In this document: in pieces, positions 1-64,000 of the stretch
Numbering within the stretch: the stretch's first letter is position 1
Layout: each line of letters starts with the position of its first letter
Origin: Parabacteroides faecis
GTDB taxonomy: Bacteria > Bacteroidota > Bacteroidia > Bacteroidales > Tannerellaceae
Direction of reading: 5' to 3'
DNA: 64,000 nt
Assembly: GCF_014647375.1 (NCBI RefSeq)
Contig: NZ_BMPB01000001.1
Span: forward strand, 496,001-560,000
The notes under the pieces: model-generated
The model's input: the letters and a program-made list of their open reading frames with translations, nothing else
Databases searched by the model: none
What the model was told of the DNA's origin: nothing
Translations under genes and position numbers: made by a program

Positions 1-92
1 CCTCTCTTTTTTGATTCTTTTATTCCTTTCCCATAGGCAATTCGTTAGATTAGACATATTAGTATTTATTTCCGTAGGGTTAACACCCCCTG

Positions 93-1091
93 CTAAGGAG
101 TTCTCCTTTTCAGGAAAACAGTATCTCCTTTATACTCATAGACAACCGGAGTTGTCAGGTTGATAATGTCGATAAAGTTTTCAAGACTGTTGTTACGGAT
201 CGTTCCTATGTAACATTCCTTTTTCAACGATTCGTCTTCTATATGGATGGTCGTATTGTACAGGCGGTTCATGATATGAGCGATCTCTTCCAATGATTCG
301 CCGTCGAAAGAGATTTCATTCTCCCTCCAAAGGGCAATACTGGCCATATTTTCATCCTTATACTGAGTAAAACTCCGGTTCAGCAGATCGACCCGGACCG
401 ATTCGTGCGGCCGGAGGATCGCCACATAGTCATCATAGCTGACTCGTACAGAACCTGAGAACAGCGAGGCAATCATTTTATTATCATTCCTATAAGCATT
501 GATATTGAAGGCCGTGCCCAATGCTTCGACCTGCATGCCTTTCGCCTCTACAACAAAGCGTTTCTCCGGATTCTTAGCGACCTCAAAATAAGCTTCCCCT
601 ACCAACGCCACATTACGCTCCTTCATGCCATAGTCAGCCGGATAGCTGATCTTCGTATCGGAATTAAGCCATACTTTCGTGCTGTCAGGCAGGGTGACAA
701 AGGCCCGCTGGCCCTTCTCTGCCGATACCGTAAAACTCTGCGCTGCCAGCTGTTTCTGCTTGTGGCTCATATTATAGTTGAGCAGGCTCAAAACGACAAT
801 GACGCAAGCAGCCGCTACCTGCGGCCAGATCTTCCAGGAAACGCGCGGACGCAACGGAACGGCCTTCACCTCTTTCTTCTTCTCATCCAGATCCAGATTC
901 AGATTCAACCGGCGATACATACGTTCCTGCACATCACGCGGCATCTCATCCGAACTGTCTTTCCAGGCAGTCTCGAACAACGCAAAGAATTCCTCTTTGG
1001 ATGCACATTCCCGGAACCATTCCATCAGCTGCCGATTTTCCTCCTCGGTAGTAGTTCCTGCTATCAGACGGTGAAGTAATTCTATTCTCAT
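93..1091 (-). CDS. FecR-family anti-sigma factor
   Basis: Inner-membrane anti-sigma factor of 332 aa that would hold an ECF sigma factor inactive until a SusC-type transporter signals substrate binding. Residues 1-80 form the cytoplasmic sigma-binding part, residues 88-106 are a hydrophobic membrane helix, and the FecR core follows with the family motif LPDSTKVWLNSDTKISYP at 134-151. The C-terminal 70 residues look like the DUF4974 domain that contacts the transporter's STN domain. The gene lies 139 bases downstream of the ECF sigma gene on the same strand, the usual order in Bacteroidales PULs. The susC gene expected next is beyond the left window edge, so the regulated locus cannot be seen. 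Family assignment is secure; the substrate is unknown. Confidence 0.93.
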   Translation of the reverse strand: MRIELLHRLIAGTTTEEENRQLMEWFRECASKEEFFALFETAWKDSSDEMPRDVQERMYRRLNLNLDLDEKKKEVKAVPLRPRVSWKIWPQVAAACVIVVLSLLNYNMSHKQKQLAAQSFTVSAEKGQRAFVTLPDSTKVWLNSDTKISYPADYGMKERNVALVGEAYFEVAKNPEKRFVVEAKGMQVEALGTAFNINAYRNDNKMIASLFSGSVRVSYDDYVAILRPHESVRVDLLNRSFTQYKDENMASIALWRENEISFDGESLEEIAHIMNRLYNTTIHIEDESLKKECYIGTIRNNSLENFIDIINLTTPVVYEYKGDTVFLKRRTP

Positions 1092-1230
1092 AATTTAATT
1101 CGTATATATATAATAGTCGATTAAGTACATCGGGTACTTAATCGACCTATGCAATATATTGCATATTTAACTTTAATTCACAAAACACGCTGTTATTAAC
1201 AAGAAAGAAGTCAGGCAAAAGAGCGGCGTT

Positions 1231-1791
1231 TCACATGGAAAGATAAATGAGCAGGAAAGCCACAGCCTTATCTCCCAACACCTTACGAAGCTCCTTCAAT
1301 GCATGGTAGATATGCACGGCAACCGTACGTTCGGATATAGTCAGTTTTTCTGCTATTTCAGCGTGCGAGAGATTTTCAAAACGGCTCATGATAAATACTT
1401 TCCGGCGCATTTCCGGAAATGAAGAGATGACATTGAAGATATATTCCCTCAATGACTCGGCTTCGATCGCTCCTTCGTCCGAATTGGTGATCAGATTACT
1501 ATCATTGATATCTTCCACCGATTGGTTGTTATGGAATGCCTTTCTCACATAGTTATAGGCCAGGTTACGGGCGATGGTAGCGATATAGGCCTCAAAATTA
1601 AGTTCCGGCTGTATCTGTCCGCGCCTCTCCCAAATTGTCAGAAAAAGTTCCTGCACGATATCTTCAGCGGCATCAGAATCATTCAGCAGATACAAAACGG
1701 TATTGTATACTTTCGGACTATACCGCCAATAAACGGTATTAAAAGCATCCCTATCTCCCTCTTTAAGGCGATACAAAAGTTTACTATCCAT
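1231..1791 (-). CDS. ECF-type RNA polymerase sigma-70 factor
   Basis: Extracytoplasmic-function sigma factor that directs RNA polymerase to a PUL promoter. Region 2 is visible as DAAEDIVQELFLTIWERR and region 4 as the helix-turn-helix LSHAEIAEKLTISERTVAVHIYHA near the C-terminus. The frame is open up to 1866, but a TATCTTTG promoter box lies at 1855-1862 inside that extension, so transcription probably begins near 1848. Initiation is then at 1815/1812 or at 1791. I chose 1791, where the protein begins MDSKLLYRLKEGD, because this gives about 186 aa, normal for the family. The partner is the FecR gene just downstream. Confidence 0.92.
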   Translation of the reverse strand: MDSKLLYRLKEGDRDAFNTVYWRYSPKVYNTVLYLLNDSDAAEDIVQELFLTIWERRGQIQPELNFEAYIATIARNLAYNYVRKAFHNNQSVEDINDSNLITNSDEGAIEAESLREYIFNVISSFPEMRRKVFIMSRFENLSHAEIAEKLTISERTVAVHIYHALKELRKVLGDKAVAFLLIYLSM

Positions 1792-1854
1792 ATTTATGCT
1801 GCTATCCCCCATCATTAAACATAAAATCTTATGTTTCACTATGAAATAATATGC

Positions 1855-1862
1855 CAAAGATA
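1855..1862 (-). promoter_or_regulatory. Bacteroidales -7 box (TATCTTTG) for the sigma/FecR pair
   Basis: The minus strand reads TATCTTTG, a match to the Bacteroidales -7 consensus TAnnTTTG. No clear -33 TTTG is seen at the usual spacing. Its position inside the longest open frame argues for a downstream start of the sigma gene. Confidence 0.5.
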
Positions 1863-1893
1863 GCAATTTTATTTATCTTATATAAAAACGCTC

Positions 1894-2796
1894 CTATCCT
1901 CCGATAACCGTCACATACCGTAAAAGCTCGCAATTCCCGTCGATATCCAGTATGCCTTTTTTTAATAATTCGCTTTCCAGCCTCTTAAACGACACCTCTC
2001 CCATGTTATGCAATGTTTTCAACTTATCCAGACCTTTGTGTTCTATAACATACTTCATCAAGTCCTCGAGCGTCTCTATATCATTGCCTCTTAACGCATT
2101 GACGGTCCTTCTATCCAGCTCGAAAGGGACAGTCAACGGCTTATCCAGTAAGTGCCGCTGGTCCTCTATAGAGATCTTCTCTCCGGAAAACTTTATCCGC
2201 AAGGCTAGCGCACTCTCCAATTTCTCTATTCTGGTATTCAACGATATTATCTTTGATTTCAGTACTCTGATTTCTTCTTCTTTCTCTACGCCCTCATCCA
2301 GATATTTCCTGACAAATCCGGTCTGAATGCCGATATCCGTCAGGGCATCCTGGAATATGATCTTTACTTTACGCTGTGTAATATTGAGATGTTTTGCCAC
2401 CTTTCTGATACTTATATGGGTTGCCAACGCATGAAATACGAATTTCTTTCTCTCGGAGTTAAGCAGATTGCGCATTTCCGTTATGATAAACAGATATTCC
2501 GGAGTGAGCTTCTTAAATGATTCGGACAGGAACTCTTTCTCCGTCACATATTTTCTAGGGGATACAGGTTGTGGCTGTGTCTCCGCGCTTTGTTGTTCAG
2601 ATACGGGAGGTTGTTCAGGCATGGGAGATGGTTCAGGCATGGGAGATTGTTTATCGGGCGTTGAAGGGACAACACAAGCTTCCTTCGACGACGTTGCGGC
2701 AGGGTCAGGAAGCGGATTACTTACAAGGCTGAGCTTCGGGTCGTAGGTAAAAAGATGTTTTACATAATCGCGTAATCTAGTTAACAAATTCATCAT
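1894..2796 (-). CDS. Putative transcription regulator: sigma-4-like HTH plus RNAP alpha-CTD-like domain
   Basis: I recognise no named family, but the 300-aa protein has clear parts. A short N-terminus is followed by a proline/glutamate-rich linker (about 30-80) containing a duplicated PEPSPMPEQ-like stretch. Residues about 90-155 hold a helix-turn-helix that resembles sigma region 4 (IRKVAKHLNITQRKVKIIF). Residues about 168-200 form a heptad-rich coiled coil. Residues about 215-290 resemble the C-terminal domain of RNA polymerase alpha, with LRGNDIETLEDLMKYV followed by a helix-hairpin-helix around LHNMGEVSFKRLE. There is no signal peptide, so it is probably cytoplasmic and binds DNA or RNA polymerase. 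It has its own upstream promoter box (2876-2883) and is read toward the ECF sigma gene. The function is inferred from domain resemblance only. Confidence 0.7.
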   Translation of the reverse strand: MMNLLTRLRDYVKHLFTYDPKLSLVSNPLPDPAATSSKEACVVPSTPDKQSPMPEPSPMPEQPPVSEQQSAETQPQPVSPRKYVTEKEFLSESFKKLTPEYLFIITEMRNLLNSERKKFVFHALATHISIRKVAKHLNITQRKVKIIFQDALTDIGIQTGFVRKYLDEGVEKEEEIRVLKSKIISLNTRIEKLESALALRIKFSGEKISIEDQRHLLDKPLTVPFELDRRTVNALRGNDIETLEDLMKYVIEHKGLDKLKTLHNMGEVSFKRLESELLKKGILDIDGNCELLRYVTVIGG

Positions 2797-2875
2797 AATA
2801 TAAATAGTTTAGTTTAAGTCAAAATATAAAAGAAGAAAGTCAACGCCATGGCTTCTAAAACATTCCCTACAAGGA

Positions 2876-2883
2876 CAAAGGTA
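2876..2883 (-). promoter_or_regulatory. -7 box (TACCTTTG) for the alpha-CTD-like regulator
   Basis: The minus strand matches TAnnTTTG 80 bases upstream of the start at 2796. No matching -33 element is evident. Confidence 0.4.
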
Positions 2884-3158
2884 ACGGATATGATTAAAAA
2901 AACAACAGAATAAGCAAGAAAATCAATGTCAGGACTAAAAAACTGCCCTATCCTCACGAACCGAACAGTCATCTACATATTTGAATGAGTCGTATACATC
3001 TTCCAAATATGAATAGTTGGGAGCTTATGGAAAGCTCTAACCCTCTTTTAATGTTTACCAGTCTTATCTCCTCTTTCATTTGTATCTACATTTATGAATC
3101 TAAAACCTGTTATTTCTTTCTTACAAAGAAAGGCAGAATATTCCCATACCCCAATATT

Positions 3159-3204
3159 CATGCCTAGGTAAAAAACATAAACGACTAAGTTTTTTACCTG
3201 GCAT
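3159..3204. repeat. Long hairpin upstream of the XRE gene
   Basis: The arm CATGCCTAGGTAAAAAAC (3159-3176) pairs with GTTTTTTACCTGGCATG (3188-3204) with one bulged base and an 11-nt loop. It lies 100 bases upstream of the XRE start and before its -7 box, so it is not in that mRNA. The T-run inside the stem is unlike a classical terminator. It may be a protein-binding site or a small palindromic element. Confidence 0.55.
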
Positions 3205-3275
3205 GCAGGAAAAGAAAAAAGCAAGGCAGATTGTTATTTCCTATATGACAAGCAAGGACTTTATCGTTTTGTCCT

Positions 3276-3283
3276 TATATTTG
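3276..3283 (+). promoter_or_regulatory. -7 box (TATATTTG) for the XRE gene
   Basis: An exact TAnnTTTG match 22 bases upstream of the ATG at 3306, which gives a short leader. The -33 element is not obvious. Confidence 0.5.
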
Positions 3284-3305
3284 TCTCAAATAAACTAAGT
3301 TCGAT

Positions 3306-3767
3306 ATGGAAAGAGAAACAGAAGAGAAAACCGGAAAGAACGTTCACCAGGGTGCGAACGTCCGCAGATTACGTAATATAATGGGTGTCAAACAAAGCTC
3401 ATTGGCGGAAAAGCTCGGTACTACGCAGCAAAAGGTTTCACGCATCGAAAGCCAACGGGTGATCGAAAAAGACACATTGCTCCAAATCGCGAATATCCTC
3501 CATGTTTCCCCCAAGATCATTGAAGAACTGGATGAGAACCCGCTGTCGATCGTGATTGAGAATAACAATTTTGAAACAGGTTATGGCAGTATTGGTAATT
3601 TAGGAATAATCCAGAATGATCAAAACAACGAAAACACGATCAACAATCCCCTGGATAAAATCATGGAATTGAATAAACAGTCCACCGACCTTTTTGAACG
3701 CATGCTGGCTGTTGAAAAGGAAAAGTCCGCCTTGCTGGAACAATTGTTGAAGGAGAAGGGGAAATAA
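3306..3767 (+). CDS. XRE-family helix-turn-helix transcriptional regulator
   Basis: Cytoplasmic DNA-binding protein of 153 aa. Residues about 18-72 are a Cro/C1-type helix-turn-helix (VRRLRNIMGVKQSSLAEKL, then TTQQKVSRIESQ as the recognition helix). The middle is rich in Asn and Gly, and the last 40 residues form a charged helix (MLAVEKEKSALLEQLLKEK) likely to dimerise as a coiled coil. Similar proteins are common as stand-alone regulators in Bacteroidales. It is monocistronic, with no obvious partner toxin or phage gene next to it. A GC-rich palindromic repeat follows the stop codon. The target is unknown. Confidence 0.85.
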   Translation: MERETEEKTGKNVHQGANVRRLRNIMGVKQSSLAEKLGTTQQKVSRIESQRVIEKDTLLQIANILHVSPKIIEELDENPLSIVIENNNFETGYGSIGNLGIIQNDQNNENTINNPLDKIMELNKQSTDLFERMLAVEKEKSALLEQLLKEKGK

Positions 3768-3806
3768 GGCCTGTCTATTATAGCGCATATCTTGTCAGAT
3801 GTGAAC

Positions 3807-3884
3807 GTAGGGGCGGGGTCTGCCCGCCCATCTTCACCGGTTGTTATATTATCGTCGCAAAGGGCGGGCAAACCCCGCCCCTAC
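3807..3884. repeat. GC-rich palindromic repeat (REP/MITE-like)
   Basis: The 23-base arms at 3807-3829 and 3862-3884 are complementary at 22 positions (GTAGGGGCGGGGTcTGCCCGCCC in inverted form, the lower-case base being the only mismatch), separated by a 32-base loop. It is far more GC-rich than its surroundings and sits between two convergent genes. Similar GTAGGGGCGGG palindromes are dispersed in many bacterial genomes. It could also act as a strong bidirectional terminator. No encoded protein is present. Confidence 0.8.
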
Positions 3885-3910
3885 AGAACCTGTTATTTGG
3901 GTTCAAATTT

Positions 3911-4579
3911 CTATAGCTTCTCTATTTCCGCTACCGGCAACCCTGTACATTCGGCAATGTCGGCTGTACTTATGCCCATATGTTTCATGTTAACTGCTGT
4001 TTGTCGTAACCTGGTCTTTCCTTCGGCAAGTCTTTCTGCCAGCCCTTCTGCTTTGCCTTTGGCTTCTCCCTCTGCTAGTCCTTCGATCCGACCCTCCCAT
4101 TTGGCGGTGTCGAGCACATCGTTCTGGATCATGATTACATTCAGATGTTCATCGTATGCATGCCGCTCACTCGTAGACATCGAGTAGTATTTCAGTTTTT
4201 CCCGGGCTTCACGAAGACCCGGTACCGTCGTGTCAGGACGAATCGTTCCGTCTTTCAGATATTCGATCCATTCGTCCAGAGGGGTCATAGCTACTTTATC
4301 GAACTCGTTTACACGAATCAGGATATACTCGGGGAAGATATTTGCGGGCAGGCGGGTGATAACGGCATCACGATCGCGAGTATTGATTCGCAAGCGGTCA
4401 CCGGTATGTACACCCGTGAAATGGTTCTGCCCGTGGTAGATATAATCTGTGCCCACGCCGAGGTCGAAATAAAGGATGCTGATGGAGTAGATTTTCTTTA
4501 TATCCCGATAGCCTTCACCCAGCGAGATATGCTCGGTGATGGCTTTGGCTACACCGTAAAGGATGCGTTCGAGATAAAT
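3911..4579 (-). pseudogene. 5'-truncated Rpn/PD-(D/E)XK nuclease-family transposase remnant
   Basis: The C-terminal part of an Rpn-family recombination-promoting nuclease. Reading the minus strand from 4579, the frame gives IYLERILYGVAKAI, then KKIYSISILYFDLGVGTDYI and HTGDRL, and ends in the family's Glu/Gly/Lys-rich tail followed by a small helical domain. The N-terminal nuclease core with its catalytic Asp and Glu-x-Lys residues is missing. The frame is closed at 4580-4582 by the TAG stop of the neighbouring PUL 1 gene, and both genes share that frame. A GTG at 4456 could give a 181-aa product, but it would lack the active site. The likely explanation is a rearrangement that fused PUL 1 onto a decayed Rpn gene. 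Confidence 0.75.
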
Positions 4580-7048
4580 CTATTCCCTTATACTTTCCTT
4601 ATTTCCCAATGCCTTAAATTCCACATCGACAGAGGGGGCTTTGGGGGAAGAGAAGTCGCATTGTACCGTCACATTATTTTTCCCTTTATTCCAAGAGGTC
4701 GTTCCAGAAACATCAAAACGCTTACGCGGTTGCCAGAAAGCATCGCAAACATAAACCGACGTGCCATCGCAATACAGCTTATCTCCCGCTTTCAGCAGCT
4801 CCTGTATTTGGATCGGAGCGCATCCTTCCACCAGTATTTGCATGTTTGCTATTTGAGCAGAAACGTCTTCACCGGCTTTAACCACCGCATAGAATTGCAC
4901 CGGTTGTTTCTCATACGGATTGTCGAAAGTAAATTTACTTAACAAAGGTTCTCCCGTTTGTACGGAACGATACTTGTGGATATTATCCCCTTTCAAGGTT
5001 ACTTCATACAGGTTCCAAGCCTTATCGCTCGCCTTTTCCAAATGGAATTCGTTTTTAGGATTCTTCATCTTCTCTCTTTGTGCAGCTGTTAACAAATGGT
5101 TGTTGCGCACTTTCTGCCATTCACGAATGGCCTCAAAAAGGCGGCTCTTAAATCCGCTCTGTTCGATGCTTTCGTCTACACGCAATAAATAGCCGGCATC
5201 AAAAGCGGCACTACGTGCCTGGATCCATTCAATATCTTCCGGCCGATAAGTCTGTTCCAATTTAAACCAACCCAACATGCCCGGCATCAGGTTACGTTCG
5301 AAATAACGCTGGTTTTCCAAACGGTAATTGACCTGGCTTTCACGCAGATTGTCGTACCAAGGTTCTCCCCAGTTCATGAAAGAATAGATATGCCACCAAT
5401 AATGGAACGGTGATGAGCCACAAGAGATAATACCTTTCTGATCCAGGTCGTCAAACCATTGTTTCAGGAACCTGGAAGCCCCATATAAACCATGTCCCGT
5501 AGGTGACCCACCGTAATAACCGTCGAAGTCCATCAATCCGACTCCCGTTTCATTACATACTTCAGCCAAACGTTTTGCAAAAACATCACTCAAATGAATA
5601 TCCGGGAAAAGACCGCTATAACAATTATTCAGCAGCTTATCGATCTTTTCACCCGTTTTATGAGCCGTTGGTTTCGTTCCGAACTGTCCGCGAGTGCAAT
5701 CCAACAATTTATAAGGTTTATCCGATGTCACCTCCCGATACGACACAATCTCTGTCCCAATCTTTGCCGAATGCGTTTCACCCAAATAGGTAAAAAATTC
5801 CGGTGATTCAATTTCTATATCCTTATCAGTAGCACTGATCTCTTTTGTTAAAACAGAACTTCCTGAAATGGCCAGGCTATCACTAGGCACGGGAGAGACA
5901 TACGGGTCGTGCGTAGAAGTAAACATCGTCAGTGTATGTACGCCGATTTCAATGCCACGAGCTTTCGCTTTGTCGGTAAATGCTTTAATTTGCTCTGCTC
6001 CCTCCGGAAAACGAGAGGTGTGTAAATCAAAATGTCCCCAGCTTTTGAATAGGTCCCCGATATGAACCAAATTGAAGTTACAAGAATCGGCATAATTCAA
6101 TGCATTATCCAACGAACGACCCTCATATAACATATAAGCCGGATTCCGGAGTTTCCGTTTTTTGATCCACTCTCCGTTCATCATCGGATGTGGCAATCCT
6201 TCCTGCACCTCGATCTTCCCTATGACATCAACCGCTTCCGAAGAGGGTGCGGCAAACAAGGCAATAGAACTTCCTACGAAATCCTGATCCAAAGCCGTCA
6301 CCGTCTGTCTTCTTCCTATATAATCTATCACTTTTTCTTTTCGCCAATCACGTGCGAAAAATTGAATATCACTACCATACGGACGTGCTACAGCCGCATT
6401 CCCCCTGATCATACGTACATATTCGGGCATATCTCCTTCTTCATTCACATTGATGTCGTACGTTTGCTGTCCGATCTTATCTTTCAAATCGTCGGGCACC
6501 TCTTGTCCCGGCAGCGAATCGATGTAACAACCGCCTGTAGCATCATCGCCCAAATGAGGTCGTCCTTCTGTCGTGTTGATACCGAGTGCCTGTACTCCAA
6601 CGGCAAACACGGTATCGTGTACCACTCCCACCGTCTCTCCTATATATTGAGATATATCGGTTGCATAAGGCCCCCAGGCAATAGCTTCAATCTGATCACG
6701 ATTACTTAACGAAACCAATGACAAACGGATATATCCGTCTTTTATCTCTTTGGAAACGACCGCTTCCGATTGGTTGGCAAAGGTCAGTATCCATTTATCT
6801 GCTTCGGTTTTCAAGCCAGTAGGCAGGATATACTCTTTCCCGTCATAGAGACTCAACACAGGAGAGGAACCCTCTTTTGCCAAGTAGTTCACACCGGTTC
6901 GGTTGTCTGCCACTTGACGGATAAACCCTTTTCCATCTACACTGAATGTGGCATACTGAGTCGATAGTTCATCGACATATGATTGATTGCATGCGCATAG
7001 CATTAGAAATGCTACTACATAAATACTGCTAATTTTTCCCAATCTCAT
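4580..7048 (-). CDS. Secreted lipoprotein, predicted TIM-barrel glycoside hydrolase of unrecognised family (PUL 1)
   Basis: An 822-aa lipoprotein; the signal peptide ends at the lipobox LCAC near residue 19. Residues about 30-280 look like a beta-sandwich. A probable (beta/alpha)8 barrel runs from about 300 to 650, interrupted by a small beta insertion at about 385-470. Conserved acidic residues D507 and D509 in LMDFDGYYGG sit where a retaining glycosidase could carry its nucleophile. It is a paralogue of the 733-aa protein encoded at 10116-12317, sharing the motif CYxGxxPD and the D-x-D-G site, but it has an additional C-terminal beta domain of about 140 residues. It is the last gene of PUL 1, and its TAG stop directly abuts an Rpn remnant in the same frame. 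I cannot name the family or substrate. Confidence 0.75.
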   Translation of the reverse strand: MRLGKISSIYVVAFLMLCACNQSYVDELSTQYATFSVDGKGFIRQVADNRTGVNYLAKEGSSPVLSLYDGKEYILPTGLKTEADKWILTFANQSEAVVSKEIKDGYIRLSLVSLSNRDQIEAIAWGPYATDISQYIGETVGVVHDTVFAVGVQALGINTTEGRPHLGDDATGGCYIDSLPGQEVPDDLKDKIGQQTYDINVNEEGDMPEYVRMIRGNAAVARPYGSDIQFFARDWRKEKVIDYIGRRQTVTALDQDFVGSSIALFAAPSSEAVDVIGKIEVQEGLPHPMMNGEWIKKRKLRNPAYMLYEGRSLDNALNYADSCNFNLVHIGDLFKSWGHFDLHTSRFPEGAEQIKAFTDKAKARGIEIGVHTLTMFTSTHDPYVSPVPSDSLAISGSSVLTKEISATDKDIEIESPEFFTYLGETHSAKIGTEIVSYREVTSDKPYKLLDCTRGQFGTKPTAHKTGEKIDKLLNNCYSGLFPDIHLSDVFAKRLAEVCNETGVGLMDFDGYYGGSPTGHGLYGASRFLKQWFDDLDQKGIISCGSSPFHYWWHIYSFMNWGEPWYDNLRESQVNYRLENQRYFERNLMPGMLGWFKLEQTYRPEDIEWIQARSAAFDAGYLLRVDESIEQSGFKSRLFEAIREWQKVRNNHLLTAAQREKMKNPKNEFHLEKASDKAWNLYEVTLKGDNIHKYRSVQTGEPLLSKFTFDNPYEKQPVQFYAVVKAGEDVSAQIANMQILVEGCAPIQIQELLKAGDKLYCDGTSVYVCDAFWQPRKRFDVSGTTSWNKGKNNVTVQCDFSSPKAPSVDVEFKALGNKESIRE

Positions 7049-7177
7049 TGTTTACAGCTTATTTATCTGATTTTCCTATTTATACTCATTTTTCACAAAC
7101 AAAAATAATGCTTACTGATAAGCCATAAAATAGCAAATAATTGTCTATTCCATGGATTATTATTGTTTCTACTGTAG

Positions 7178-10072
7178 TCAGTTTTCAGATGAGACAGGGC
7201 AAATCTTATATTTGTAATAGTGCGGTTTGTGTTCAAAATGAACTTGGTTGGTTATAGGCGCTTTGTTAACCACCGTCATACTATTTCCATCCTTATCCAC
7301 CGCTTCTATATCTACACCTAATGCTGAAAATCCAAGTAGAGACAAATTGAAATCAACCTCCTCTAAATCTCTCAGAGGGATAATTTCCCAACCAAACTTT
7401 TCTTTCTTCAACATATAAGAGCCCTTACCACCAAGTTCTCCCTTTTCTACTTCCCCATACGTATCGATATAAAATAAATGATCGGAATAAACCTTGTCAA
7501 GTAATTTACCCGTTGATGAGGCAGGGTTTGTAGAAGAAACAGAAAACAAACGACTTCCAGGCAAAACAGCCAAAGTTCCATATTTAGGCAATGAATAGTC
7601 GCAATCATTCTCTTTAACTCCCCACGGCTGATCGGAAAAGTTGGCATAAATCTTTAAACCACTATTATATTCAACCTGAATACAAGGAGATTTTAATAAA
7701 TCTTTTTTGATTGCATCTGAAGATGATACATAAGATTTGCCATCAAAATACCGGATACTTTTCACCGGAATCATCGAATAGCTATTTTGGAATGGTTGCA
7801 AGAAAGCATATCTACGAACCGCATCGAATCCCTCTGACAAAATACCAATATTACCGAAAGCGTAGGCATAAGCAACATAGGCCTCGTTAGATACATTAGA
7901 CATTCCGTCCATTTCCAACGGATTAATCTTCAATAATTGAAAATCAGGGAATATAGGTAAACTATGATTCATATGTGAATAATTCCCATCTAACAATCCT
8001 GCATAGAACCAATGTGTACCACCTTCTGAATAAACAGGACCTTGGTAGGCACGGCGTTCGTTCATCAAAGTCATACCAATATATTCAAATACAGTACGAA
8101 ATTTTCCTGCTCCAGGAGTACGATAATCGTAATCCACCCGATCCATAGGAGAAATACAAGTCTCTACATCGCAATAAGAGAAGTTGGTCCCAAATGTCTT
8201 ATGTATTTGTGGAGCCAAAATGGCCTGTTGTTCCCAACCTATAGTTACTTTATTAGCATAGCATCTACACCAAGCAGGTCCCCAACCATAATCTTTGTGG
8301 CTAATACGTACCCAATCTTCATTCCACAGAGCATTTACAGGGGCAAAATCCATGTAATTTGAGTAAAAACCAATCCTCCAATCTTGTCCTTGTACAAAAC
8401 GGACATATTCTTTCAGACGCTCTATTCCCAGATCAGGATTAGGTATCGTTCGAAACGTATAACTTTCTCCATCGGCACGCCAAAAATCTTCGTGATAGCG
8501 AATACTAACTTTTTCTACACCTTTAGAACGTAAATCGGTCACGAACTTTCCTAATTTAGGAAGATCACTTCCACCGTTGATCGCCCACAAACGATCTACC
8601 TGATTAGAACGCATTGGAGAAGCCGGGTTATCAATCGTCGGGAATACTTCGTGTACATCAGGTGATACGTTAATGAAAAGACGTTCACGTAAGGGATTAC
8701 GCTTTTTGTTATTCAACGGATAATATTTTACTCCGCCATTGTAAGTGGCTTCACCCTCTTTGATACCCTGTTCTCCACCATAATACATGGAAGCATTGGT
8801 ATAATACCAATCAAACATTGTCAAATAGAACAGATTGTCAGCATACAGTATGCTGGGAGCATCAGCCGTATAGGAATCATTGGCAAAAGGGTTATACACC
8901 AAGAAAGGGACCCCCACCAATTTACCATCCGACACGTTACCTGTTGTGCCTAAGCTGATCTCTTCCACTTTCCCATCCGCTGCTTTTTCTTCAATCGTCC
9001 AAATCAAAGATTTCTGCTTGATCGTATAAGAACAATCAAAGCGTTGGCTCAACCCCTTTCCTACTGCTTTATAACGAATGAACAAAGTATCGTTTTCTAG
9101 TCTCTTATCCATAACTATCCACTCTGCTTCTGTTCGTTTTTCAAAAAGGATCTTAGCGTTGGCATTCACCTTTTTCTCTTGCCCGTCACACAAAAGTGTC
9201 ACGCCGCCTATCGGATAGGCCGGGTCTACTTGATACATCAGCTTAGCATCTTTCCCTTCGTATGAGAAAAGGAATTTCTCGTCTTGTTGCTCCACACGAT
9301 TACTAAATCCGGTCGTCTTATTCATCGGTAAGATCGTCTCTTCACGAAGCGGAAAAGGCAATCTCTCCGGGAACGGCTTAAACTTCATCGGCTTCAAAAC
9401 TTCTTGATACCCATAGATAGGGCCCAAGAAAATATTGTTCTCCACATCCGGTTTTGTGCCATTCCCTTTAAACTCCAATCCGATGAATGTAATCGGTCGG
9501 GCAATACTATCATTCAATTTGATATGGTTCAAAAACCAATACTTGTAATTCATATTCCGCCATAACCATTCTTGCATGAACGGAATTGTTATCTCCCGGC
9601 CTTTGGCATCCCGGATAACGGCATAATGGGTCATGGCTTCTCCACTGTTCTCCCATAACCAATGGTTTCCATAATTCCAAAAGTTGATGCAATCCCACTC
9701 TTTCTCAAACTTGTACGGTTTGATGAGCTCTACACGAAATCCGGCTTTTGCCTGCTTAGTCTTGTAAACAACTTTTCCACTGTAATCACCTATTACCCGT
9801 TGCTTTTTAGTTCGATATAATGTGACTTCGGATTGATTTGCCCGAACCTGCCACTGCGTACAATCATCAAAAGTAAACAGTGGCTCTCTGGCTTCTGTAC
9901 GCCCTTCCATTTCATAAGGTTTACTCCCGATGCTTTTTTGCTTCGGATCTTGATTCATTCCTCGGATTGCCTCTCCATATTCCAATCCGTTTGTCTCTTG
10001 TGCTTTTCCTTGTTGGATATTCAGAGCCAAACATAGCAACACACATGCGCGTAATAATTTATGTTTTAACAT
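7178..10072 (-). CDS. Large secreted predicted glycoside hydrolase of unrecognised family (PUL 1)
   Basis: A secreted protein of about 964 aa. The frame is open to 10102, but the start at 10072 (MLKHKLLRACVLLCLALN) places a normal signal peptide, cleaved after GKA, at the N-terminus. Residues about 60-250 resemble a jelly-roll domain rich in Trp and Tyr, the middle a beta-sandwich, and residues about 500-760 a probable TIM barrel. Candidate catalytic acids lie in SYCDVETC and in YSEGGTHWFYAGLLDGNY. Cleavage of a complex glycan outside the cytoplasm is the most plausible role given the SusC/SusD genes upstream. It lies between the two paralogous barrel proteins, 43 bases from one and 129 from the other. 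I do not recognise a CAZy family. Confidence 0.72.
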   Translation of the reverse strand: MLKHKLLRACVLLCLALNIQQGKAQETNGLEYGEAIRGMNQDPKQKSIGSKPYEMEGRTEAREPLFTFDDCTQWQVRANQSEVTLYRTKKQRVIGDYSGKVVYKTKQAKAGFRVELIKPYKFEKEWDCINFWNYGNHWLWENSGEAMTHYAVIRDAKGREITIPFMQEWLWRNMNYKYWFLNHIKLNDSIARPITFIGLEFKGNGTKPDVENNIFLGPIYGYQEVLKPMKFKPFPERLPFPLREETILPMNKTTGFSNRVEQQDEKFLFSYEGKDAKLMYQVDPAYPIGGVTLLCDGQEKKVNANAKILFEKRTEAEWIVMDKRLENDTLFIRYKAVGKGLSQRFDCSYTIKQKSLIWTIEEKAADGKVEEISLGTTGNVSDGKLVGVPFLVYNPFANDSYTADAPSILYADNLFYLTMFDWYYTNASMYYGGEQGIKEGEATYNGGVKYYPLNNKKRNPLRERLFINVSPDVHEVFPTIDNPASPMRSNQVDRLWAINGGSDLPKLGKFVTDLRSKGVEKVSIRYHEDFWRADGESYTFRTIPNPDLGIERLKEYVRFVQGQDWRIGFYSNYMDFAPVNALWNEDWVRISHKDYGWGPAWCRCYANKVTIGWEQQAILAPQIHKTFGTNFSYCDVETCISPMDRVDYDYRTPGAGKFRTVFEYIGMTLMNERRAYQGPVYSEGGTHWFYAGLLDGNYSHMNHSLPIFPDFQLLKINPLEMDGMSNVSNEAYVAYAYAFGNIGILSEGFDAVRRYAFLQPFQNSYSMIPVKSIRYFDGKSYVSSSDAIKKDLLKSPCIQVEYNSGLKIYANFSDQPWGVKENDCDYSLPKYGTLAVLPGSRLFSVSSTNPASSTGKLLDKVYSDHLFYIDTYGEVEKGELGGKGSYMLKKEKFGWEIIPLRDLEEVDFNLSLLGFSALGVDIEAVDKDGNSMTVVNKAPITNQVHFEHKPHYYKYKICPVSSEN

Positions 10073-10115
10073 ATTGTCTAATTTATAAGAAACTACCATC
10101 AAAAAATTTCAGGAT

Positions 10116-12317
10116 CTATTTAAGCGCAATATCCGATGAAAGAGTTCTCGGATCGACACGCTCACCGGAAGTATTCACTGTATATAGCGTCCACGTATGA
10201 TCATTGGTACGTTCCAAATGGTACCGGTTCTCTTGAGCTTTCATTTCTTCTTTCAATTCTTTAGAAAAAATGTCGGCACGCCGAGCGTCTTCCCACACAC
10301 GAAAAGCCTTAAACACACGCTTTTTATCCAAACATTTTTCAACAGCGTTTTCACTTAAACCAAGCATATAAGTAGCATTCCATGCAACAGCCTTTGATTG
10401 TAGATTCTCTATCACTTGTTCATCCCATTCCGATTGGAAATTTTGGATACCGAAAGTGGGACAAATGAAATTATTAACATTACCGTTCCTTTCATCTTTC
10501 CCCTGAATTCCGAAAGAATTGGTTACAGGGTTAAACATATTGTTTCCTCCACCAATATTTCCATTCCCCATATATAGCCAATTACCATACATGATGCCAG
10601 ATCCCATCACACGAAGTTCATTTCCGCCATATGTATGAAACTTCTCAAACAAATTCCGATAGAATCGTTTCATAGAATAATAGCCATGTCCTTGATACAT
10701 GAAACTTTCCTGCCCATCATAATCGACATAATCCATGCCACCGTCAACCAATAACCGCGCATAATAATCGGCATAATCGTCTTGCAGATTCATATCCGGA
10801 ACAAAACCATTATAACAGTTCATCTGTAATTTTGCCAACACCTCACCCACTTTATGTGTTTGAGCCACGGTGTTGTAAGCACCACGCTTCACTCCTTTCA
10901 ATGTATAAGGTTGGGTTGTTGTAACTCCTTCGTAAGTAAGTAATTCTTTTCCTAATTTCAAAACATTGAGTTTATTGCAATGCCAAGTTCCCCATTCATT
11001 TAACCAACTGGTATCAGCCACACAAATATCCGTTTGAGAAGCATTCAAATCGTGAGTGATCGTTGTTTTCAGTACCACACATAAGCTATCATTAGGAATG
11101 GGACTGACATCACTGCAATGTGGTTGCAAAAATTCACACAACGTATGTAACCCATAAGCGATTCCAGCCTCGTTCGTCATTTTTGTAAACTCAGCGATAG
11201 AAATTTGTTTTCCACCATAAGAAATCATCTTATCCGCCCATCGATTTGCCGGGTTGACATAATACTCTCCCAAACCTTCATCCTGTACAGCACGTATTCC
11301 CAGCTGAGTTGCATAAGAGATCAAACTATCATGCCGTCCCCACCATGCTAAATCGGCACAAGCAGCTTTCGGATCACGAACCCATTTCCCTTGCTGAGTA
11401 ATATAAGGTAACCCTTCCTCCAAAACGACCTTTTCATAAAGTTTTAACGTATGTTCTTTAGGACAAACAAAAAATGCAACCGATGATCCTAAAACATCCT
11501 CATCTACAGCCTCCACCTGATGATGCTTAGGTACATTCACATTTTCAAAACCTGGTATAAGTGTAAAAAATATATCACGGGTAGCACGGCGATCACGCGA
11601 ACTCATTACAATGTAAGAACCATATTCCGGTATATACTCTGCCCCATTTCCTTTATTGAAAAAGAAATGACCTTCTTTCCGATTCGTAAAAGCAACATCG
11701 CTAATGCCATCTCCACCTATACGCAATCGCTGCCCTTCATATAATGAATCCGGCAAAGGGTATTTGATCGGATCTGATGTATGTACTCTGTAATACATTT
11801 GGTGCATATCTCCATCTGTAGGAAGACCGGTATTCGTATTGTCATTGCAGGCTACCATACCGATCGTACAACGTTCATTACTGACCACTCCCAACAAATC
11901 TCCAATATATTCACGTATCGTGGTATAATAAGGTCCCCACACTACATGATCCGTTTTACCACGATTAGTCAGTGATATAAGTTTAAACGTCAAGTACTCT
12001 TCTTTTTCTCCTACTTCTATAATAGCTTCAGCTCCATTTATATATATCAACATCAACTTTTCGTCGATTTGTCGAGCCGAAACAGGCAAAATTACCTGAT
12101 CGTTACCGGCATAAAGAGCCAATAAAGGAGAACTTTTCTTATCAGATAAATATTCTATATTATCGACTTTACTGTAGATACTCGTTAAGAATCCTGTAGA
12201 ATCCATCTTTAATACTGCATAATCCGTTTCAAAGCAAATATTCATCTCTGCCTGATTGCACGAAAAGAATAGTGAAGATATAACTACCCACACCCATTTT
12301 AATAAGATATTTTTCAT
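10116..12317 (-). CDS. Secreted lipoprotein, paralogue of the 822-aa PUL 1 enzyme
   Basis: A lipoprotein of about 733 aa. The start at 12317 (MKNILLKWVWVV) is preferred over the longer frame to 12368 because it gives a standard lipoprotein signal with the lipobox LFFSC. Layout matches the neighbouring paralogue: an N-terminal beta-sandwich, a barrel with a small beta insertion, and acidic residues D532 and D534 in MDYVDYDGQ. Both share WGPY, the CYNGFVPD-type motif and an HLE near the C-terminus. It lacks the extra C-terminal beta domain. It is the first enzyme gene after susD, separated from it by a terminator-like hairpin (12351-12393). The activity is probably a glycosidase; the specificity is unknown. 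Confidence 0.75.
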   Translation of the reverse strand: MKNILLKWVWVVISSLFFSCNQAEMNICFETDYAVLKMDSTGFLTSIYSKVDNIEYLSDKKSSPLLALYAGNDQVILPVSARQIDEKLMLIYINGAEAIIEVGEKEEYLTFKLISLTNRGKTDHVVWGPYYTTIREYIGDLLGVVSNERCTIGMVACNDNTNTGLPTDGDMHQMYYRVHTSDPIKYPLPDSLYEGQRLRIGGDGISDVAFTNRKEGHFFFNKGNGAEYIPEYGSYIVMSSRDRRATRDIFFTLIPGFENVNVPKHHQVEAVDEDVLGSSVAFFVCPKEHTLKLYEKVVLEEGLPYITQQGKWVRDPKAACADLAWWGRHDSLISYATQLGIRAVQDEGLGEYYVNPANRWADKMISYGGKQISIAEFTKMTNEAGIAYGLHTLCEFLQPHCSDVSPIPNDSLCVVLKTTITHDLNASQTDICVADTSWLNEWGTWHCNKLNVLKLGKELLTYEGVTTTQPYTLKGVKRGAYNTVAQTHKVGEVLAKLQMNCYNGFVPDMNLQDDYADYYARLLVDGGMDYVDYDGQESFMYQGHGYYSMKRFYRNLFEKFHTYGGNELRVMGSGIMYGNWLYMGNGNIGGGNNMFNPVTNSFGIQGKDERNGNVNNFICPTFGIQNFQSEWDEQVIENLQSKAVAWNATYMLGLSENAVEKCLDKKRVFKAFRVWEDARRADIFSKELKEEMKAQENRYHLERTNDHTWTLYTVNTSGERVDPRTLSSDIALK

Positions 12318-12350
12318 TTGTCTCATATAAGATTTGAACAGGTTCGAAAA

Positions 12351-12393
12351 AGCAGAGTAAAAGATCATTAAAACAAATATCTTCTACTCCGCT
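12351..12393 (-). terminator. Hairpin between susD and the enzyme genes of PUL 1
   Basis: On the minus strand AGCGGAGTAGAAGAT pairs with ATCTTTTACTCTGCT over 15 pairs, two of them G-U, and is followed at once by five T residues. The two G-U pairs make the stem continuous only in the minus-strand RNA, which is the transcribed direction. It lies after the susD stop and before the 733-aa gene, so partial termination would lower enzyme expression relative to SusC/SusD. Confidence 0.7.
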
Positions 12394-12416
12394 ATAAAAA
12401 TAATGAGTTTTCAGTA

Positions 12417-14279
12417 TTACTTCAATGGATCAAATGAGCCACCCCATTCGTTGTTTTGTTGTGACATATCATTGTCGAAGTTTGCTCCCATAGTCTTGTC
12501 CCCAATGGCACCAAACCAATGCTTGGTGGAGATATTAAACGTGGAAACTTCAACTTGCTTCACATTAGGCACGAAATCAATATGGAAAAATTTCTGCGTT
12601 TCAGCATCTTCCAACGTACGTGTCCAGTCGAATTTTCCAGCTTCTTCCTCATCCCCGTTAAATACCACATACAGGTTGTTGTAATGTTTCTGGGCATTGA
12701 TATTGCCGAAATTCATCCAACGGCGGAGGTCGCCATAACGGAAGTTCTCTTGAGACAACTCAGCTGCACGTTCGTTGTATAATAAACGACGAACCCCTTC
12801 GATCGTGTTATACACATCCAACCCATACCCGATAGCGCCCGCACCTTTATCGATACCTGCACGTTTACGGATTGCAGCTACATAACCCAACGCTTCATTT
12901 ATATGACCTGCTTCGGCAGCACATTCGGCAAGGTTCAGGTAAACTTCACCCAAGCGTAAACTGATAGCATTATTTTCACCTTTATATGAATCTGCATTAT
13001 TCAATCCCGGAGTAATGGCTTTTAACGGGAAGAATGATCCATAATGGGTAGTTCCGGCATTACGCTCAAGCTGTATGTTGGACATCGCTTTATAGAACGG
13101 GGTTACCTTCACATACGAAGTCCAGAAATACTGTCCGGCAGGAATTTCCAACGACGGGAAATCACAACCCGGAACCGAATAAGAGTCGTAGAAACGCGAA
13201 TCCATTTCGTTCACCAACTTATTGAGAATATCTGCATTATAGGCAGCATCTGTGGAAAGGCGGTTTACATCCAGTTTCTGGCTCTTATACTCTTCGTTTT
13301 CGTAGATAGCCATAGAAGAACCATCCTTCAGCGGGAAAGCGAGAAGCTGGGGAGTCTGCGGTACTTGGCGGCATGCCCATCCATGGGTAATATCTTCAGG
13401 TAGATACTGATTCATATCGTAATACGAATCCGGATATTTGTAATGTCTAAAGATCAAGGCTTCCGTATTGGACTTTCCCTTCGTCAACCAAATATCACCA
13501 AATTTATCCATCAACTTATAGCCATTCTTTTCAGCATATTCAAGAGCTGCCTTATTAGTTTGATAGGCAGTTTCCCAACGCCCCTTGTCGTTGGAGCGGT
13601 TGAATAACTTGCTAGCATACCACATTTGTACGCGTCCTTTGAAAGCCATGGCAGCACATTTGTCAATACGTCCATAGTCGGCACTTGACCAACGATCCGG
13701 AAGTGCTTGAATGGCATCGTCCAAGTCTGTCAAAATCTGAGCCATGCAATCCGATGTAGAACTTCGTTTCACCATCAACGAAGGCAGATCGTTCACATCC
13801 TGCGATTTGAGGATCAGGGGAACACCACCCAAGTCCTTTACGTAAGACCAATACCGATAAGCCCGCCAAAACTTGGCTTGTGCCACCACAGCATCTTTGT
13901 CTTTGAGAGCCATGACACTTTCCGGCACCGTCTCCATCTGTTCAAGCAGATAGTTGATCTTGTCAATAATTCCATAATCGAAGTTAACCCCACGGCTGGA
14001 AGCAGAGATGTTTACCCCCCGCAACCACTCGCTCATGCTATCGTTTGAATCCGTTGTAAGGTCCGTGTCGGTATCAGACGTAGAAGACCATCCCGGCACC
14101 ATACCGCTATAGATATCGGTCAGATATGCTTGGATCATTGTTTCATTCTGCCACACATTATCCGGATTAATTGCTGATTTGTTCTCGTAATCTAATTGGC
14201 AAGAAGACAACGCCAATACGCATACCGACAAAGCCAGGAATTTACGTCCACTTTTCTTTATTATATTTAAGTTGTTCAT
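12417..14279 (-). CDS. SusD/RagB-family glycan-binding lipoprotein (PUL 1)
   Basis: Outer-membrane surface lipoprotein of 620 aa that captures glycans and forms the lid on the SusC channel. The signal peptide ends at LALSSC. Family features include the N-terminal SusD-like region (INPDNVWQNETMIQAYLTDIYSG), the helical repeat region, and the C-terminal motif RLGEVYLNLAECAAEAGHINEALGYVAAIRKRAG-like region ending in NERAAELSQENFRYGDLRRW. It starts 11 bases after susC, so the two are co-translated or at least co-transcribed. The length is at the upper end of the family. Confidence 0.96.
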   Translation of the reverse strand: MNNLNIIKKSGRKFLALSVCVLALSSCQLDYENKSAINPDNVWQNETMIQAYLTDIYSGMVPGWSSTSDTDTDLTTDSNDSMSEWLRGVNISASSRGVNFDYGIIDKINYLLEQMETVPESVMALKDKDAVVAQAKFWRAYRYWSYVKDLGGVPLILKSQDVNDLPSLMVKRSSTSDCMAQILTDLDDAIQALPDRWSSADYGRIDKCAAMAFKGRVQMWYASKLFNRSNDKGRWETAYQTNKAALEYAEKNGYKLMDKFGDIWLTKGKSNTEALIFRHYKYPDSYYDMNQYLPEDITHGWACRQVPQTPQLLAFPLKDGSSMAIYENEEYKSQKLDVNRLSTDAAYNADILNKLVNEMDSRFYDSYSVPGCDFPSLEIPAGQYFWTSYVKVTPFYKAMSNIQLERNAGTTHYGSFFPLKAITPGLNNADSYKGENNAISLRLGEVYLNLAECAAEAGHINEALGYVAAIRKRAGIDKGAGAIGYGLDVYNTIEGVRRLLYNERAAELSQENFRYGDLRRWMNFGNINAQKHYNNLYVVFNGDEEEAGKFDWTRTLEDAETQKFFHIDFVPNVKQVEVSTFNISTKHWFGAIGDKTMGANFDNDMSQQNNEWGGSFDPLK

Positions 14280-14290
14280 AAAATTTACGT

Positions 14291-17200
14291 TTAAAAGTTA
14301 ACACTTATACCACCACCTAGAGTTCTCATCACAGGATAACCAACACCGCTCCATCCCGGGTTTAATTCCGGATCCCAGCGTTTGAATCCGGAGATATAGA
14401 ACAGGTTTGTACCTGTTGCAAACACCTTGATACTGGAAATTGCATTACCCAATGGTCGGGCAAAATCAAAGGTGTAACCAATATTCAAATTGGAAAGACG
14501 GATATAATTCGCCTTTTGCCAATAGTAATTAACGTCGGTCCAAGCATATGAGCGATAATCGCGCGGAGCTAACATAGGCAGTTCTGCATTGGGGTTCTCC
14601 GGTGTCCAGGAGTTTTCAACCCATTCCCTGTTCCACATCTGATTACCATGATAATCAGCTAGTGATCCAAAATTCTTATAGTTGTGGAATTTGCCAGTGA
14701 ATGTAGCTTCCACAGAAAGCCCTTTCCAAGTCGCGCCCAAGTTCAACCCCATATAAATCGGGTTGTTATTGTTATAAAGGATATCCTTGTCATAACGGTC
14801 GATAATACCATCTTTCTTTCCGTCAGGACCGCTCTTGTCAATATAGACAAACGAACCGGGACGAAGGTCTACACCACCACCTGTCGGCATAACATAATTA
14901 GGATTCTCTTTTTTAAACGCATCCACCTCTGCTTGCGAACGAAGAATACGTCCTTCGTAGGCAGCAATATAACTACGGTCTTTACCGACAGGGATCTCCC
15001 AATCAAGCAAACCGGCAGCATAATCCTGCACCTCTACTTTGTTCCATCCATAAGAGAGGTTTACGTCAGCATGCCAATTCACTTTGCCAAAATGGTCTTC
15101 CCAACCCACGCTAAAGTCAATTCCCTGTCCATTAATCACACCATAGTTCTCAGCCGGCATCGTCTTGGAGAAAGTGGTCGGTAATGAATTTTGGCGGTTA
15201 CCAAGGATATCAAACGTATGCTTGTGCCAATATTCAACAGCACCGTGCAGGTGATCCAGGAAGCGGTAATCTACACCGACGTTGATACCGGTAGATTTTT
15301 CCCAAGTCAGGAACTCATTCACCAAACTTCCATACTGCAAACCATTATTCAAAGCAGCGTTTTCGCCAAGCATGTAGTTACCGCCACTCTTATAACTGGT
15401 CTGCCATTGCCATCCACCGACAGCATCGTTACCAGTTAAAGCGACAGATCCGCGCAGCTTCAAGAAGTCGATCCATTTAACATCTTTCAAGAAGCTTTCT
15501 TCAGATGCTACCCAAGCAGCCGATACAGCCGGGAACACCCCCCAACGTTCGCTAGGTGCAAAATTCATAGAGCCGTCATAACGTACAGAGAAATTCAAGA
15601 TATATTTGTTAGCATAATCATAACCGCCAATAAATACCCAAGAAGCACGTCCGCCATCCGTGTCAGGACCACCATTGGAAAATTGTTTGTCTGTAGAAGA
15701 ACCGGCTGCCCAGAACTGGTCGGTCTGATACAACGGGAACTGGTCGCGTTTTGCCCATACATAGTGATAATCGTTGTTCGAAGCCTCGTATACGGCAGCT
15801 GCGTTGACATGATGATCCCCCCAGCGATTATCGTAGTTGATCTGGAAATTCAACTGCTGGTTAACCCACCATTTACCCCAGCCGGAGATACCGGCACCTT
15901 CATTACTGACATAATAATTATTCAAATCGGTTACATCGATAATATGATTATTTGCACCCGATTTCTTAGGATAATAGAACTTTTGCAACGCGGTGTAATC
16001 TTTGCCACGTTGCGTCTTCCAACTTCCCATGTAAGATGCTTTTGCACTCAATCCTTTTACCCATGGTAATTTATAAGTCAAGCTGACGTTAGCTTCCGGA
16101 TTCATCGTGGTATTTCTTCTGTAACCGGAAGCGCCTTCGGCAGCCGCAGCCGGGTTACCGTATGCCCATCCGTCACCAATCCACTTACCGTCAGGCGAAC
16201 GTGAAGGCATGTATTCAAATGATACACGTGCTTTCGTGTAAGTTGCGTCTGTACCTTCCGTCGGAGAAGAACCATATTTAGTATTCGTATTGGCGACAGA
16301 AGCATACAACTGTAAGTCGTTGGTTATGTCAGCCGTCACATTCAAACGTATGTTCAACTTATTATATTCTGTTGATTCCATAAAACCGTTCTGGGTATAG
16401 TAATTAGCAGCCCCGAAAAATTTAATTCTATCCGAACCGCCGCTGACGCTTAATGCATGATTCATCACGTAAGGCGTATGCCATGTGTCATCAAGCATGT
16501 TAAAACCTTGTCCGGGAAGGTTTTTGGCCCATTCAAGCTCTTCATCGCTCCAGGCTTCTCCTTGTGGAGCAGTCAAACCGAAATTCTTATAGGCTTGGTT
16601 CACCGTCAACCCCTGTTGGTAAAGGTTGTTCAACTTTACCTCCTGCGTAGCAAAATCGGCAGAGAAGTTGGCTGTATAGTTAACCGATATCTTCCCTGAG
16701 TTTCCGGAACGTGTCGTAACCAAAACAACCCCCGCATCTGAACGTGCTCCATAAACAGCAGCCGAAGCGGCATCCTTCAATATGCTTACCGACTCAATTT
16801 CATTCGGGCTTAAATTGTTGAACGTAGTCGCATCACGTACTGCTCCGTCAATTACATACAACATCGGTGAGGTATTCCACGTCGTACCAGTACGTACCCC
16901 TACACTTGCCTGTTCGCCCGGCTTACCGGCAGGAACGGAGATATGCACACCAGACATTTTACCTACCAGCGACTGAGCGGCACTGTTTGTCGGAATCTGT
17001 GCCAATGATTCTGTGAATTTGGTTGTCTCTACAGATCCAGCCAATAACCCTTTCTTTTGGGAGGTATAACCAACTACGATCACTTCTTCCAAAGCCTGGG
17101 TGTCTTCTTTCAGAATAATCGAAAAATTATTTTTTTTGCTTACAGATATACTTTGGGTTATATAGCCAATATAAGAGATTTCAATTGTTGCATTGTCGGG

Positions 17201-17731
17201 CACTTCCAAAGTAAACTTTCCGTCCATATCCGTAGTTATTCCTGTATTTGTCCCCGGGATGGACACGTTTGCACCGATAATAGGTTCGTCATTATTATCA
17301 AGCACGACTCCTGTTATTGTTTTAAGTTTCTGATTCACAACCGGCAATTCAGACTTATCAGCTTTATATAATACAATATGCTTGTCACTGATCGTATACC
17401 GGATATTCTCACCTTTGAATATTTCATCCAGAATATCTGTTACCAGCTTATTCTTTACATTCACAGATACTTTACGGTTTACATTCACCTGATTTAAGTT
17501 GTAAGTAAAATAGAATGAACTTTCTTGCTCTATCATCGACAAAACATCCTGTACTGTCGTATTCTCCATATTCAATGATAGCTTAGCCGATTGCGAGTAA
17601 GTGACACTCGCCGTGATTTGCATTGTACCCAATAATAAAAACAATAAGATACACCTCATAATAAATAGACTTTTTCGAAGCCATGACGACTTATATGTAT
17701 CGTATGGCATACACATCTTAATAAAATTCAT
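14291..17731 (-). CDS. SusC/RagA-family TonB-dependent transporter with STN domain (PUL 1)
   Basis: Outer-membrane, TonB-driven glycan importer of 1146 aa. After the signal peptide comes an STN (secretin/TonB N-terminal) domain (about residues 50-115) that signals to a FecR anti-sigma factor, then a carboxypeptidase-like beta domain (TGVVLDNNDEPIIGANVSIPG), the TonB box region (EEVIVVGYTSQKKG), a plug domain (MLYVIDGAVRD and ILKDAASAAVYGARSDAGV) and the beta-barrel. The presence of STN agrees with the sigma and FecR genes directly upstream. It is paired with the SusD 11 bases downstream. Confidence 0.97.
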   Translation of the reverse strand: MNFIKMCMPYDTYKSSWLRKSLFIMRCILLFLLLGTMQITASVTYSQSAKLSLNMENTTVQDVLSMIEQESSFYFTYNLNQVNVNRKVSVNVKNKLVTDILDEIFKGENIRYTISDKHIVLYKADKSELPVVNQKLKTITGVVLDNNDEPIIGANVSIPGTNTGITTDMDGKFTLEVPDNATIEISYIGYITQSISVSKKNNFSIILKEDTQALEEVIVVGYTSQKKGLLAGSVETTKFTESLAQIPTNSAAQSLVGKMSGVHISVPAGKPGEQASVGVRTGTTWNTSPMLYVIDGAVRDATTFNNLSPNEIESVSILKDAASAAVYGARSDAGVVLVTTRSGNSGKISVNYTANFSADFATQEVKLNNLYQQGLTVNQAYKNFGLTAPQGEAWSDEELEWAKNLPGQGFNMLDDTWHTPYVMNHALSVSGGSDRIKFFGAANYYTQNGFMESTEYNKLNIRLNVTADITNDLQLYASVANTNTKYGSSPTEGTDATYTKARVSFEYMPSRSPDGKWIGDGWAYGNPAAAAEGASGYRRNTTMNPEANVSLTYKLPWVKGLSAKASYMGSWKTQRGKDYTALQKFYYPKKSGANNHIIDVTDLNNYYVSNEGAGISGWGKWWVNQQLNFQINYDNRWGDHHVNAAAVYEASNNDYHYVWAKRDQFPLYQTDQFWAAGSSTDKQFSNGGPDTDGGRASWVFIGGYDYANKYILNFSVRYDGSMNFAPSERWGVFPAVSAAWVASEESFLKDVKWIDFLKLRGSVALTGNDAVGGWQWQTSYKSGGNYMLGENAALNNGLQYGSLVNEFLTWEKSTGINVGVDYRFLDHLHGAVEYWHKHTFDILGNRQNSLPTTFSKTMPAENYGVINGQGIDFSVGWEDHFGKVNWHADVNLSYGWNKVEVQDYAAGLLDWEIPVGKDRSYIAAYEGRILRSQAEVDAFKKENPNYVMPTGGGVDLRPGSFVYIDKSGPDGKKDGIIDRYDKDILYNNNNPIYMGLNLGATWKGLSVEATFTGKFHNYKNFGSLADYHGNQMWNREWVENSWTPENPNAELPMLAPRDYRSYAWTDVNYYWQKANYIRLSNLNIGYTFDFARPLGNAISSIKVFATGTNLFYISGFKRWDPELNPGWSGVGYPVMRTLGGGISVNF

Positions 17732-17865
17732 ACATTTGTAAATGATTAGTTAGTAATAAATTTAGGTTGTCTCTAATGCGTTACTCGCTTAATCTGAACC
17801 GGGGATGTTTGCGGCATCTTCGGTTCTTCATTTTCATAACATCTAAGTCTTCTTCATAAGCATCC

Positions 17866-18855
17866 TCATTTTATAGGTTTATAAATCTGTATCTGATCCC
17901 CCTGAATTTTATAATCCAGTTTACGGGTATCTTTCAATAAGGTAAGTATCTGATTTATTTTAGCTGTTTCCTTGAAACGGCAAGTAAATAATTCAGTATT
18001 GAGTTCGTGATCCTTCACTGTGATATGAACATTGAAACGACGTTCCAGATCGACTACAATATCGATCAGTTGTTTATTAATATAGGCAGCTTCACCCACC
18101 GTCCATGATTTGACCAAAGAAGCATTAACAGTTTTATTGACTACCAGGCCGCCATCTTTGGAATAGGTAACCTGCTCATTCGGTCTTAGAGTCACTTTAT
18201 GTTCATTGTCATTTGTGGCGACTTCCACTTTTCCTTCTGCCAACGTTATGGAAGACGGTTCTTCATTGTACACCCTCATATTAAACTTCGTGCCCAATAC
18301 TTTTACCTGAAGTAAATCAGCATGTACGACAAACGGCACTTTTTCATTATGTGCAACCTCAAAAAAGCCTTCGCCTTCAAGCTTAACGTCTCGCTTCCTT
18401 GATGAAAACTGAGCCGGATAAGTCAATTTACTGTGGGAGTTCAGCCAGACTTTCGTTCCGTCGGACAGGGTCAGAGAAGCTCTTTGGCCATTGGGAACTT
18501 CCACCATATTCATTGCAGAAGGCTTCTCTTTTACCAGAAAATATAAGTTGGTACTTAATAGTCCGACCAGTAGGATAGCAGCTGCATATTTAATCCATGA
18601 TAAATAAACAGGACGTTTCCGGATGGTTTTTACTTCCTTATCCTTCTCCTGCAACCCCGACATGAAACGCTCGTAAGCCATTTCAATCTCCTGCTGGTCT
18701 GAAAAACGTAGCTGGTCTTTCAAACTCCAGATACGCTCCATCTCAAACAGCCAATCAGCATTTGCCTGATCAGAAGCAATCCATTGATCGACCACCTTTA
18801 TTTCTTCCGAAGTACATCGGTGGATTAAAAATCGTATTAGTATTTCTTCATTCAT
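17866..18855 (-). CDS. FecR-family anti-sigma factor (PUL 1)
   Basis: A 329-aa single-pass inner-membrane regulator. Residues 1-82 are the cytoplasmic sigma-binding part, 88-108 the membrane helix, 115-215 the FecR domain (LTLSDGTKVWLNSHSKLTYP) and about 255-327 the DUF4974 domain. It should receive the signal from the STN domain of the PUL 1 SusC, whose gene follows 134 bases downstream. It lies 78 bases after the ECF sigma gene. Confidence 0.95.
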   Translation of the reverse strand: MNEEILIRFLIHRCTSEEIKVVDQWIASDQANADWLFEMERIWSLKDQLRFSDQQEIEMAYERFMSGLQEKDKEVKTIRKRPVYLSWIKYAAAILLVGLLSTNLYFLVKEKPSAMNMVEVPNGQRASLTLSDGTKVWLNSHSKLTYPAQFSSRKRDVKLEGEGFFEVAHNEKVPFVVHADLLQVKVLGTKFNMRVYNEEPSSITLAEGKVEVATNDNEHKVTLRPNEQVTYSKDGGLVVNKTVNASLVKSWTVGEAAYINKQLIDIVVDLERRFNVHITVKDHELNTELFTCRFKETAKINQILTLLKDTRKLDYKIQGDQIQIYKPIK

Positions 18856-18933
18856 AGATCTTTCTTATCGTTTATATAAAGAAGACAACTGGGGCATCGG
18901 AAACTACGTAGTCAAAAATGAAAAAAGTTCATA

Positions 18934-19518
18934 TTAATTTATAATCTGGCAAAAAGCTATATATAGTATCAGTAAATCTTTTAAATCTTCCCGCAGGAAA
19001 AGTACCGCATTACGGACATGAACTGCGACTGTACGTGGTGATATTCCAAGTTTATCTGCAATTTCTTTGTGGGGTAAATCTTCATAGTAGCATAAACGGA
19101 ACACTTCTGCCGCTTTAGGTGACAATTTTTTCACGGAAGCTTCGATCTGTTCACGAATATCCCAATCAATCACTTGTTTCAATACATCATTTGTATCGGT
19201 CCGGTCATTCAAAAAAGCAATACGTGCTTCGGCTATTCGTATTTTAGCATTATACTCTTCTATAACCTTTTGGTGTTTCAGATAATTCAAACAACGGTTC
19301 TGAAGGGATTTAAAGAGATAGGATTGTACGCTATTTACATCAATTTGTTGTTTTTGTTCCCAATAGAATATAAAGATATCCTGCACCAGATCTTTCGCTG
19401 CCTGTTCATCCACAAAACGACAAGCCAACGACAGCAGTTTCGGATAAAAGTGAACAAAGAATCTTTTAAAAGCTTCCTGATCCCCTTCCTGTATTCCATG
19501 TATATCAATAGGCCCCAA
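18934..19518 (-). CDS. ECF-type RNA polymerase sigma-70 factor (PUL 1), TTG start
   Basis: A 194-aa ECF sigma factor. Region 2 shows as KDLVQDIFIFYWEQKQQI and region 4 as LPHKEIADKLGISPRTVAVHVRNA. The only in-frame initiator after the upstream TAA stop is TTG at 19516-19518, giving MGPIDIHGIQEGDQEAF; no in-frame ATG lies near the expected N-terminus. A TTG start may keep synthesis low. The upstream DNA holds a candidate invertible promoter (19565-19775) that would drive this gene only after inversion. The partner is the FecR just downstream. Confidence 0.93.
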   Translation of the reverse strand: MGPIDIHGIQEGDQEAFKRFFVHFYPKLLSLACRFVDEQAAKDLVQDIFIFYWEQKQQIDVNSVQSYLFKSLQNRCLNYLKHQKVIEEYNAKIRIAEARIAFLNDRTDTNDVLKQVIDWDIREQIEASVKKLSPKAAEVFRLCYYEDLPHKEIADKLGISPRTVAVHVRNAVLFLREDLKDLLILYIAFCQIIN

Positions 19519-19712
19519 GTTGTAATAGTTTTAATTAACAATAATATCTATCAGTGGTAATACCAAGTTCTTGAGGAACTACGTCCTTATTTTGCGATAA
19601 AACGTTTAAAATCAAGAGTGTAAACAAAACTACACAATTATCTTCAAATATTCATTTTTAAATATTATTTCTCTGTTTATAACAGCTCAATGGATTTGTC
19701 CTATTAAATTAA

Positions 19713-19731
19713 CTATTTATAGTATAAATAG
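19713..19731. repeat. Palindrome next to the -7 box of inverton 1
   Basis: CTATTTATA (19713-19721) and TATAAATAG (19723-19731) are perfect inverted repeats around one G, ending two bases before the TATATTTG box at 19734. The location fits an operator or activator site that travels with the promoter when it flips. Confidence 0.5.
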
Positions 19732-19733
19732 AT

Positions 19734-19741
19734 TATATTTG
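19734..19741 (+). promoter_or_regulatory. -7 box (TATATTTG) inside inverton 1
   Basis: An exact TAnnTTTG match on the plus strand, directed away from PUL 1 in this assembly. No good -33 TTTG exists at 19-21 bases; the nearest is at 19695-19698. Transcripts from it would meet the hairpin at 19842-19899. Confidence 0.55.
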
Positions 19742-19841
19742 CGGTGGGAGAAATATATTAGTTCCTCAAGAACTTCATACCAATACCTAAAACGGGGGAA
19801 ATAACCGGAATCCTTTAATTTATATAGCCTGGAGAAACAGG

Positions 19842-19899
19842 CATAAAAAATGAGATACAAAGACTATAACAAAAATAGCTTTGCACCTCATTTTTTATG
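19842..19899. terminator. Bidirectional rho-independent terminator
   Basis: A 21-bp stem (19842-19862 with 19879-19899) has an outer perfect section CATAAAAAATGAG / CTCATTTTTTATG. The two imperfect positions become G-U pairs in the minus-strand RNA. T-runs occur in both directions. It ends the minus-strand isomerase/oxidoreductase operon and would also stop rightward transcripts leaving inverton 1. Confidence 0.75.
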
Positions 19900-19927
19900 T
19901 GAATGGGATATTATTTTATATCCTTAC

Positions 19928-20779
19928 TTATTCGGTCAGTTCATTGAAATATCGGATGCACTCTTTTATATCCGGCACCGAGTTTTCCCAGTTGTATTCA
20001 TATTCTATAGAGAAAACACCCTTAAAATGTTGCCGTTTCAGTTCCTGCAACATTCCTTTTACATCGAGGATACCGGTTCCCCAAATGACGTCATGCTGTT
20101 CTGCTTCTCCCGCCTGTTTGGGGGCAATATCCTTAAAATGCAGGGAGATGATACGGCCTTCCAGTTTTTTCAGGCAATCCAACTGGTTCAAACCTTCCCG
20201 GCGCCAGTGTCCGACATCGGCACAGGAGCCGATCATTTTACTACGTCCGCCGATTGCTTTCAGCAGATTATCCGGGGTCCAGTAATCGGATGGTTTGGGA
20301 TGATTGTGGACGGATATTTTTATGCCATACTGCTTGACCAGCTTCTCTACCAGGTCCCAGTCATCCAGAGCCGGTTCGCACGTGATGAACTCCATGCCCA
20401 TCCCTTTGGCAAACCGGAACATCTTTTCCCAGTCTTCCGGCTTTTCCGCCACATATACCCCCGTAGCAATGATCTGTATGCCTTTGGAGGCGGCCAGTTC
20501 TTTCAGTTCTTTCTGCGTCCGGGTATCCAGGTTAAAATCGAAAACCTTCTCACCCCATTTTCCTCCCAGCTTATGGCCCGGATATACTTCTATATACTTC
20601 ACACCCAGCTCCCGGGTCTTATCCAACGCCTCCGTCAACGGAAAGAGATGGAAGGTATAAGATTGGATCGCTATCCTCCAATCCCGTTTTCCGGTCTTTA
20701 CCTGTTCCCCGGCAGATAAAAAACACGTAAAGAACAGGCAGCAAACGATCGGCAACAGTATTTTATTCAGTCGTTTCAT
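19928..20779 (-). CDS. Secreted sugar phosphate isomerase/epimerase-like (AP endonuclease 2 fold) protein
   Basis: A 283-aa TIM-barrel protein of the xylose isomerase-like family with an N-terminal signal peptide (LPIVCCLFFTCFLSAG), so it acts in the periplasm or is exported. Visible barrel motifs include YIEVYPGH, a metal-site pattern ISVHNHP, SCADVGHW and ISLHFKDI, then FSIEYEYN, consistent with His/Glu/Asp metal ligands. It is 21 bases downstream of a Tat-exported Gfo/Idh/MocA oxidoreductase on the same strand. In other Bacteroides such pairs take part in glycoside cleavage through 3-keto intermediates; here that role is inference. The true substrate is unknown. Confidence 0.85.
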   Translation of the reverse strand: MKRLNKILLPIVCCLFFTCFLSAGEQVKTGKRDWRIAIQSYTFHLFPLTEALDKTRELGVKYIEVYPGHKLGGKWGEKVFDFNLDTRTQKELKELAASKGIQIIATGVYVAEKPEDWEKMFRFAKGMGMEFITCEPALDDWDLVEKLVKQYGIKISVHNHPKPSDYWTPDNLLKAIGGRSKMIGSCADVGHWRREGLNQLDCLKKLEGRIISLHFKDIAPKQAGEAEQHDVIWGTGILDVKGMLQELKRQHFKGVFSIEYEYNWENSVPDIKECIRYFNELTE

Positions 20780-20800
20780 CTTATTACACTTTATCGGTTA

Positions 20801-22312
20801 TTAAGGCATATCAGGTAAAGAGAATCCGTTCTCATACGTATGTTTGATCCATTCGGCAGCCATTTCAGCCGCATTGAAATCGGCATAACGGCGGTCGAAG
20901 CGCGGATCTCCGTCAATCACTTTGAAATCGTCTGTCGTTACGATCTTTATCTTGTCGTTCGGCGAGATATTGGTGAAACGCATATTCTCGCCATCCCATT
21001 GCAATTCACGATGCAACCCGTACAAGCCGGAGAGGCGCACGGCCAATACACCCATCACGACCATTTCATTGAACGGACCGGAGAACTGGAAATTAGACGA
21101 GGCTTCCGTCCTGTTCGCAGCCGATTCCTTACAAGCGCGAATCCAGTCCTGTTCATGTGCATTCGTATTCCATATATCGCCATTGCCGCCTTTGATACGG
21201 GGTATGGTTGGCTTAGGCTGGTTGAAATTTTCCATGGCAGAGAAGGGTAACAAAGTCGGATTCATGCCGTAACAACCGGTCATGATCTTGCCTTTCGTAC
21301 CGATAAAGATGATACCGCCGTTCTCATCACCCATCATTTCGCCGTCCTTCAATTCTTCCGGACGGGGAGGAACCAGGCCGCCATCATACCAATAGACCTT
21401 TACTTCCGGCATTTTCACGTTCCCTTTCGGGGGACGGGCCGGGAAAGTATAAGTCACCACCTGGGCATGAGGAGGAGAATACAGGTTGCTAAGGGTGGAG
21501 CTTCCGATCACACTCGTAGGATATTTCAGGTCCAAGGCCCAATAGAGCGGGTCCATGATATGACAGGCCATATCGCCCAGGGCTCCGGTTCCGAAATCCC
21601 ACCAGCCGCGCCAGTTCCAGGGAGTGTAAACCGGATTGTACGGACGTTTCCGGGCAGGACCGATAAACAGGTCCCAGTCCAGCGTTTTCGGACATTTCAC
21701 GGCCGTTTTCGGTTCCTGCAGGCCCTGCGGCCAGATAGGACGGTCGGTCCAGCAATGCACCTCATATACATCTCCTATTATGCCGGATTGTATCCATTCG
21801 GCTATCTGGCGGCACCAGTCGAACGAATTACCCTGGTTACCCATTTGAGTCGCCACCTTATACTTCTTCGCCAGGCGGGTCAACAGACGGGATTCGTAAA
21901 CAGAGTGGGTAAGCGGTTTCTGGGTATAACAATGTTTCCCCAACGTCATCGCATGGGCTGTCACCCCTGCATGGGTATGGTCGGGAGTAGCCACCATCAC
22001 GGCGTCGATCGAATCGCCCATCTCATCGAACATCACCCTCCAGTCCTTAAACTTACGGGCATTCGGGTAATCATTAAACGTCTTCCCGGCATACTGCCAG
22101 TCGATGTCGCAGAGGGCCACGATATTCTCCGTATTCATGTTCGCCAGATTACGGCGTCCCATTCCACCGACCCCGATCCCTGCAATATTCAGTTTATCAC
22201 TCGGAGCGGTAAATCCGAAATTACGCCCCAATACATGTCCGGGAACGATGGTAAGACCGGCGGCGGCAAAGACCCCGGTCTTTAGGAAAGTTCTTCTTGA
22301 AATGTTTGTCAT
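20801..22312 (-). CDS. Gfo/Idh/MocA-family oxidoreductase, Tat-exported
   Basis: A 503-aa NAD(P)-dependent oxidoreductase. The N-terminus carries a twin-arginine signal (SRRTFLKTGVFAAAGL), which implies export of the folded, cofactor-loaded enzyme. The Rossmann nucleotide fold follows (IAGIGVGGMGRRNLANM, then VALCDID and VMVATPDHTHAGV). The sugar-binding half has the conserved lysine pattern (GKHCYTQKPLTHSVYE) and the DMACHIMDPLYWAL helix. The closely linked isomerase/epimerase gene downstream suggests the two handle oxidised sugars together. A TACCTTTG box lies upstream at 22426-22433. Confidence 0.92.
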   Translation of the reverse strand: MTNISRRTFLKTGVFAAAGLTIVPGHVLGRNFGFTAPSDKLNIAGIGVGGMGRRNLANMNTENIVALCDIDWQYAGKTFNDYPNARKFKDWRVMFDEMGDSIDAVMVATPDHTHAGVTAHAMTLGKHCYTQKPLTHSVYESRLLTRLAKKYKVATQMGNQGNSFDWCRQIAEWIQSGIIGDVYEVHCWTDRPIWPQGLQEPKTAVKCPKTLDWDLFIGPARKRPYNPVYTPWNWRGWWDFGTGALGDMACHIMDPLYWALDLKYPTSVIGSSTLSNLYSPPHAQVVTYTFPARPPKGNVKMPEVKVYWYDGGLVPPRPEELKDGEMMGDENGGIIFIGTKGKIMTGCYGMNPTLLPFSAMENFNQPKPTIPRIKGGNGDIWNTNAHEQDWIRACKESAANRTEASSNFQFSGPFNEMVVMGVLAVRLSGLYGLHRELQWDGENMRFTNISPNDKIKIVTTDDFKVIDGDPRFDRRYADFNAAEMAAEWIKHTYENGFSLPDMP

Positions 22313-22425
22313 GATACTTTGGTATTTATACTAGAAACACTTACAACAAGAAATTTTACTCAACTTCACTAAAGAAAAAGATAGATTAGATAAAGCTTTA
22401 ATCTTTTTTAATAAAACAGATAAAA

Positions 22426-22433
22426 CAAAGGTA
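22426..22433 (-). promoter_or_regulatory. -7 box (TACCTTTG) for the oxidoreductase operon
   Basis: A TAnnTTTG match on the minus strand 114 bases upstream of the start at 22312, just beyond the tRNA-Gln terminator. No matching -33 element is seen. Confidence 0.4.
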
Positions 22434-22460
22434 AATAACTTTTATAAGAAGGGTATTTAT

Positions 22461-22492
22461 GAAAAAAGGTCCGAGACATAAGTCTCAGACCT
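22461..22492 (-). terminator. Terminator of tRNA-Gln
   Basis: On the minus strand AGGTCTGAGAC pairs with GTCTCGGACCT (11 pairs, one G-U) around a short loop and is followed by six T residues. It lies just downstream of the tRNA 3' end. Confidence 0.75.
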
Positions 22493-22502
22493 CTTCACTC
22501 TG

Positions 22503-22573
22503 TTGTCCCACGAGGACTCGAACCTCGTCAGACAGAACCAAAAACTGTAGTGCTACCATTACACCATGGGACA
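22503..22573 (-). tRNA. tRNA-Gln (anticodon TTG)
   Basis: The minus strand folds as a 71-nt tRNA. The acceptor arm TGTCCCA (5' end at 22573) pairs with TGGGACA, followed by discriminator A. The D loop contains AATGGTAG, the T arm is ACGAGGTTCGAGTCCTCGT, and the anticodon loop TTTTGGT has TTG at positions 34-36. The closing pair of the anticodon stem is T-T. CCA is not encoded. It lies between the terminator at 22461-22492 and a TACCTTTG box at 22599-22606. Confidence 0.93.
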
Positions 22574-22598
22574 ATCCGGCGCTTTATCTAAAGCGATG

Positions 22599-22606
22599 CA
22601 AAGGTA
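22599..22606 (-). promoter_or_regulatory. -7 box (TACCTTTG) for tRNA-Gln
   Basis: A TAnnTTTG match on the minus strand 26 bases upstream of the tRNA 5' end and just after the tyrS stop codon, so the tRNA probably has its own promoter. Confidence 0.45.
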
Positions 22607-22646
22607 AGAATAAAATCTTACCCTGCAAGCGTTTTTCTTATTTTTC

Positions 22647-23939
22647 TTACTTTGCAATCAGCAGGTAATAGTTCTTTTTACCCCTCTGAACCAACAGATA
22701 CTTTTCATCCAACAGGGAAGAACAGTCGATAACCGTTTCTGCATCAGCCAGTTTTTCCTTATTCAGACTGATACCGCCACTCTGTACCAATTTACGCATC
22801 TCACCTTTAGACGCAAAAACGGCAGCCTTTTCAGTAAGCAAGTCGATTGCCTTTACACCGGCACTCAACTCATCACGGCTGATCTCAAACTGCGGAACGC
22901 CATCGAATACAGCCAGCAACGTATCTTCGTCAAGCTTCTTCAATGCTTCGGAAGTTGAATTGCCGAACAGAATATTGGAAGCTTCAACAGCTGCTTCGTA
23001 ATCTTCCAGAGAGTGAACCATTACAGTGATTTCCTTAGCCAGACGTTTCTGCAAAGGACGAAGATGAGCGGCAGCAGCCTGTTCTTCTTCCAGGGCAGCG
23101 ATCTCTTCTTTGCTCAAGTCTGTGAAGATCTTGATATATCTTGCTGCATCGGCATCACTTACATTCAACCAGAACTGGTAAAATTTATAAGGAGAAGTGT
23201 AACGACGGTCCAGCCATACATTACCCGATTCAGTCTTACCGAACTTACCACCGTCGGCTTTCGTGATCAACGGACAGGTAAGGGCAAATGCTTCACCACC
23301 CGTTTTACGGCGGATCAGTTCCGTTCCGGTAGTGATGTTACCCCATTGGTCGGAACCACCCATCTGCAAGCGGCAACCTTCGTTCTGATACAGGAACAGG
23401 AAATCGTATCCCTGCAACAGCTGATAAGAAAATTCAGTGAAGGACATACCCACACTTGATTCGGAACTAAGACGTTTCTTTACAGAATCCTTAGCCATCA
23501 TATAATTAACAGTCAAATGCTTACCGATATCACGGATAAAGTTCAGGAAGGAATAATCCTTCATCCAGTCGTAGTTGTTCACCAACTTGGCTGCGTTAGG
23601 AGCATCCGAATCGAAATCCAGGAACTTAGCCAACTGTTTCTTTATACTGTCCTGATTGTGACGAAGTGTTACTTCATCCAGCAGATTACGTTCTGCCGAC
23701 TTCATTGAAGGGTCTCCGATCATACCGGTGGCACCACCGACCAGAGCGATAGGACGGTGTCCGGCACGCTGCAAATGCTTCAGCATCATTACACTAACAA
23801 GGTGTCCGATATGTAATGAATCGGCCGTCGGGTCAATGCCTACGTACGCAGAAGTCATTTCTTTCTGTAACTGCTCTTCTGTTCCGGGCATCATATCATG
23901 AATCATGCCCCTCCATCTTAATTCTTCAACAAAATTCAT
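22647..23939 (-). CDS. tyrS: Tyrosyl-tRNA synthetase
   Basis: Class I aminoacyl-tRNA synthetase of 430 aa that charges tRNA-Tyr in the cytoplasm. The HIGH motif appears as [10 protein letters not shown] near residue 41, the tyrosine-site region as [11 protein letters not shown], and the KMSKS-type loop as KFGKTESG. The C-terminus (last 70 residues) has the S4-like RNA-binding domain found in bacterial TyrRS ([20 protein letters not shown]). The length is typical. A good promoter lies upstream at 23976-24005. Confidence 0.98.
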
Positions 23940-23975
23940 CGTTTTAATTATTCATTATTATATAGTTAATGCGGG

Positions 23976-24005
23976 CAAAGATACGACTTTATGCGGATAC
24001 ACAAA
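23976..24005 (-). promoter_or_regulatory. Full Bacteroidales promoter for tyrS
   Basis: On the minus strand a -33 TTTG (24002-24005) is followed after 18 bases by the -7 box TATCTTTG (23976-23983), 36 bases from the tyrS start. This is the clearest two-part promoter seen in the window. Confidence 0.65.
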
Positions 24006-24042
24006 TTATAAAGTGAACATAAACGCAACATAAAAAGAACAT

Positions 24043-24693
24043 TCATTTAACCAGAAACAAGCGACGTATTGTTTGTTCTACTTGCCTACTTAATTCTTCA
24101 ACAGACATTTGGAGAGTAAAAGCAATACGTTGATAAATAGCCTGTATAGGGTAAGACGATTCATCTGTTTCCATCAACAGATGATCAGGCCATGCTTTTC
24201 GTAAAGCCGATTCCTGAAAATGTTCCCCAAAAGACAGATAAAAACCCTGTTTCAACAATTGTTCTGCCAAGTCACCTTTCTTCCGGAAACCATGAATAAT
24301 CCAAGGCATCGAGGGATTGTGCTTTTTACGAATTACGATCAATTCATCCCATGCCTTGACACAATGGATTATCAGAGGTTTTTTCAATTCTTCAGAAATA
24401 AGAATCTGCTCTTCAAAGACTTCTATCTGTAAATCTAACGATAAGGATACTTGCTTGTCCAAACCAGCCTCTCCAATCATGACAACCTGTTCATTACAGA
24501 CTAATTCCCGTAATAGTCTTACCTGTTCCTCTATTGTATCCGCCTGAATATACCACGGGTGTATACCACAGGATACCAGTTGGCCAGAGTGTATATTTAA
24601 TGAACTATCTTTTCCTACAGCTATATTGTAAACAGTCATAACTTCCTCCGAAACAGTAGTCTGCTTCGAATGAGTATGTACATCGTAATACAT
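24043..24693 (-). CDS. TatD-family metal-dependent hydrolase
   Basis: A TIM-barrel amidohydrolase-like protein of about 216 aa, related to TatD DNases. The start at 24693 gives MYYDVHTHSKQ, with the metal-binding HxH pattern at the N-terminus. The longer frame to 24735 overlaps a TATTTTTG promoter box (24733-24740) and is unlikely to be translated. Other family marks are GIHPWY, MIGEAGLDK, PLIIHCVKAWDE (third metal His) and LLMETDESS near the C-terminus, where the family has ETDAP. It is shorter than a typical TatD (about 255 aa). It lies close to tyrS in what looks like a conserved housekeeping block. Confidence 0.88.
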   Translation of the reverse strand: MYYDVHTHSKQTTVSEEVMTVYNIAVGKDSSLNIHSGQLVSCGIHPWYIQADTIEEQVRLLRELVCNEQVVMIGEAGLDKQVSLSLDLQIEVFEEQILISEELKKPLIIHCVKAWDELIVIRKKHNPSMPWIIHGFRKKGDLAEQLLKQGFYLSFGEHFQESALRKAWPDHLLMETDESSYPIQAIYQRIAFTLQMSVEELSRQVEQTIRRLFLVK

Positions 24694-24732
24694 AAAAATC
24701 GATGGTGTTGTCAATCTTGTCATTATAAGAAA

Positions 24733-24740
24733 CAAAAATA
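24733..24740 (-). promoter_or_regulatory. -7 box (TATTTTTG) for the TatD-like gene
   Basis: A TAnnTTTG match on the minus strand 40 bases upstream of the chosen start. It helps decide the start because it overlaps the longer open frame. Confidence 0.4.
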
Positions 24741-24956
24741 ATGAATATTTTGAGCAAATAAAAAACCAATTTGTTTCATTACAAAAAATTCATAACAACA
24801 TTATTTATATCTAAACAAATGTGTATATTGTGTTAATTAAATGGCTTTTTTGATGTCCAAGTTAATATTTCTGATAATATGTGGTCTGGATCAGGGTATA
24901 TACCCTATCTAGTTAGAATTGGAATTATACGAATTATTTTCAAAGAATATTAGATT

Positions 24957-27248
24957 ATGTATAAACTTGTATTGATATTAATTGGGTTATGCTGTTTACA
25001 GCTTGGTTCTGCCCAGACTTTTCGGGCAGAACAGATTTTTCTGTCACCAGAAAGAGAAAGTTGCATGCCAGGCGACACACTACGAGTTAGCGGACAGTTA
25101 CTCTCAACAAACCATCAGGATTTTTATCCCTATAGCCGATATATCTATTTGGAATGTATCGATCAGAAGGATTCTCTTTTACTCCGGCAGAAAGTAGCAT
25201 GCGATGAAAGAGGATATTTTTATACAGCAGTTCCGACACAATTCGAATGGGAATCAAATATCTGCTATTTACGGGCATATACCCGATTGATGCAAAACTA
25301 TTCCATAGAAAGTTTTGCTGTAGCTCCTTTTCTATTAGGAGCCATACATCCGAAAAAAAAAGACATTACTCAAGATATTCATGGCGTCTTCTATCCTGAA
25401 GGTGGTAAATTATTGAACGGATTTCAACAGAATGTAGTATTCCGGTTAACCGATGATGACGGTTTTCCAATCTCTACTGCGGATGCTTTTCTGCTGGATG
25501 AGAAAAACGATACAATCAGACATCATATTATCGTATCTGAAAATGGATTGGGAAAGATGACCTTCCTACCGGAAGCAAGCAAACAATACCGATTGCTGGT
25601 GGAATATAACAACCGTTTTTTTACTTTTCCACTACAAACAGATTCCAAGGGAGCTTCTTTACAAGCAGTCATAAACAGAGAACGTTTGTCATGCCGTCTC
25701 CTGTCGAATGAGGAAGGAAAACATTATCGCCTGTTCCTCTATCATTCCCATAAAGGCCTACAGGAAATTCCTTTTCACACAGGGCAAAAAGTTGCCGCAG
25801 TCGAGCTATCCAACTATCCAAAAGGTATTCTTGTTGTCTTTCTAATGGATAAAGATTTAAATCTGCTGAGCGAGCGTCTTTTATGGCTAGAGAAGCCGGA
25901 AGTGTCGCAGACTACTTTCAATTGCTCATTATCACAGAGAATTGTTTCGCCACAATCTCCTTTGCAATTTCAGTTAGACTCACCACACAACAGCACAGTC
26001 TTTATCCGGATAGCCCAGCAGGATGATTTACTTGCCACACAGGCTTATTCCAGCTTTTGGTTGGGTGGAGAGATTCTGTCTCCAGTACGTTTTCCATTAA
26101 TAAACAGTCAAATACAGGAAGAACAGGAAACAGAGTTAAATCAATGGCTATACACGGCCAGATTTATCCTTTTCTCACCAGAAACAGTATTAAAAGAAGG
26201 AATAAATTTTCCATATCCTATTGAAGACGGACTTTTTTTGAAAGGAACAGCCTGGAAAAGGAAAGATAAACCTTTCGGACCTGGTCTGATCGATGCACAA
26301 AACAAAAAAGACCTCTCCTTTTATACAGGTGAAATCAATCAGGAAGGAGACTTTGTTTTGCCTGTCGATAACTATCCAGAAGGCACTGGATTTTTACTGA
26401 TCAGTAAAAACAATAAAGGGAAAACGGTAAACAGCTCATTTACTTTAGCAGAAGAAACATATCCGAAAATAATTATCCCAAACCCATTGTTCACAAAAAC
26501 TCGTCTACAAACAGATATTATCGTGGGAGACACCATTATACGATATAGTGTAGACGAAGATCAGCAACGCATTTATCATATTGATAATATAACTGTACAA
26601 TCTCGAAAATCTGCAAACATACAGGAGATGAGTCGAACACCCAATAATTTCATCGGCGAAAAAACATTAAAGAAATGGCCCGGTAAAAGTGTACGCTCCC
26701 TGCTAAACAATTTTACAGCTATTAAGATCACAAAAGGAGGCTCTGGCAGCGGTGAAGGAATAATAAAAAGACAAAACGCTCTTGCCAGAAACCAATCAAG
26801 GATATCCAATGGAGAAATGAGAAGAGAAGAGGGGGAAACAACCATAACCTGGAAAGCATCAGGAAAGTATTCCTTTTTTAATGGAGATATTGCGCCTCTA
26901 AATGTAGTCATCAACGGGGAAGTAATTTTCAGTAATATCGATCATATACTAGAGTGGGCAGCCGGAGATATTAAATCCATAGAATTAATCAGACCGACAG
27001 ATACCCGTTGTACGATTTACGGAACACCCAACGGGGCAATTGCTATCGAAACATTAAAAGAACCCCGAATATATGAAAACGATCCACTAGGTGAAATGGT
27101 TTATCCTTTCGGACTCACTATCACAGATAAACAACCAGCCAAACATATCAAAGCACCGTCGCAACCGGGAAAATACCGCCTGCTTATCGACGTGATAACA
27201 GATGATAAGAGAATCATCTCTTTCAACAAAGAATTTGAAGTAAAATAA
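24957..27248 (+). CDS. Secreted protein with MG2-like and TonB-plug-like domains
   Basis: A 763-aa exported protein whose signal peptide is cleaved near GSAQ, residue 20. Residues about 25-120 resemble an MG2 (macroglobulin) domain. A carboxypeptidase-like regulatory pattern (GVFYPEGGKLLNGFQ) follows, and the region around residue 550 (YHIDNITVQSRK) begins a plug-like domain. Near residue 650-700, LNVVINGEVIFSN and IKSIELIRPTDTRCTIYG resemble the plug of SusC proteins, but no beta-barrel follows. Such proteins in Bacteroidales are thought to be envelope-associated; their function is not established. The gene is AT-rich, monocistronic and opposite in strand to the core genes on both sides. Confidence 0.7.
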   Translation: MYKLVLILIGLCCLQLGSAQTFRAEQIFLSPERESCMPGDTLRVSGQLLSTNHQDFYPYSRYIYLECIDQKDSLLLRQKVACDERGYFYTAVPTQFEWESNICYLRAYTRLMQNYSIESFAVAPFLLGAIHPKKKDITQDIHGVFYPEGGKLLNGFQQNVVFRLTDDDGFPISTADAFLLDEKNDTIRHHIIVSENGLGKMTFLPEASKQYRLLVEYNNRFFTFPLQTDSKGASLQAVINRERLSCRLLSNEEGKHYRLFLYHSHKGLQEIPFHTGQKVAAVELSNYPKGILVVFLMDKDLNLLSERLLWLEKPEVSQTTFNCSLSQRIVSPQSPLQFQLDSPHNSTVFIRIAQQDDLLATQAYSSFWLGGEILSPVRFPLINSQIQEEQETELNQWLYTARFILFSPETVLKEGINFPYPIEDGLFLKGTAWKRKDKPFGPGLIDAQNKKDLSFYTGEINQEGDFVLPVDNYPEGTGFLLISKNNKGKTVNSSFTLAEETYPKIIIPNPLFTKTRLQTDIIVGDTIIRYSVDEDQQRIYHIDNITVQSRKSANIQEMSRTPNNFIGEKTLKKWPGKSVRSLLNNFTAIKITKGGSGSGEGIIKRQNALARNQSRISNGEMRREEGETTITWKASGKYSFFNGDIAPLNVVINGEVIFSNIDHILEWAAGDIKSIELIRPTDTRCTIYGTPNGAIAIETLKEPRIYENDPLGEMVYPFGLTITDKQPAKHIKAPSQPGKYRLLIDVITDDKRIISFNKEFEVK

Positions 27249-27263
27249 AGGATAGGGATCGGT

Positions 27264-27485
27264 TCAGGGAACCGGGTCATACCCGCTCCCACCCCAGGGA
27301 TGGCATCGGAGCAGCCGTTTGACAGCGAGGTAAAGTCCTTTGACGGGACCATATTTTTTCAGGGCTTGCACAGCATATTCGGAACAGGTAGGTGTATACC
27401 TGCATGAAGCCGGTGTCATAGGAGAAATACAATATTTATAGAAATAGACCGGCAACAGGAGAAGTGCAGTAAAGAATTTCTTCAT
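27264..27485 (-). CDS. yidD: Membrane protein insertion efficiency factor YidD
   Basis: A 73-aa membrane-associated protein that assists YidC-dependent insertion. Family marks are [20 protein letters not shown] and the C-terminal motif [17 protein letters not shown], with the conserved cysteines present. The initiation codon overlaps the stop of rnpA (TAATG), indicating translational coupling; rnpA-yidD is a conserved bacterial pair. Confidence 0.97.
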
Positions 27486-27871
27486 TATTCTTTTTCACGC
27501 AAGATCCGGATCGCTTTCGTCATCGCCTTTTCCATATCGGTGAAGGGATGTATTTCCTTATCCAGATAGAGGAAAGCAATCAGCATGCGTTTATTTTTTT
27601 CTGTCAACGGATCGATCAGATCGTATTTACGTACCCGGTAAGCTTCACGTACCTGACGTTTGATCAGGTTCCGTTTTACGGCACGTTTGAATTTTTTTTT
27701 GGGGACACTGATCAGGATAGAGACGGGAACAGACATCTCTTCCTCCAGTGGTAAATAAACGACCCGCAGTGGAAACGCTACAAACGATTGTCCTTTTTCA
27801 AATAACAGGTCAATGTAACGTTTCCACGACAGGCGTTCTTCTTTTGAAAGGGTATACCTTCTATTTTCCAT
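27485..27871 (-). CDS. rnpA: Ribonuclease P protein component
   Basis: A 128-aa basic protein subunit of RNase P, which processes tRNA 5' ends. The RNR motif region is seen as [20 protein letters not shown] (about residues 58-77), preceded by ILISVPKK. Its start overlaps the 3' end of hemD by 11 bases, and its stop overlaps the yidD start, so the genes form one operon. Confidence 0.96.
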
Positions 27872-28634
27872 TCTTTTTGTTTCCGCCCAACTCTTTCTTC
27901 AGATACAAATCCAAAGCAGCCGTCATTGAAGGAGCTTCAGGTGTTGGCGCTTCCACGTCTAATCGCAAACCGGCATCCTTTACAGCTTTTGCTGTCGTAG
28001 GGCCGAAACAACCGATCTTTATATCTTCCTGCTTAAAATTCGGGAAGTTTTTCAACAAAGAAGAAATACCTGAAGGACTGAAAAATACCAACATATCGTA
28101 ATCGAACTCCTCATCTTTAGCAAATTCGTTACTTACCGTCCTATACATCACGGCCTTTGTATAGTTGATCTTCTTCGCTTCAAGCAAACTTAACAAATCA
28201 TCTTTATGCACGTCAGAAACCGGCACCAGATATTTTTCTTTTGCATGTTTTGCAATAACAGTCACCAGATCTTCAGGCTTTCCGGTCTGACCGAAAAAGA
28301 TTTTACGCTTCCTGTATACAATATACTTCTGAAGGTAAACTGCAATAGCTTCCGTCATACAGAAATACTTCATTGTTTCCGGAATAGTGACACGTAGTTC
28401 TTCACATAAATGGAAAAAGTGGTCGATAGCTGTACGGGCGGTAAAGATTACTGCCGTATAGTCCAGAATAGAAATTCTCTGCTGTCTAAACTCTTTGGAA
28501 GAAAGAGCTTCTACTTTGATAAAAGGACGGAAGTCGATCTCGACCCCATATTTCTCTGCAATGTCGAAATACGGTGACTTCTCGGATGCAGGCTTCGGTT
28601 GTGATACCAGCAACTTTTTGATGTTCAATGCCAT
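27861..28634 (-). CDS. hemD: Uroporphyrinogen-III synthase
   Basis: A 257-aa HemD-family protein that would cyclise hydroxymethylbilane to uroporphyrinogen III in the tetrapyrrole pathway. The two-domain fold is suggested by the N-terminal segment (ILDYTAVIFTARTAIDHFF), the middle KKINYTKAVMYRT, and the C-terminal FFSPSGISSLLKNF with IGCFGPTTAKAVKDAG, which is the most conserved part of the family. It overlaps the DUF4271 gene by 10 bases upstream and rnpA by 11 bases downstream. A TACCTTTG box at 28713-28720 could add an internal promoter. Confidence 0.93.
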   Translation of the reverse strand: MALNIKKLLVSQPKPASEKSPYFDIAEKYGVEIDFRPFIKVEALSSKEFRQQRISILDYTAVIFTARTAIDHFFHLCEELRVTIPETMKYFCMTEAIAVYLQKYIVYRKRKIFFGQTGKPEDLVTVIAKHAKEKYLVPVSDVHKDDLLSLLEAKKINYTKAVMYRTVSNEFAKDEEFDYDMLVFFSPSGISSLLKNFPNFKQEDIKIGCFGPTTAKAVKDAGLRLDVEAPTPEAPSMTAALDLYLKKELGGNKKNGK

Positions 28635-29353
28635 AGAGTACTCGTCTCAATAAAGTTATACAAAAAAATCATACCTTCATACAAAAATATAAGGGGTAAG
28701 ATTTCTTGGGTGCAAAGGTACAAACTAATATATAAAAAACCGACATTATTCTTGTGAAATATACGTATTGTCTTATAAATTATTACAAAACGACACAAAA
28801 AATAGAAAATACAAAACATTATTACGGGAGCCAATGTTTTACTTCCCACGAACATCAACCACACCACCGGAATATATAACAAAATGCCCCATGCCCCCAT
28901 AATGGCGTTATAATTTTTTTTCCAGAACTTGTATTTATCGGGTGCTGCAAACACAAATCCCAACAGATAGTAACTCAGTTGTTTGAACTGATAAAACAAG
29001 AACAGCACGCCAAAAAGGGCGGCAATAGCCAACAAGACCTCTTTCTCCCCTTGCAAACCGACCATTCCCCGTGTCCGGCCTATCGAAAACAAAGCGATAC
29101 TACAAAGAAACAATGCCTGAAAAGTCATAAAATTGCGAAAGAAAGATCCGCTCTTCCCTATCGTTTCGTCAAACAGGTTCTGCCGCTCCTTCAAGTATAT
29201 CACATCTTTCATCATCTTTATAAAATGCTGAAAATTAGATCGGAATATTATGGCAAAGGCAATAAGCAAGGATAGCAGCAGCGTGAAGATGACATCATCT
29301 ATCAGCTGTCCGTCCCACAAACGAATGCCTACATATCCTTCAAACAAATCCAT
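28625..29353 (-). CDS. DUF4271 multi-pass membrane protein
   Basis: A 242-aa integral membrane protein of the DUF4271 family, characteristic of Bacteroidota and usually encoded before hemD. Hydrophobic segments are visible at about residues 20-38, 75-95, 105-122, 150-170, 175-195 and near the C-terminus. No catalytic motif is recognised and the function is unknown. It is the first gene of the operon with hemD, rnpA and yidD. A TACCTTTG box at 29371-29378 lies just upstream. Confidence 0.9.
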   Translation of the reverse strand: MDLFEGYVGIRLWDGQLIDDVIFTLLLSLLIAFAIIFRSNFQHFIKMMKDVIYLKERQNLFDETIGKSGSFFRNFMTFQALFLCSIALFSIGRTRGMVGLQGEKEVLLAIAALFGVLFLFYQFKQLSYYLLGFVFAAPDKYKFWKKNYNAIMGAWGILLYIPVVWLMFVGSKTLAPVIMFCIFYFLCRFVIIYKTIRIFHKNNVGFLYISLYLCTQEILPLIFLYEGMIFLYNFIETSTLWH

Positions 29354-29370
29354 GTATTTTTTATTTCGTG

Positions 29371-29378
29371 CAAAGGTA
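29371..29378 (-). promoter_or_regulatory. -7 box (TACCTTTG) for the DUF4271-hemD-rnpA-yidD operon
   Basis: A TAnnTTTG match on the minus strand 17 bases upstream of the start at 29353. It is back-to-back with a plus-strand box at 29392-29399, so the 80-base gap is a compact divergent promoter. Confidence 0.5.
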
Positions 29379-29391
29379 GGGATAAAAACAT

Positions 29392-29399
29392 TATCTTTG
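29392..29399 (+). promoter_or_regulatory. -7 box (TATCTTTG) for the metalloprotease gene
   Basis: A TAnnTTTG match 33 bases upstream of the ATG at 29433. It excludes the longer open frame beginning at 29250, which would start upstream of the promoter. Confidence 0.5.
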
Positions 29400-29432
29400 T
29401 ATCATGTACTCTCAATAACAAAATTTCCAGTT

Positions 29433-30662
29433 ATGAAAACGAAATATTTATTCCTTATATGCACTTTATGCACCCTGGCGCTCTTTACCGTAAGCTGTAG
29501 TGACTCCGATTCTTCGGCAGTTGAATTATCGGCATCGGCATTCGACGAAGTCAGCAGCGAGGGTGCCTCTCTGACGGTGGATATCATCTGTAATTCTTCC
29601 TGGACGGCAGAAAGTTCGGCTAGCTGGTGCAGCATCTCCCAGGCCGAAGGAACAGGAAATCAGACCCTCAGCCTTTCTGTCGGGGCCAACCTGAATGACA
29701 AACCGAGAAGGGCGACGATCATCGTGACATCCCACCGGACACAGAAAACCGTCACCGTCACACAAAACGCGGGTAACGGCGATATAGACGGATATGCTTA
29801 CGAATTGCCAGTTTACTTCCACGTCCTGTACAATAACAGTGCGCAGAATGTTCCGCAAAGCAGGATAGAAACGATCCTGACTGCCGTCAACAAACTCTAT
29901 CAGAATAATAATATGAATCTCACATTCAAAATAGCTGAAATAGAACCCGTTTCATCCGCCTCAGCTTCTATCAGTTGTAAAGAATTCATGAACAGTGAAA
30001 AAGGGACCGACCATTACAAGCTAATGAAAGATCCTAACTCATATATCAATGTATTCCTTTATGCTTTCGAGGAGGAGGATGTACTAGGTGTCTCACATTT
30101 ACCGCTGACAACGCAACAAAATTATCTGGAAGGACTGACACTGACAGACTATTCAAATATCCAGGCGTCACAACTTTCGAACATTTACTGTGTATCCATC
30201 AACACGACTTATATAAATGCAGGAGTTAGCCAATACAGTCCGAACGATCCGATTATTACCCTTGCACATGAGCTGGGGCACTATCTGGGCCTGCATCATC
30301 CTTTTGCTGAAGACGAGAACGGTGCAGCGGCCAATGAGTGCAAGGATACGGACTATTGCGAAGATACACCTTCCTACAATAAAGTCGAATACGATGCGTG
30401 GCTGGGAGGATTACCCGCAGGTAATTATGATCTCGAATATTTATCGCAACGGAGCAACTGTCAGGGAGAGGAGTTCATTTCCGACAATCTGATGGATTAC
30501 GCATACAGTCTCACGAACAAATTTACGGAAGACCAGTACACAAGAGTACGCCATGTCTTAAATTACAGCCCCCTCATCCCGGGACCAAAAATCCAGACAA
30601 AGGCAGGCACTCGTACATCTTCGGAAGAGACGTTGCAAATACCTTTCCGCACAATACAATAA
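29433..30662 (+). CDS. Zinc metalloprotease lipoprotein with BACON domain (M43-type)
   Basis: A surface or periplasmic protease of 409 aa. The start at 29433 gives a lipoprotein signal (MKTKYLFLICTLCTLALFTVSC). Residues about 30-115 form a BACON-like beta-sandwich (WTAESSASWCSISQ, then TQKTVTVTQNAG), often used for carbohydrate or mucin binding. The catalytic domain follows, with the extended zinc motif HELGHYLGLHH and a downstream LMDYAYS Met-turn, as in metzincins of the pappalysin (M43) family. Several cysteines near the active site probably form disulfides. It is monocistronic and ends at a bidirectional hairpin. The substrate is unknown. Confidence 0.92.
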   Translation: MKTKYLFLICTLCTLALFTVSCSDSDSSAVELSASAFDEVSSEGASLTVDIICNSSWTAESSASWCSISQAEGTGNQTLSLSVGANLNDKPRRATIIVTSHRTQKTVTVTQNAGNGDIDGYAYELPVYFHVLYNNSAQNVPQSRIETILTAVNKLYQNNNMNLTFKIAEIEPVSSASASISCKEFMNSEKGTDHYKLMKDPNSYINVFLYAFEEEDVLGVSHLPLTTQQNYLEGLTLTDYSNIQASQLSNIYCVSINTTYINAGVSQYSPNDPIITLAHELGHYLGLHHPFAEDENGAAANECKDTDYCEDTPSYNKVEYDAWLGGLPAGNYDLEYLSQRSNCQGEEFISDNLMDYAYSLTNKFTEDQYTRVRHVLNYSPLIPGPKIQTKAGTRTSSEETLQIPFRTIQ

Positions 30663-30686
30663 CAAGAAGCGGTACTGCTAAAATAA

Positions 30687-30721
30687 AATATCCCGGCCAT
30701 TCATCGAGTGACCGGGATATT
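30687..30721. terminator. Bidirectional terminator between convergent genes
   Basis: AATATCCCGG pairs with CCGGGATATT over 10 bp around a 15-base loop. It lies between the convergent metalloprotease and dihydrolipoyl dehydrogenase genes. The T-runs are weak in both directions. Confidence 0.6.
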
Positions 30722-30739
30722 CATGTATAAAAGGTTTTA

Positions 30740-32086
30740 TTATAATGCTTCTTTTATAATTTCACCGACTGTCGGATGCGGGAATACGATCGATTTCAGT
30801 TCCTCGGCCGTCATTCCTTTTTCAATGGCGATGCCTGCGATAACCACCAGTTCGGAAGCCGGATTACCTAACAGATGCGCTCCTATCACCGTCTCGTCTT
30901 CCGAGAGGATTAGTTTACAAACGCCGTTACCCTGTTCGTTCTCCGCCACAAAACGGCCGGAAAAAGCCATCGGCAGCTTCTTCACGATATAAGGGATTCC
31001 TTCCGCCTGCAATTCTTCTTCCGTCTTGCCTACACCGGCTATTTCCGGATTGGTATAGACCACACCCGGAATTGCTTTATAGCTCATACCGGCCCCAGCC
31101 TTGCCCAAAATATGTTTAACCGCTACTTCCGCTTCACTGACTGCCGTATGGGCCAGCAGAGAGAATGCAGTGATATCCCCGCAGGCATAGACATTCGGAA
31201 GAGATGTCTGCATATATTGGTTTACTTTTATGCCGTTACGGAAAGGTTCCGGAGATAAAGTCTCCAGTCCGAACCCTTTCGTCACCGGACAACGCCCCAC
31301 GCTCAAAAGCACTTTTTCGCCCTCGATCACGAAACTCTCCCCATCTTTCTCTACGGTCACTTCACCTCCGTGAACGGCTGTCACCTTATGCCCCAGATAA
31401 AACCGAATGCCTCTCTTGGCGTATTCAGCCTGAAGCATTTCAGAAAGCTCCTTATCCATCGGGCCCAGTATCTTATCCAGCATTTCCACCACATGGACTT
31501 CGGTTCCCATGCTATTAAAGAAAGAGGCGAACTCCATACCTATCACCCCACCGCCGATAATGACGAGGGAAGCAGGAAGTTCTTTCGTCTGCAAGGCTTC
31601 CCGGCTTGTCCAATAGTCGGTTTCTGCCAATCCGGGGATAGGAGGAATAACCGTTTCCGAGCCTGTGCACAGCAATAAGTTTGCAGCTTCATACGTTTCC
31701 TCTCCACATACAATGGAGATCGTACCGTCGGCAGAACGCCCTTTTATCTCCGCTTCGCCGTTAACGACAACGACACCATGCTCCGTCATCTTCATACGGA
31801 TACCGGCAGTCAGTTTCTTCACGACCTTATTCTTACGGGCAATGATTTTAGGAAAATCGAAAGTAGGGTTCTCCGCCTTGACGGCATATTTCTGTGCATG
31901 TTTTATGGTATCATACACTTTAGCCGAATAAAGAAGTGTTTTTGTAGGAACACAACCTTCATTAAGGCAGATACCGCCCAATGCATTCTTTTCAAACAAC
32001 ACAGTGGATAATCCACCCGCTGCCGCTTTTTCAGCAGCTGTATAACCGGCTGGTCCCCCGCCAATTATAGCAACATCGTATTTCAT
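30740..32086 (-). CDS. lpdA: Dihydrolipoyl dehydrogenase
   Basis: FAD-dependent E3 enzyme of 448 aa that reoxidises dihydrolipoyl groups of 2-oxoacid dehydrogenase or glycine cleavage complexes. The FAD fold is at the N-terminus (IIGGGPAGYTAAEKAA), the redox disulfide is C40/C45 in GGICLNEGCVPTKT, the NAD site is VIIGGGVIGMEFASFF, the second FAD motif is VYACGDITAF, and the C-terminal catalytic His-Glu pair is in HPTVGE. No E1, E2 or H-protein gene is adjacent, so it may serve several complexes. The slightly short length is within the family range. Confidence 0.95.
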   Translation of the reverse strand: MKYDVAIIGGGPAGYTAAEKAAAGGLSTVLFEKNALGGICLNEGCVPTKTLLYSAKVYDTIKHAQKYAVKAENPTFDFPKIIARKNKVVKKLTAGIRMKMTEHGVVVVNGEAEIKGRSADGTISIVCGEETYEAANLLLCTGSETVIPPIPGLAETDYWTSREALQTKELPASLVIIGGGVIGMEFASFFNSMGTEVHVVEMLDKILGPMDKELSEMLQAEYAKRGIRFYLGHKVTAVHGGEVTVEKDGESFVIEGEKVLLSVGRCPVTKGFGLETLSPEPFRNGIKVNQYMQTSLPNVYACGDITAFSLLAHTAVSEAEVAVKHILGKAGAGMSYKAIPGVVYTNPEIAGVGKTEEELQAEGIPYIVKKLPMAFSGRFVAENEQGNGVCKLILSEDETVIGAHLLGNPASELVVIAGIAIEKGMTAEELKSIVFPHPTVGEIIKEAL

Positions 32087-32107
32087 GTTATCAGATTTAA
32101 TTAAGTT

Positions 32108-32533
32108 TTATATTTGGATTCCTTCATTGCGTTTGATCTCGATATCCGGATTGAACTTCTTCAGCAGCTTTACAAACTCTTTTTCATTCTGCGGAGATAT
32201 CAGCATCCACATTTTACCTTCTTTCCAGATCACGATCCGGTCCAGAGATAAAGAATAACTGAAAACGGGAAGAATAGACGGTTGCAACGCCTCTATATCA
32301 GCTATGGCGATTTCTTTTTTAGGGAAAAAACCACAGCGGAGCAACAACATTCCGTCAGTTGTAACTACATAGTAGGTATTGAAAAATACATGCAATGTCA
32401 ACGCACTGGCAACTAATGTACTAACAATTGCCGCAACATTCTGATGCAGTACGGATACGACACACAGGATTGCCAACACAATAATCAACAGATGGTACCA
32501 CCATCCGATCTTAGATTTAAAGACTCTATCCAT
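32108..32533 (-). CDS. Small membrane protein with bacterial PH-like domain
   Basis: A 141-aa protein with two N-terminal hydrophobic segments (about residues 12-28 and 33-50) and a C-terminal soluble part that resembles a bacterial PH-like domain (YYVVTTDGMLLLRCGFF, then IAIADIEALQP). It is immediately downstream of a 128-aa membrane protein of similar layout, with a single base between them, so the two are probably translated together. The function is unknown. Confidence 0.7.
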   Translation of the reverse strand: MDRVFKSKIGWWYHLLIIVLAILCVVSVLHQNVAAIVSTLVASALTLHVFFNTYYVVTTDGMLLLRCGFFPKKEIAIADIEALQPSILPVFSYSLSLDRIVIWKEGKMWMLISPQNEKEFVKLLKKFNPDIEIKRNEGIQI

Positions 32534-32534
32534 T

Positions 32535-32921
32535 TCACGAATTTTCGCGCAAGATAGTCATTTCTTCATTTACTTGTTGTAAAGCAGCCACAAAACCTTC
32601 GGTATCGACCGGATGGACGGTGTTGGTATACTCCTTGTCTTTATAAGGCTTGCCATAATAGATTACTACGCTACCCGATTGCTTGATAAATAACTTCTCT
32701 ATATCTTTTACCGGGATTGCCACAAAGTTACCCTGTGTCAGATAACCCTTGTCAATCTTATAAGGGTATAATGCAGGCACAATAAAAACAAGGATCAGAA
32801 TATAGGCTGCCGGCTGCCGTATCTCATTCAAATACAGTAATCCAAAAAGGATAAGCATACTAACTGCTATCGCAACATGTTTTGGAGTCACTAGTCTCTT
32901 TCTAAACGTCTGCTTTTCCAT
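32535..32921 (-). CDS. Small membrane protein of unknown function, PH-like
   Basis: A 128-aa protein with two hydrophobic helices (about residues 15-30 and 37-52) followed by a soluble beta-rich part (IDKGYLTQGNFVAIPVKDIE). It looks like a diverged copy of the downstream 141-aa protein. In the present orientation of inverton 2 a minus-strand promoter about 790 bases upstream could read toward it. Confidence 0.65.
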   Translation of the reverse strand: MEKQTFRKRLVTPKHVAIAVSMLILFGLLYLNEIRQPAAYILILVFIVPALYPYKIDKGYLTQGNFVAIPVKDIEKLFIKQSGSVVIYYGKPYKDKEYTNTVHPVDTEGFVAALQQVNEEMTILRENS

Positions 32922-33187
32922 AATCTCATCTATTAAAGTTAGTAATAAGCAATATTACGAAATTCTGCTCATATTAAAAAGTTTACGGGCTTTAATATCA
33001 TCATATAAAAGCATAAATAACAAAATAAAGGCAAAGTACCGTATTTTATGACACAATACTCGAATAAAGCCTCTTTTCGTAACCAAGTCATCTGATAAAA
33101 AGTCCTTTTAGAATATTCAATTAAACATATATTAACTATAATCCTTTCTAAACCCATTCCTCAGCCTTTTCAATTTTTTTTGCAAAC

Positions 33188-33244
33188 TCGTTTTAAACGA
33201 ATTATTTTTTGTTTTAAATGAGTTGGTGATTCATTTTAAATGAA
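33188..33244. repeat. Three phased TTTTAAA palindromic boxes
   Basis: TCGTTTTAAACGA (33188-33200), GTTTTAAATG (33211-33220) and TTCATTTTAAATGAA (33230-33244) share a TTTTAAA core at 33191, 33212 and 33234. Spacings of 21 and 22 bases place the three on one face of the helix. They look like binding sites for a dimeric regulator; the factor is unknown. Confidence 0.55.
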
Positions 33245-33683
33245 ATATATGTTAATTACACTCAAAAAACGCATCAAAAAGTAACAAGACGAGAACACAA
33301 TATATGTTTTTCAACAGGATTAACCATCTAAAACAAGACTACCAAAAGAGAGCATCCAAATTACATTATGACTACAATTTCACCACATAAGAATATAATC
33401 TGGGACAATAAACAGAAATACAACAAGCTAATTGAACGCATTATCCAAGTAAATAAATCTTTATGATATTCCTCAACTTCTTGAGAACAGCACAAAATCC
33501 GAATATCTTATAAGCGGTTCATTACAAACCAGCCATTAGAAGATAAAATAGCATTTTGACATATCAGTGATATATTAAAATGGAATAGTTTAATTATTAG
33601 ATTTATTCTATATATGGCAAAAGAGATGAGTGTTTTTTTCAGAGTACAGCAGCAGAAAAGAAATTGCCCTAAAAATAGTATCA

Positions 33684-33919
33684 TAGTTCTGATAGAACTA
33701 TTTTTATTATCGGCACAAATATATAATATATTTTTTAATATTTCATCTTTTAACGCAAGATTTTATCAACAAAGGCTAGTGATTGTATAATTTATTTAAA
33801 ATAAGCACTGTATATATAATATAAATGATATCAACCCGGATAATTCCTCTATAACATAGAACATATAGGCTCATCATTCATACAAAGATTTATAAATAGA
33901 ATAAGTTCTATCAGAACTT
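33684..33919. promoter_or_regulatory. Candidate invertible promoter (inverton 2) upstream of PUL 2 susC
   Basis: AGTTCTGATAGAACT (33685-33699) and its exact reverse complement AGTTCTATCAGAACT (33904-33918) flank 204 AT-rich bases. A TATATTTG box on the minus strand (33716-33723) ends 16 bases from the left repeat and points away from susC at 34031. Inversion would move it to about 33880-33887 on the plus strand, leaving a leader of about 137 bases. The outer halves AGTTC...GAACT are identical to those of inverton 1; only the central five bases differ. Confidence 0.78.
33716..33723 (-). promoter_or_regulatory. -7 box (TATATTTG) inside inverton 2
   Basis: An exact TAnnTTTG match on the minus strand, identical to the box in inverton 1 and at nearly the same distance from its repeat. 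The -33 element is unclear. Confidence 0.55.
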
Positions 33920-34030
33920 ATATAGAGGAGAAGTATGAAATGAGCTGCGCAAGACGCGTAAACAACTGATTAACTTAGGGATACCTTAGAGTTAAAAGCT
34001 TTCAATTTAAACAAAATTAAAGACACTATT

Positions 34031-37000
34031 ATGCTGAAAAAAACACAAACTGTTAGCTTTCTGCTGCTATCATTAGCCCTCTCTTTCGGAGGAAACGTGT
34101 ATGCTTCTGAAGTGGGTACTGAAACTTCAATCACGCAACAGGCAGAAAAAATCACAGGGACCATTGAGGATGAGTTCGGTCCCGTAACCGGCGCTTCCGT
34201 GGTAGTAAAAGGAACAACGAACGGAACCGTCACAGACATGAACGGTAAGTTCAGTTTATCAAACGTGAAAAAAGGAGACGTCATCGTAATCTCTTTTATC
34301 GGTTATGTTACTCAAGAAGTAAAATACACCGGTCAGGATGCCATCAGAGTACAGTTAAAGGAAGACTCACAAACACTCGACGAGGTGGTTGTAGTCGGTT
34401 TCGGTACACAAAAGAAAGTCAATTTGACCGGTGCCGTAAGCATGGTCAATGCGGAAGTGATCGAATCGAGACCCGTTCAGAATGTATCTCAAGCCCTGCA
34501 GGGTGTTGTTCCCGGTTTGAACTTTACGGTGAACAGTAACGGAGGAACACTGGATAACACGATGAATGTAAACATTCGTGGTGCCGGTACGATCGGTGAC
34601 GGTTCCGGTTCATCCCCTTTGGTCCTGATCGACGGTATCGAAGGTAATATGAACACGATCAACCCGGCCGATATCGAATCTATCTCCGTATTGAAAGATG
34701 CCGCCTCTTCTTCGATCTACGGTTCACGCGCCTCTTTCGGTGTGATCCTGATCAAGACAAAAGGGGGACAATCCGGAAAAGTAAATGTAAACTATACGGG
34801 TAACGTCCGCTTCACGGATGCACTGCAGATACCGGAAATGATGGATTCATATCAATTTGCCCAGTATTTCAATGCAGCCGCAGCTAATGCCGGACAAAGT
34901 GCCGTATTCAGTGCCGAGGTGATGCAGCGTATCCAGGATTACCAGGCTGGAAAAATATCGACTGTCTCGACACCCAACGCACAAGGTAAATGGAATATGT
35001 ATTCAGGAGCGAATGCCAACACGAACTGGTTTAAAGAAGTATACCGCGACTGGGTACCTTCGCATGAACACAATCTGAGTGTCAGCGGCGGATCAGAGAA
35101 AGTCACTTATCGTGTCAGCGGTAGTTTCCTGAATCAGCAGGGTCTGATACGTTTCGGGGAAGACCGTTTCAAACGTTACACCATGGACGCAAAGATCTCG
35201 GCAAAGTTGACAGATTGGGCAACGTTGAATTACACCAACAAATGGACACGCGAGGACTACAGCCGTCCTACTTATATGACTGGCTTGTTCTTCCATAATA
35301 TCGCCCGCCGCTGGCCGACTTGTCCGGTATATGATGACAACGGTCACCTGACCGACGGTATGGAATTGATCCAGATGCAGGATGGTGGTAAGCAGACACA
35401 CCAGAAAAACTACTATACACAACAGATAGGATTGAAGTTCGAACCGATCAAAGACTGGACGATCAATGTGGATGGCAATATGCGTACGCATACCAACAAC
35501 CAACATTACGCCGTACTACCGGTTTCCGCCTATTACGCGGACGGATCTCCGTATTATGTCAGCTGGGATGGCGGCGCTTCTTATTCACCGGGGGCCAGCC
35601 GTGTATATGAATACCGGTATACTGAAGATTATTTTACAACAAATATCTATACCGACTATTCTAAAACGATCAATGACCATTATTTCAAAGTGATGGCCGG
35701 TTTCAACGCGGAATTAACGAAATACGATACGACTTCAGGACGAGGCGACAAGCTGATCTCAGGAGAAACTCCTTACCTGAGCCAGACAACATCGGAACAG
35801 AAAGTGACTGGCGGCCGGGCGGAAAACTCAGTAGCAGGCTTCTTCGGACGTATCAATTACAACTATAAAGATCGCTATATGGTCGAGTTGAACGGTCGTT
35901 ACGATGGTTCTTCCCGTTTCATCGGCGATAAACGCTGGGGATTCTTCCCTTCCGTATCCGGAGGATGGAACATTGCCCGTGAAGAGTTTTTCAGTGATTG
36001 GTCGAATCTTTTCAGCACCCTGAAACTGAGAGCATCCTGGGGACAGTTGGGAAATACGGACACGAAAGATGCCTGGTATCCTTTCTATCAGACAATGCCG
36101 ACAGGGACTGCTACAGGTACGTGGCTGGTTGACGGAACGAAACCGAACGTAGCCGGACTGCCGGGTATCGTCAGTTCTTTAAAAACATGGGAAACGATCG
36201 AATCGTGGGATGTCGGTCTGGATTGGGCTTTGCTCGGCAACCGTTTAACAGGTTCATTCGACTACTTTACACGTTACACATACGACATGATCGGTCCGGC
36301 TCCCGAACTACCGGGCGTACTGGGTGCTTCCCCTCCGAAAATCAATAACTCGGATATGAAGTCGTACGGTTTTGAACTGGAACTGTCCTGGAGAGACCGT
36401 GTCGGTGATTTCAACTACGGAGCAAAATTCGTATTGTCTGACGCCAAACAGAAGATCACCAGATACCCGAATGAGTCGAGATCGTTGGATATCGCTCACT
36501 ACAACGGGAAAATGCTGAACGAGATCTGGGGATACACTACTGTAGGCATCGCCCAGTCGCAGGCAGAAATGGACGCACACCTTGCCAATAACAAGCCTAG
36601 TTGGGGAGCCAGCTGGAGTGCAGGTGATATCATGTATGCCGACCTGAACGGAGACGGCGTTATCAACAGCGGTGCCAATACGGTAGACGAACCGGGCGAC
36701 CGTAAGGTCATCGGTAACAGCACACCTCGTTATAACTTCGGTTTAACGCTGGATGCTTCCTGGAAAGGTCTCGACTTTTCCGTATTCTTCCAGGGAATAG
36801 CCAAACGTGATTACTGGTTAAGCGGCCCGTATTTCTGGGGTGCTTCAGGCGGAATGTGGCAATCGGCCGGGTTCACAGAACACTGGGACTTCTGGCGCGG
36901 AGCCGACGATCCTCTGGGAGCGAACCTGAACGCTTATTACCCGCGGGCTAGTTTTGACGGAGCTAAAAACCAATATGTACAGAGCGGTTACCTGCAGAAC

Positions 37001-37231
37001 GCAGCATATATCCGTATGAAAAACATCCAGGTAGGCTATACATTGCCGAAACAATGGGTTTCAAAGGCGGGCATGTCTTCTGTCCGTGTCTACATCTCCG
37101 GCGACAACCTGCTTACGATATCTGACATTACCGGCGTATTCGACCCGGAAACTCTCGGCGGAGATTATGGAGACGGCAAGCTGTATCCATTGTGTAAAAC
37201 TATATCTGTTGGTTTAAATGTTAATTTCTAA
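34031..37231 (+). CDS. SusC/RagA-family TonB-dependent transporter (PUL 2)
   Basis: Outer-membrane glycan importer of 1066 aa. The signal peptide ends near NVYA (residue 25). There is no STN domain: the carboxypeptidase-like domain (ITGTIEDEFGPVTGASVVVKG) starts soon after cleavage, followed by the TonB box region (LDEVVVVGFGTQKKVN), the plug (LVLIDGIEGNMNTINPADIE, VLKDAASSSIYGSRASFGV) and the barrel. Lack of STN fits the absence of a sigma/FecR pair here, so expression must be controlled otherwise, most likely by the invertible promoter directly upstream. It is paired with the SusD 11 bases downstream. Confidence 0.97.
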   Translation: MLKKTQTVSFLLLSLALSFGGNVYASEVGTETSITQQAEKITGTIEDEFGPVTGASVVVKGTTNGTVTDMNGKFSLSNVKKGDVIVISFIGYVTQEVKYTGQDAIRVQLKEDSQTLDEVVVVGFGTQKKVNLTGAVSMVNAEVIESRPVQNVSQALQGVVPGLNFTVNSNGGTLDNTMNVNIRGAGTIGDGSGSSPLVLIDGIEGNMNTINPADIESISVLKDAASSSIYGSRASFGVILIKTKGGQSGKVNVNYTGNVRFTDALQIPEMMDSYQFAQYFNAAAANAGQSAVFSAEVMQRIQDYQAGKISTVSTPNAQGKWNMYSGANANTNWFKEVYRDWVPSHEHNLSVSGGSEKVTYRVSGSFLNQQGLIRFGEDRFKRYTMDAKISAKLTDWATLNYTNKWTREDYSRPTYMTGLFFHNIARRWPTCPVYDDNGHLTDGMELIQMQDGGKQTHQKNYYTQQIGLKFEPIKDWTINVDGNMRTHTNNQHYAVLPVSAYYADGSPYYVSWDGGASYSPGASRVYEYRYTEDYFTTNIYTDYSKTINDHYFKVMAGFNAELTKYDTTSGRGDKLISGETPYLSQTTSEQKVTGGRAENSVAGFFGRINYNYKDRYMVELNGRYDGSSRFIGDKRWGFFPSVSGGWNIAREEFFSDWSNLFSTLKLRASWGQLGNTDTKDAWYPFYQTMPTGTATGTWLVDGTKPNVAGLPGIVSSLKTWETIESWDVGLDWALLGNRLTGSFDYFTRYTYDMIGPAPELPGVLGASPPKINNSDMKSYGFELELSWRDRVGDFNYGAKFVLSDAKQKITRYPNESRSLDIAHYNGKMLNEIWGYTTVGIAQSQAEMDAHLANNKPSWGASWSAGDIMYADLNGDGVINSGANTVDEPGDRKVIGNSTPRYNFGLTLDASWKGLDFSVFFQGIAKRDYWLSGPYFWGASGGMWQSAGFTEHWDFWRGADDPLGANLNAYYPRASFDGAKNQYVQSGYLQNAAYIRMKNIQVGYTLPKQWVSKAGMSSVRVYISGDNLLTISDITGVFDPETLGGDYGDGKLYPLCKTISVGLNVNF

Positions 37232-37242
37232 ATTATCCGATC

Positions 37243-39267
37243 ATGAAACTGAATTTTAAAAGCATATATATCTATTCGATTGTAGCGGCAGCCGGCCTGT
37301 CGATGCCGTCGTGCAATGATTTTCTGGACAGAGAGCCGATCTCCAGTATTACTCCCCAGCAATACTTCAATTCGGCAGAAGAACTGGGAGCCTATGCGAT
37401 CAACTATTATAATTCGATCATCCCCAGTTATGCAGATGCCTATGCAGCCGGTCCGTTGAATGCGGACAGAAACACGGACAATATGGTTGTAGGGGAAGCC
37501 AATACGACTTATTTTGCTTCCAACCGCTGGTTGGTACCCTCTTCCGGCAGCCCTGATTTCTCGCTGATACGTGCCATGAACTATTTCCTGGAACAAGTTT
37601 TACCGAAATATGAGGCGGGTAGTATCTCCGGTACGGAGGAAAATATCCGGCATTATATCGGGGAGATTTATTTTATGCGTGCCTCGGTTTACTTCGACCG
37701 TTTAAGATCGTATGGCGATTATCCTATCATAACGACCGTACCGGTCGATGAAACGTCGGAACTGGTAGAGTTGAGCAAACGTTCCCCGCGTAATGAAGTG
37801 GCGCGTTTCATCCTGGAAGACCTCGACCGCGCTATCTCCATGCTGAAAAGCGGTACTGCTTTCAACAAGGTACGTATCGGAAAGGAACTAGCTTATTTAG
37901 TGAAATCACGGGTAGCCTTATATGAAGGTACATTTGAAAAATATCACAAAGGGACACCCCGTGTTCCGGGAGAACAAGGTTGGCCGGGTGCCGACAAAGC
38001 TTACAACTCAGGGAAGAGCTTCAATATCGACGGTGAAGTCAGTTTCTTCCTGACGGAAGCGATGAACGCTGCGAAAGAAGTAGCCGACAACCATGAACTG
38101 ACACAGAACACGATGGTGATGAATCCGGCAATCAACCAGATCTACGGATGGAATCCTTATTTTGAAATGTTCTCGATGCCGACTCCGGGCACGTTGGATG
38201 AAGTGATACTCTGGCGTGATTTCGATGCCGACCTGAGTGTGACCCACGGCTTTATGGCTTACATACAGCAGGGAGGAAACAACGGTATGACGAAAAGTTA
38301 CGTCGACGCTTTCCTGATGGAGAACGGGCTGCCTATCTATGCCGCCAATTCAGGCTATAAGGGAGACATAACGATCGACCAGCAGAAAGAAGACCGCGAC
38401 GGCCGTCTGCAGTTATTCTTATTCGGTGAAACGACTGTGCTCGGAAATGAAGATTCGCTTCAATATTATAACGCACCGGAGGTAGTCGGTCTGACAGAAC
38501 ATCGCGACCGTACCGGTTTCCGTCAGCGTAAATCCTTCTGTTACGATTTTGCACAGATACGTAACGGGGTACGGGGTACGAACGGTATCGTAACCGCACG
38601 TGCTGCCGAAGCCTATCTGAACTATCTGGAAGCATCTTACCTGAAGAACGGATCGATCGACGCTACAGCGGCCTCTTATTGGAGAAAGTTGCGTGAGCGG
38701 GCGGGCATCGATGCCGATTTCACGAAAACGATCGCTGCGACCGACCTTTCCAAAGAACCGGACTGGGGCGTTTACTCCGGCTCACAGAAAGTAGATCCTA
38801 CCCTTTATAATATCCGCCGTGAACGCCGTTGCGAATTTATCGGAGAAGGAAGAAGATGGGATGACCTGATCCGCTGGCGTTCGTTCGATGCATTGTTCTC
38901 GGAAAACATGGGGCCGTACGTTCCCGAAGGTGTCAACTTCTGGACAGAGATGCACAAGAACACGGCTTACCTGAAGAGGAACGATGCCGGTGAACTGACG
39001 AATGAATCTGCCTTGATCGAACAGAAAGACGGACTTTCTTCTGCGAACATTTCAAACCGGAATGACAGCAAATATATACGTCCGTACCGTGTAGTAAAAG
39101 AAAACAACGAGGTATGGAACGGATATAACTGGATGAAAGCCTACTATCTGAGTCCTTATTCCATCCTGGAAATGACTCTGGCTTCTCCGGATTCCAGATT
39201 GGAGACATCCAACCTGTATCAGAATCCGTACTGGCCGACAGTAGCCAGCGCATCCGCACTGGAATAA
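37243..39267 (+). CDS. SusD/RagB-family glycan-binding lipoprotein (PUL 2)
   Basis: A 674-aa surface lipoprotein with the lipobox LSMPSC near residue 24. Family marks are the N-terminal SITPQQYFNSAEELGAYAIN, the helical repeats (IYFMRASVYFDRLRSYGDYP) and the C-terminal segment YNIRRERRCEFIGEGRRWDD. It is longer than most SusD proteins (about 500-600 aa), with extra loops in the second half. It forms the lid of the SusC encoded 11 bases upstream. A terminator-like hairpin follows its stop. Confidence 0.95.
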   Translation: MKLNFKSIYIYSIVAAAGLSMPSCNDFLDREPISSITPQQYFNSAEELGAYAINYYNSIIPSYADAYAAGPLNADRNTDNMVVGEANTTYFASNRWLVPSSGSPDFSLIRAMNYFLEQVLPKYEAGSISGTEENIRHYIGEIYFMRASVYFDRLRSYGDYPIITTVPVDETSELVELSKRSPRNEVARFILEDLDRAISMLKSGTAFNKVRIGKELAYLVKSRVALYEGTFEKYHKGTPRVPGEQGWPGADKAYNSGKSFNIDGEVSFFLTEAMNAAKEVADNHELTQNTMVMNPAINQIYGWNPYFEMFSMPTPGTLDEVILWRDFDADLSVTHGFMAYIQQGGNNGMTKSYVDAFLMENGLPIYAANSGYKGDITIDQQKEDRDGRLQLFLFGETTVLGNEDSLQYYNAPEVVGLTEHRDRTGFRQRKSFCYDFAQIRNGVRGTNGIVTARAAEAYLNYLEASYLKNGSIDATAASYWRKLRERAGIDADFTKTIAATDLSKEPDWGVYSGSQKVDPTLYNIRRERRCEFIGEGRRWDDLIRWRSFDALFSENMGPYVPEGVNFWTEMHKNTAYLKRNDAGELTNESALIEQKDGLSSANISNRNDSKYIRPYRVVKENNEVWNGYNWMKAYYLSPYSILEMTLASPDSRLETSNLYQNPYWPTVASASALE

Positions 39268-39299
39268 AGTTTTTCAACATACATCGATAACTCAATAAA

Positions 39300-39331
39300 C
39301 TCAGTAAGCATTCGGGAGAATCCTTACTGGG
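39300..39331 (+). terminator. Hairpin between susD and the enzyme gene of PUL 2
   Basis: CTCAGTAAGCATTC (39300-39313) pairs with GAATCCTTACTGGG (39318-39331) around the loop GGGA, with one mismatch and one G-U pair, and is followed by TTTT. It lies 33 bases after the susD stop and 45 before the next start, so it may attenuate expression of the enzyme. Confidence 0.65.
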
Positions 39332-39375
39332 TTTTACCTATAATTTGTCAATCATAAGTTTAAAAGCTATACACC

Positions 39376-41064
39376 ATGAAACATCTGGCCTATTTATCTT
39401 TCTGCATTTTACTTATGGCATGTGCAAACACATCGGATACGAAAGATACGATCAGTTTCGCACAGGTAGATCCTTTCCTGAAAGTATTCAGGGAATCAAA
39501 CTTCTTTCCGGAATACAACGAGACGGAAGAAGTGGCGGCAGGCGAACATGCGACATTTCAGTTCGTTGTCCGTAGTGCTGCAACATTGAAAGACCTGGCG
39601 ATAGAGGTGTCTCCTTTCACGAATGAACAAGGGGTTACTTTACCGGCTGTGCGTTCAGGCTTTGTCGATTTTGTACGGGTAGGCCGCCAAACTCCTGACC
39701 GGGCAAAAGATGCGATCACCTCCTTATCCTATTACTATCCGGACCCGATCATCGAAAAAGACCGGTGGAATGTGGAACGGGACATGGCACAGCCTATCTG
39801 GCTGACGGCAAACATCCCTTCAGATGCCGCACCCGGCGACTATAAAGCGACGTTCCGGTTAACAGGCAAAGCTGGCGGCAAACTCTTCCGCCAGGAGAAA
39901 GAGATACAGATCAAAGTATATCCGGTCGTCATGGAAGAACCTTCTTTATGGGTGACCAACTGGTTCGGTACTTCACCTGAGAAAATGAAGATATTTAACG
40001 GTGGAAAAGAGGTAGAACTTTACTCCCCCGTTTACTGGGATATGATCAAGGAATTAGCCCTGAAACTGAAAGAATGCTATTCCAATGTCATCCTGATCTC
40101 CCCCTTGCAATACGTTGAATTTTCAGAGAAAGACGGGATATATACATTCGATTACACCCAGTTCGACAAGATGGTCTCTATATTCAAAGAAGCGGGTGCT
40201 CTAAAGATGATCGAAGGCGGACATATAGCGGGACGCACCGGCAACTGGGACAGCCAGTTCGAACCCTATGTTCCGGAATATAAAGACGGCAAAAAGACCC
40301 GGGTACAATACCCGATGTCTTCTCCCCGGGCACAAAACTTCTACAAACAGTTCATCCCTTCATTAACGGCTCATCTGAAAGAGCAGCAAATGGGAGAAAT
40401 CTATGCCCAGCACATTGCGGACGAACCGATCAGCTCCAATATAAAAAGTTATGTCGAGATTGCCCGGTTTATCAAACAACTGGCACCGGAGATCAAGATC
40501 ATAGAGGCCTGTCATTCGCACGACCTGGAAAATACTCTGGATATCTGGGTACCGCAGTTGAACTTCTATAAAGACGGATATGATTTTTACCGCGAACGAC
40601 AGAAGCAGGGCGACGAAGTATGGTTTTACACCTGCCTGGCTCCGCAAGGAGACTTTGCCAACCGCTTCCTGGAGCAACCGCTTATAAAGACCCGGTTAAT
40701 CCACTGGCTGAACTTCAAATATGGTGCAACAGGGTATCTGCACTGGGGATTCAATCAATGGTTTGCTAATAACGATCCCTATAAAGAAACAACCCTGATG
40801 AACACGGAAAGCGGAAACACGTTACCCGGAGGGGATAGCTGGATCGTCTATCCGGACAATGGCAAGTTATACGGTTCTATCCGTCTGGAAGCCATGCGCG
40901 ACGGCATTGCCGATTATACCTTACTGAAGATGCTGGAACGGAAAAACCCGGAACTGGCTAAAGAACTGTGCCGCCTGACCGTCTTTCACTGGACGCTCTA
41001 CGATACGGAAGGCGGTCATTTCCGGAAGACAAGAAGAGAAATACTGGAAGCGTTGTCGGAATAA
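39376..41064 (+). CDS. GH123/DUF4091-like glycoside hydrolase lipoprotein (PUL 2)
   Basis: A 562-aa lipoprotein whose signal peptide ends at LLMAC (residue 16). An N-terminal beta-sandwich (about 25-190) precedes a TIM barrel, and the C-terminus has the DUF4091 signature (GATGYLHWGFNQW, then GSIRLEAMRDGIADYTLLKM). D349-E350 in HIADEPISS match the Asp-Glu pair that GH123 beta-N-acetylgalactosaminidases use for substrate-assisted catalysis. The likely role is release of beta-linked GalNAc or a related N-acetyl sugar from host-type glycans taken up by this SusC/SusD; the specificity is inferred. It is the only enzyme in PUL 2. Confidence 0.87.
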   Translation: MKHLAYLSFCILLMACANTSDTKDTISFAQVDPFLKVFRESNFFPEYNETEEVAAGEHATFQFVVRSAATLKDLAIEVSPFTNEQGVTLPAVRSGFVDFVRVGRQTPDRAKDAITSLSYYYPDPIIEKDRWNVERDMAQPIWLTANIPSDAAPGDYKATFRLTGKAGGKLFRQEKEIQIKVYPVVMEEPSLWVTNWFGTSPEKMKIFNGGKEVELYSPVYWDMIKELALKLKECYSNVILISPLQYVEFSEKDGIYTFDYTQFDKMVSIFKEAGALKMIEGGHIAGRTGNWDSQFEPYVPEYKDGKKTRVQYPMSSPRAQNFYKQFIPSLTAHLKEQQMGEIYAQHIADEPISSNIKSYVEIARFIKQLAPEIKIIEACHSHDLENTLDIWVPQLNFYKDGYDFYRERQKQGDEVWFYTCLAPQGDFANRFLEQPLIKTRLIHWLNFKYGATGYLHWGFNQWFANNDPYKETTLMNTESGNTLPGGDSWIVYPDNGKLYGSIRLEAMRDGIADYTLLKMLERKNPELAKELCRLTVFHWTLYDTEGGHFRKTRREILEALSE

Positions 41065-41083
41065 ATAGTTGTATCAAGAGATT

Positions 41084-41122
41084 ATTCAGGAACGCGGAGT
41101 TATCCGCGTTCCTGAATTTTTT
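41084..41122 (+). terminator. Rho-independent terminator of PUL 2
   Basis: ATTCAGGAACGCGGA and TCCGCGTTCCTGAAT form a perfect 15-bp stem with loop GTTA, followed by a run of six or seven T residues. It marks the end of the PUL 2 operon. Confidence 0.9.
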
Positions 41123-41270
41123 AGTTCTGTTATGATTCAATTGATCATTAAAAAAAGCGAAAATACGCCGCCACTTCACAGTAACGACGTATCCACTTAA
41201 ACCGGTCAAACAATTCCCAAAAAGGAATATATTTTATGTAAATTCTCTTATTTCCTAAAATCGCATTGTA

Positions 41271-41966
41271 TCATTTCACCTCTTCCAGTACTGAATAAGA
41301 TTGTAATACATTATTATTATTGTATTGTTCAGTACGAACGACTCCGATATTCGGAGCATACCATTCATAACCATAACCCTCGATCGTTTCTTTCGGAGAA
41401 CGTGATTTGATTTTAAATTTTACTTTCGTACAGTCGAATGTACCTGCCGGAGTAGTGATCTCTTCTGTTTTCACATATTCACGATCGTAAATAGAGATGT
41501 TCTTCCTGTCCTTACGATTCTTCTTTGAATAAATGTTGATCACTGCATCGTCGAAATACACATCATCCGGAGAAGCTCCTTTCGATACGCTCGGATAATT
41601 GATCACAGCATCGGTAGCTGCCACTGCGGTATTCGTTGTAGAGACAAAAGACGGATTAGTAAGAACCTCTTTCATATCCATAAAGAATTCGCCATCCTGG
41701 CAAAAAGCTTCCAGTTCGCCTTTGTCGACAACTGTCCCGCTATTATTGGTGAACACGTAATCGGCTTCGACTTCCAGGCCGGATTGTTTACTTTCCACCT
41801 CATCCACAACATAAGTCATCACACCTGACAGGTTGCCTTTGCCATCATAACTCTTTTTCACCAGTTTAGTACCTTTTGTCGTCGGGAAAAAGAATGTACA
41901 ATCTTGTGCCATAGCTCCGCCTGCCAACATAGAGGCTAAAGCTAACAGTAAAACTTTAGATTTCAT
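41271..41966 (-). CDS. Secreted protein of unknown function (DUF3108/TapB-like)
   Basis: A 231-aa exported protein with a signal peptide cleaved after AMAQ (residue 21). The mature part is beta-rich, with repeated strands (GVMTYVVDEVES, EVEADYVFTNNS, FDCTKVKFKIKS) and a final segment YEWYAPNIGVVRTEQYN. That pattern is seen in the DUF3108/TapB-like group of Bacteroidales envelope proteins. No enzyme motif is visible. It stands alone between PUL 2 and nadB. Confidence 0.65.
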   Translation of the reverse strand: MKSKVLLLALASMLAGGAMAQDCTFFFPTTKGTKLVKKSYDGKGNLSGVMTYVVDEVESKQSGLEVEADYVFTNNSGTVVDKGELEAFCQDGEFFMDMKEVLTNPSFVSTTNTAVAATDAVINYPSVSKGASPDDVYFDDAVINIYSKKNRKDRKNISIYDREYVKTEEITTPAGTFDCTKVKFKIKSRSPKETIEGYGYEWYAPNIGVVRTEQYNNNNVLQSYSVLEEVK

Positions 41967-42137
41967 ATTTATAACGTTTAAGTATTAATAATAAGCCGGA
42001 TATCCAATGCGTTGTTAAAACAGAGGAAGCCTGCGAATGTTTATGGCTTTTCTTTTAAAAATAGCAAAAGAATAAGTATTTCGGGACTTTTTAACCGAAA
42101 GGGCACCCCGAATGGTACAACCATAAAAGTTAATTCC

Positions 42138-42145
42138 TAACTTTG
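42138..42145 (+). promoter_or_regulatory. -7 box (TAACTTTG) for nadB
   Basis: A TAnnTTTG match 22 bases upstream of the ATG at 42168. No clear -33 element is seen. Confidence 0.45.
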
Positions 42146-42167
42146 GCGCTCTAAACAGTAATGTCTT

Positions 42168-43742
42168 ATGGTACAAAGATTCGATTTCTTAGTGATAGGT
42201 TCCGGTATTGCAGGAATGAGTTTCGCTCTTAAAGTAGCCAATAAAGGGAAAGTAGCCCTTGTATGCAAAACTAATCTGGAAGAAGCCAACACCTATTTCG
42301 CTCAGGGTGGTATCGCCTCGGTAACCAACCTGATTGTTGACAATTTCGACAAGCATATTGAAGATACAATGATAGCCGGTGACTGGCTCAGTGACCGTGG
42401 TGCAGTAGAAAAAGTTGTGCGTAATGCCCCTCAGCAAATCAAAGAACTGATCAGCTGGGGAGTCGATTTCGATAAAGATGAAAAAGGGAACTTCGACCTG
42501 CACCGGGAAGGCGGCCACTCCGAATTCCGCATCCTACACCATAAAGACAACACTGGTGCCGAAATACAGGACAGCCTGATCCAGGCAATCCAGAAGCATC
42601 CTAATATCACCGTATTTGAAAATCATTTCGCAATCGAAATACTGACCCAACACCATCTGGGTGTTACCGTCACCCGCCAGACTCCGGATATCGAATGTTA
42701 TGGCGCTTATATCATGGACCCGGATGGCCGGATCGATACTTTCCTTTCTAAAGTGACCCTGATCGCAACAGGAGGTGTCGGTGCCGTTTATCAGACAACC
42801 ACCAATCCGTTGGTGGCAACCGGCGACGGCATTGCCATGGTTTACCGGGCAAAAGGAACGGTGAAAGATATGGAGTTCGTACAGTTCCACCCCACTGCCC
42901 TGTTCCATCCGGGCGACCGTCCTTCTTTCCTGATCACAGAGGCAATGCGCGGTTATGGCGGCGTGCTCCGTACGAAAGACGGGAAGGAATTCATGCAGAA
43001 ATATGACAAACGTCTTTCATTGGCTCCACGTGATATTGTGGCCCGTGCCATTAAGAACGAAATGGATACCCGCGGTGACGATCATGTTTATCTGGATGTC
43101 ACGCACAAAGATCCGGAGGAGACAAAGAAGCATTTCCCCAATATCTACGAGAAGTGTCTGAGCCTGGGAATCGACATAACCAAAGAGTATATCCCGGTCG
43201 CTCCTGCCGCCCATTATCTTTGCGGAGGTATCAAAGTCGACCTGGACGCCCGTTCGTCTATCGACCGCCTGTATGCGGTAGGTGAATGTTCATGTACCGG
43301 CCTGCACGGAGGAAATCGTCTGGCATCCAACTCGCTGATCGAAGCAGTCGTTTATGCCGATGCAGCGGCAAAACACAGCCTGAGCATCATCGACTCGTTA
43401 AAATACCAGGAAAGCATACCGGAATGGAATGATGAAGGAACGACTTCCCTGGAAGAAATGGTATTGATCACCCAGAGTGTAAAAGAGGTCGGGCAGATCA
43501 TGAGCACTTATGTAGGCATCGTCCGTTCCGATCTGCGCCTGAAACGCGCTTGGGACCGTCTGGATATCATCTACGAAGAGACAGAAAGCCTGTTCAAACG
43601 TTCGGTTGCCTCGAAAGATATCTGCGAACTGCGTAACATGATCAATGTCGGTTATCTGATTATGCGTCAGGCCATCGAACGAAAAGAAAGCCGGGGATTA
43701 CATTATACGTTGGATTATCCGCCGGTAAAAAAAGGACAATAA
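42168..43742 (+). CDS. nadB: L-aspartate oxidase
   Basis: FAD-dependent enzyme of 524 aa that oxidises L-aspartate to iminoaspartate, the first step of de novo NAD synthesis. The FAD-binding motif is at residues 6-20 (FLVIGSGIAGMSFAL), with YFAQGGIASV, the HREGGHSEFRILHH region, VQFHPTALFHPGD, and AAHYLCGGIKVDLDARS carrying active-site residues of the succinate dehydrogenase/NadB family. The helical C-terminal domain is present. nadA and nadC are not adjacent. Confidence 0.97.
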   Translation: MVQRFDFLVIGSGIAGMSFALKVANKGKVALVCKTNLEEANTYFAQGGIASVTNLIVDNFDKHIEDTMIAGDWLSDRGAVEKVVRNAPQQIKELISWGVDFDKDEKGNFDLHREGGHSEFRILHHKDNTGAEIQDSLIQAIQKHPNITVFENHFAIEILTQHHLGVTVTRQTPDIECYGAYIMDPDGRIDTFLSKVTLIATGGVGAVYQTTTNPLVATGDGIAMVYRAKGTVKDMEFVQFHPTALFHPGDRPSFLITEAMRGYGGVLRTKDGKEFMQKYDKRLSLAPRDIVARAIKNEMDTRGDDHVYLDVTHKDPEETKKHFPNIYEKCLSLGIDITKEYIPVAPAAHYLCGGIKVDLDARSSIDRLYAVGECSCTGLHGGNRLASNSLIEAVVYADAAAKHSLSIIDSLKYQESIPEWNDEGTTSLEEMVLITQSVKEVGQIMSTYVGIVRSDLRLKRAWDRLDIIYEETESLFKRSVASKDICELRNMINVGYLIMRQAIERKESRGLHYTLDYPPVKKGQ

Positions 43743-43957
43743 ATATTTCATGATCTATCCGGCAAAGGTTGCTTTGACAGGCGATAAAGTTATCCCTTTT
43801 CTCCTTATGTATCTCAACCGGAGCCGTATGTTATTGTTTCGATGATACTTCAGCAACTGAAATATTCACGGAAAAAGGGAACTTACCTCTCTCTTCATTC
43901 CGTACAGATGACTGGTAAACAAACTGAAAGTATAAAATAGCACCTATTATTAATACC

Positions 43958-44809
43958 ATGAACACAAAATATTCTGCAATTCTACTATCCGGCCTGATCT
44001 TGTCAACCAATGTTAGTCCTTGTATCGCCGCTATACATTCACATCAAAAAGAACCTGTAGCAACGGAAGTCATACAAACCCAATGGAAGGGTAAAAAGGT
44101 CGCTTTCCTGGGCGATTCCATTACAGATACATCGCATGTAGGGACAACAAAAAATTACTGGCAATATCTGGAAGAGATGCTGGGTTTGGAGGCACTGGTC
44201 TATGGTATCAATGGCCATCATTGGATAGGTGTGCTGGAACAGGCGAAAAAGCTGAAAGAAGAAAAGGGGAATCAGGTAGATGCGATAATCATTTTTGCGG
44301 GAACTAATGATTATAATGAAGGAATACCTTTGGGAGATTGGTTTCGCACGAAAAAAACCAGTGTAGAAGTGGCTGGTCCTTCCCGGGAAATACGGCTTAA
44401 ACGCATCCCACAGACAGATGATACAAATTTCAGGGGACGTATAAACAATGTTATGGCGTACCTGAAAGAGAATTTCCCCACACAGCAGATCATTTTGATG
44501 ACCCCGATTCATCGTGCACAGGCTTATTTCGGAAAAGATAACATTCAGCCGGAAGAAGCCTTTCCTAATAAATCGGGATTATATGTAGACTCCTATGTCA
44601 ATGTCATCAAAGAAGCATCCAACGTATGGGCAGTACCGGTCATCGACTTAAACAGTATTAGTGGACTTTATCCGATGTGTGATGCACAAACTCCTTATTT
44701 CCATAACGAAAAAACCGACCGGCTCCACCCGAATGCAGCAGGCCATTACCGGATGGCTAAAGCTTTAGCTTATCAGTTATTGGCATATCCTGCCGATTTC
44801 AAGTACTAA
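43958..44809 (+). CDS. Secreted SGNH/GDSL-family hydrolase
   Basis: A 283-aa exported esterase-like protein whose signal peptide ends near CIAA. Block I is FLGDSITDTS with the catalytic Ser, block III is FAGTNDYNEG with the oxyanion Asn, and block V is DRLHPNAAGH with the catalytic Asp and His. The family includes carbohydrate acetyl esterases that strip O-acetyl groups from pectin and other plant glycans. It lies 217 bases before the PUL 3 FecR gene on the same strand and could serve that locus, but the gap contains a separate promoter box. Confidence 0.9.
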   Translation: MNTKYSAILLSGLILSTNVSPCIAAIHSHQKEPVATEVIQTQWKGKKVAFLGDSITDTSHVGTTKNYWQYLEEMLGLEALVYGINGHHWIGVLEQAKKLKEEKGNQVDAIIIFAGTNDYNEGIPLGDWFRTKKTSVEVAGPSREIRLKRIPQTDDTNFRGRINNVMAYLKENFPTQQIILMTPIHRAQAYFGKDNIQPEEAFPNKSGLYVDSYVNVIKEASNVWAVPVIDLNSISGLYPMCDAQTPYFHNEKTDRLHPNAAGHYRMAKALAYQLLAYPADFKY

Positions 44810-44856
44810 AGTATATTGTTGTGTCTACATAACAATTCGTGTAGCATTTCCGGCAT

Positions 44857-44864
44857 TATATTTG
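44857..44864 (+). promoter_or_regulatory. -7 box (TATATTTG) upstream of the PUL 3 FecR gene
   Basis: An exact TAnnTTTG match 162 bases upstream of the start at 45027. No AGTTC-N5-GAACT repeats flank it, so unlike the boxes in invertons 1 and 2 it does not appear invertible. Confidence 0.45.
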
Positions 44865-45026
44865 ATTATCAATCGATCAGAAAACAATGATTTGACTGCC
44901 TGCTGGCATCTGTCGGAGAAAAAAACAGTAAAACAGAAAAATATCTCATTTTCCTACTAGGGATTTTCAAACTTGTGTTGTCTCTTCTATACAAGACAAA
45001 AATAGAACACACTAGTAGACCTATAA

Positions 45027-45971
45027 ATGGATAAAGAGATATTACAAAGATACGTAGAAGGAAATGTCACCCCGGAAGAAATCATAGCCGTCGTTGACTG
45101 GTTAGATGCAGACGAAAATAACGTCCGGGAGTTTATGGCATTACATAAACTGAACGACATCTCCCTACTGAATCAACCGGATAAGCAGGTCGATATCCAA
45201 AAGGTAAAAAGAACTATCTCTTTCCGAAAGATAGGTTATGAACTGGCCAAAATAGCAGCAATACTGATCATATTCTGGGGAGGAACAAAATTATTCGAAA
45301 CAAACAACATTACCGAAGAAAGTATTGCGACGTACCAGACACTATACGTACCTGCCGGACAACGCGCCGAATTGATTTTGCCGGATAGTACACGAGTCTG
45401 GCTCAATGCCCATAGTAAACTTGTATACCCTGTCAGTTTCGGTAAAGGGACCCGCCAGGTGGAATTAAATGGAGAAGCCTATTTTGATGTTATCCATAAT
45501 GAGAAACAACCTTTTATTGTGAAAACTCAGCAAATGGACATACAGGTGTTAGGTACAGAATTTAATGTGGCCTCCTATTCCAACTCTTCTGATTTTGAGG
45601 TATCTTTATTAAGAGGAAGTATAGAGCTATCTTCACCCAACCTCCCATCCAACTACAGGATGAAGGAGAAAGAACACGTCCAGTTAAAAGACAACAAGTT
45701 AATTATCGATCAAATAGCCGATTATGATTATTTCAGATGGAAGGAAGGACTCATCTGTTTCAATAACGAATCAGTTGCAACAATCATTGAGAAGCTTAAA
45801 CTATACTACGATATTGACATCAAAATTTATAATAAGAGGATCCTAAACAGTCGATATTCCGGTAAATTCAGGACCAAAGATGGTATAGAGCAAGTATTGA
45901 AAGTATTGCAGATAGAACATAAGTTCAGCTATACCAAAAATAGTGATTTGAATCTAATAACTATAAAATAA
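45027..45971 (+). CDS. FecR-family anti-sigma factor (PUL 3)
   Basis: A 314-aa regulator with a membrane helix at about residues 72-88, the FecR core (LPDSTRVWLNAHSKLVYP) and a C-terminal DUF4974 domain (about 240-312). Unlike the other two FecR genes in the window it has no sigma gene directly before it; the only candidate in PUL 3 is at 63295-63843 on the opposite strand, 17 kb away. It should interact with the STN domain of the SusC encoded 133 bases downstream. Confidence 0.94.
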   Translation: MDKEILQRYVEGNVTPEEIIAVVDWLDADENNVREFMALHKLNDISLLNQPDKQVDIQKVKRTISFRKIGYELAKIAAILIIFWGGTKLFETNNITEESIATYQTLYVPAGQRAELILPDSTRVWLNAHSKLVYPVSFGKGTRQVELNGEAYFDVIHNEKQPFIVKTQQMDIQVLGTEFNVASYSNSSDFEVSLLRGSIELSSPNLPSNYRMKEKEHVQLKDNKLIIDQIADYDYFRWKEGLICFNNESVATIIEKLKLYYDIDIKIYNKRILNSRYSGKFRTKDGIEQVLKVLQIEHKFSYTKNSDLNLITIK

Positions 45972-46005
45972 ATATGCCTATGAGATAAAAATGAGATGTA
46001 AAAAT

Positions 46006-46037
46006 TAACCGGATCATGCTCCAACATAACCCGGTTA
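46006..46037 (+). promoter_or_regulatory. Small hairpin in the FecR-susC gap of PUL 3
   Basis: TAACCGG (46006-46012) and CCGGTTA (46031-46037) form a 7-bp stem with an 18-base loop. No T-run follows. It could be a leader structure or binding site before susC. Confidence 0.3.
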
Positions 46038-46104
46038 TCACAGTCAGTACTCTGACACAACAGCAAATTGATTTTAGTACTAACTTTCTAGATTTTTCAA
46101 AGTT

Positions 46105-49100
46105 ATGAAAAAAAAACCTATAGGGAAGAAGTATGCCCTATTATTATCGAATTTTAAACACATATTCAGACTTATGAAGTTAACCTTTTTATTATTTCTG
46201 TTATGTATTTCAAGTGTTTGGGCAAATAATGCCAATTCTCAGACGACTAAAGTAAATATCCAGGCCGAAAATGCACACATGAAGGATATTATCAGTCAGA
46301 TCGAGTCACAAACAGATTATCTATTTGTTTACAATTATGAGAATGTAGATCTATCACAAAAAGTTTCCTTAAAGGCTTCGGATATCTCCGTTGCAGAAGT
46401 GCTGAAAATTCTTTTTAAGAACTCAGATGTAGTATATGCAGTAGAAGGCAACAATATCCTGCTAATGAAGAATGCTGCAGAAATGAAAAAGCAACAAAAT
46501 GGTAAAAAGATCTCCGGAAAAGTAACCGATTCGAACGGAGAAGCCATCATTGGAGCAAATGTTGTAGAAAAAGGGACAACAAATGGTACCATAACAGGTA
46601 TAGATGGTAGTTATACGCTAAATGTTTCTCCTTCTTCTACATTGCAGATATCTTTTATCGGTTATCTTACACAAGAGGTTTCCGTGCAAAATAAGACTTC
46701 ATTAAATGTAACCATGAAAGAAGACTTACAGGCATTGGATGAAGTTGTAGTCGTAGGATACGGAACTCAGAAAAAGGAAGTGGTTACAGGAGCGATAACA
46801 TCTTTAAAATCTGAAGATATTTCACTCAGTCCAACAGCAAATATGGCTTCCGGATTAGCAGGACGCCTTTCTGGTGTTATCATTAACACACGAAACGGAG
46901 AACCCGGAGCTGACGAATCTACCATACGTATCAGAGGCCAGAACTCATTAGTATCAAATGACCCGCTCTATGTTATTGACGGTGTCGTTCGTTCCGAAGA
47001 AGGAGGTATATTCAGCCGGTTCGATCCGGAAGATATCGAATCGATCACAGTATTGAAGGATGCTTCAGCAGCAATATATGGTTCTCGTGCCGCAAATGGA
47101 GTTATATTGATTACCACCAAACGTGGTAAAGTGGGAAAACCGACCATTTCACTCTCTTATAATCATTCATTTACACAACCTACCCGGACTGTAAAAATGG
47201 CAAACTCCGCTTCATATGCAAGAGCACAGAATCTGGCAAATGAAATCAGAGGAATCAGTCCTCGCTGGACAGAAGATGAGATACAAAAATTTGCCGATGG
47301 GTCAGACCCATTACATTATCCTAACACAAACTGGTATGATGTAGTACAGAAAAACTGGTCAGGTCAGGACAAAGCAAATATACAACTTACCGGAGGTATG
47401 GATAATTTAACTTATCTTGTTTCCGCAGGTTTCCTGGATCAAGGTTCTCCTTATAGAGAAAGTTCTATGAAGAATCGCATGTACAATGTCCGGTCAAACA
47501 TAGATGCAAAAATAAACGATTACATTAAACTTACTTTTGACTTGTTCGGCAAAAACACAGACCGGACTTTACCGTATAATGGTCAGGCCAGCGGTAACGG
47601 GATGTACAGTTGGGTTGGTTTAAGTGCTCCTACAGCCCATGCATACTGGCCTGGAACAGATTATCCAACAAATCAAGGATGGGGTAATTATAATCCATTG
47701 GTTATCTCTACAGGAGATGCCGGTACTACTGCTTCCAAAACATGGGTGTTTAACGGACAATCCACCATCGACATATCGATACCCTGGGTGAAAGGTCTAT
47801 CGGTAAAAGGAAGTATAGCCTATGACTATTTTGGTCAGAACTATAAACAATTCGAAGATGTATATTATGTATATAGTTACGATGAAAGTACTAATACTTA
47901 CGAAAAATTAAAGGGTCATACTTCTGCCCCTCAGTTATTTATTGAGGAAAAACGGACTGAGTATATCAACGGAAATGTACGTGTCAATTATTTGAATACA
48001 TTTGCTGATGTACATACAGTGGATGCCTTTGTCGGTTTCGAACAGAATCAAACCAAAAGCACGGCATTAGATGGTAAACGCACAAATTTTCCTACAGGTA
48101 CGTTAGAAGAACTGAATGCCGGAGATGCCAATACACAGACAAATCACAGTAGTTCTTCAAAAACAGCCAGAAGAAACTATTTCGGACGTGTATTATATGA
48201 CTATGACCATAAATACATGCTACAATTCCAGTTCAGATATGACGGTTCCCACAACTTCCCTTCCGGAAAACGGTTTGGATTCTTCCCTGGGATTTCAGGA
48301 GGTTGGACAATATCCAGAGAAAATTTCATGAAGGATATTACCTGGTTAAACAATTTAAAGCTACGTGGTTCATGGGGTAAAATGGGTAATGATTATCTCA
48401 AAGATTCATTCCAATACCTGACGATGTATACATTAGCAGACGGCTCAGTTTTTAACGGAACACAATATTCAGGAATTTCTCAGGCAAATGTGCCTAACCC
48501 CAATATTACCTGGGAAAAAGCCGAAACATACGATATCGGATTGGAAACTGGATTTTTGAATAACCGTCTGACATTTGACTTTGACTGGTTCAAAACAAAC
48601 AGAAAAGATATCCTGACAAAGCGTAATGCATCGATCCCGGCATTTACAGGTTTGAACCTACCTGATGAAAATATCGGAGAGACCGAAAATAAAGGAGTTG
48701 AAATGATGCTCGGTTTCAGGGATGATCCCACCAAAGATTTTTCTTATTCTGTATCCGGCAACCTGACTTATGCCCGGAATAAAGTAATTTTCAAGGATGA
48801 AACGCCCATGGCGGAAATATACCAGAAAGAAGAAGGAAAACCTATTGGTGCAGCATTAAGATACGAAGCGATCGGAATATACAGCGAAGCTGATATTGCC
48901 AATCCGGATGTTCCCAAAAGACCCGGAACAGTAGCCGGAGACATCAAGATACGGGATGTCAACGGAGACGGTGAAATCAATTCACTCGACCAGGTTCGTC
49001 AGGATATGACCAATATTCCTGATATCACTTACGGTCTTAACATAAATCTCAGTTGGAAACAATTTGACCTGACGTTAGGATTCCAGGGACAGGCACGGGC

Positions 49101-49491
49101 AGTCTTTTACCTTCGTGAAGACTGGGTAAATCCGGCTACATCAAACGGTGGTGCAAATATACTACAGTGGTGGACGGAAGATACGATGACACCGGATAAT
49201 CCGAACGGAACAAAACCACGGTTAGGTACGGCATATGGTATAGGTGGAACAACTTTCACTCAGATCAGCGCTAATTTCTTCAAACTCAAAAATGCAGAAA
49301 TAGGATATAGAATACCTAAAGATATTATATCCAAAGTCGGTTTGTCAAGAGCTCGGGTATATGTGAGCGGAACGAACTTATTCTCTATCGACCATACCAG
49401 CAAATTCGGTATAGATCCGGAAGTTGCCAATGGAGGATGGGACTTGAATCCGATGCGATTAATAAATCTAGGTGTAAACGTTTCATTTTAA
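46105..49491 (+). CDS. SusC/RagA-family TonB-dependent transporter with STN domain (PUL 3)
   Basis: A 1128-aa outer-membrane importer. After the signal peptide (LTFLLFLLCISSVWA) comes an STN domain (about residues 48-118), a carboxypeptidase-like domain (ISGKVTDSNGEAIIGANVVE), the TonB box region (LDEVVVVGYGTQKKE), the plug (LYVIDGVVRSEEGG, VLKDASAAIYGSRAANGV) and the barrel ending in LGVNVSF. STN implies signalling to the upstream FecR. It is followed eight bases later by susD. Confidence 0.97.
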   Translation: MKKKPIGKKYALLLSNFKHIFRLMKLTFLLFLLCISSVWANNANSQTTKVNIQAENAHMKDIISQIESQTDYLFVYNYENVDLSQKVSLKASDISVAEVLKILFKNSDVVYAVEGNNILLMKNAAEMKKQQNGKKISGKVTDSNGEAIIGANVVEKGTTNGTITGIDGSYTLNVSPSSTLQISFIGYLTQEVSVQNKTSLNVTMKEDLQALDEVVVVGYGTQKKEVVTGAITSLKSEDISLSPTANMASGLAGRLSGVIINTRNGEPGADESTIRIRGQNSLVSNDPLYVIDGVVRSEEGGIFSRFDPEDIESITVLKDASAAIYGSRAANGVILITTKRGKVGKPTISLSYNHSFTQPTRTVKMANSASYARAQNLANEIRGISPRWTEDEIQKFADGSDPLHYPNTNWYDVVQKNWSGQDKANIQLTGGMDNLTYLVSAGFLDQGSPYRESSMKNRMYNVRSNIDAKINDYIKLTFDLFGKNTDRTLPYNGQASGNGMYSWVGLSAPTAHAYWPGTDYPTNQGWGNYNPLVISTGDAGTTASKTWVFNGQSTIDISIPWVKGLSVKGSIAYDYFGQNYKQFEDVYYVYSYDESTNTYEKLKGHTSAPQLFIEEKRTEYINGNVRVNYLNTFADVHTVDAFVGFEQNQTKSTALDGKRTNFPTGTLEELNAGDANTQTNHSSSSKTARRNYFGRVLYDYDHKYMLQFQFRYDGSHNFPSGKRFGFFPGISGGWTISRENFMKDITWLNNLKLRGSWGKMGNDYLKDSFQYLTMYTLADGSVFNGTQYSGISQANVPNPNITWEKAETYDIGLETGFLNNRLTFDFDWFKTNRKDILTKRNASIPAFTGLNLPDENIGETENKGVEMMLGFRDDPTKDFSYSVSGNLTYARNKVIFKDETPMAEIYQKEEGKPIGAALRYEAIGIYSEADIANPDVPKRPGTVAGDIKIRDVNGDGEINSLDQVRQDMTNIPDITYGLNINLSWKQFDLTLGFQGQARAVFYLREDWVNPATSNGGANILQWWTEDTMTPDNPNGTKPRLGTAYGIGGTTFTQISANFFKLKNAEIGYRIPKDIISKVGLSRARVYVSGTNLFSIDHTSKFGIDPEVANGGWDLNPMRLINLGVNVSF

Positions 49492-49499
49492 AAATACAC

Positions 49500-51134
49500 A
49501 TGATGAAAAAGATAATATATTTAGTAAGCATAACATGGATCATGTTATTATCTTCTTGCAGTGATGTGCTTGATATAACGCCAACAGACAGATATCCTGA
49601 CCCGGCAGTCTGGCAGGATGAGAACCTGTTGAAAATGTTTGTAAATGAACAATATAGTGGCATTTGTACGAAAGATAATTATTATAAAATAATGTATTTT
49701 GGAGATGATATTTTCTCCAAATACAATGAAGGAGGCTGTGATCTTATCCGGGAAAATATATTGACAGCCGATAATGTAGGTTCATTAAATAATATACTAC
49801 ATGTATGGGATAATTCGTATAAATTCATCCATAATATTAATGTGTTCTTTAATAACATAGGGGAATCATCAATTGATGATTCAGTAAAAAAAGAACTTAT
49901 TGCCGAGATGAAATTCATACGTGCCTATATTTATGCCAAACTGATCTGGGCATATGGTGGTGTTCCTATTATAGAGGAAGCATTTGACATCAATAGTGAC
50001 TGGTCACAGGTAGAAAGAAACACATGGGATGAATGTGTTACCTATATAGTTAAGAATCTGGATGAAGTGATAGCTGACCTTCCTGACAGACCTTCAGAAA
50101 GAAACAGAGCCAGTGGAAATGCTGCGCGCGCACTTAAATCACGAGTATTACTCTATGATGCAAGTATATTGAATAATCCGAGCAATGATAAGCAGAAATG
50201 GCAGAGAGCAGCTGATGCTGCTGCAGCTCTTTTTGACAAAGGATATACGCTGGCAGCAGACTATCAGAAAATGTTCCTGGATGTAAACTGCAGTGAATTT
50301 ATATTCGCAAAAGAATTCAGTGAGACCTATTACTGTCAGTTGACCTTTTATATTGGTACTGCGGGTAATAGTGGACTCGCATTGGCAGTTCCTTCTTTGA
50401 ATATAGTGGATGCTTACGAAACAATAGACGGTGAAGTACCGGTTACCGATAGCGAGTTGGGAACAATCAATCCTAAATCGATGTACGACCCATCCAATCC
50501 TTATGTGAACAGAGACCCTCGTTTCTATGCATCGATCTATTATAATGGTGCTGATTTTATGGATCGTAAAATAGAAACTTATAAAGGAGGTTATGATGTA
50601 ACAAATCAGGATGCCACCATGACTGGCTACTATATAAGAAAATTCATAGAGGAAGATAAAGGCATTTCACAAACCCAACATTATACAGGTCCTTTCCCGT
50701 TATTCCGGTTATCTGAAATGTATCTCAATTATGCAGAAGCTCAATATCATTTGGGAAATGAAGATCTTGCACGTGAATACATTAATAAGGTAAGAGGTCG
50801 TGAAGGAGTAAAAATGCCTCCTGTAACAGCCACTGGAGAGGAATTGCTGAATAAAATATACCACGAGCGTATGATCGAACTTGCGTTTGAAGGACATCGT
50901 TATTTTGACGTACGTCGTTGGAAGATTGCTGAAAAAACAGAAACTACTCATATTATGGGTCAAGAGATCATAAAGAATAATGATGGAACATTAACTTATA
51001 ATCGCCATAAATTGACTCAGGATTCCCGGAAAAATGAATGGAAAGATGCATTTTATCGCTTACCCATTGCTTTTTCTGAAATTCAAAGAAGTAATAATAG
51101 CCTGGAACAAAACTCCGGTTATGAGATAAAATAG
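49500..51134 (+). CDS. SusD/RagB-family glycan-binding lipoprotein (PUL 3)
   Basis: A lipoprotein of about 544 aa. The start at 49500 (MMKKIIYLVSITWIMLLSSC) gives a proper lipobox, whereas the longer frame from 49437 overlaps the end of susC. Family marks are the N-terminal DITPTDRYPDPAVWQDENLL, the repeat region (MKFIRAYIYAKLIWAYGGVP) and the C-terminal YHERMIELAFEGHRYFDVRRW. It partners the SusC just upstream. A 13-bp hairpin follows its stop. Confidence 0.96.
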   Translation: MMKKIIYLVSITWIMLLSSCSDVLDITPTDRYPDPAVWQDENLLKMFVNEQYSGICTKDNYYKIMYFGDDIFSKYNEGGCDLIRENILTADNVGSLNNILHVWDNSYKFIHNINVFFNNIGESSIDDSVKKELIAEMKFIRAYIYAKLIWAYGGVPIIEEAFDINSDWSQVERNTWDECVTYIVKNLDEVIADLPDRPSERNRASGNAARALKSRVLLYDASILNNPSNDKQKWQRAADAAAALFDKGYTLAADYQKMFLDVNCSEFIFAKEFSETYYCQLTFYIGTAGNSGLALAVPSLNIVDAYETIDGEVPVTDSELGTINPKSMYDPSNPYVNRDPRFYASIYYNGADFMDRKIETYKGGYDVTNQDATMTGYYIRKFIEEDKGISQTQHYTGPFPLFRLSEMYLNYAEAQYHLGNEDLAREYINKVRGREGVKMPPVTATGEELLNKIYHERMIELAFEGHRYFDVRRWKIAEKTETTHIMGQEIIKNNDGTLTYNRHKLTQDSRKNEWKDAFYRLPIAFSEIQRSNNSLEQNSGYEIK

Positions 51135-51165
51135 TTTCAGTTTTAACTCTGAAAAATATGTTTAA

Positions 51166-51200
51166 TCTAAGGACTGTAGTATTCTAATACAGTCCTTAGA
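51166..51200 (+). terminator. Hairpin between susD and the enzyme genes of PUL 3
   Basis: TCTAAGGACTGTA (51166-51178) and TACAGTCCTTAGA (51188-51200) form a perfect 13-bp stem with a nine-base loop. The following T content (ACTTTATA) is weak, so it may be a partial terminator or an RNA-stability element. It lies 32 bases after susD and 102 before the first GH106 gene. Confidence 0.65.
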
Positions 51201-51301
51201 ACTTTATAAGCGTCCCGAACATGTGAAAAATGTTAATCTCTATATCCCCATAAGGAAAACTAATGTAATGCTTTATAAAAACAGTTTATCAAAATAGAAC
51301 G

Positions 51302-54300
51302 ATGAGTAAAAAAATAATATCTGTAATTATTGCTATCCTATTCTTTACCAGCCTAATATCGGAAACCGTTCATGCGGTAAAAAAATCAGATACAGAAATC
51401 GATAACTTTCTGAATCCACCCAAAGAAAACCGCCCGTGGGTGTTTATGTGGTGGTATGATAATGTAGATAAACCTGCTATAACAGAGCATTTGGAAGAAC
51501 TTAGTAAAAAGGGAATAGGTGGAGTTCTTGTGTTTTATCATGGCGGAATGCCCAACGTCCCTTTTTTAGGTGAGGCCTGGCTTGAGCTATATCGCCATAC
51601 CGTACGGGAATGTGCCCGCCTGGGCCTGGAATGTGGGGCTAATGTAAGTAGCGGCTGGCCTTCCGGTGGTCCCTGGATTGACCAGAAAAATGGGGCAAAA
51701 CGTGTAGCCTCTAGTGAAACAATCCTTGAAGGACCATCTCAGTTTTCAGGGAAATTAAATACTCCAACCGGAATTACGGGATTATACAAAGACGATGCTG
51801 TTTGGGCTTATCCAGTCCATGATTCCATTTCATTTAAGCCTTCTATTTCAGTTAGCAGTAATGCCAAAGATATCAACAATATGTTGGACGGCGATTACAA
51901 TACCGCCTGGAATCCGGAAAATGAGACGGAAGAGCCATGGATTCTTTTTGATTTTAAATCTCCCCAAAAGGTTGATTTTGTTTATCTTGAGCGAGAGGGG
52001 ACAACAATACTCGAGTCTTCGGAAGATGGGAAAACATATCAACCAGTCGATACACTTCATTCGATTGGTGATGTCTATCAAAATGTTTTTCAACCCGTTC
52101 CCGAGCGTACAGCCCGTTTTTTCCGGCTTGTCCTGAAAAAGGGGAGAGGCGAATCTGTCCGTATGGTATCTCTCGGAACTAAAAGCGACGTTCATCAGGT
52201 AGCTTTAATGAATGCCAAACGCGGCCTGATGAATCCATTAACCCCCATTGGCACATCAAAACTAGAAGTAGAACAAGCTTTCCCTTTAACTCCATTACAA
52301 GCTTCTTCTAAAAACTCACCTCTTCGCATAGAAGACGCTATTGACTTGACCAATAAAATATCACCGGACGGAAGTTTAAACTGGAAAGTCCCGGAAGGAA
52401 AATGGAAAATCATTAGAGTAGGAACCGCTTTTGTTGAAATCCCGGCAGGCGGAGGTTTATTGCCCGACTATTTATCAGTAGAATCCACAGACTTTGATTT
52501 TGATCACAGCAGCGGAGTATTGATCCGCGAAGCAGAAAAACAAGAGGGAACAACTTTTAAATATTTACATGAGGATAATGTTGAAATTCATGGTATTTAT
52601 TCATGGACAGAGAATATGTTGGAAGAATTCCGTAATCGACGGGGTTATGACCCAAAACCTTATCTTGCAGCTATGGCCGGCGAAATAGTTGAAAATACGG
52701 ATATTACAGAACGTTTTTTGAATGATGTACGTCGAACGATTGCTGATTGCGTCGCTGACGGACACTATAAAATATGGGCAGACCGTGCACATGAAAAAGG
52801 GGTACAGGTTCGTGCAGAAGCCGGAGGACAACATCTTCCAAGATTAATGATGAATGACGGTTTGAAAAATCTGGGAAGAATGGATGTTCCGGTCGGAGAA
52901 TTCTGGTATGGCGGTCAATGGAGTGAAAACCAATGGATCCCAGCAGTGCATCACAGTGGATCACTCTCGGAAGAATGGTATGAAGGACGTCAGAATGTCA
53001 ATACTAAACAGGCAGCCAGTGCCTCTCATTTATATGGAAAAGAAAAGACGGCTTCGGAGGCATTTACCAGTTTTACTCATTGGGTCAGTTCGCCTGCCAC
53101 TCTATTGCCACGAGCCAATGTCGCTTTTTGTGAAGGCATCAACGACATAACCTTCCATGGTTCTGCTACATCCGGTCCTGCCAATGGTATGCCGGGAACT
53201 GTATTTGCAGCCGGAGTTCATTTTAATAACCGGATTACATGGTGGAACCGGGCAAAATCATTTACAGATTATCTGGCACGCTGCCAATACATGCTTCGAC
53301 GCGGACATTTTGTCGCAGATGTACTTTATTATGAAGGAGATCTCGTACCTTGTTTCGTATCTCCGAAGAATATAGATCCTGACCGTGGTTTTGGATATGA
53401 TTATGATGTATGTAATACAGAAATTATCATGAGCCGCTTATCCGTTCGGGATGGCCGGATTTACCTGCCTGACGGAATGAATTATCAAGTACTTGTTCTT
53501 CCTGAATCCGGGATTGTCCCGATTGAAGTCGCTCGTAAAATACTCGAATTAGTACAGGAAGGAGCGACTGTCATAGGTCCGCGATTCATAAAAACCCCCG
53601 GATTAAAAAACTTTCCTGAAAGTGAGAAAACGCTTCGTGAAATTACTGAAAAGCTATGGGGCAAAACAGAAGGTCCGGTAGATCGTGCCGTTGGCAAAGG
53701 ACGAGTCATCAGCGGAGTCAAAATTGCAGAAGTTCTGAAGAAAAAAGCGATTGAAAGGGATTTCTCATACATGAATGAGAATGAAATTGCAAGTTATGGA
53801 ACGACTCCGGTAAAAATAGATTTTATCCATCGCAAAGAAGGAGAAACGGATATATATTTTATTATCAACCGTAGGAATACCACTGAAAATATAGATGCCA
53901 AATTTCGTATAACAGGAAAATTACCGGAATTCTGGAATCCGGTAGATGGTTCTTCCTGCTCAGCAAAAGCTTTTTCAATCAGTGGTTCCAGAACAACTAT
54001 ACCTATGGAACTAGCTCCATATCAGGGCATTTTTGTTGTTTTCCGGAAACCGACATCTGAGACCCGGCTGGATGGAAATAATTATACAAATTATGAAGTA
54101 CTTAAAACACTTGACAGTTCCTGGAGCCTTCATTTTGACCCGAAATTGGGTGGACCCGAAAAACCTATAATTTATAAGTCACTACAGGATCTGACAACAA
54201 GTTCTGTTCCCGAAATCAAGTATTATTCCGGCGCTGTAGTTTACCGCAAAGAATTCGATCTTGACAAAATTTCAAAGGAAAAACTTTTCCTTGATCTTGG

Positions 54301-54586
54301 CACAGTCCACGATCTGGCTACCATTCGCCTGAATGGGAATGATCTTGGTACAGTGTGGTGTGCTCCATGGAGACTTGATATTTCTGAATATTGCAAAACT
54401 AAAGGAAATGTTCTTGAAATAGAAGTAACCAACACTTGGTGGAACCGACTGGTTTATGATGCTTCATTGCCTGAAAAAGAAAGAATTACCAAAACAAATA
54501 TTGGTTTCTCTCCAACTTCCGGACTGATGCCTTCCGGTCTTATAGGACCTGTAACAATAAAAAAAGAGGACACTTCAAAACCATAG
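51302..54586 (+). CDS. GH106-type alpha-L-rhamnosidase (PUL 3, first of three)
   Basis: A 1094-aa exported enzyme with a signal peptide (about 1-26). The GH106 N-terminal barrel start is visible as WVFMWWYDNVDKPAITEHLE, then the diagnostic VSSGWPSGGPWIDQ. A discoidin-like insertion (about 190-300: WILFDFKSPQKVDFVYLE) interrupts the barrel and may bind carbohydrate. Acidic residues in YLHEDNVEIHG and VPVGEFWYGG are catalytic candidates. The C-terminus has the beta-sandwich typical of the family (ATIRLNGNDLGTVWCAPWRL, TNTWWNRLVYDASLP). GH106 enzymes remove alpha-L-rhamnose from pectins and related plant glycans. Confidence 0.92.
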   Translation: MSKKIISVIIAILFFTSLISETVHAVKKSDTEIDNFLNPPKENRPWVFMWWYDNVDKPAITEHLEELSKKGIGGVLVFYHGGMPNVPFLGEAWLELYRHTVRECARLGLECGANVSSGWPSGGPWIDQKNGAKRVASSETILEGPSQFSGKLNTPTGITGLYKDDAVWAYPVHDSISFKPSISVSSNAKDINNMLDGDYNTAWNPENETEEPWILFDFKSPQKVDFVYLEREGTTILESSEDGKTYQPVDTLHSIGDVYQNVFQPVPERTARFFRLVLKKGRGESVRMVSLGTKSDVHQVALMNAKRGLMNPLTPIGTSKLEVEQAFPLTPLQASSKNSPLRIEDAIDLTNKISPDGSLNWKVPEGKWKIIRVGTAFVEIPAGGGLLPDYLSVESTDFDFDHSSGVLIREAEKQEGTTFKYLHEDNVEIHGIYSWTENMLEEFRNRRGYDPKPYLAAMAGEIVENTDITERFLNDVRRTIADCVADGHYKIWADRAHEKGVQVRAEAGGQHLPRLMMNDGLKNLGRMDVPVGEFWYGGQWSENQWIPAVHHSGSLSEEWYEGRQNVNTKQAASASHLYGKEKTASEAFTSFTHWVSSPATLLPRANVAFCEGINDITFHGSATSGPANGMPGTVFAAGVHFNNRITWWNRAKSFTDYLARCQYMLRRGHFVADVLYYEGDLVPCFVSPKNIDPDRGFGYDYDVCNTEIIMSRLSVRDGRIYLPDGMNYQVLVLPESGIVPIEVARKILELVQEGATVIGPRFIKTPGLKNFPESEKTLREITEKLWGKTEGPVDRAVGKGRVISGVKIAEVLKKKAIERDFSYMNENEIASYGTTPVKIDFIHRKEGETDIYFIINRRNTTENIDAKFRITGKLPEFWNPVDGSSCSAKAFSISGSRTTIPMELAPYQGIFVVFRKPTSETRLDGNNYTNYEVLKTLDSSWSLHFDPKLGGPEKPIIYKSLQDLTTSSVPEIKYYSGAVVYRKEFDLDKISKEKLFLDLGTVHDLATIRLNGNDLGTVWCAPWRLDISEYCKTKGNVLEIEVTNTWWNRLVYDASLPEKERITKTNIGFSPTSGLMPSGLIGPVTIKKEDTSKP

Positions 54587-54663
54587 ATCCCGATTACAAA
54601 ATTTCTACTATATGGAAATAACGTATTCGAGATATATCTACCAATCACTAAAATAAATACATC

Positions 54664-57600
54664 ATGAGATATTTAGATTTTTTGAGGAATTGTTTTACCG
54701 CTGCTGCTTTCCTTGTTAGTTCCTACGGAGCAGCCCAACATCCGGTACTACCTTCTGATAATGAATTAAACAGCCCTTTCGGAAATACAGATAGAAAGAA
54801 TTTCCAATCTCCATCTAAAGTTTATTATCCGGAAACCTGGTTTCACTACATTGGAGGAAACGTTTCAAAAGAAGGGATTACCAAAGACCTGGAAGCAATA
54901 TCAAAGACCGGAATTTCCGGGATTCAATTATTTCACGGACAGTTTGGAGGTCCGTGGCCGGGAGTAGAACCTCAAATAAAAAGTTTGAGTCCTCATTGGG
55001 ATGATGCTGTACGCCATACCGCAGAAGAATGTAAACGTTTGGGATTACGTTTCACGATGCTGAACTGTTCCGGATGGGCAACATCAGGAGGGCCATGGAT
55101 TGAAACATCGAATGCCATGCGTCATCTGGTATGGAGCCGGACTGATATCGATGGAGGAGTACATATAAACAAAAAATTATCTGTCCCACAACCAAGTGAA
55201 GAAATCTGGCGTGATTACAAAGACATTACAGTACTGGCATTCCCGACTCCCCTGGATGATACAAATAGCCCTCTCATCCCTATGGAAATAAGGAGTAACC
55301 ATGAAATGGACTGGAATGATTTTTTTCAGGGAAAGATGAAACAGCCTGTAAAACTCCAACCAACCACAGAAGATGCTCCGCATTGGTTTGAGGTTACATT
55401 TCCAGAGGCAACGCCCCTTCGAGCTGTGGAATTTCCCAGTATCAATTGGTTTAATCATCCTCAATGTTATGAGCCGGGAGTAACAGTAAATATACAAGCT
55501 GTTTTACCAGATGGTTCCGTAAAAGACATAATAAAAACAGATATACCTCAAGCCAATTCTCAAGACAACAAACCTTTTACCCTGGCCTGCTCCGATGTTT
55601 ATGGAGTAAATAAATACCGGATATCTATTGTCAATAAACACAACATGTCTCTATCTTCGCTCCTCTTATACTCCGCCGCCCGTAAAAACAACTGGGAGTC
55701 AGAAGCCGGATGGACTTTACGAAGCATTGAACGCAACGGGGCTTTTCCTACGCAAGACAAAAAAGCCTTCATCGACATTGATCAAATTCAGGATATTTCA
55801 TCTTTTATGGATAAAGACGGAAATCTGAACTGGACCGTACCTGCCGGTAAATGGACCATATTACGAATCGGGCACGTAAATACGGGACAAAAGAACAGTC
55901 CTGCCCCTCCCGAAGGAACCGGATGGGAATGTAATAAATTTGCCCCATCAGGAGCAGAGGCCCAATTCGACGGTTATATAGGACGCCTCATCAAAAATAA
56001 CGGAGTACTGGCAGACGGATTACTGAATGGTATGTTGATAGATAGCTGGGAATGCTATACACAGACATGGACCGATAATATGGAAAATGAATTTAAACGT
56101 GTAGCAAATTATCAACTCCGTAAATGGTTACCTGCTGTATTCGGTTATGTTATTAAAGACCACGAAACGACTACACGTTTCTTACACGACTGGCGTGCTA
56201 CTACAAACGATCTGTTCACTCACAACTTTTATGGAAGAATGACAGAACTGGCACATGAAAACGGCCTGTACATGACCTATGAGACAGCTGCCGGAGATGT
56301 ATTCCCCGCTGATATACTTGAGTATTTCAAATTTGCAGATATACCCATGTGCGAATTCTGGCAACCGATGACTGAGAATTTTGTCGGTTCTTCAAATTTC
56401 AAACCTATCAAACCGGCAGCATCTGCTACACGCCTGTACGGTAAGCCACGTCTAGCAGCAGAAGCCTTTACCTCTTTCGACCTGACATGGGACGAACACA
56501 TGAGCATGTTCAAAGAAGTGGCAAATGTGAATTATGCAGATGGCGTTACTCATCTTGTTTTTCACACCTATACACACAACCCCCAGAATCCGTTCTTTGC
56601 TCCGGGAACATCCTTCGGGTCAGGCATAGGCAGCCCATTCTTACGAGGACAGACCTGGTGGAAATATATGCCTGAATTAACGACCTACCTTTCACGTTGC
56701 AGTTATATGTTAGAGCGTGGAAAACCGGTTTCTGATGTGCTCTGGTATCTAGGAGATGAAATAAATCATAAGCCAAATCAAAATGCACCATTCCCGGAAG
56801 GTTTCAAATATGATTATTGCAACCCAGATATTTTATTGAACCGGCTTTCCGTTAAAGAGGGCAAGATAGTGACTCCTGAAGGAATCAGTTACCGTGTATT
56901 ATGGCTTCCTGATACTCCGAGAATGCTACCGGAGACTTTAGAAAAAATATATGAACTGCTTCGGGCCGGAGCTACTGTAATAGGGAATGCACCCGAGAAG
57001 CTTGTAACTCTTACAGGAGGAAATACGGCTCAACAACGTTTTGACAAAGCAATTAAAAACATCTGGGGAAAAGCGAGTCAGAAAGGCATCAGAAAAGTCG
57101 GTAAAGGATATATAATTTCAAATACTCCACTCGACACAGCTTTAAAAGAATTAAAAATAACTCCGGATGTAACAGGAGGGAAAGCTTTATGGTCGCATCG
57201 ACAGGTTGAAGAAGCCGACTGGTATTTTGTATGTCCGCAAAAGGGAGAAGATTTCAACGGCATTCTCAATTTCCGTTGTGAAGGAGAGGTCGAACTTTGG
57301 GACCCGGTAACAGGAACTTCAAAACCGATCGAAAGTTCCAGTAACGGCAACCGTACATCTGTTAAGTTGGCTCTACCTGTCGCAGGCTCTTGTTTCGTCG
57401 TATTCCATCACTCAAAAAATAATAAATCCCAATATGAAATAGAGAAACAGAATAAAAAAGTTACATCTGTATTACTTTCTAATCCATGGACTCTGACTTT
57501 CCCTTCCGGATGGGGAACACCGTCTTCATTGGAACTTACAGATTTAAAACCGTGGAAAGATATGGACCTTCCGACCGAAGGTAAAGCCTTTTCAGGGACT

Positions 57601-57945
57601 GCTATTTACAAAACATCTTTCAATATAGATAAAATTGAAAAAGGGATGACTGTTTCTTTGGACCTGGGAAAAGTAGAAATGATAGCTTCCGTATCAGTCA
57701 ACGGAAAACCTCTCCGTACATTATGGGCTCCACCATATAGTCTGGATATAACAGAAGCTGTGAAAACCGGAAAAAATACACTGACTGTAGAAATAACAAG
57801 TACCTGGTTCAATCGTCTTGTCTATGATGCCGGACAACCGGAAGAGATGCGTAAAACATGGACTATAAACGGCCCTTCAAAAGATGCCCCTTTAAGAGAT
57901 TCGGGACTTCTTGGGCCTGTTAAGTATAACATAACAAGTTTTTAA
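54664..57945 (+). CDS. GH106-type alpha-L-rhamnosidase (PUL 3, second of three)
   Basis: A 1093-aa exported enzyme. The signal peptide region is about 1-24. The family signature appears as FHYIGGNVSKEGITKDLEAI and LNCSGWATSGGPWIET. Barrel acids are in LIDSWECYTQTW and IPMCEFWQP, and the C-terminal sandwich shows ASVSVNGKPLRTLWAPPYSL and TSTWFNRLVYDAGQP. It is clearly diverged from the genes on both sides, which suggests a different linkage or acceptor rather than simple duplication. It starts 77 bases after the first GH106 gene and ends three bases before the third. Confidence 0.91.
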   Translation: MRYLDFLRNCFTAAAFLVSSYGAAQHPVLPSDNELNSPFGNTDRKNFQSPSKVYYPETWFHYIGGNVSKEGITKDLEAISKTGISGIQLFHGQFGGPWPGVEPQIKSLSPHWDDAVRHTAEECKRLGLRFTMLNCSGWATSGGPWIETSNAMRHLVWSRTDIDGGVHINKKLSVPQPSEEIWRDYKDITVLAFPTPLDDTNSPLIPMEIRSNHEMDWNDFFQGKMKQPVKLQPTTEDAPHWFEVTFPEATPLRAVEFPSINWFNHPQCYEPGVTVNIQAVLPDGSVKDIIKTDIPQANSQDNKPFTLACSDVYGVNKYRISIVNKHNMSLSSLLLYSAARKNNWESEAGWTLRSIERNGAFPTQDKKAFIDIDQIQDISSFMDKDGNLNWTVPAGKWTILRIGHVNTGQKNSPAPPEGTGWECNKFAPSGAEAQFDGYIGRLIKNNGVLADGLLNGMLIDSWECYTQTWTDNMENEFKRVANYQLRKWLPAVFGYVIKDHETTTRFLHDWRATTNDLFTHNFYGRMTELAHENGLYMTYETAAGDVFPADILEYFKFADIPMCEFWQPMTENFVGSSNFKPIKPAASATRLYGKPRLAAEAFTSFDLTWDEHMSMFKEVANVNYADGVTHLVFHTYTHNPQNPFFAPGTSFGSGIGSPFLRGQTWWKYMPELTTYLSRCSYMLERGKPVSDVLWYLGDEINHKPNQNAPFPEGFKYDYCNPDILLNRLSVKEGKIVTPEGISYRVLWLPDTPRMLPETLEKIYELLRAGATVIGNAPEKLVTLTGGNTAQQRFDKAIKNIWGKASQKGIRKVGKGYIISNTPLDTALKELKITPDVTGGKALWSHRQVEEADWYFVCPQKGEDFNGILNFRCEGEVELWDPVTGTSKPIESSSNGNRTSVKLALPVAGSCFVVFHHSKNNKSQYEIEKQNKKVTSVLLSNPWTLTFPSGWGTPSSLELTDLKPWKDMDLPTEGKAFSGTAIYKTSFNIDKIEKGMTVSLDLGKVEMIASVSVNGKPLRTLWAPPYSLDITEAVKTGKNTLTVEITSTWFNRLVYDAGQPEEMRKTWTINGPSKDAPLRDSGLLGPVKYNITSF

Positions 57946-57948
57946 GCA

Positions 57949-60900
57949 ATGAAAAAAATAATTTATACCTATTTTACACCACTGATAGTCTGTTGCCTTC
58001 TCTGTTGCTGTACAAAACAACAGAAGAATACCGTGGACTTCACAGAAGTTGAGAAAAACTTCAAGGATATCCCCGCTGATATACAGACCTCCATATACTG
58101 GTACTGGATCAACGATAATATATCCAAAGAGGCTGTAATAAAAGACCTGCACTCGATGAAAGAGGTCGGTATCAACCGGGCTTTTATCGGTAATATCGGA
58201 CTATCTCCACAAGAAGCCCCCTACGGAAAAGTCAAGATCTTTACCGATGAGTGGTGGGATATTATGCATACTGCACTGAAAACCGCTACGGAATTAAACA
58301 TTGAAATAGGACTTTTCAACAGTCCCGGATGGAGCCAGTCAGGAGGTCCATGGATCAAGCCTGAACAAGCGATGCGATATCTTACATATTCGGAAGTCAA
58401 AGTAAAAGGCCCCCAAAAATTACAACAACATCTTACAGAGCCGACAAAGGATTTCCAGGATGTTAAGGTAATTGCCATGCCCGTAAATAAGGACTACTTA
58501 ATTAATTTGTTGGAAAAAGGGACTTATACCATTTCACCTTCAAATATAAAAGCGGATCTGAACACTGGGAAAGAGTTGACCTTCAATGATAAAGAAATTA
58601 CTATCGATATTACCTTACCGAAAGAGGCTACAGCGCGAAGCCTTGTTCTCTATCCGGCAGAACGACCAATAAGAGCGAAAATTGAACTGCAGGTTCAAGA
58701 GGGGGATTCTTTCAAAAACATTAAACAGTTCACCTTAAATCGCACTAACCCCGCATTAAATGTTGGTTTCGAACCTTATGCTCCCGTCGCTATCAGCTTA
58801 CCGGAAGTAAAAGATCAGAAACTCCGCCTTGTGATGGAAGCCAATCCGGGAAGCGGTATCAAGCGTATCCTGTTATCTCCTTCACCTGTAATGGAAAGGT
58901 TTGCAGAAAAATCATTGGCAAAAATGCATCAGACACCACTCCCCTATTGGCATGATTATTTATGGGATGAACAACCCGATGTTACCAGTTACAAAATGAC
59001 ACAACCGGATGAAATCCTGGACATCTCTGGCTATATGGATGACCAGGGACTGTTAACCTGGGATGTTCCTGAAGGAGAATGGATTATTATGCGTACGGGA
59101 ATGACACCGACAGGCGTCACAAACAGCCCGGCTTCTCCGGAAGGCACAGGACTCGAGGTGGATAAAATGAGCAAAGAACATGTAGCCAGTCATTTCGATG
59201 CCTATCTGGGAATGATCCTGGAGCGAATTCCTGCTGACGATCGTAAAACATTAAAAGTTGCGGTTCAGGATAGTTATGAAACCGGAGGACAAAATTTTAC
59301 TGACGATTTTCTGAAAGAATTCCAAAAACGCTATGGCTACGATCCCGTGCCTTTTCTTCCCGTATTCAAAGGCCATATCATAGGTAGTCCTGATTTGTCT
59401 GATCGCTTCCTATGGGATGTCAGAAGGTTCGTTGCCGACAAAATATCCTATGATTATGTCGGAGGGTTAAGAAAAATAAGTCATGAACATGGAATGACCA
59501 CCTGGCTTGAGAATTACGGGCATTGGGGATTCCCTGGCGAATTTCTGCAATATGGCGGTCAGTCCGATGAAGTCGGCGGCGAATTTTGGAATGAAGGTAA
59601 CCTGGGGAGTATCGAGAATCGTGCAGCTTCTTCCTGTGCCCATATTTATGGAAAACCAAAGGTCTCTGCCGAGTCATTCACCTGCGGAGAAGGTTCGTAC
59701 AGTCGTTATCCTGCAATCCTGAAACAACGTGGTGACTGGTCGTTCACTGAAGGTGTCAACAATACTCTTTTACATGTTTATATCCACCAACCTTACGAAA
59801 ACAGACCACCCGGAGTCAACACCAGTTTCGGCAACGAATTTAACCGCCTGAATACATGGTACTCACATTTAGGTCTTTTTGTTTCTTATATCAAACGTGC
59901 CAATTATATGTTACAGCAAGGTCAGAATATAGCTGATATCGCTTACTTTATTGGAGAAGATGCACCAAAGATGACAGGCATACGTGATCCTGAAATACCC
60001 AAAGGATATTCATATGATTACATTAATGCAGAAGTTATAGAACGTGACCTGACAGTAAAAGACGGAAAGTTGGTATTGCCACACGGCACATCTTACCGCG
60101 TACTGGTATTACCTAAACTGGAAACCATGCGCCCATCTGTCCTGAAGAAGATTGAACAGTTGGTTGCTGACGGGGCGGTTATCCTCGGTCCTCCTCCTAG
60201 CCGTTCACCCAGTATGGAGAACTACCCGGTTGCCGATCAGGAAGTAAATGCACTCGCAAAGAAAATGTGGGGCGATCTATCCGTAAAACAACGTTCTTAT
60301 GGAAAAGGGACTATCTATACCGACGTGGAGTTAAAAGAGGTTCTGGACAGATCAGGCGTGATTCCCGACTGTCAGTTCGGAGAAAATGATCCGGTCCTTT
60401 ATGTTCATCGCACAGCCGGAGATAATGAAATCTATTTTATCACGAACCAAAGTGACCGGACGATCACCGTTTCTCCACAATTCCGTGTACAAGGAAAAGT
60501 ACCCGAATTATGGGATGTTGTAACCGGGTCAATCAGACCATTACCTGCTTTCATACAGGGTAAAGAATCGACAACCATCCCGTTGCAACTGGAAGCATAC
60601 GAAAGTGGGTTTATCGTGTTCCGTAAAACAGGTAAACCTGCCGCTACCGGTGTGGAGGATAATTATCCGAAACCGGAAATTATTACTAAAATAGATCAGC
60701 CCTGGCAGGTTCTTTTTGAATCAGACCAATATAAACGGGGACCTGCTCAACCGGTTACATTTTCAACGCTCACAGATTGGAGTAAACATGAAGATGAAAG
60801 TATCAGATATTATTCAGGGACTGCCATATACAAAACAACATTTGACGTAAAAAAGAAGCCCGAAGGAAAACTTTTTGTAGATTTGGGCCAGGTTACGGCA

Positions 60901-61170
60901 ATGGCCAAAATAAAGATCAATGGTAAATATGTCGGTGGTGTTTGGACAGCTCCTTACCGGATAGAAGTTTCAGATGTGATAAGAGACGGTATCAATGAAC
61001 TGGAGGTAGAAGTAGTTAATACCTGGATGAACCGTCTGATCGGTGATTTGCGTCTGCCAGAGGCAGAACGTCCGACATGGGCGCATCATAATTCATGGAA
61101 TGTTCATTCACCTTTACAGACCTCCGGATTATTAGGGCCTGTCAATTTGTTATCAATAAAATATAAATAG
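57949..61170 (+). CDS. GH106-type alpha-L-rhamnosidase lipoprotein (PUL 3, third of three)
   Basis: A 1073-aa protein with a lipoprotein signal (LIVCCLLCCC near residue 21), so unlike the other two it is probably membrane anchored. The signature is SIYWYWINDNISKEAVIKDL and FNSPGWSQSGGPWIKP. Catalytic candidates are the acids in VQDSYETGGQNF and EVGGEFWNEGN. The C-terminal sandwich shows AKIKINGKYVGGVWTAPYRI and VNTWMNRLIGDLRLP. The start codon is three bases after the preceding stop, so it is likely translationally coupled. Confidence 0.9.
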   Translation: MKKIIYTYFTPLIVCCLLCCCTKQQKNTVDFTEVEKNFKDIPADIQTSIYWYWINDNISKEAVIKDLHSMKEVGINRAFIGNIGLSPQEAPYGKVKIFTDEWWDIMHTALKTATELNIEIGLFNSPGWSQSGGPWIKPEQAMRYLTYSEVKVKGPQKLQQHLTEPTKDFQDVKVIAMPVNKDYLINLLEKGTYTISPSNIKADLNTGKELTFNDKEITIDITLPKEATARSLVLYPAERPIRAKIELQVQEGDSFKNIKQFTLNRTNPALNVGFEPYAPVAISLPEVKDQKLRLVMEANPGSGIKRILLSPSPVMERFAEKSLAKMHQTPLPYWHDYLWDEQPDVTSYKMTQPDEILDISGYMDDQGLLTWDVPEGEWIIMRTGMTPTGVTNSPASPEGTGLEVDKMSKEHVASHFDAYLGMILERIPADDRKTLKVAVQDSYETGGQNFTDDFLKEFQKRYGYDPVPFLPVFKGHIIGSPDLSDRFLWDVRRFVADKISYDYVGGLRKISHEHGMTTWLENYGHWGFPGEFLQYGGQSDEVGGEFWNEGNLGSIENRAASSCAHIYGKPKVSAESFTCGEGSYSRYPAILKQRGDWSFTEGVNNTLLHVYIHQPYENRPPGVNTSFGNEFNRLNTWYSHLGLFVSYIKRANYMLQQGQNIADIAYFIGEDAPKMTGIRDPEIPKGYSYDYINAEVIERDLTVKDGKLVLPHGTSYRVLVLPKLETMRPSVLKKIEQLVADGAVILGPPPSRSPSMENYPVADQEVNALAKKMWGDLSVKQRSYGKGTIYTDVELKEVLDRSGVIPDCQFGENDPVLYVHRTAGDNEIYFITNQSDRTITVSPQFRVQGKVPELWDVVTGSIRPLPAFIQGKESTTIPLQLEAYESGFIVFRKTGKPAATGVEDNYPKPEIITKIDQPWQVLFESDQYKRGPAQPVTFSTLTDWSKHEDESIRYYSGTAIYKTTFDVKKKPEGKLFVDLGQVTAMAKIKINGKYVGGVWTAPYRIEVSDVIRDGINELEVEVVNTWMNRLIGDLRLPEAERPTWAHHNSWNVHSPLQTSGLLGPVNLLSIKYK

Positions 61171-61178
61171 ATACAATT

Positions 61179-63206
61179 ATGAACAATAAATTCCTTTTAT
61201 CATTAATACTTACAATAGGATTATGTAGCACTGTATCCCTTGCCAAGGCGGATAACCCCGATCACCCCAATAACCGTTATCCGCTCATAAGAAAACCCTA
61301 CATGGAACTACCATTGGGTAGCATCAAAGCCAAAGGTTGGCTTCTGGAGATGTTGGAGCGGCAAAAGAAAGGGGCGTCCAGTCAAATGGACGTCCTGTAT
61401 CCGGAAGTGATGGGGGCACGTAACGGATGGCTCGGTGGTGACGGCGACCAATGGGAAAGAGGTCCGTACTGGATAGACGGATTATTACCCTTAGCCTATA
61501 TCCTGGATGATAAGGAGTTGAAGCAAAAGGTACAGCCCTGGATAGAATGGACTTTGAAAAGCCAGCGTGAAGACGGTTTCTTCGGTCCTGCCAGGGATTA
61601 TAATCCCGAACCCGGCATTCAAAGGGATAATTCCGCAGACTGGTGGCCCCGGATGGTAATGCTGAAGATCATGCAGCAGTATTATTCGGCAACAGGAGAT
61701 AAACGGGTGATCGACTTTATGAGTAACTATTTCCGTTATCAGTTAGCGACTCTTCCTTCTACCCCACTGGGTAACTGGACCTTCTGGGCCGAGTATCGTG
61801 CCTGCGACAACCTGCAGGCCGTATACTGGCTTTACAATATTACCGGAGAGAAATTCCTGCTCGATCTAGGAAATCTCTTACATAAACAAAGCTACGATTT
61901 CGTCGACATGTTCCTTAACCGGAATGATCTGACCCGTTTCAACACGATTCACTGTGTGAACCTGGCACAAGGACTCAAGGAGCCGGTTATTTATTACCAG
62001 CAAAACCCGGATGAGAAGTACCTGGATGCAGTCAAAAAAGGACTGGCCGATATTCGTCAATATAACGGACAGCCACAAGGAATGTACGGAGGAGATGAAG
62101 GATTGCATGGCAACAATCCGACCCAGGGTTCCGAATTATGCTCTGCCGTAGAATTTATGTATTCACTGGAAAAGATGATGGAGATAACGGGTGATCTGAC
62201 TTTGACAGACCATCTGGAACGGATCGCTTTCAACGCCCTCCCTACTCAGATAACAGATGATTTTATGGATAAACAATATTTCCAGCAGGCCAATCAGGTA
62301 ATGGTCACACGCCATGCCCACAATTTCTATGAGGATGCCAACCATGCAGAAACAGATATTATCTATGGGACACGGACCGGATATCCTTGTTGTTTCTCCA
62401 ATATGCATCAGGGATGGCCTAAATTCACTCAAAGCCTTTGGTATGCTACACCGGATAATGGTATTGCTGCGCTGGCCTATTCTCCTTCGGAGGTGACGAC
62501 AAAGGTTGGCAACGGCCATAGAGTAACTGTTACAGAGGACACTCATTACCCGATGGATGATAAGATACAGTTTACCGTCCGGCTACTCGGCAAGACCAAA
62601 GAGGTTGACTTTCCGCTCCATTTGCGTATCCCCGGATGGTGTAAAGATGCGACTGTTACCGTTAATGGCGTTCCTGAATCTACTGCCAAAGGAAACAGTA
62701 CGGCGATTATACGTCGAACATGGAAAACCGGCGACCAGGTCGTTTTACACTTACCGATGGAAGTAACGACAAGTAAATGGTATGAGAATTCAATCGCCGT
62801 TGAACGAGGTCCACTGGTCTATGCACTGAAGATGGAGGAGAAATGGGAAAAGAAAAAATTTGAAGGAGATGATATTACACAGTTCGGTCAATCCTACTAC
62901 GAAGTCACTTCACCGACCAAATGGAATTATGGAATACTGGCTTCAGCTCCCGAAAATACAAAGGAGAATTTCCAGGTTACGATCGACAAAGCCAAACAGG
63001 CAAATAATTATTTCTGGAACGTAGAAAATGCCCCTATCCAGATCAAGGTAAAAGCGAAGGAAATACCTTCCTGGCAACTATACAATGAAATGGCAGGCCC
63101 TCTCCCCTTCTCTACCGGCAGAAGTAAAAACCCTGTAGAAGAGATCACTCTGATTCCTTACGGGTGTACAACGCTACGTGTTTCAGAGTTTCCGTTAGTA
63201 AGATAA
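61179..63206 (+). CDS. GH127-type (DUF1680) beta-L-arabinofuranosidase (PUL 3)
   Basis: A 675-aa exported enzyme with a signal peptide cleaved near AKA (residue 24), then an (alpha/alpha)6 barrel and a C-terminal beta-sandwich (FPLHLRIPGWCKDATVTVNG). The unusual zinc-thiolate active site of GH127 is recognisable: E319 and C321 in GSELCSAVE and the cysteine pair C404-C405 in GYPCCFSNMHQGW, which correspond in order and spacing to the Glu and three Cys ligands described for HypBA1. The gene starts eight bases after the third GH106 gene. The predicted role is removal of L-arabinofuranose from plant glycans; related DUF1680 families have other specificities. Confidence 0.9.
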   Translation: MNNKFLLSLILTIGLCSTVSLAKADNPDHPNNRYPLIRKPYMELPLGSIKAKGWLLEMLERQKKGASSQMDVLYPEVMGARNGWLGGDGDQWERGPYWIDGLLPLAYILDDKELKQKVQPWIEWTLKSQREDGFFGPARDYNPEPGIQRDNSADWWPRMVMLKIMQQYYSATGDKRVIDFMSNYFRYQLATLPSTPLGNWTFWAEYRACDNLQAVYWLYNITGEKFLLDLGNLLHKQSYDFVDMFLNRNDLTRFNTIHCVNLAQGLKEPVIYYQQNPDEKYLDAVKKGLADIRQYNGQPQGMYGGDEGLHGNNPTQGSELCSAVEFMYSLEKMMEITGDLTLTDHLERIAFNALPTQITDDFMDKQYFQQANQVMVTRHAHNFYEDANHAETDIIYGTRTGYPCCFSNMHQGWPKFTQSLWYATPDNGIAALAYSPSEVTTKVGNGHRVTVTEDTHYPMDDKIQFTVRLLGKTKEVDFPLHLRIPGWCKDATVTVNGVPESTAKGNSTAIIRRTWKTGDQVVLHLPMEVTTSKWYENSIAVERGPLVYALKMEEKWEKKKFEGDDITQFGQSYYEVTSPTKWNYGILASAPENTKENFQVTIDKAKQANNYFWNVENAPIQIKVKAKEIPSWQLYNEMAGPLPFSTGRSKNPVEEITLIPYGCTTLRVSEFPLVR

Positions 63207-63230
63207 TACAGGATCATTCCTGTCAACAAT

Positions 63231-63271
63231 CCTTTCGCCGGACACGGTCATGTACTATGTTTGGCGAAAGG
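63231..63271. terminator. Bidirectional terminator between PUL 3 and its sigma gene
   Basis: CCTTTCGCC (63231-63239) pairs with GGCGAAAGG (63263-63271), flanked outside by A-rich and T-rich bases. It separates the convergent GH127 and sigma genes. Confidence 0.6.
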
Positions 63272-63294
63272 GTTTCCAGATAAGAAACAGTTCC

Positions 63295-63843
63295 TCACTT
63301 CAGAAAGAGTAAATAAAAAATAGGCAGGTAATCTTTCAAGGCAATCCTCAACACCTTCAAAGACCTGGTTATATGGTATTCAACTCCTTTCGGGCTGATA
63401 GACAACTCCTCTGCTATTTCCTTTACAGTACGGCATTCATACCGGCTTAACTCGAAGACACGCCGGGTTTGTTCCGGCAAAGCCTCCAATGTTTCTTTTA
63501 CGATACGGGTTATCTCTGAGGAAAATATTTCTTCCAGATCACAAGCCTGCAGAGTAGAGATCCGGTAGCCCAGATCACGGGCCATTTTAGATGAGATCGA
63601 ATCGGAGACGGACTGCTTTACATCCTGATGTTTCAGATAATTCAAAGCACCGTTTTTCAGCATCATAACAAGTAAAGATAACGGATATTCCACCTTTTCC
63701 TTTTTGCTGGTATCCCACAAATTAATTAAAGCCTCAGACACAATATCTTCCGCAGCCATATCGTCCCTGACATATGACTTTACAAACAAAAACGAACGTT
63801 TATAGTAGTTTGTGTATATCTCGCTGAAACTTATATTACTCAT
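63295..63843 (-). CDS. ECF-type RNA polymerase sigma-70 factor (distal to PUL 3)
   Basis: A 182-aa ECF sigma factor. Region 2 shows AAEDIVSEALINLWDTSKK and region 4 shows CRTVKEIAEELSISPKGVEYHITRSLK. It is convergent with the GH127 gene and is the only sigma gene near the PUL 3 FecR, which otherwise has none, so it is the best candidate partner. It could instead belong to a locus beyond the right edge. A TATTTTTG box on the minus strand (63894-63901) lies 50 bases upstream of the start. Confidence 0.92.
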   Translation of the reverse strand: MSNISFSEIYTNYYKRSFLFVKSYVRDDMAAEDIVSEALINLWDTSKKEKVEYPLSLLVMMLKNGALNYLKHQDVKQSVSDSISSKMARDLGYRISTLQACDLEEIFSSEITRIVKETLEALPEQTRRVFELSRYECRTVKEIAEELSISPKGVEYHITRSLKVLRIALKDYLPIFYLLFLK

Positions 63844-64000
63844 CTCCTATGGAATCTAAAGAAGGCTCTCTCTCCATTTATCTCAATACCATACAAAAAT
63901 AAGATTTATTCCATAATAGTCAATAGCTATTGGTAATAATTCTTTTTTAATACTTCTATTGCTTATCACAACTGCATTCCTTTCATATCACAGTTGGATT

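Follow-up and report, generated by a model that had tools for sequence, protein, structure and literature searches.

A probable phase-variable promoter segment upstream of a susC-susD-GH123 operon in Parabacteroides faecis

The segment at 33685-33918 of the window (the whole stretch of 64,000 nucleotides of Parabacteroides faecis DNA that was analysed) is very probably a phase-variable promoter switch, flipped in trans by a tyrosine recombinase and captured in its likely OFF state. It precedes the susC gene of PUL 2 and is most likely a further member of the known SusC/SusD class of phase-variable promoters, resembling the Tsr0667-type regions of Bacteroides fragilis. The original prediction had proposed an invertible promoter here, and this was supported by opposite orientations at orthologous susC genes, by inverted site pairs across the genome and by promoter boxes placed near an arm in 11 of 16 pairs. 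The following features were recognized.

33685..33699, plus strand: left inverted-repeat arm AGTTCTGATAGAACT, predicted recombinase site with core TGATA
33700..33903, no strand: predicted invertible interior, 204 bp, 22% G+C; orientation as in P. goldsteinii (L040), where the segment lies opposite to that of a Parabacteroides MAG (L041)
33716..33723, minus strand: TATATTTG box, fitting the Bacteroides -7 consensus TAnnTTTG; points away from susC, predicted OFF
33904..33918, plus strand: right inverted-repeat arm AGTTCTATCAGAACT, reverse complement of the left arm
33919..34030, plus strand: susC leader from the right arm to the start codon, without TAnnTTTG on the plus strand
34031..37231, plus strand: SusC-like TonB-dependent transporter (TIGR04056), STN domain not found; predicted target
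37243..39267, plus strand: SusD-like protein
39376..41064, plus strand: GH123 family glycoside hydrolase, not found beside orthologous susCD in three relatives
19566..19774, no strand: inverton 1, core TTGAG, same repeat class, preceding an ECF sigma gene (18934-19518, minus strand)

PUL 2 consists of the susC, susD and GH123 genes in this list. The two arms are exact reverse complements of 15 bp with 204 bases between them, as had been claimed, and could be extended inward to 24 nt at 88 % when mismatches were allowed. However, the outer ends had been placed at 33684 and 33919, each one base too wide, as the T residues at these two positions are unpaired. Each arm is a near-palindrome in which AGTTC and GAACT half-sites surround an asymmetric core of five bases. 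The segment lies in an AT-rich intergenic region of 1109 bases. Of 1000 dinucleotide shuffles of this region, four contained an exact inverted pair of 15 nt at a distance of up to 600 nt. The TATATTTG box was confirmed on the minus strand, 16 nt from the left arm. The TAnnTTTG motif is the -7 box that was tested by mutation in the BF2766 (Tsr19) system, according to the available sections of PMC4747536, and the Bacteroides promoter consensus combines TTTG at -33 with TANNTTTGY at -7 (PMC8748976, available part). In the window, the -33 TTTG was not evident by eye, with ATG at the place where P. goldsteinii has TTG. Short inverted repeats around a non-coding segment and a promoter motif near one repeat, by which invertons are recognized, were thus both present at 33685-33918, and the occurrence of both orientations in nature was observed across species (see below). 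When the left junction was compared with viral contigs, there were 0 matches. The susC leader of the window contains a GAGGAG stretch and a 9-codon open frame (33925-33969), which by eye are absent from the leaders of L040 and L041.

Tyrosine recombinases invert the DNA between sites whose asymmetric cores match and lie in inverted order, and recombine sites with unlike cores poorly. Recombination at 33685-33918 would invert the segment and not delete it, because its two cores are reverse complements. A tyrosine recombinase would flip these 234 bp in trans, and the box, as the putative promoter of the susC-susD-GH123 operon, would point either away from it (this assembly, likely OFF) or toward it (likely ON).

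The nearest named relatives of this susC (84-85 % identical) were found in P. massiliensis (L039), P. goldsteinii and the Parabacteroides MAG, and a repeat pair of the same class lies about 120-380 bases before susC in all three. The interiors were aligned in both orientations and each alignment was compared with 300 shuffles. The window and P. goldsteinii showed the same orientation (65 vs 44; 0 of 300 shuffles reached 65), P. goldsteinii and the MAG were inverted relative to each other (102 vs 50; 0 of 300 reached 102), and the MAG and P. massiliensis again agreed (67 vs 35; 0 of 300). Direct alignment of the window with the MAG weakly favoured the inverted orientation (50 vs 40; 29 of 300 shuffles reached 50), P. 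goldsteinii against P. massiliensis was also weak (inverted 52 vs 38; 22 of 300), and the window against P. massiliensis gave 41 vs 41 (72 of 300). Since these direct alignments are weak, the statement on the inversion of the window interior runs via P. goldsteinii and the MAG. Relative to susC and its leader, taken as fixed, the box is directed away from susC in the window and in P. goldsteinii and toward it in the MAG and in P. massiliensis, and the box-to-arm distances in the four are 16, 16, 17 and 18 bp. The right flank and susC are collinear while the orthologous interiors lie opposite ways. The cores differ between the four species (TGATA, TGGTA, TAACA and CATTA) and both arms share the core within each; the arms of the MAG differ at one half-site base.

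These data also bear on a static explanation, in which the arms form the hairpins of a terminator or attenuator, or are what remains of a site that has stopped recombining. Each arm is indeed a short palindrome, the left arm together with the following TTTTT folds as RNA (z-score -2.57), and P. goldsteinii has the orientation of the window. However, opposite interiors beside a collinear flank and susC, a core shared by the arms of each species though different between species, and the ordinary fold of the predicted ON leader RNA (z-score -0.09) all argue against it, and we consider a static repeat very improbable. A function of these hairpins in termination or attenuation was dropped as the z-scores were modest at most.

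When eleven window proteins were tested, only those of susC and susD were present at all three loci. The switch accompanies the susCD pair, whereas the surrounding genes, among them GH123, vary. All 39 loci with a susC relative were scanned by the strict pattern, and relaxed pairs upstream of susC were sought in 18 of them and found in five (L039, L040, L041, L044 and L050). The pairs before the related susC of B. fragilis (L044 and L050) had no well-placed box, and the B. fragilis strains Q1F2 and S82 showed the same orientation at the related susC (83 % identity). Thus, this B. fragilis susC gave no evidence of flipping.

The repeats of the window belong to a class found across its genome (G000, 6.66 Mb), in which AGTTC-N5-GAACT was found at 66 sites and the reversed control pattern at one. 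Among the 50 of these 66 sites that were listed, a hand count gave 15 inverted pairs with a distance of 141-592 bp; the cores of the paired copies were reverse complements in all 15, and 14 different cores were seen, with TGAAA common to two loci. Since most pairs of the genome differ in core, recombination between distant pairs would be prevented. A total of 16 pairs from the window and other stretches of G000 was examined (the 15 strict pairs and one relaxed AGTYC pair), which is fewer than the whole set of the genome because 50 of the 66 sites were listed. TAnnTTTG lay 12-22 bp from an arm and pointed at it in the 11 pairs mentioned above, compared with a mean of 0.35 and a maximum of 3 for shuffled interiors (500 rounds), and a well-placed box was absent in five of the 16. 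Thirteen of the 16 pairs precede susC operons (eight directly before susC, four before ECF sigma-FecR-susC and one between two divergent fecR-susC operons); targets were assigned except at L159, at L160 and for the second L163 pair. Eight pairs combine a well-placed box with a known target; the box is directed toward the target in one of them (L164) and away from it in the other seven. Therefore, most of these eight, both window pairs included, are predicted to be OFF in the assembly.

The second window pair is inverton 1, with arms at 19566-19580 and 19760-19774. The geometry at 33685-33918 had been likened to that of inverton 1, and the likeness held: both have AGTTC-N5-GAACT arms and the same TATATTTG box, which is 18 nt from an arm in inverton 1. 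This inverton lies about 50 bases from the start of the ECF sigma reading frame (18934-19518, minus strand), and its box points away from the sigma gene, so that it is predicted to be OFF.

The strict pattern exceeded its control in 17 of the 39 genomes of the genus (hand count), with control counts that varied from 0 to 25. Site-rich relatives were G009 (54 sites vs 2), G038 (46 vs 2) and G013 (45 vs 2). Thus, the enrichment is strong in G000 and a few others and weak or absent in many. The repeat consensus of Tsr0667 was reportedly given by Nakayama-Imaohji in 2009 as AGTYYYN4GDACT, a string that had no match in the papers that were searched. Both window arms fit this consensus. As a genome scan it was dropped, with 96 forward matches vs 54 for the control in G000 and counts at or below the control in many genomes, and the strict AGTTC-N5-GAACT pattern was used because the looser one is less specific.

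At L162 (6040-6610; G000:C10:57039-57609) the site pair lies between two divergent fecR genes with its right arm inside a fecR reading frame (6398-7342), and on inversion two anti-sigma genes could exchange their 5' ends. At L163 (6112-6160; G000:C10:84211-84259) the right arm occurs twice in the same direction, 34 bases apart, which gives a three-site switch. Contigs of G001 begin or end at class sites (C35:103882-103896, C4:1-15, C142:1-15, C77:6-20 and C143:4-18; some by the looser pattern), and a Bacteroides MAG contig likewise begins or ends at one (L043:2-16). Contig ends at sites are the pattern expected if a population holds both orientations.

In agreement with the claim that PUL 2 lacks a regulator of its own, Pfam recognized none, whether sigma, FecR or another type, among its genes (neighbours scanned in part), and the sigma and FecR genes at 18934-19518, 17866-18855 and 45027-45971 all lie outside it (Pfam scan of 20 window reading frames). 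The STN domain, by which transporters of this kind pass signals to FecR, was found by Pfam in seven of eight SusC proteins of sigma/FecR-linked loci with a site (absent in L170; below the curated cut-off in L155, one of the seven). It was found in none of nine SusC proteins encoded directly after a site, including that of the window. These 17 proteins include three from loci with a single strict site (L167, L168 and L170) and two from the divergent locus L162. Because no STN domain was found, the SusC of the window seems to be without the FecR signalling route. Inversion as the main control of PUL 2 fits the STN absence, which is not proof of it.

It was also considered that a fixed promoter or a distant regulator is the main driver of the operon and that inversion merely tunes it. 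Three results speak against this: the plus strand of the leader (33919-34030) contains no TAnnTTTG, no regulator gene was recognized in PUL 2, and no STN domain was found in its SusC. We regard this explanation as improbable. Even less probable is a two-way switch, in which the OFF orientation is a second working state with the genes 32535-32921 and 32108-32533 on the left as its targets. In the assembly the box points left, and both genes are on the minus strand. However, the nearest of them starts about 760 bp beyond the arm, the three orthologous loci (19 kb) were found to contain neither, and no collinear match to P. goldsteinii was found more than 14 bases to the left of the arm. On these grounds, the idea that the OFF state serves the leftward genes was dropped.

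For the enzyme that would flip the phase-variable promoter, G000 offers 23 matches to PF00589 and 4 to PF00239 (counted). The best candidate is the tyrosine recombinase L022 (G000:C3:454683-455843). It was matched in 26 of the 39 genomes of the genus, G000 included (E-value no higher than 1e-60), and 25 of these 26 had a single match. Nineteen matches cover most of its length and seven run from about residue 93-104 onward and may be another family. The identity in the three other site-rich genomes was 89-93 %. A B. fragilis relative (L230) is 57 % identical and its gene has a strict site within about 1 kb. Across G001-G006, five of seven genes of L022 relatives had a strict site no more than 7 kb away, with a chance of 3-6 % per genome; as the genomes are related, these five are not independent. 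Among the matches listed, 0 of 36 other recombinase genes had a strict site within this distance.

A susC-like gene adjoins L022 or its relative in all 15 loci that were read, and eight of these have an inverted site pair within about 6 kb (five strict, and three relaxed without shuffle control). In four of the eight, an arm is inside a susC reading frame, as in a shufflon. No site pair was seen beside the recombinase gene in the remaining seven loci, G000, G009, G013 and G038 among them; the G000 contig ends 5 kb from the gene. Since the pair is missing in the group of the window itself, the enzyme would act in trans there. Some genomes depart from the association: G022 (21 sites, control 2) and G010 (11 sites, control 2) have sites and no L022 match at the same E-value, and G018 has the gene and few sites (6, control 14).

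The G000 contig with L022 (L251; G000:C3:453000-460550) ends inside the 5' part of the adjoining susC, which could arise if shufflon-like recombination forked the assembly. In B. fragilis Q1F2 (G039), sites with the core AATTC occur at C1:29283, 508227, 510041, 513533 and 5174751, of which two lie about 1 kb away from recombinase matches, one at C1:30260 (the L022 relative) and one at C1:5173372 (same score).

The same invertible promoter might be served by another invertase, either a tyrosine recombinase paralogue of about 305-330 amino acids (L032 and L034-L037) or an Mpi-type serine invertase. The number of PF00589 and PF00239 matches in G000 leaves room for this, and a relative of L034 with 75-76 % identity occurs in exactly the three most site-rich genomes after G000 (G009, G013 and G038). 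However, common descent of these large genomes could also explain the L034 pattern, the L034 matches in G014 and G015 (25 and 24 sites) are only 30-37 % identical, and the 36 listed genes of such tyrosine recombinases without a strict site within 7 kb also count against it. We consider another invertase unlikely, though less so than the alternatives above. L034-L037 were rejected as the invertase, as no close relative occurs in G014 or G015 despite their 24-25 sites and none of the 36 listed genes is near a site.

With L022 as the candidate invertase, a broader reading is tentatively offered. A single widespread and normally single-copy tyrosine recombinase beside susC/susD might be the master switch for dozens of Parabacteroides SusC operons, which it would reach through near-private 5-bp core addresses set in uniform AGTTC/GAACT half-sites. 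The switch would act at two tiers, directly at susC for transporters without STN and at the ECF sigma gene for transporters with STN, and phase variation could thereby replace or gate nutrient sensing. This reading was graded slightly lower because seven of the 26 recombinase matches are partial and strict sites exceed the control in only 17 of the 39 genomes.

The closest known system is that of Tsr0667, the B. fragilis tyrosine recombinase that inverts SusC/SusD loci (PMC4747536, available text), which is named a shufflon invertase in the accessible part of PMC11852207. As in the Tsr0667 regions, a segment lies between short inverted repeats at susC/susD and one recombinase would serve many loci. 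Unlike there, the genus is another one, and the recombinase is a candidate with 57 % identity to the B. fragilis relative. In the Mpi system (B. fragilis PSA and other capsule promoters), as far as the available descriptions go, a promoter likewise flips between inverted repeats under one global enzyme, but that enzyme is a serine recombinase with capsule targets, whereas susC and sigma genes are the targets here. The B. fragilis regions IVp-I and IVp-II under BF2766 (Tsr19) are similar in that one tyrosine recombinase acts on a local and a distant promoter; they differ in their targets, which are EPS genes and an outer-membrane gene cluster (PMC4747536, same sections). Within the genus of the window, numerous inversion sites were detected in Parabacteroides distasonis from sequencing data (PMC5903667, available part), and inversions across the order are reviewed in PMC12632263 (available part). 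Invertible regions near susC/susD were among the most orientation-divergent between IBD patients and controls (PMC10939037, available part). In the literature searched, which consisted of titles and the beginnings of abstracts, the papers cited above, PMC10994844 and PMC13114119, the AGTTC-N5-GAACT class or its enzyme was not described in Parabacteroides.

Thus, flipping of a susC promoter segment in Parabacteroides is supported by comparison of orthologous loci, beyond the motif, and a testable candidate enzyme is offered for the genome-wide set of switches. If this is true, deletion of one gene would lock many nutrient-receptor genes ON or OFF, with a bearing on phage receptors, on the niches that gut commensals choose and on how the immune system recognizes their SusC proteins.
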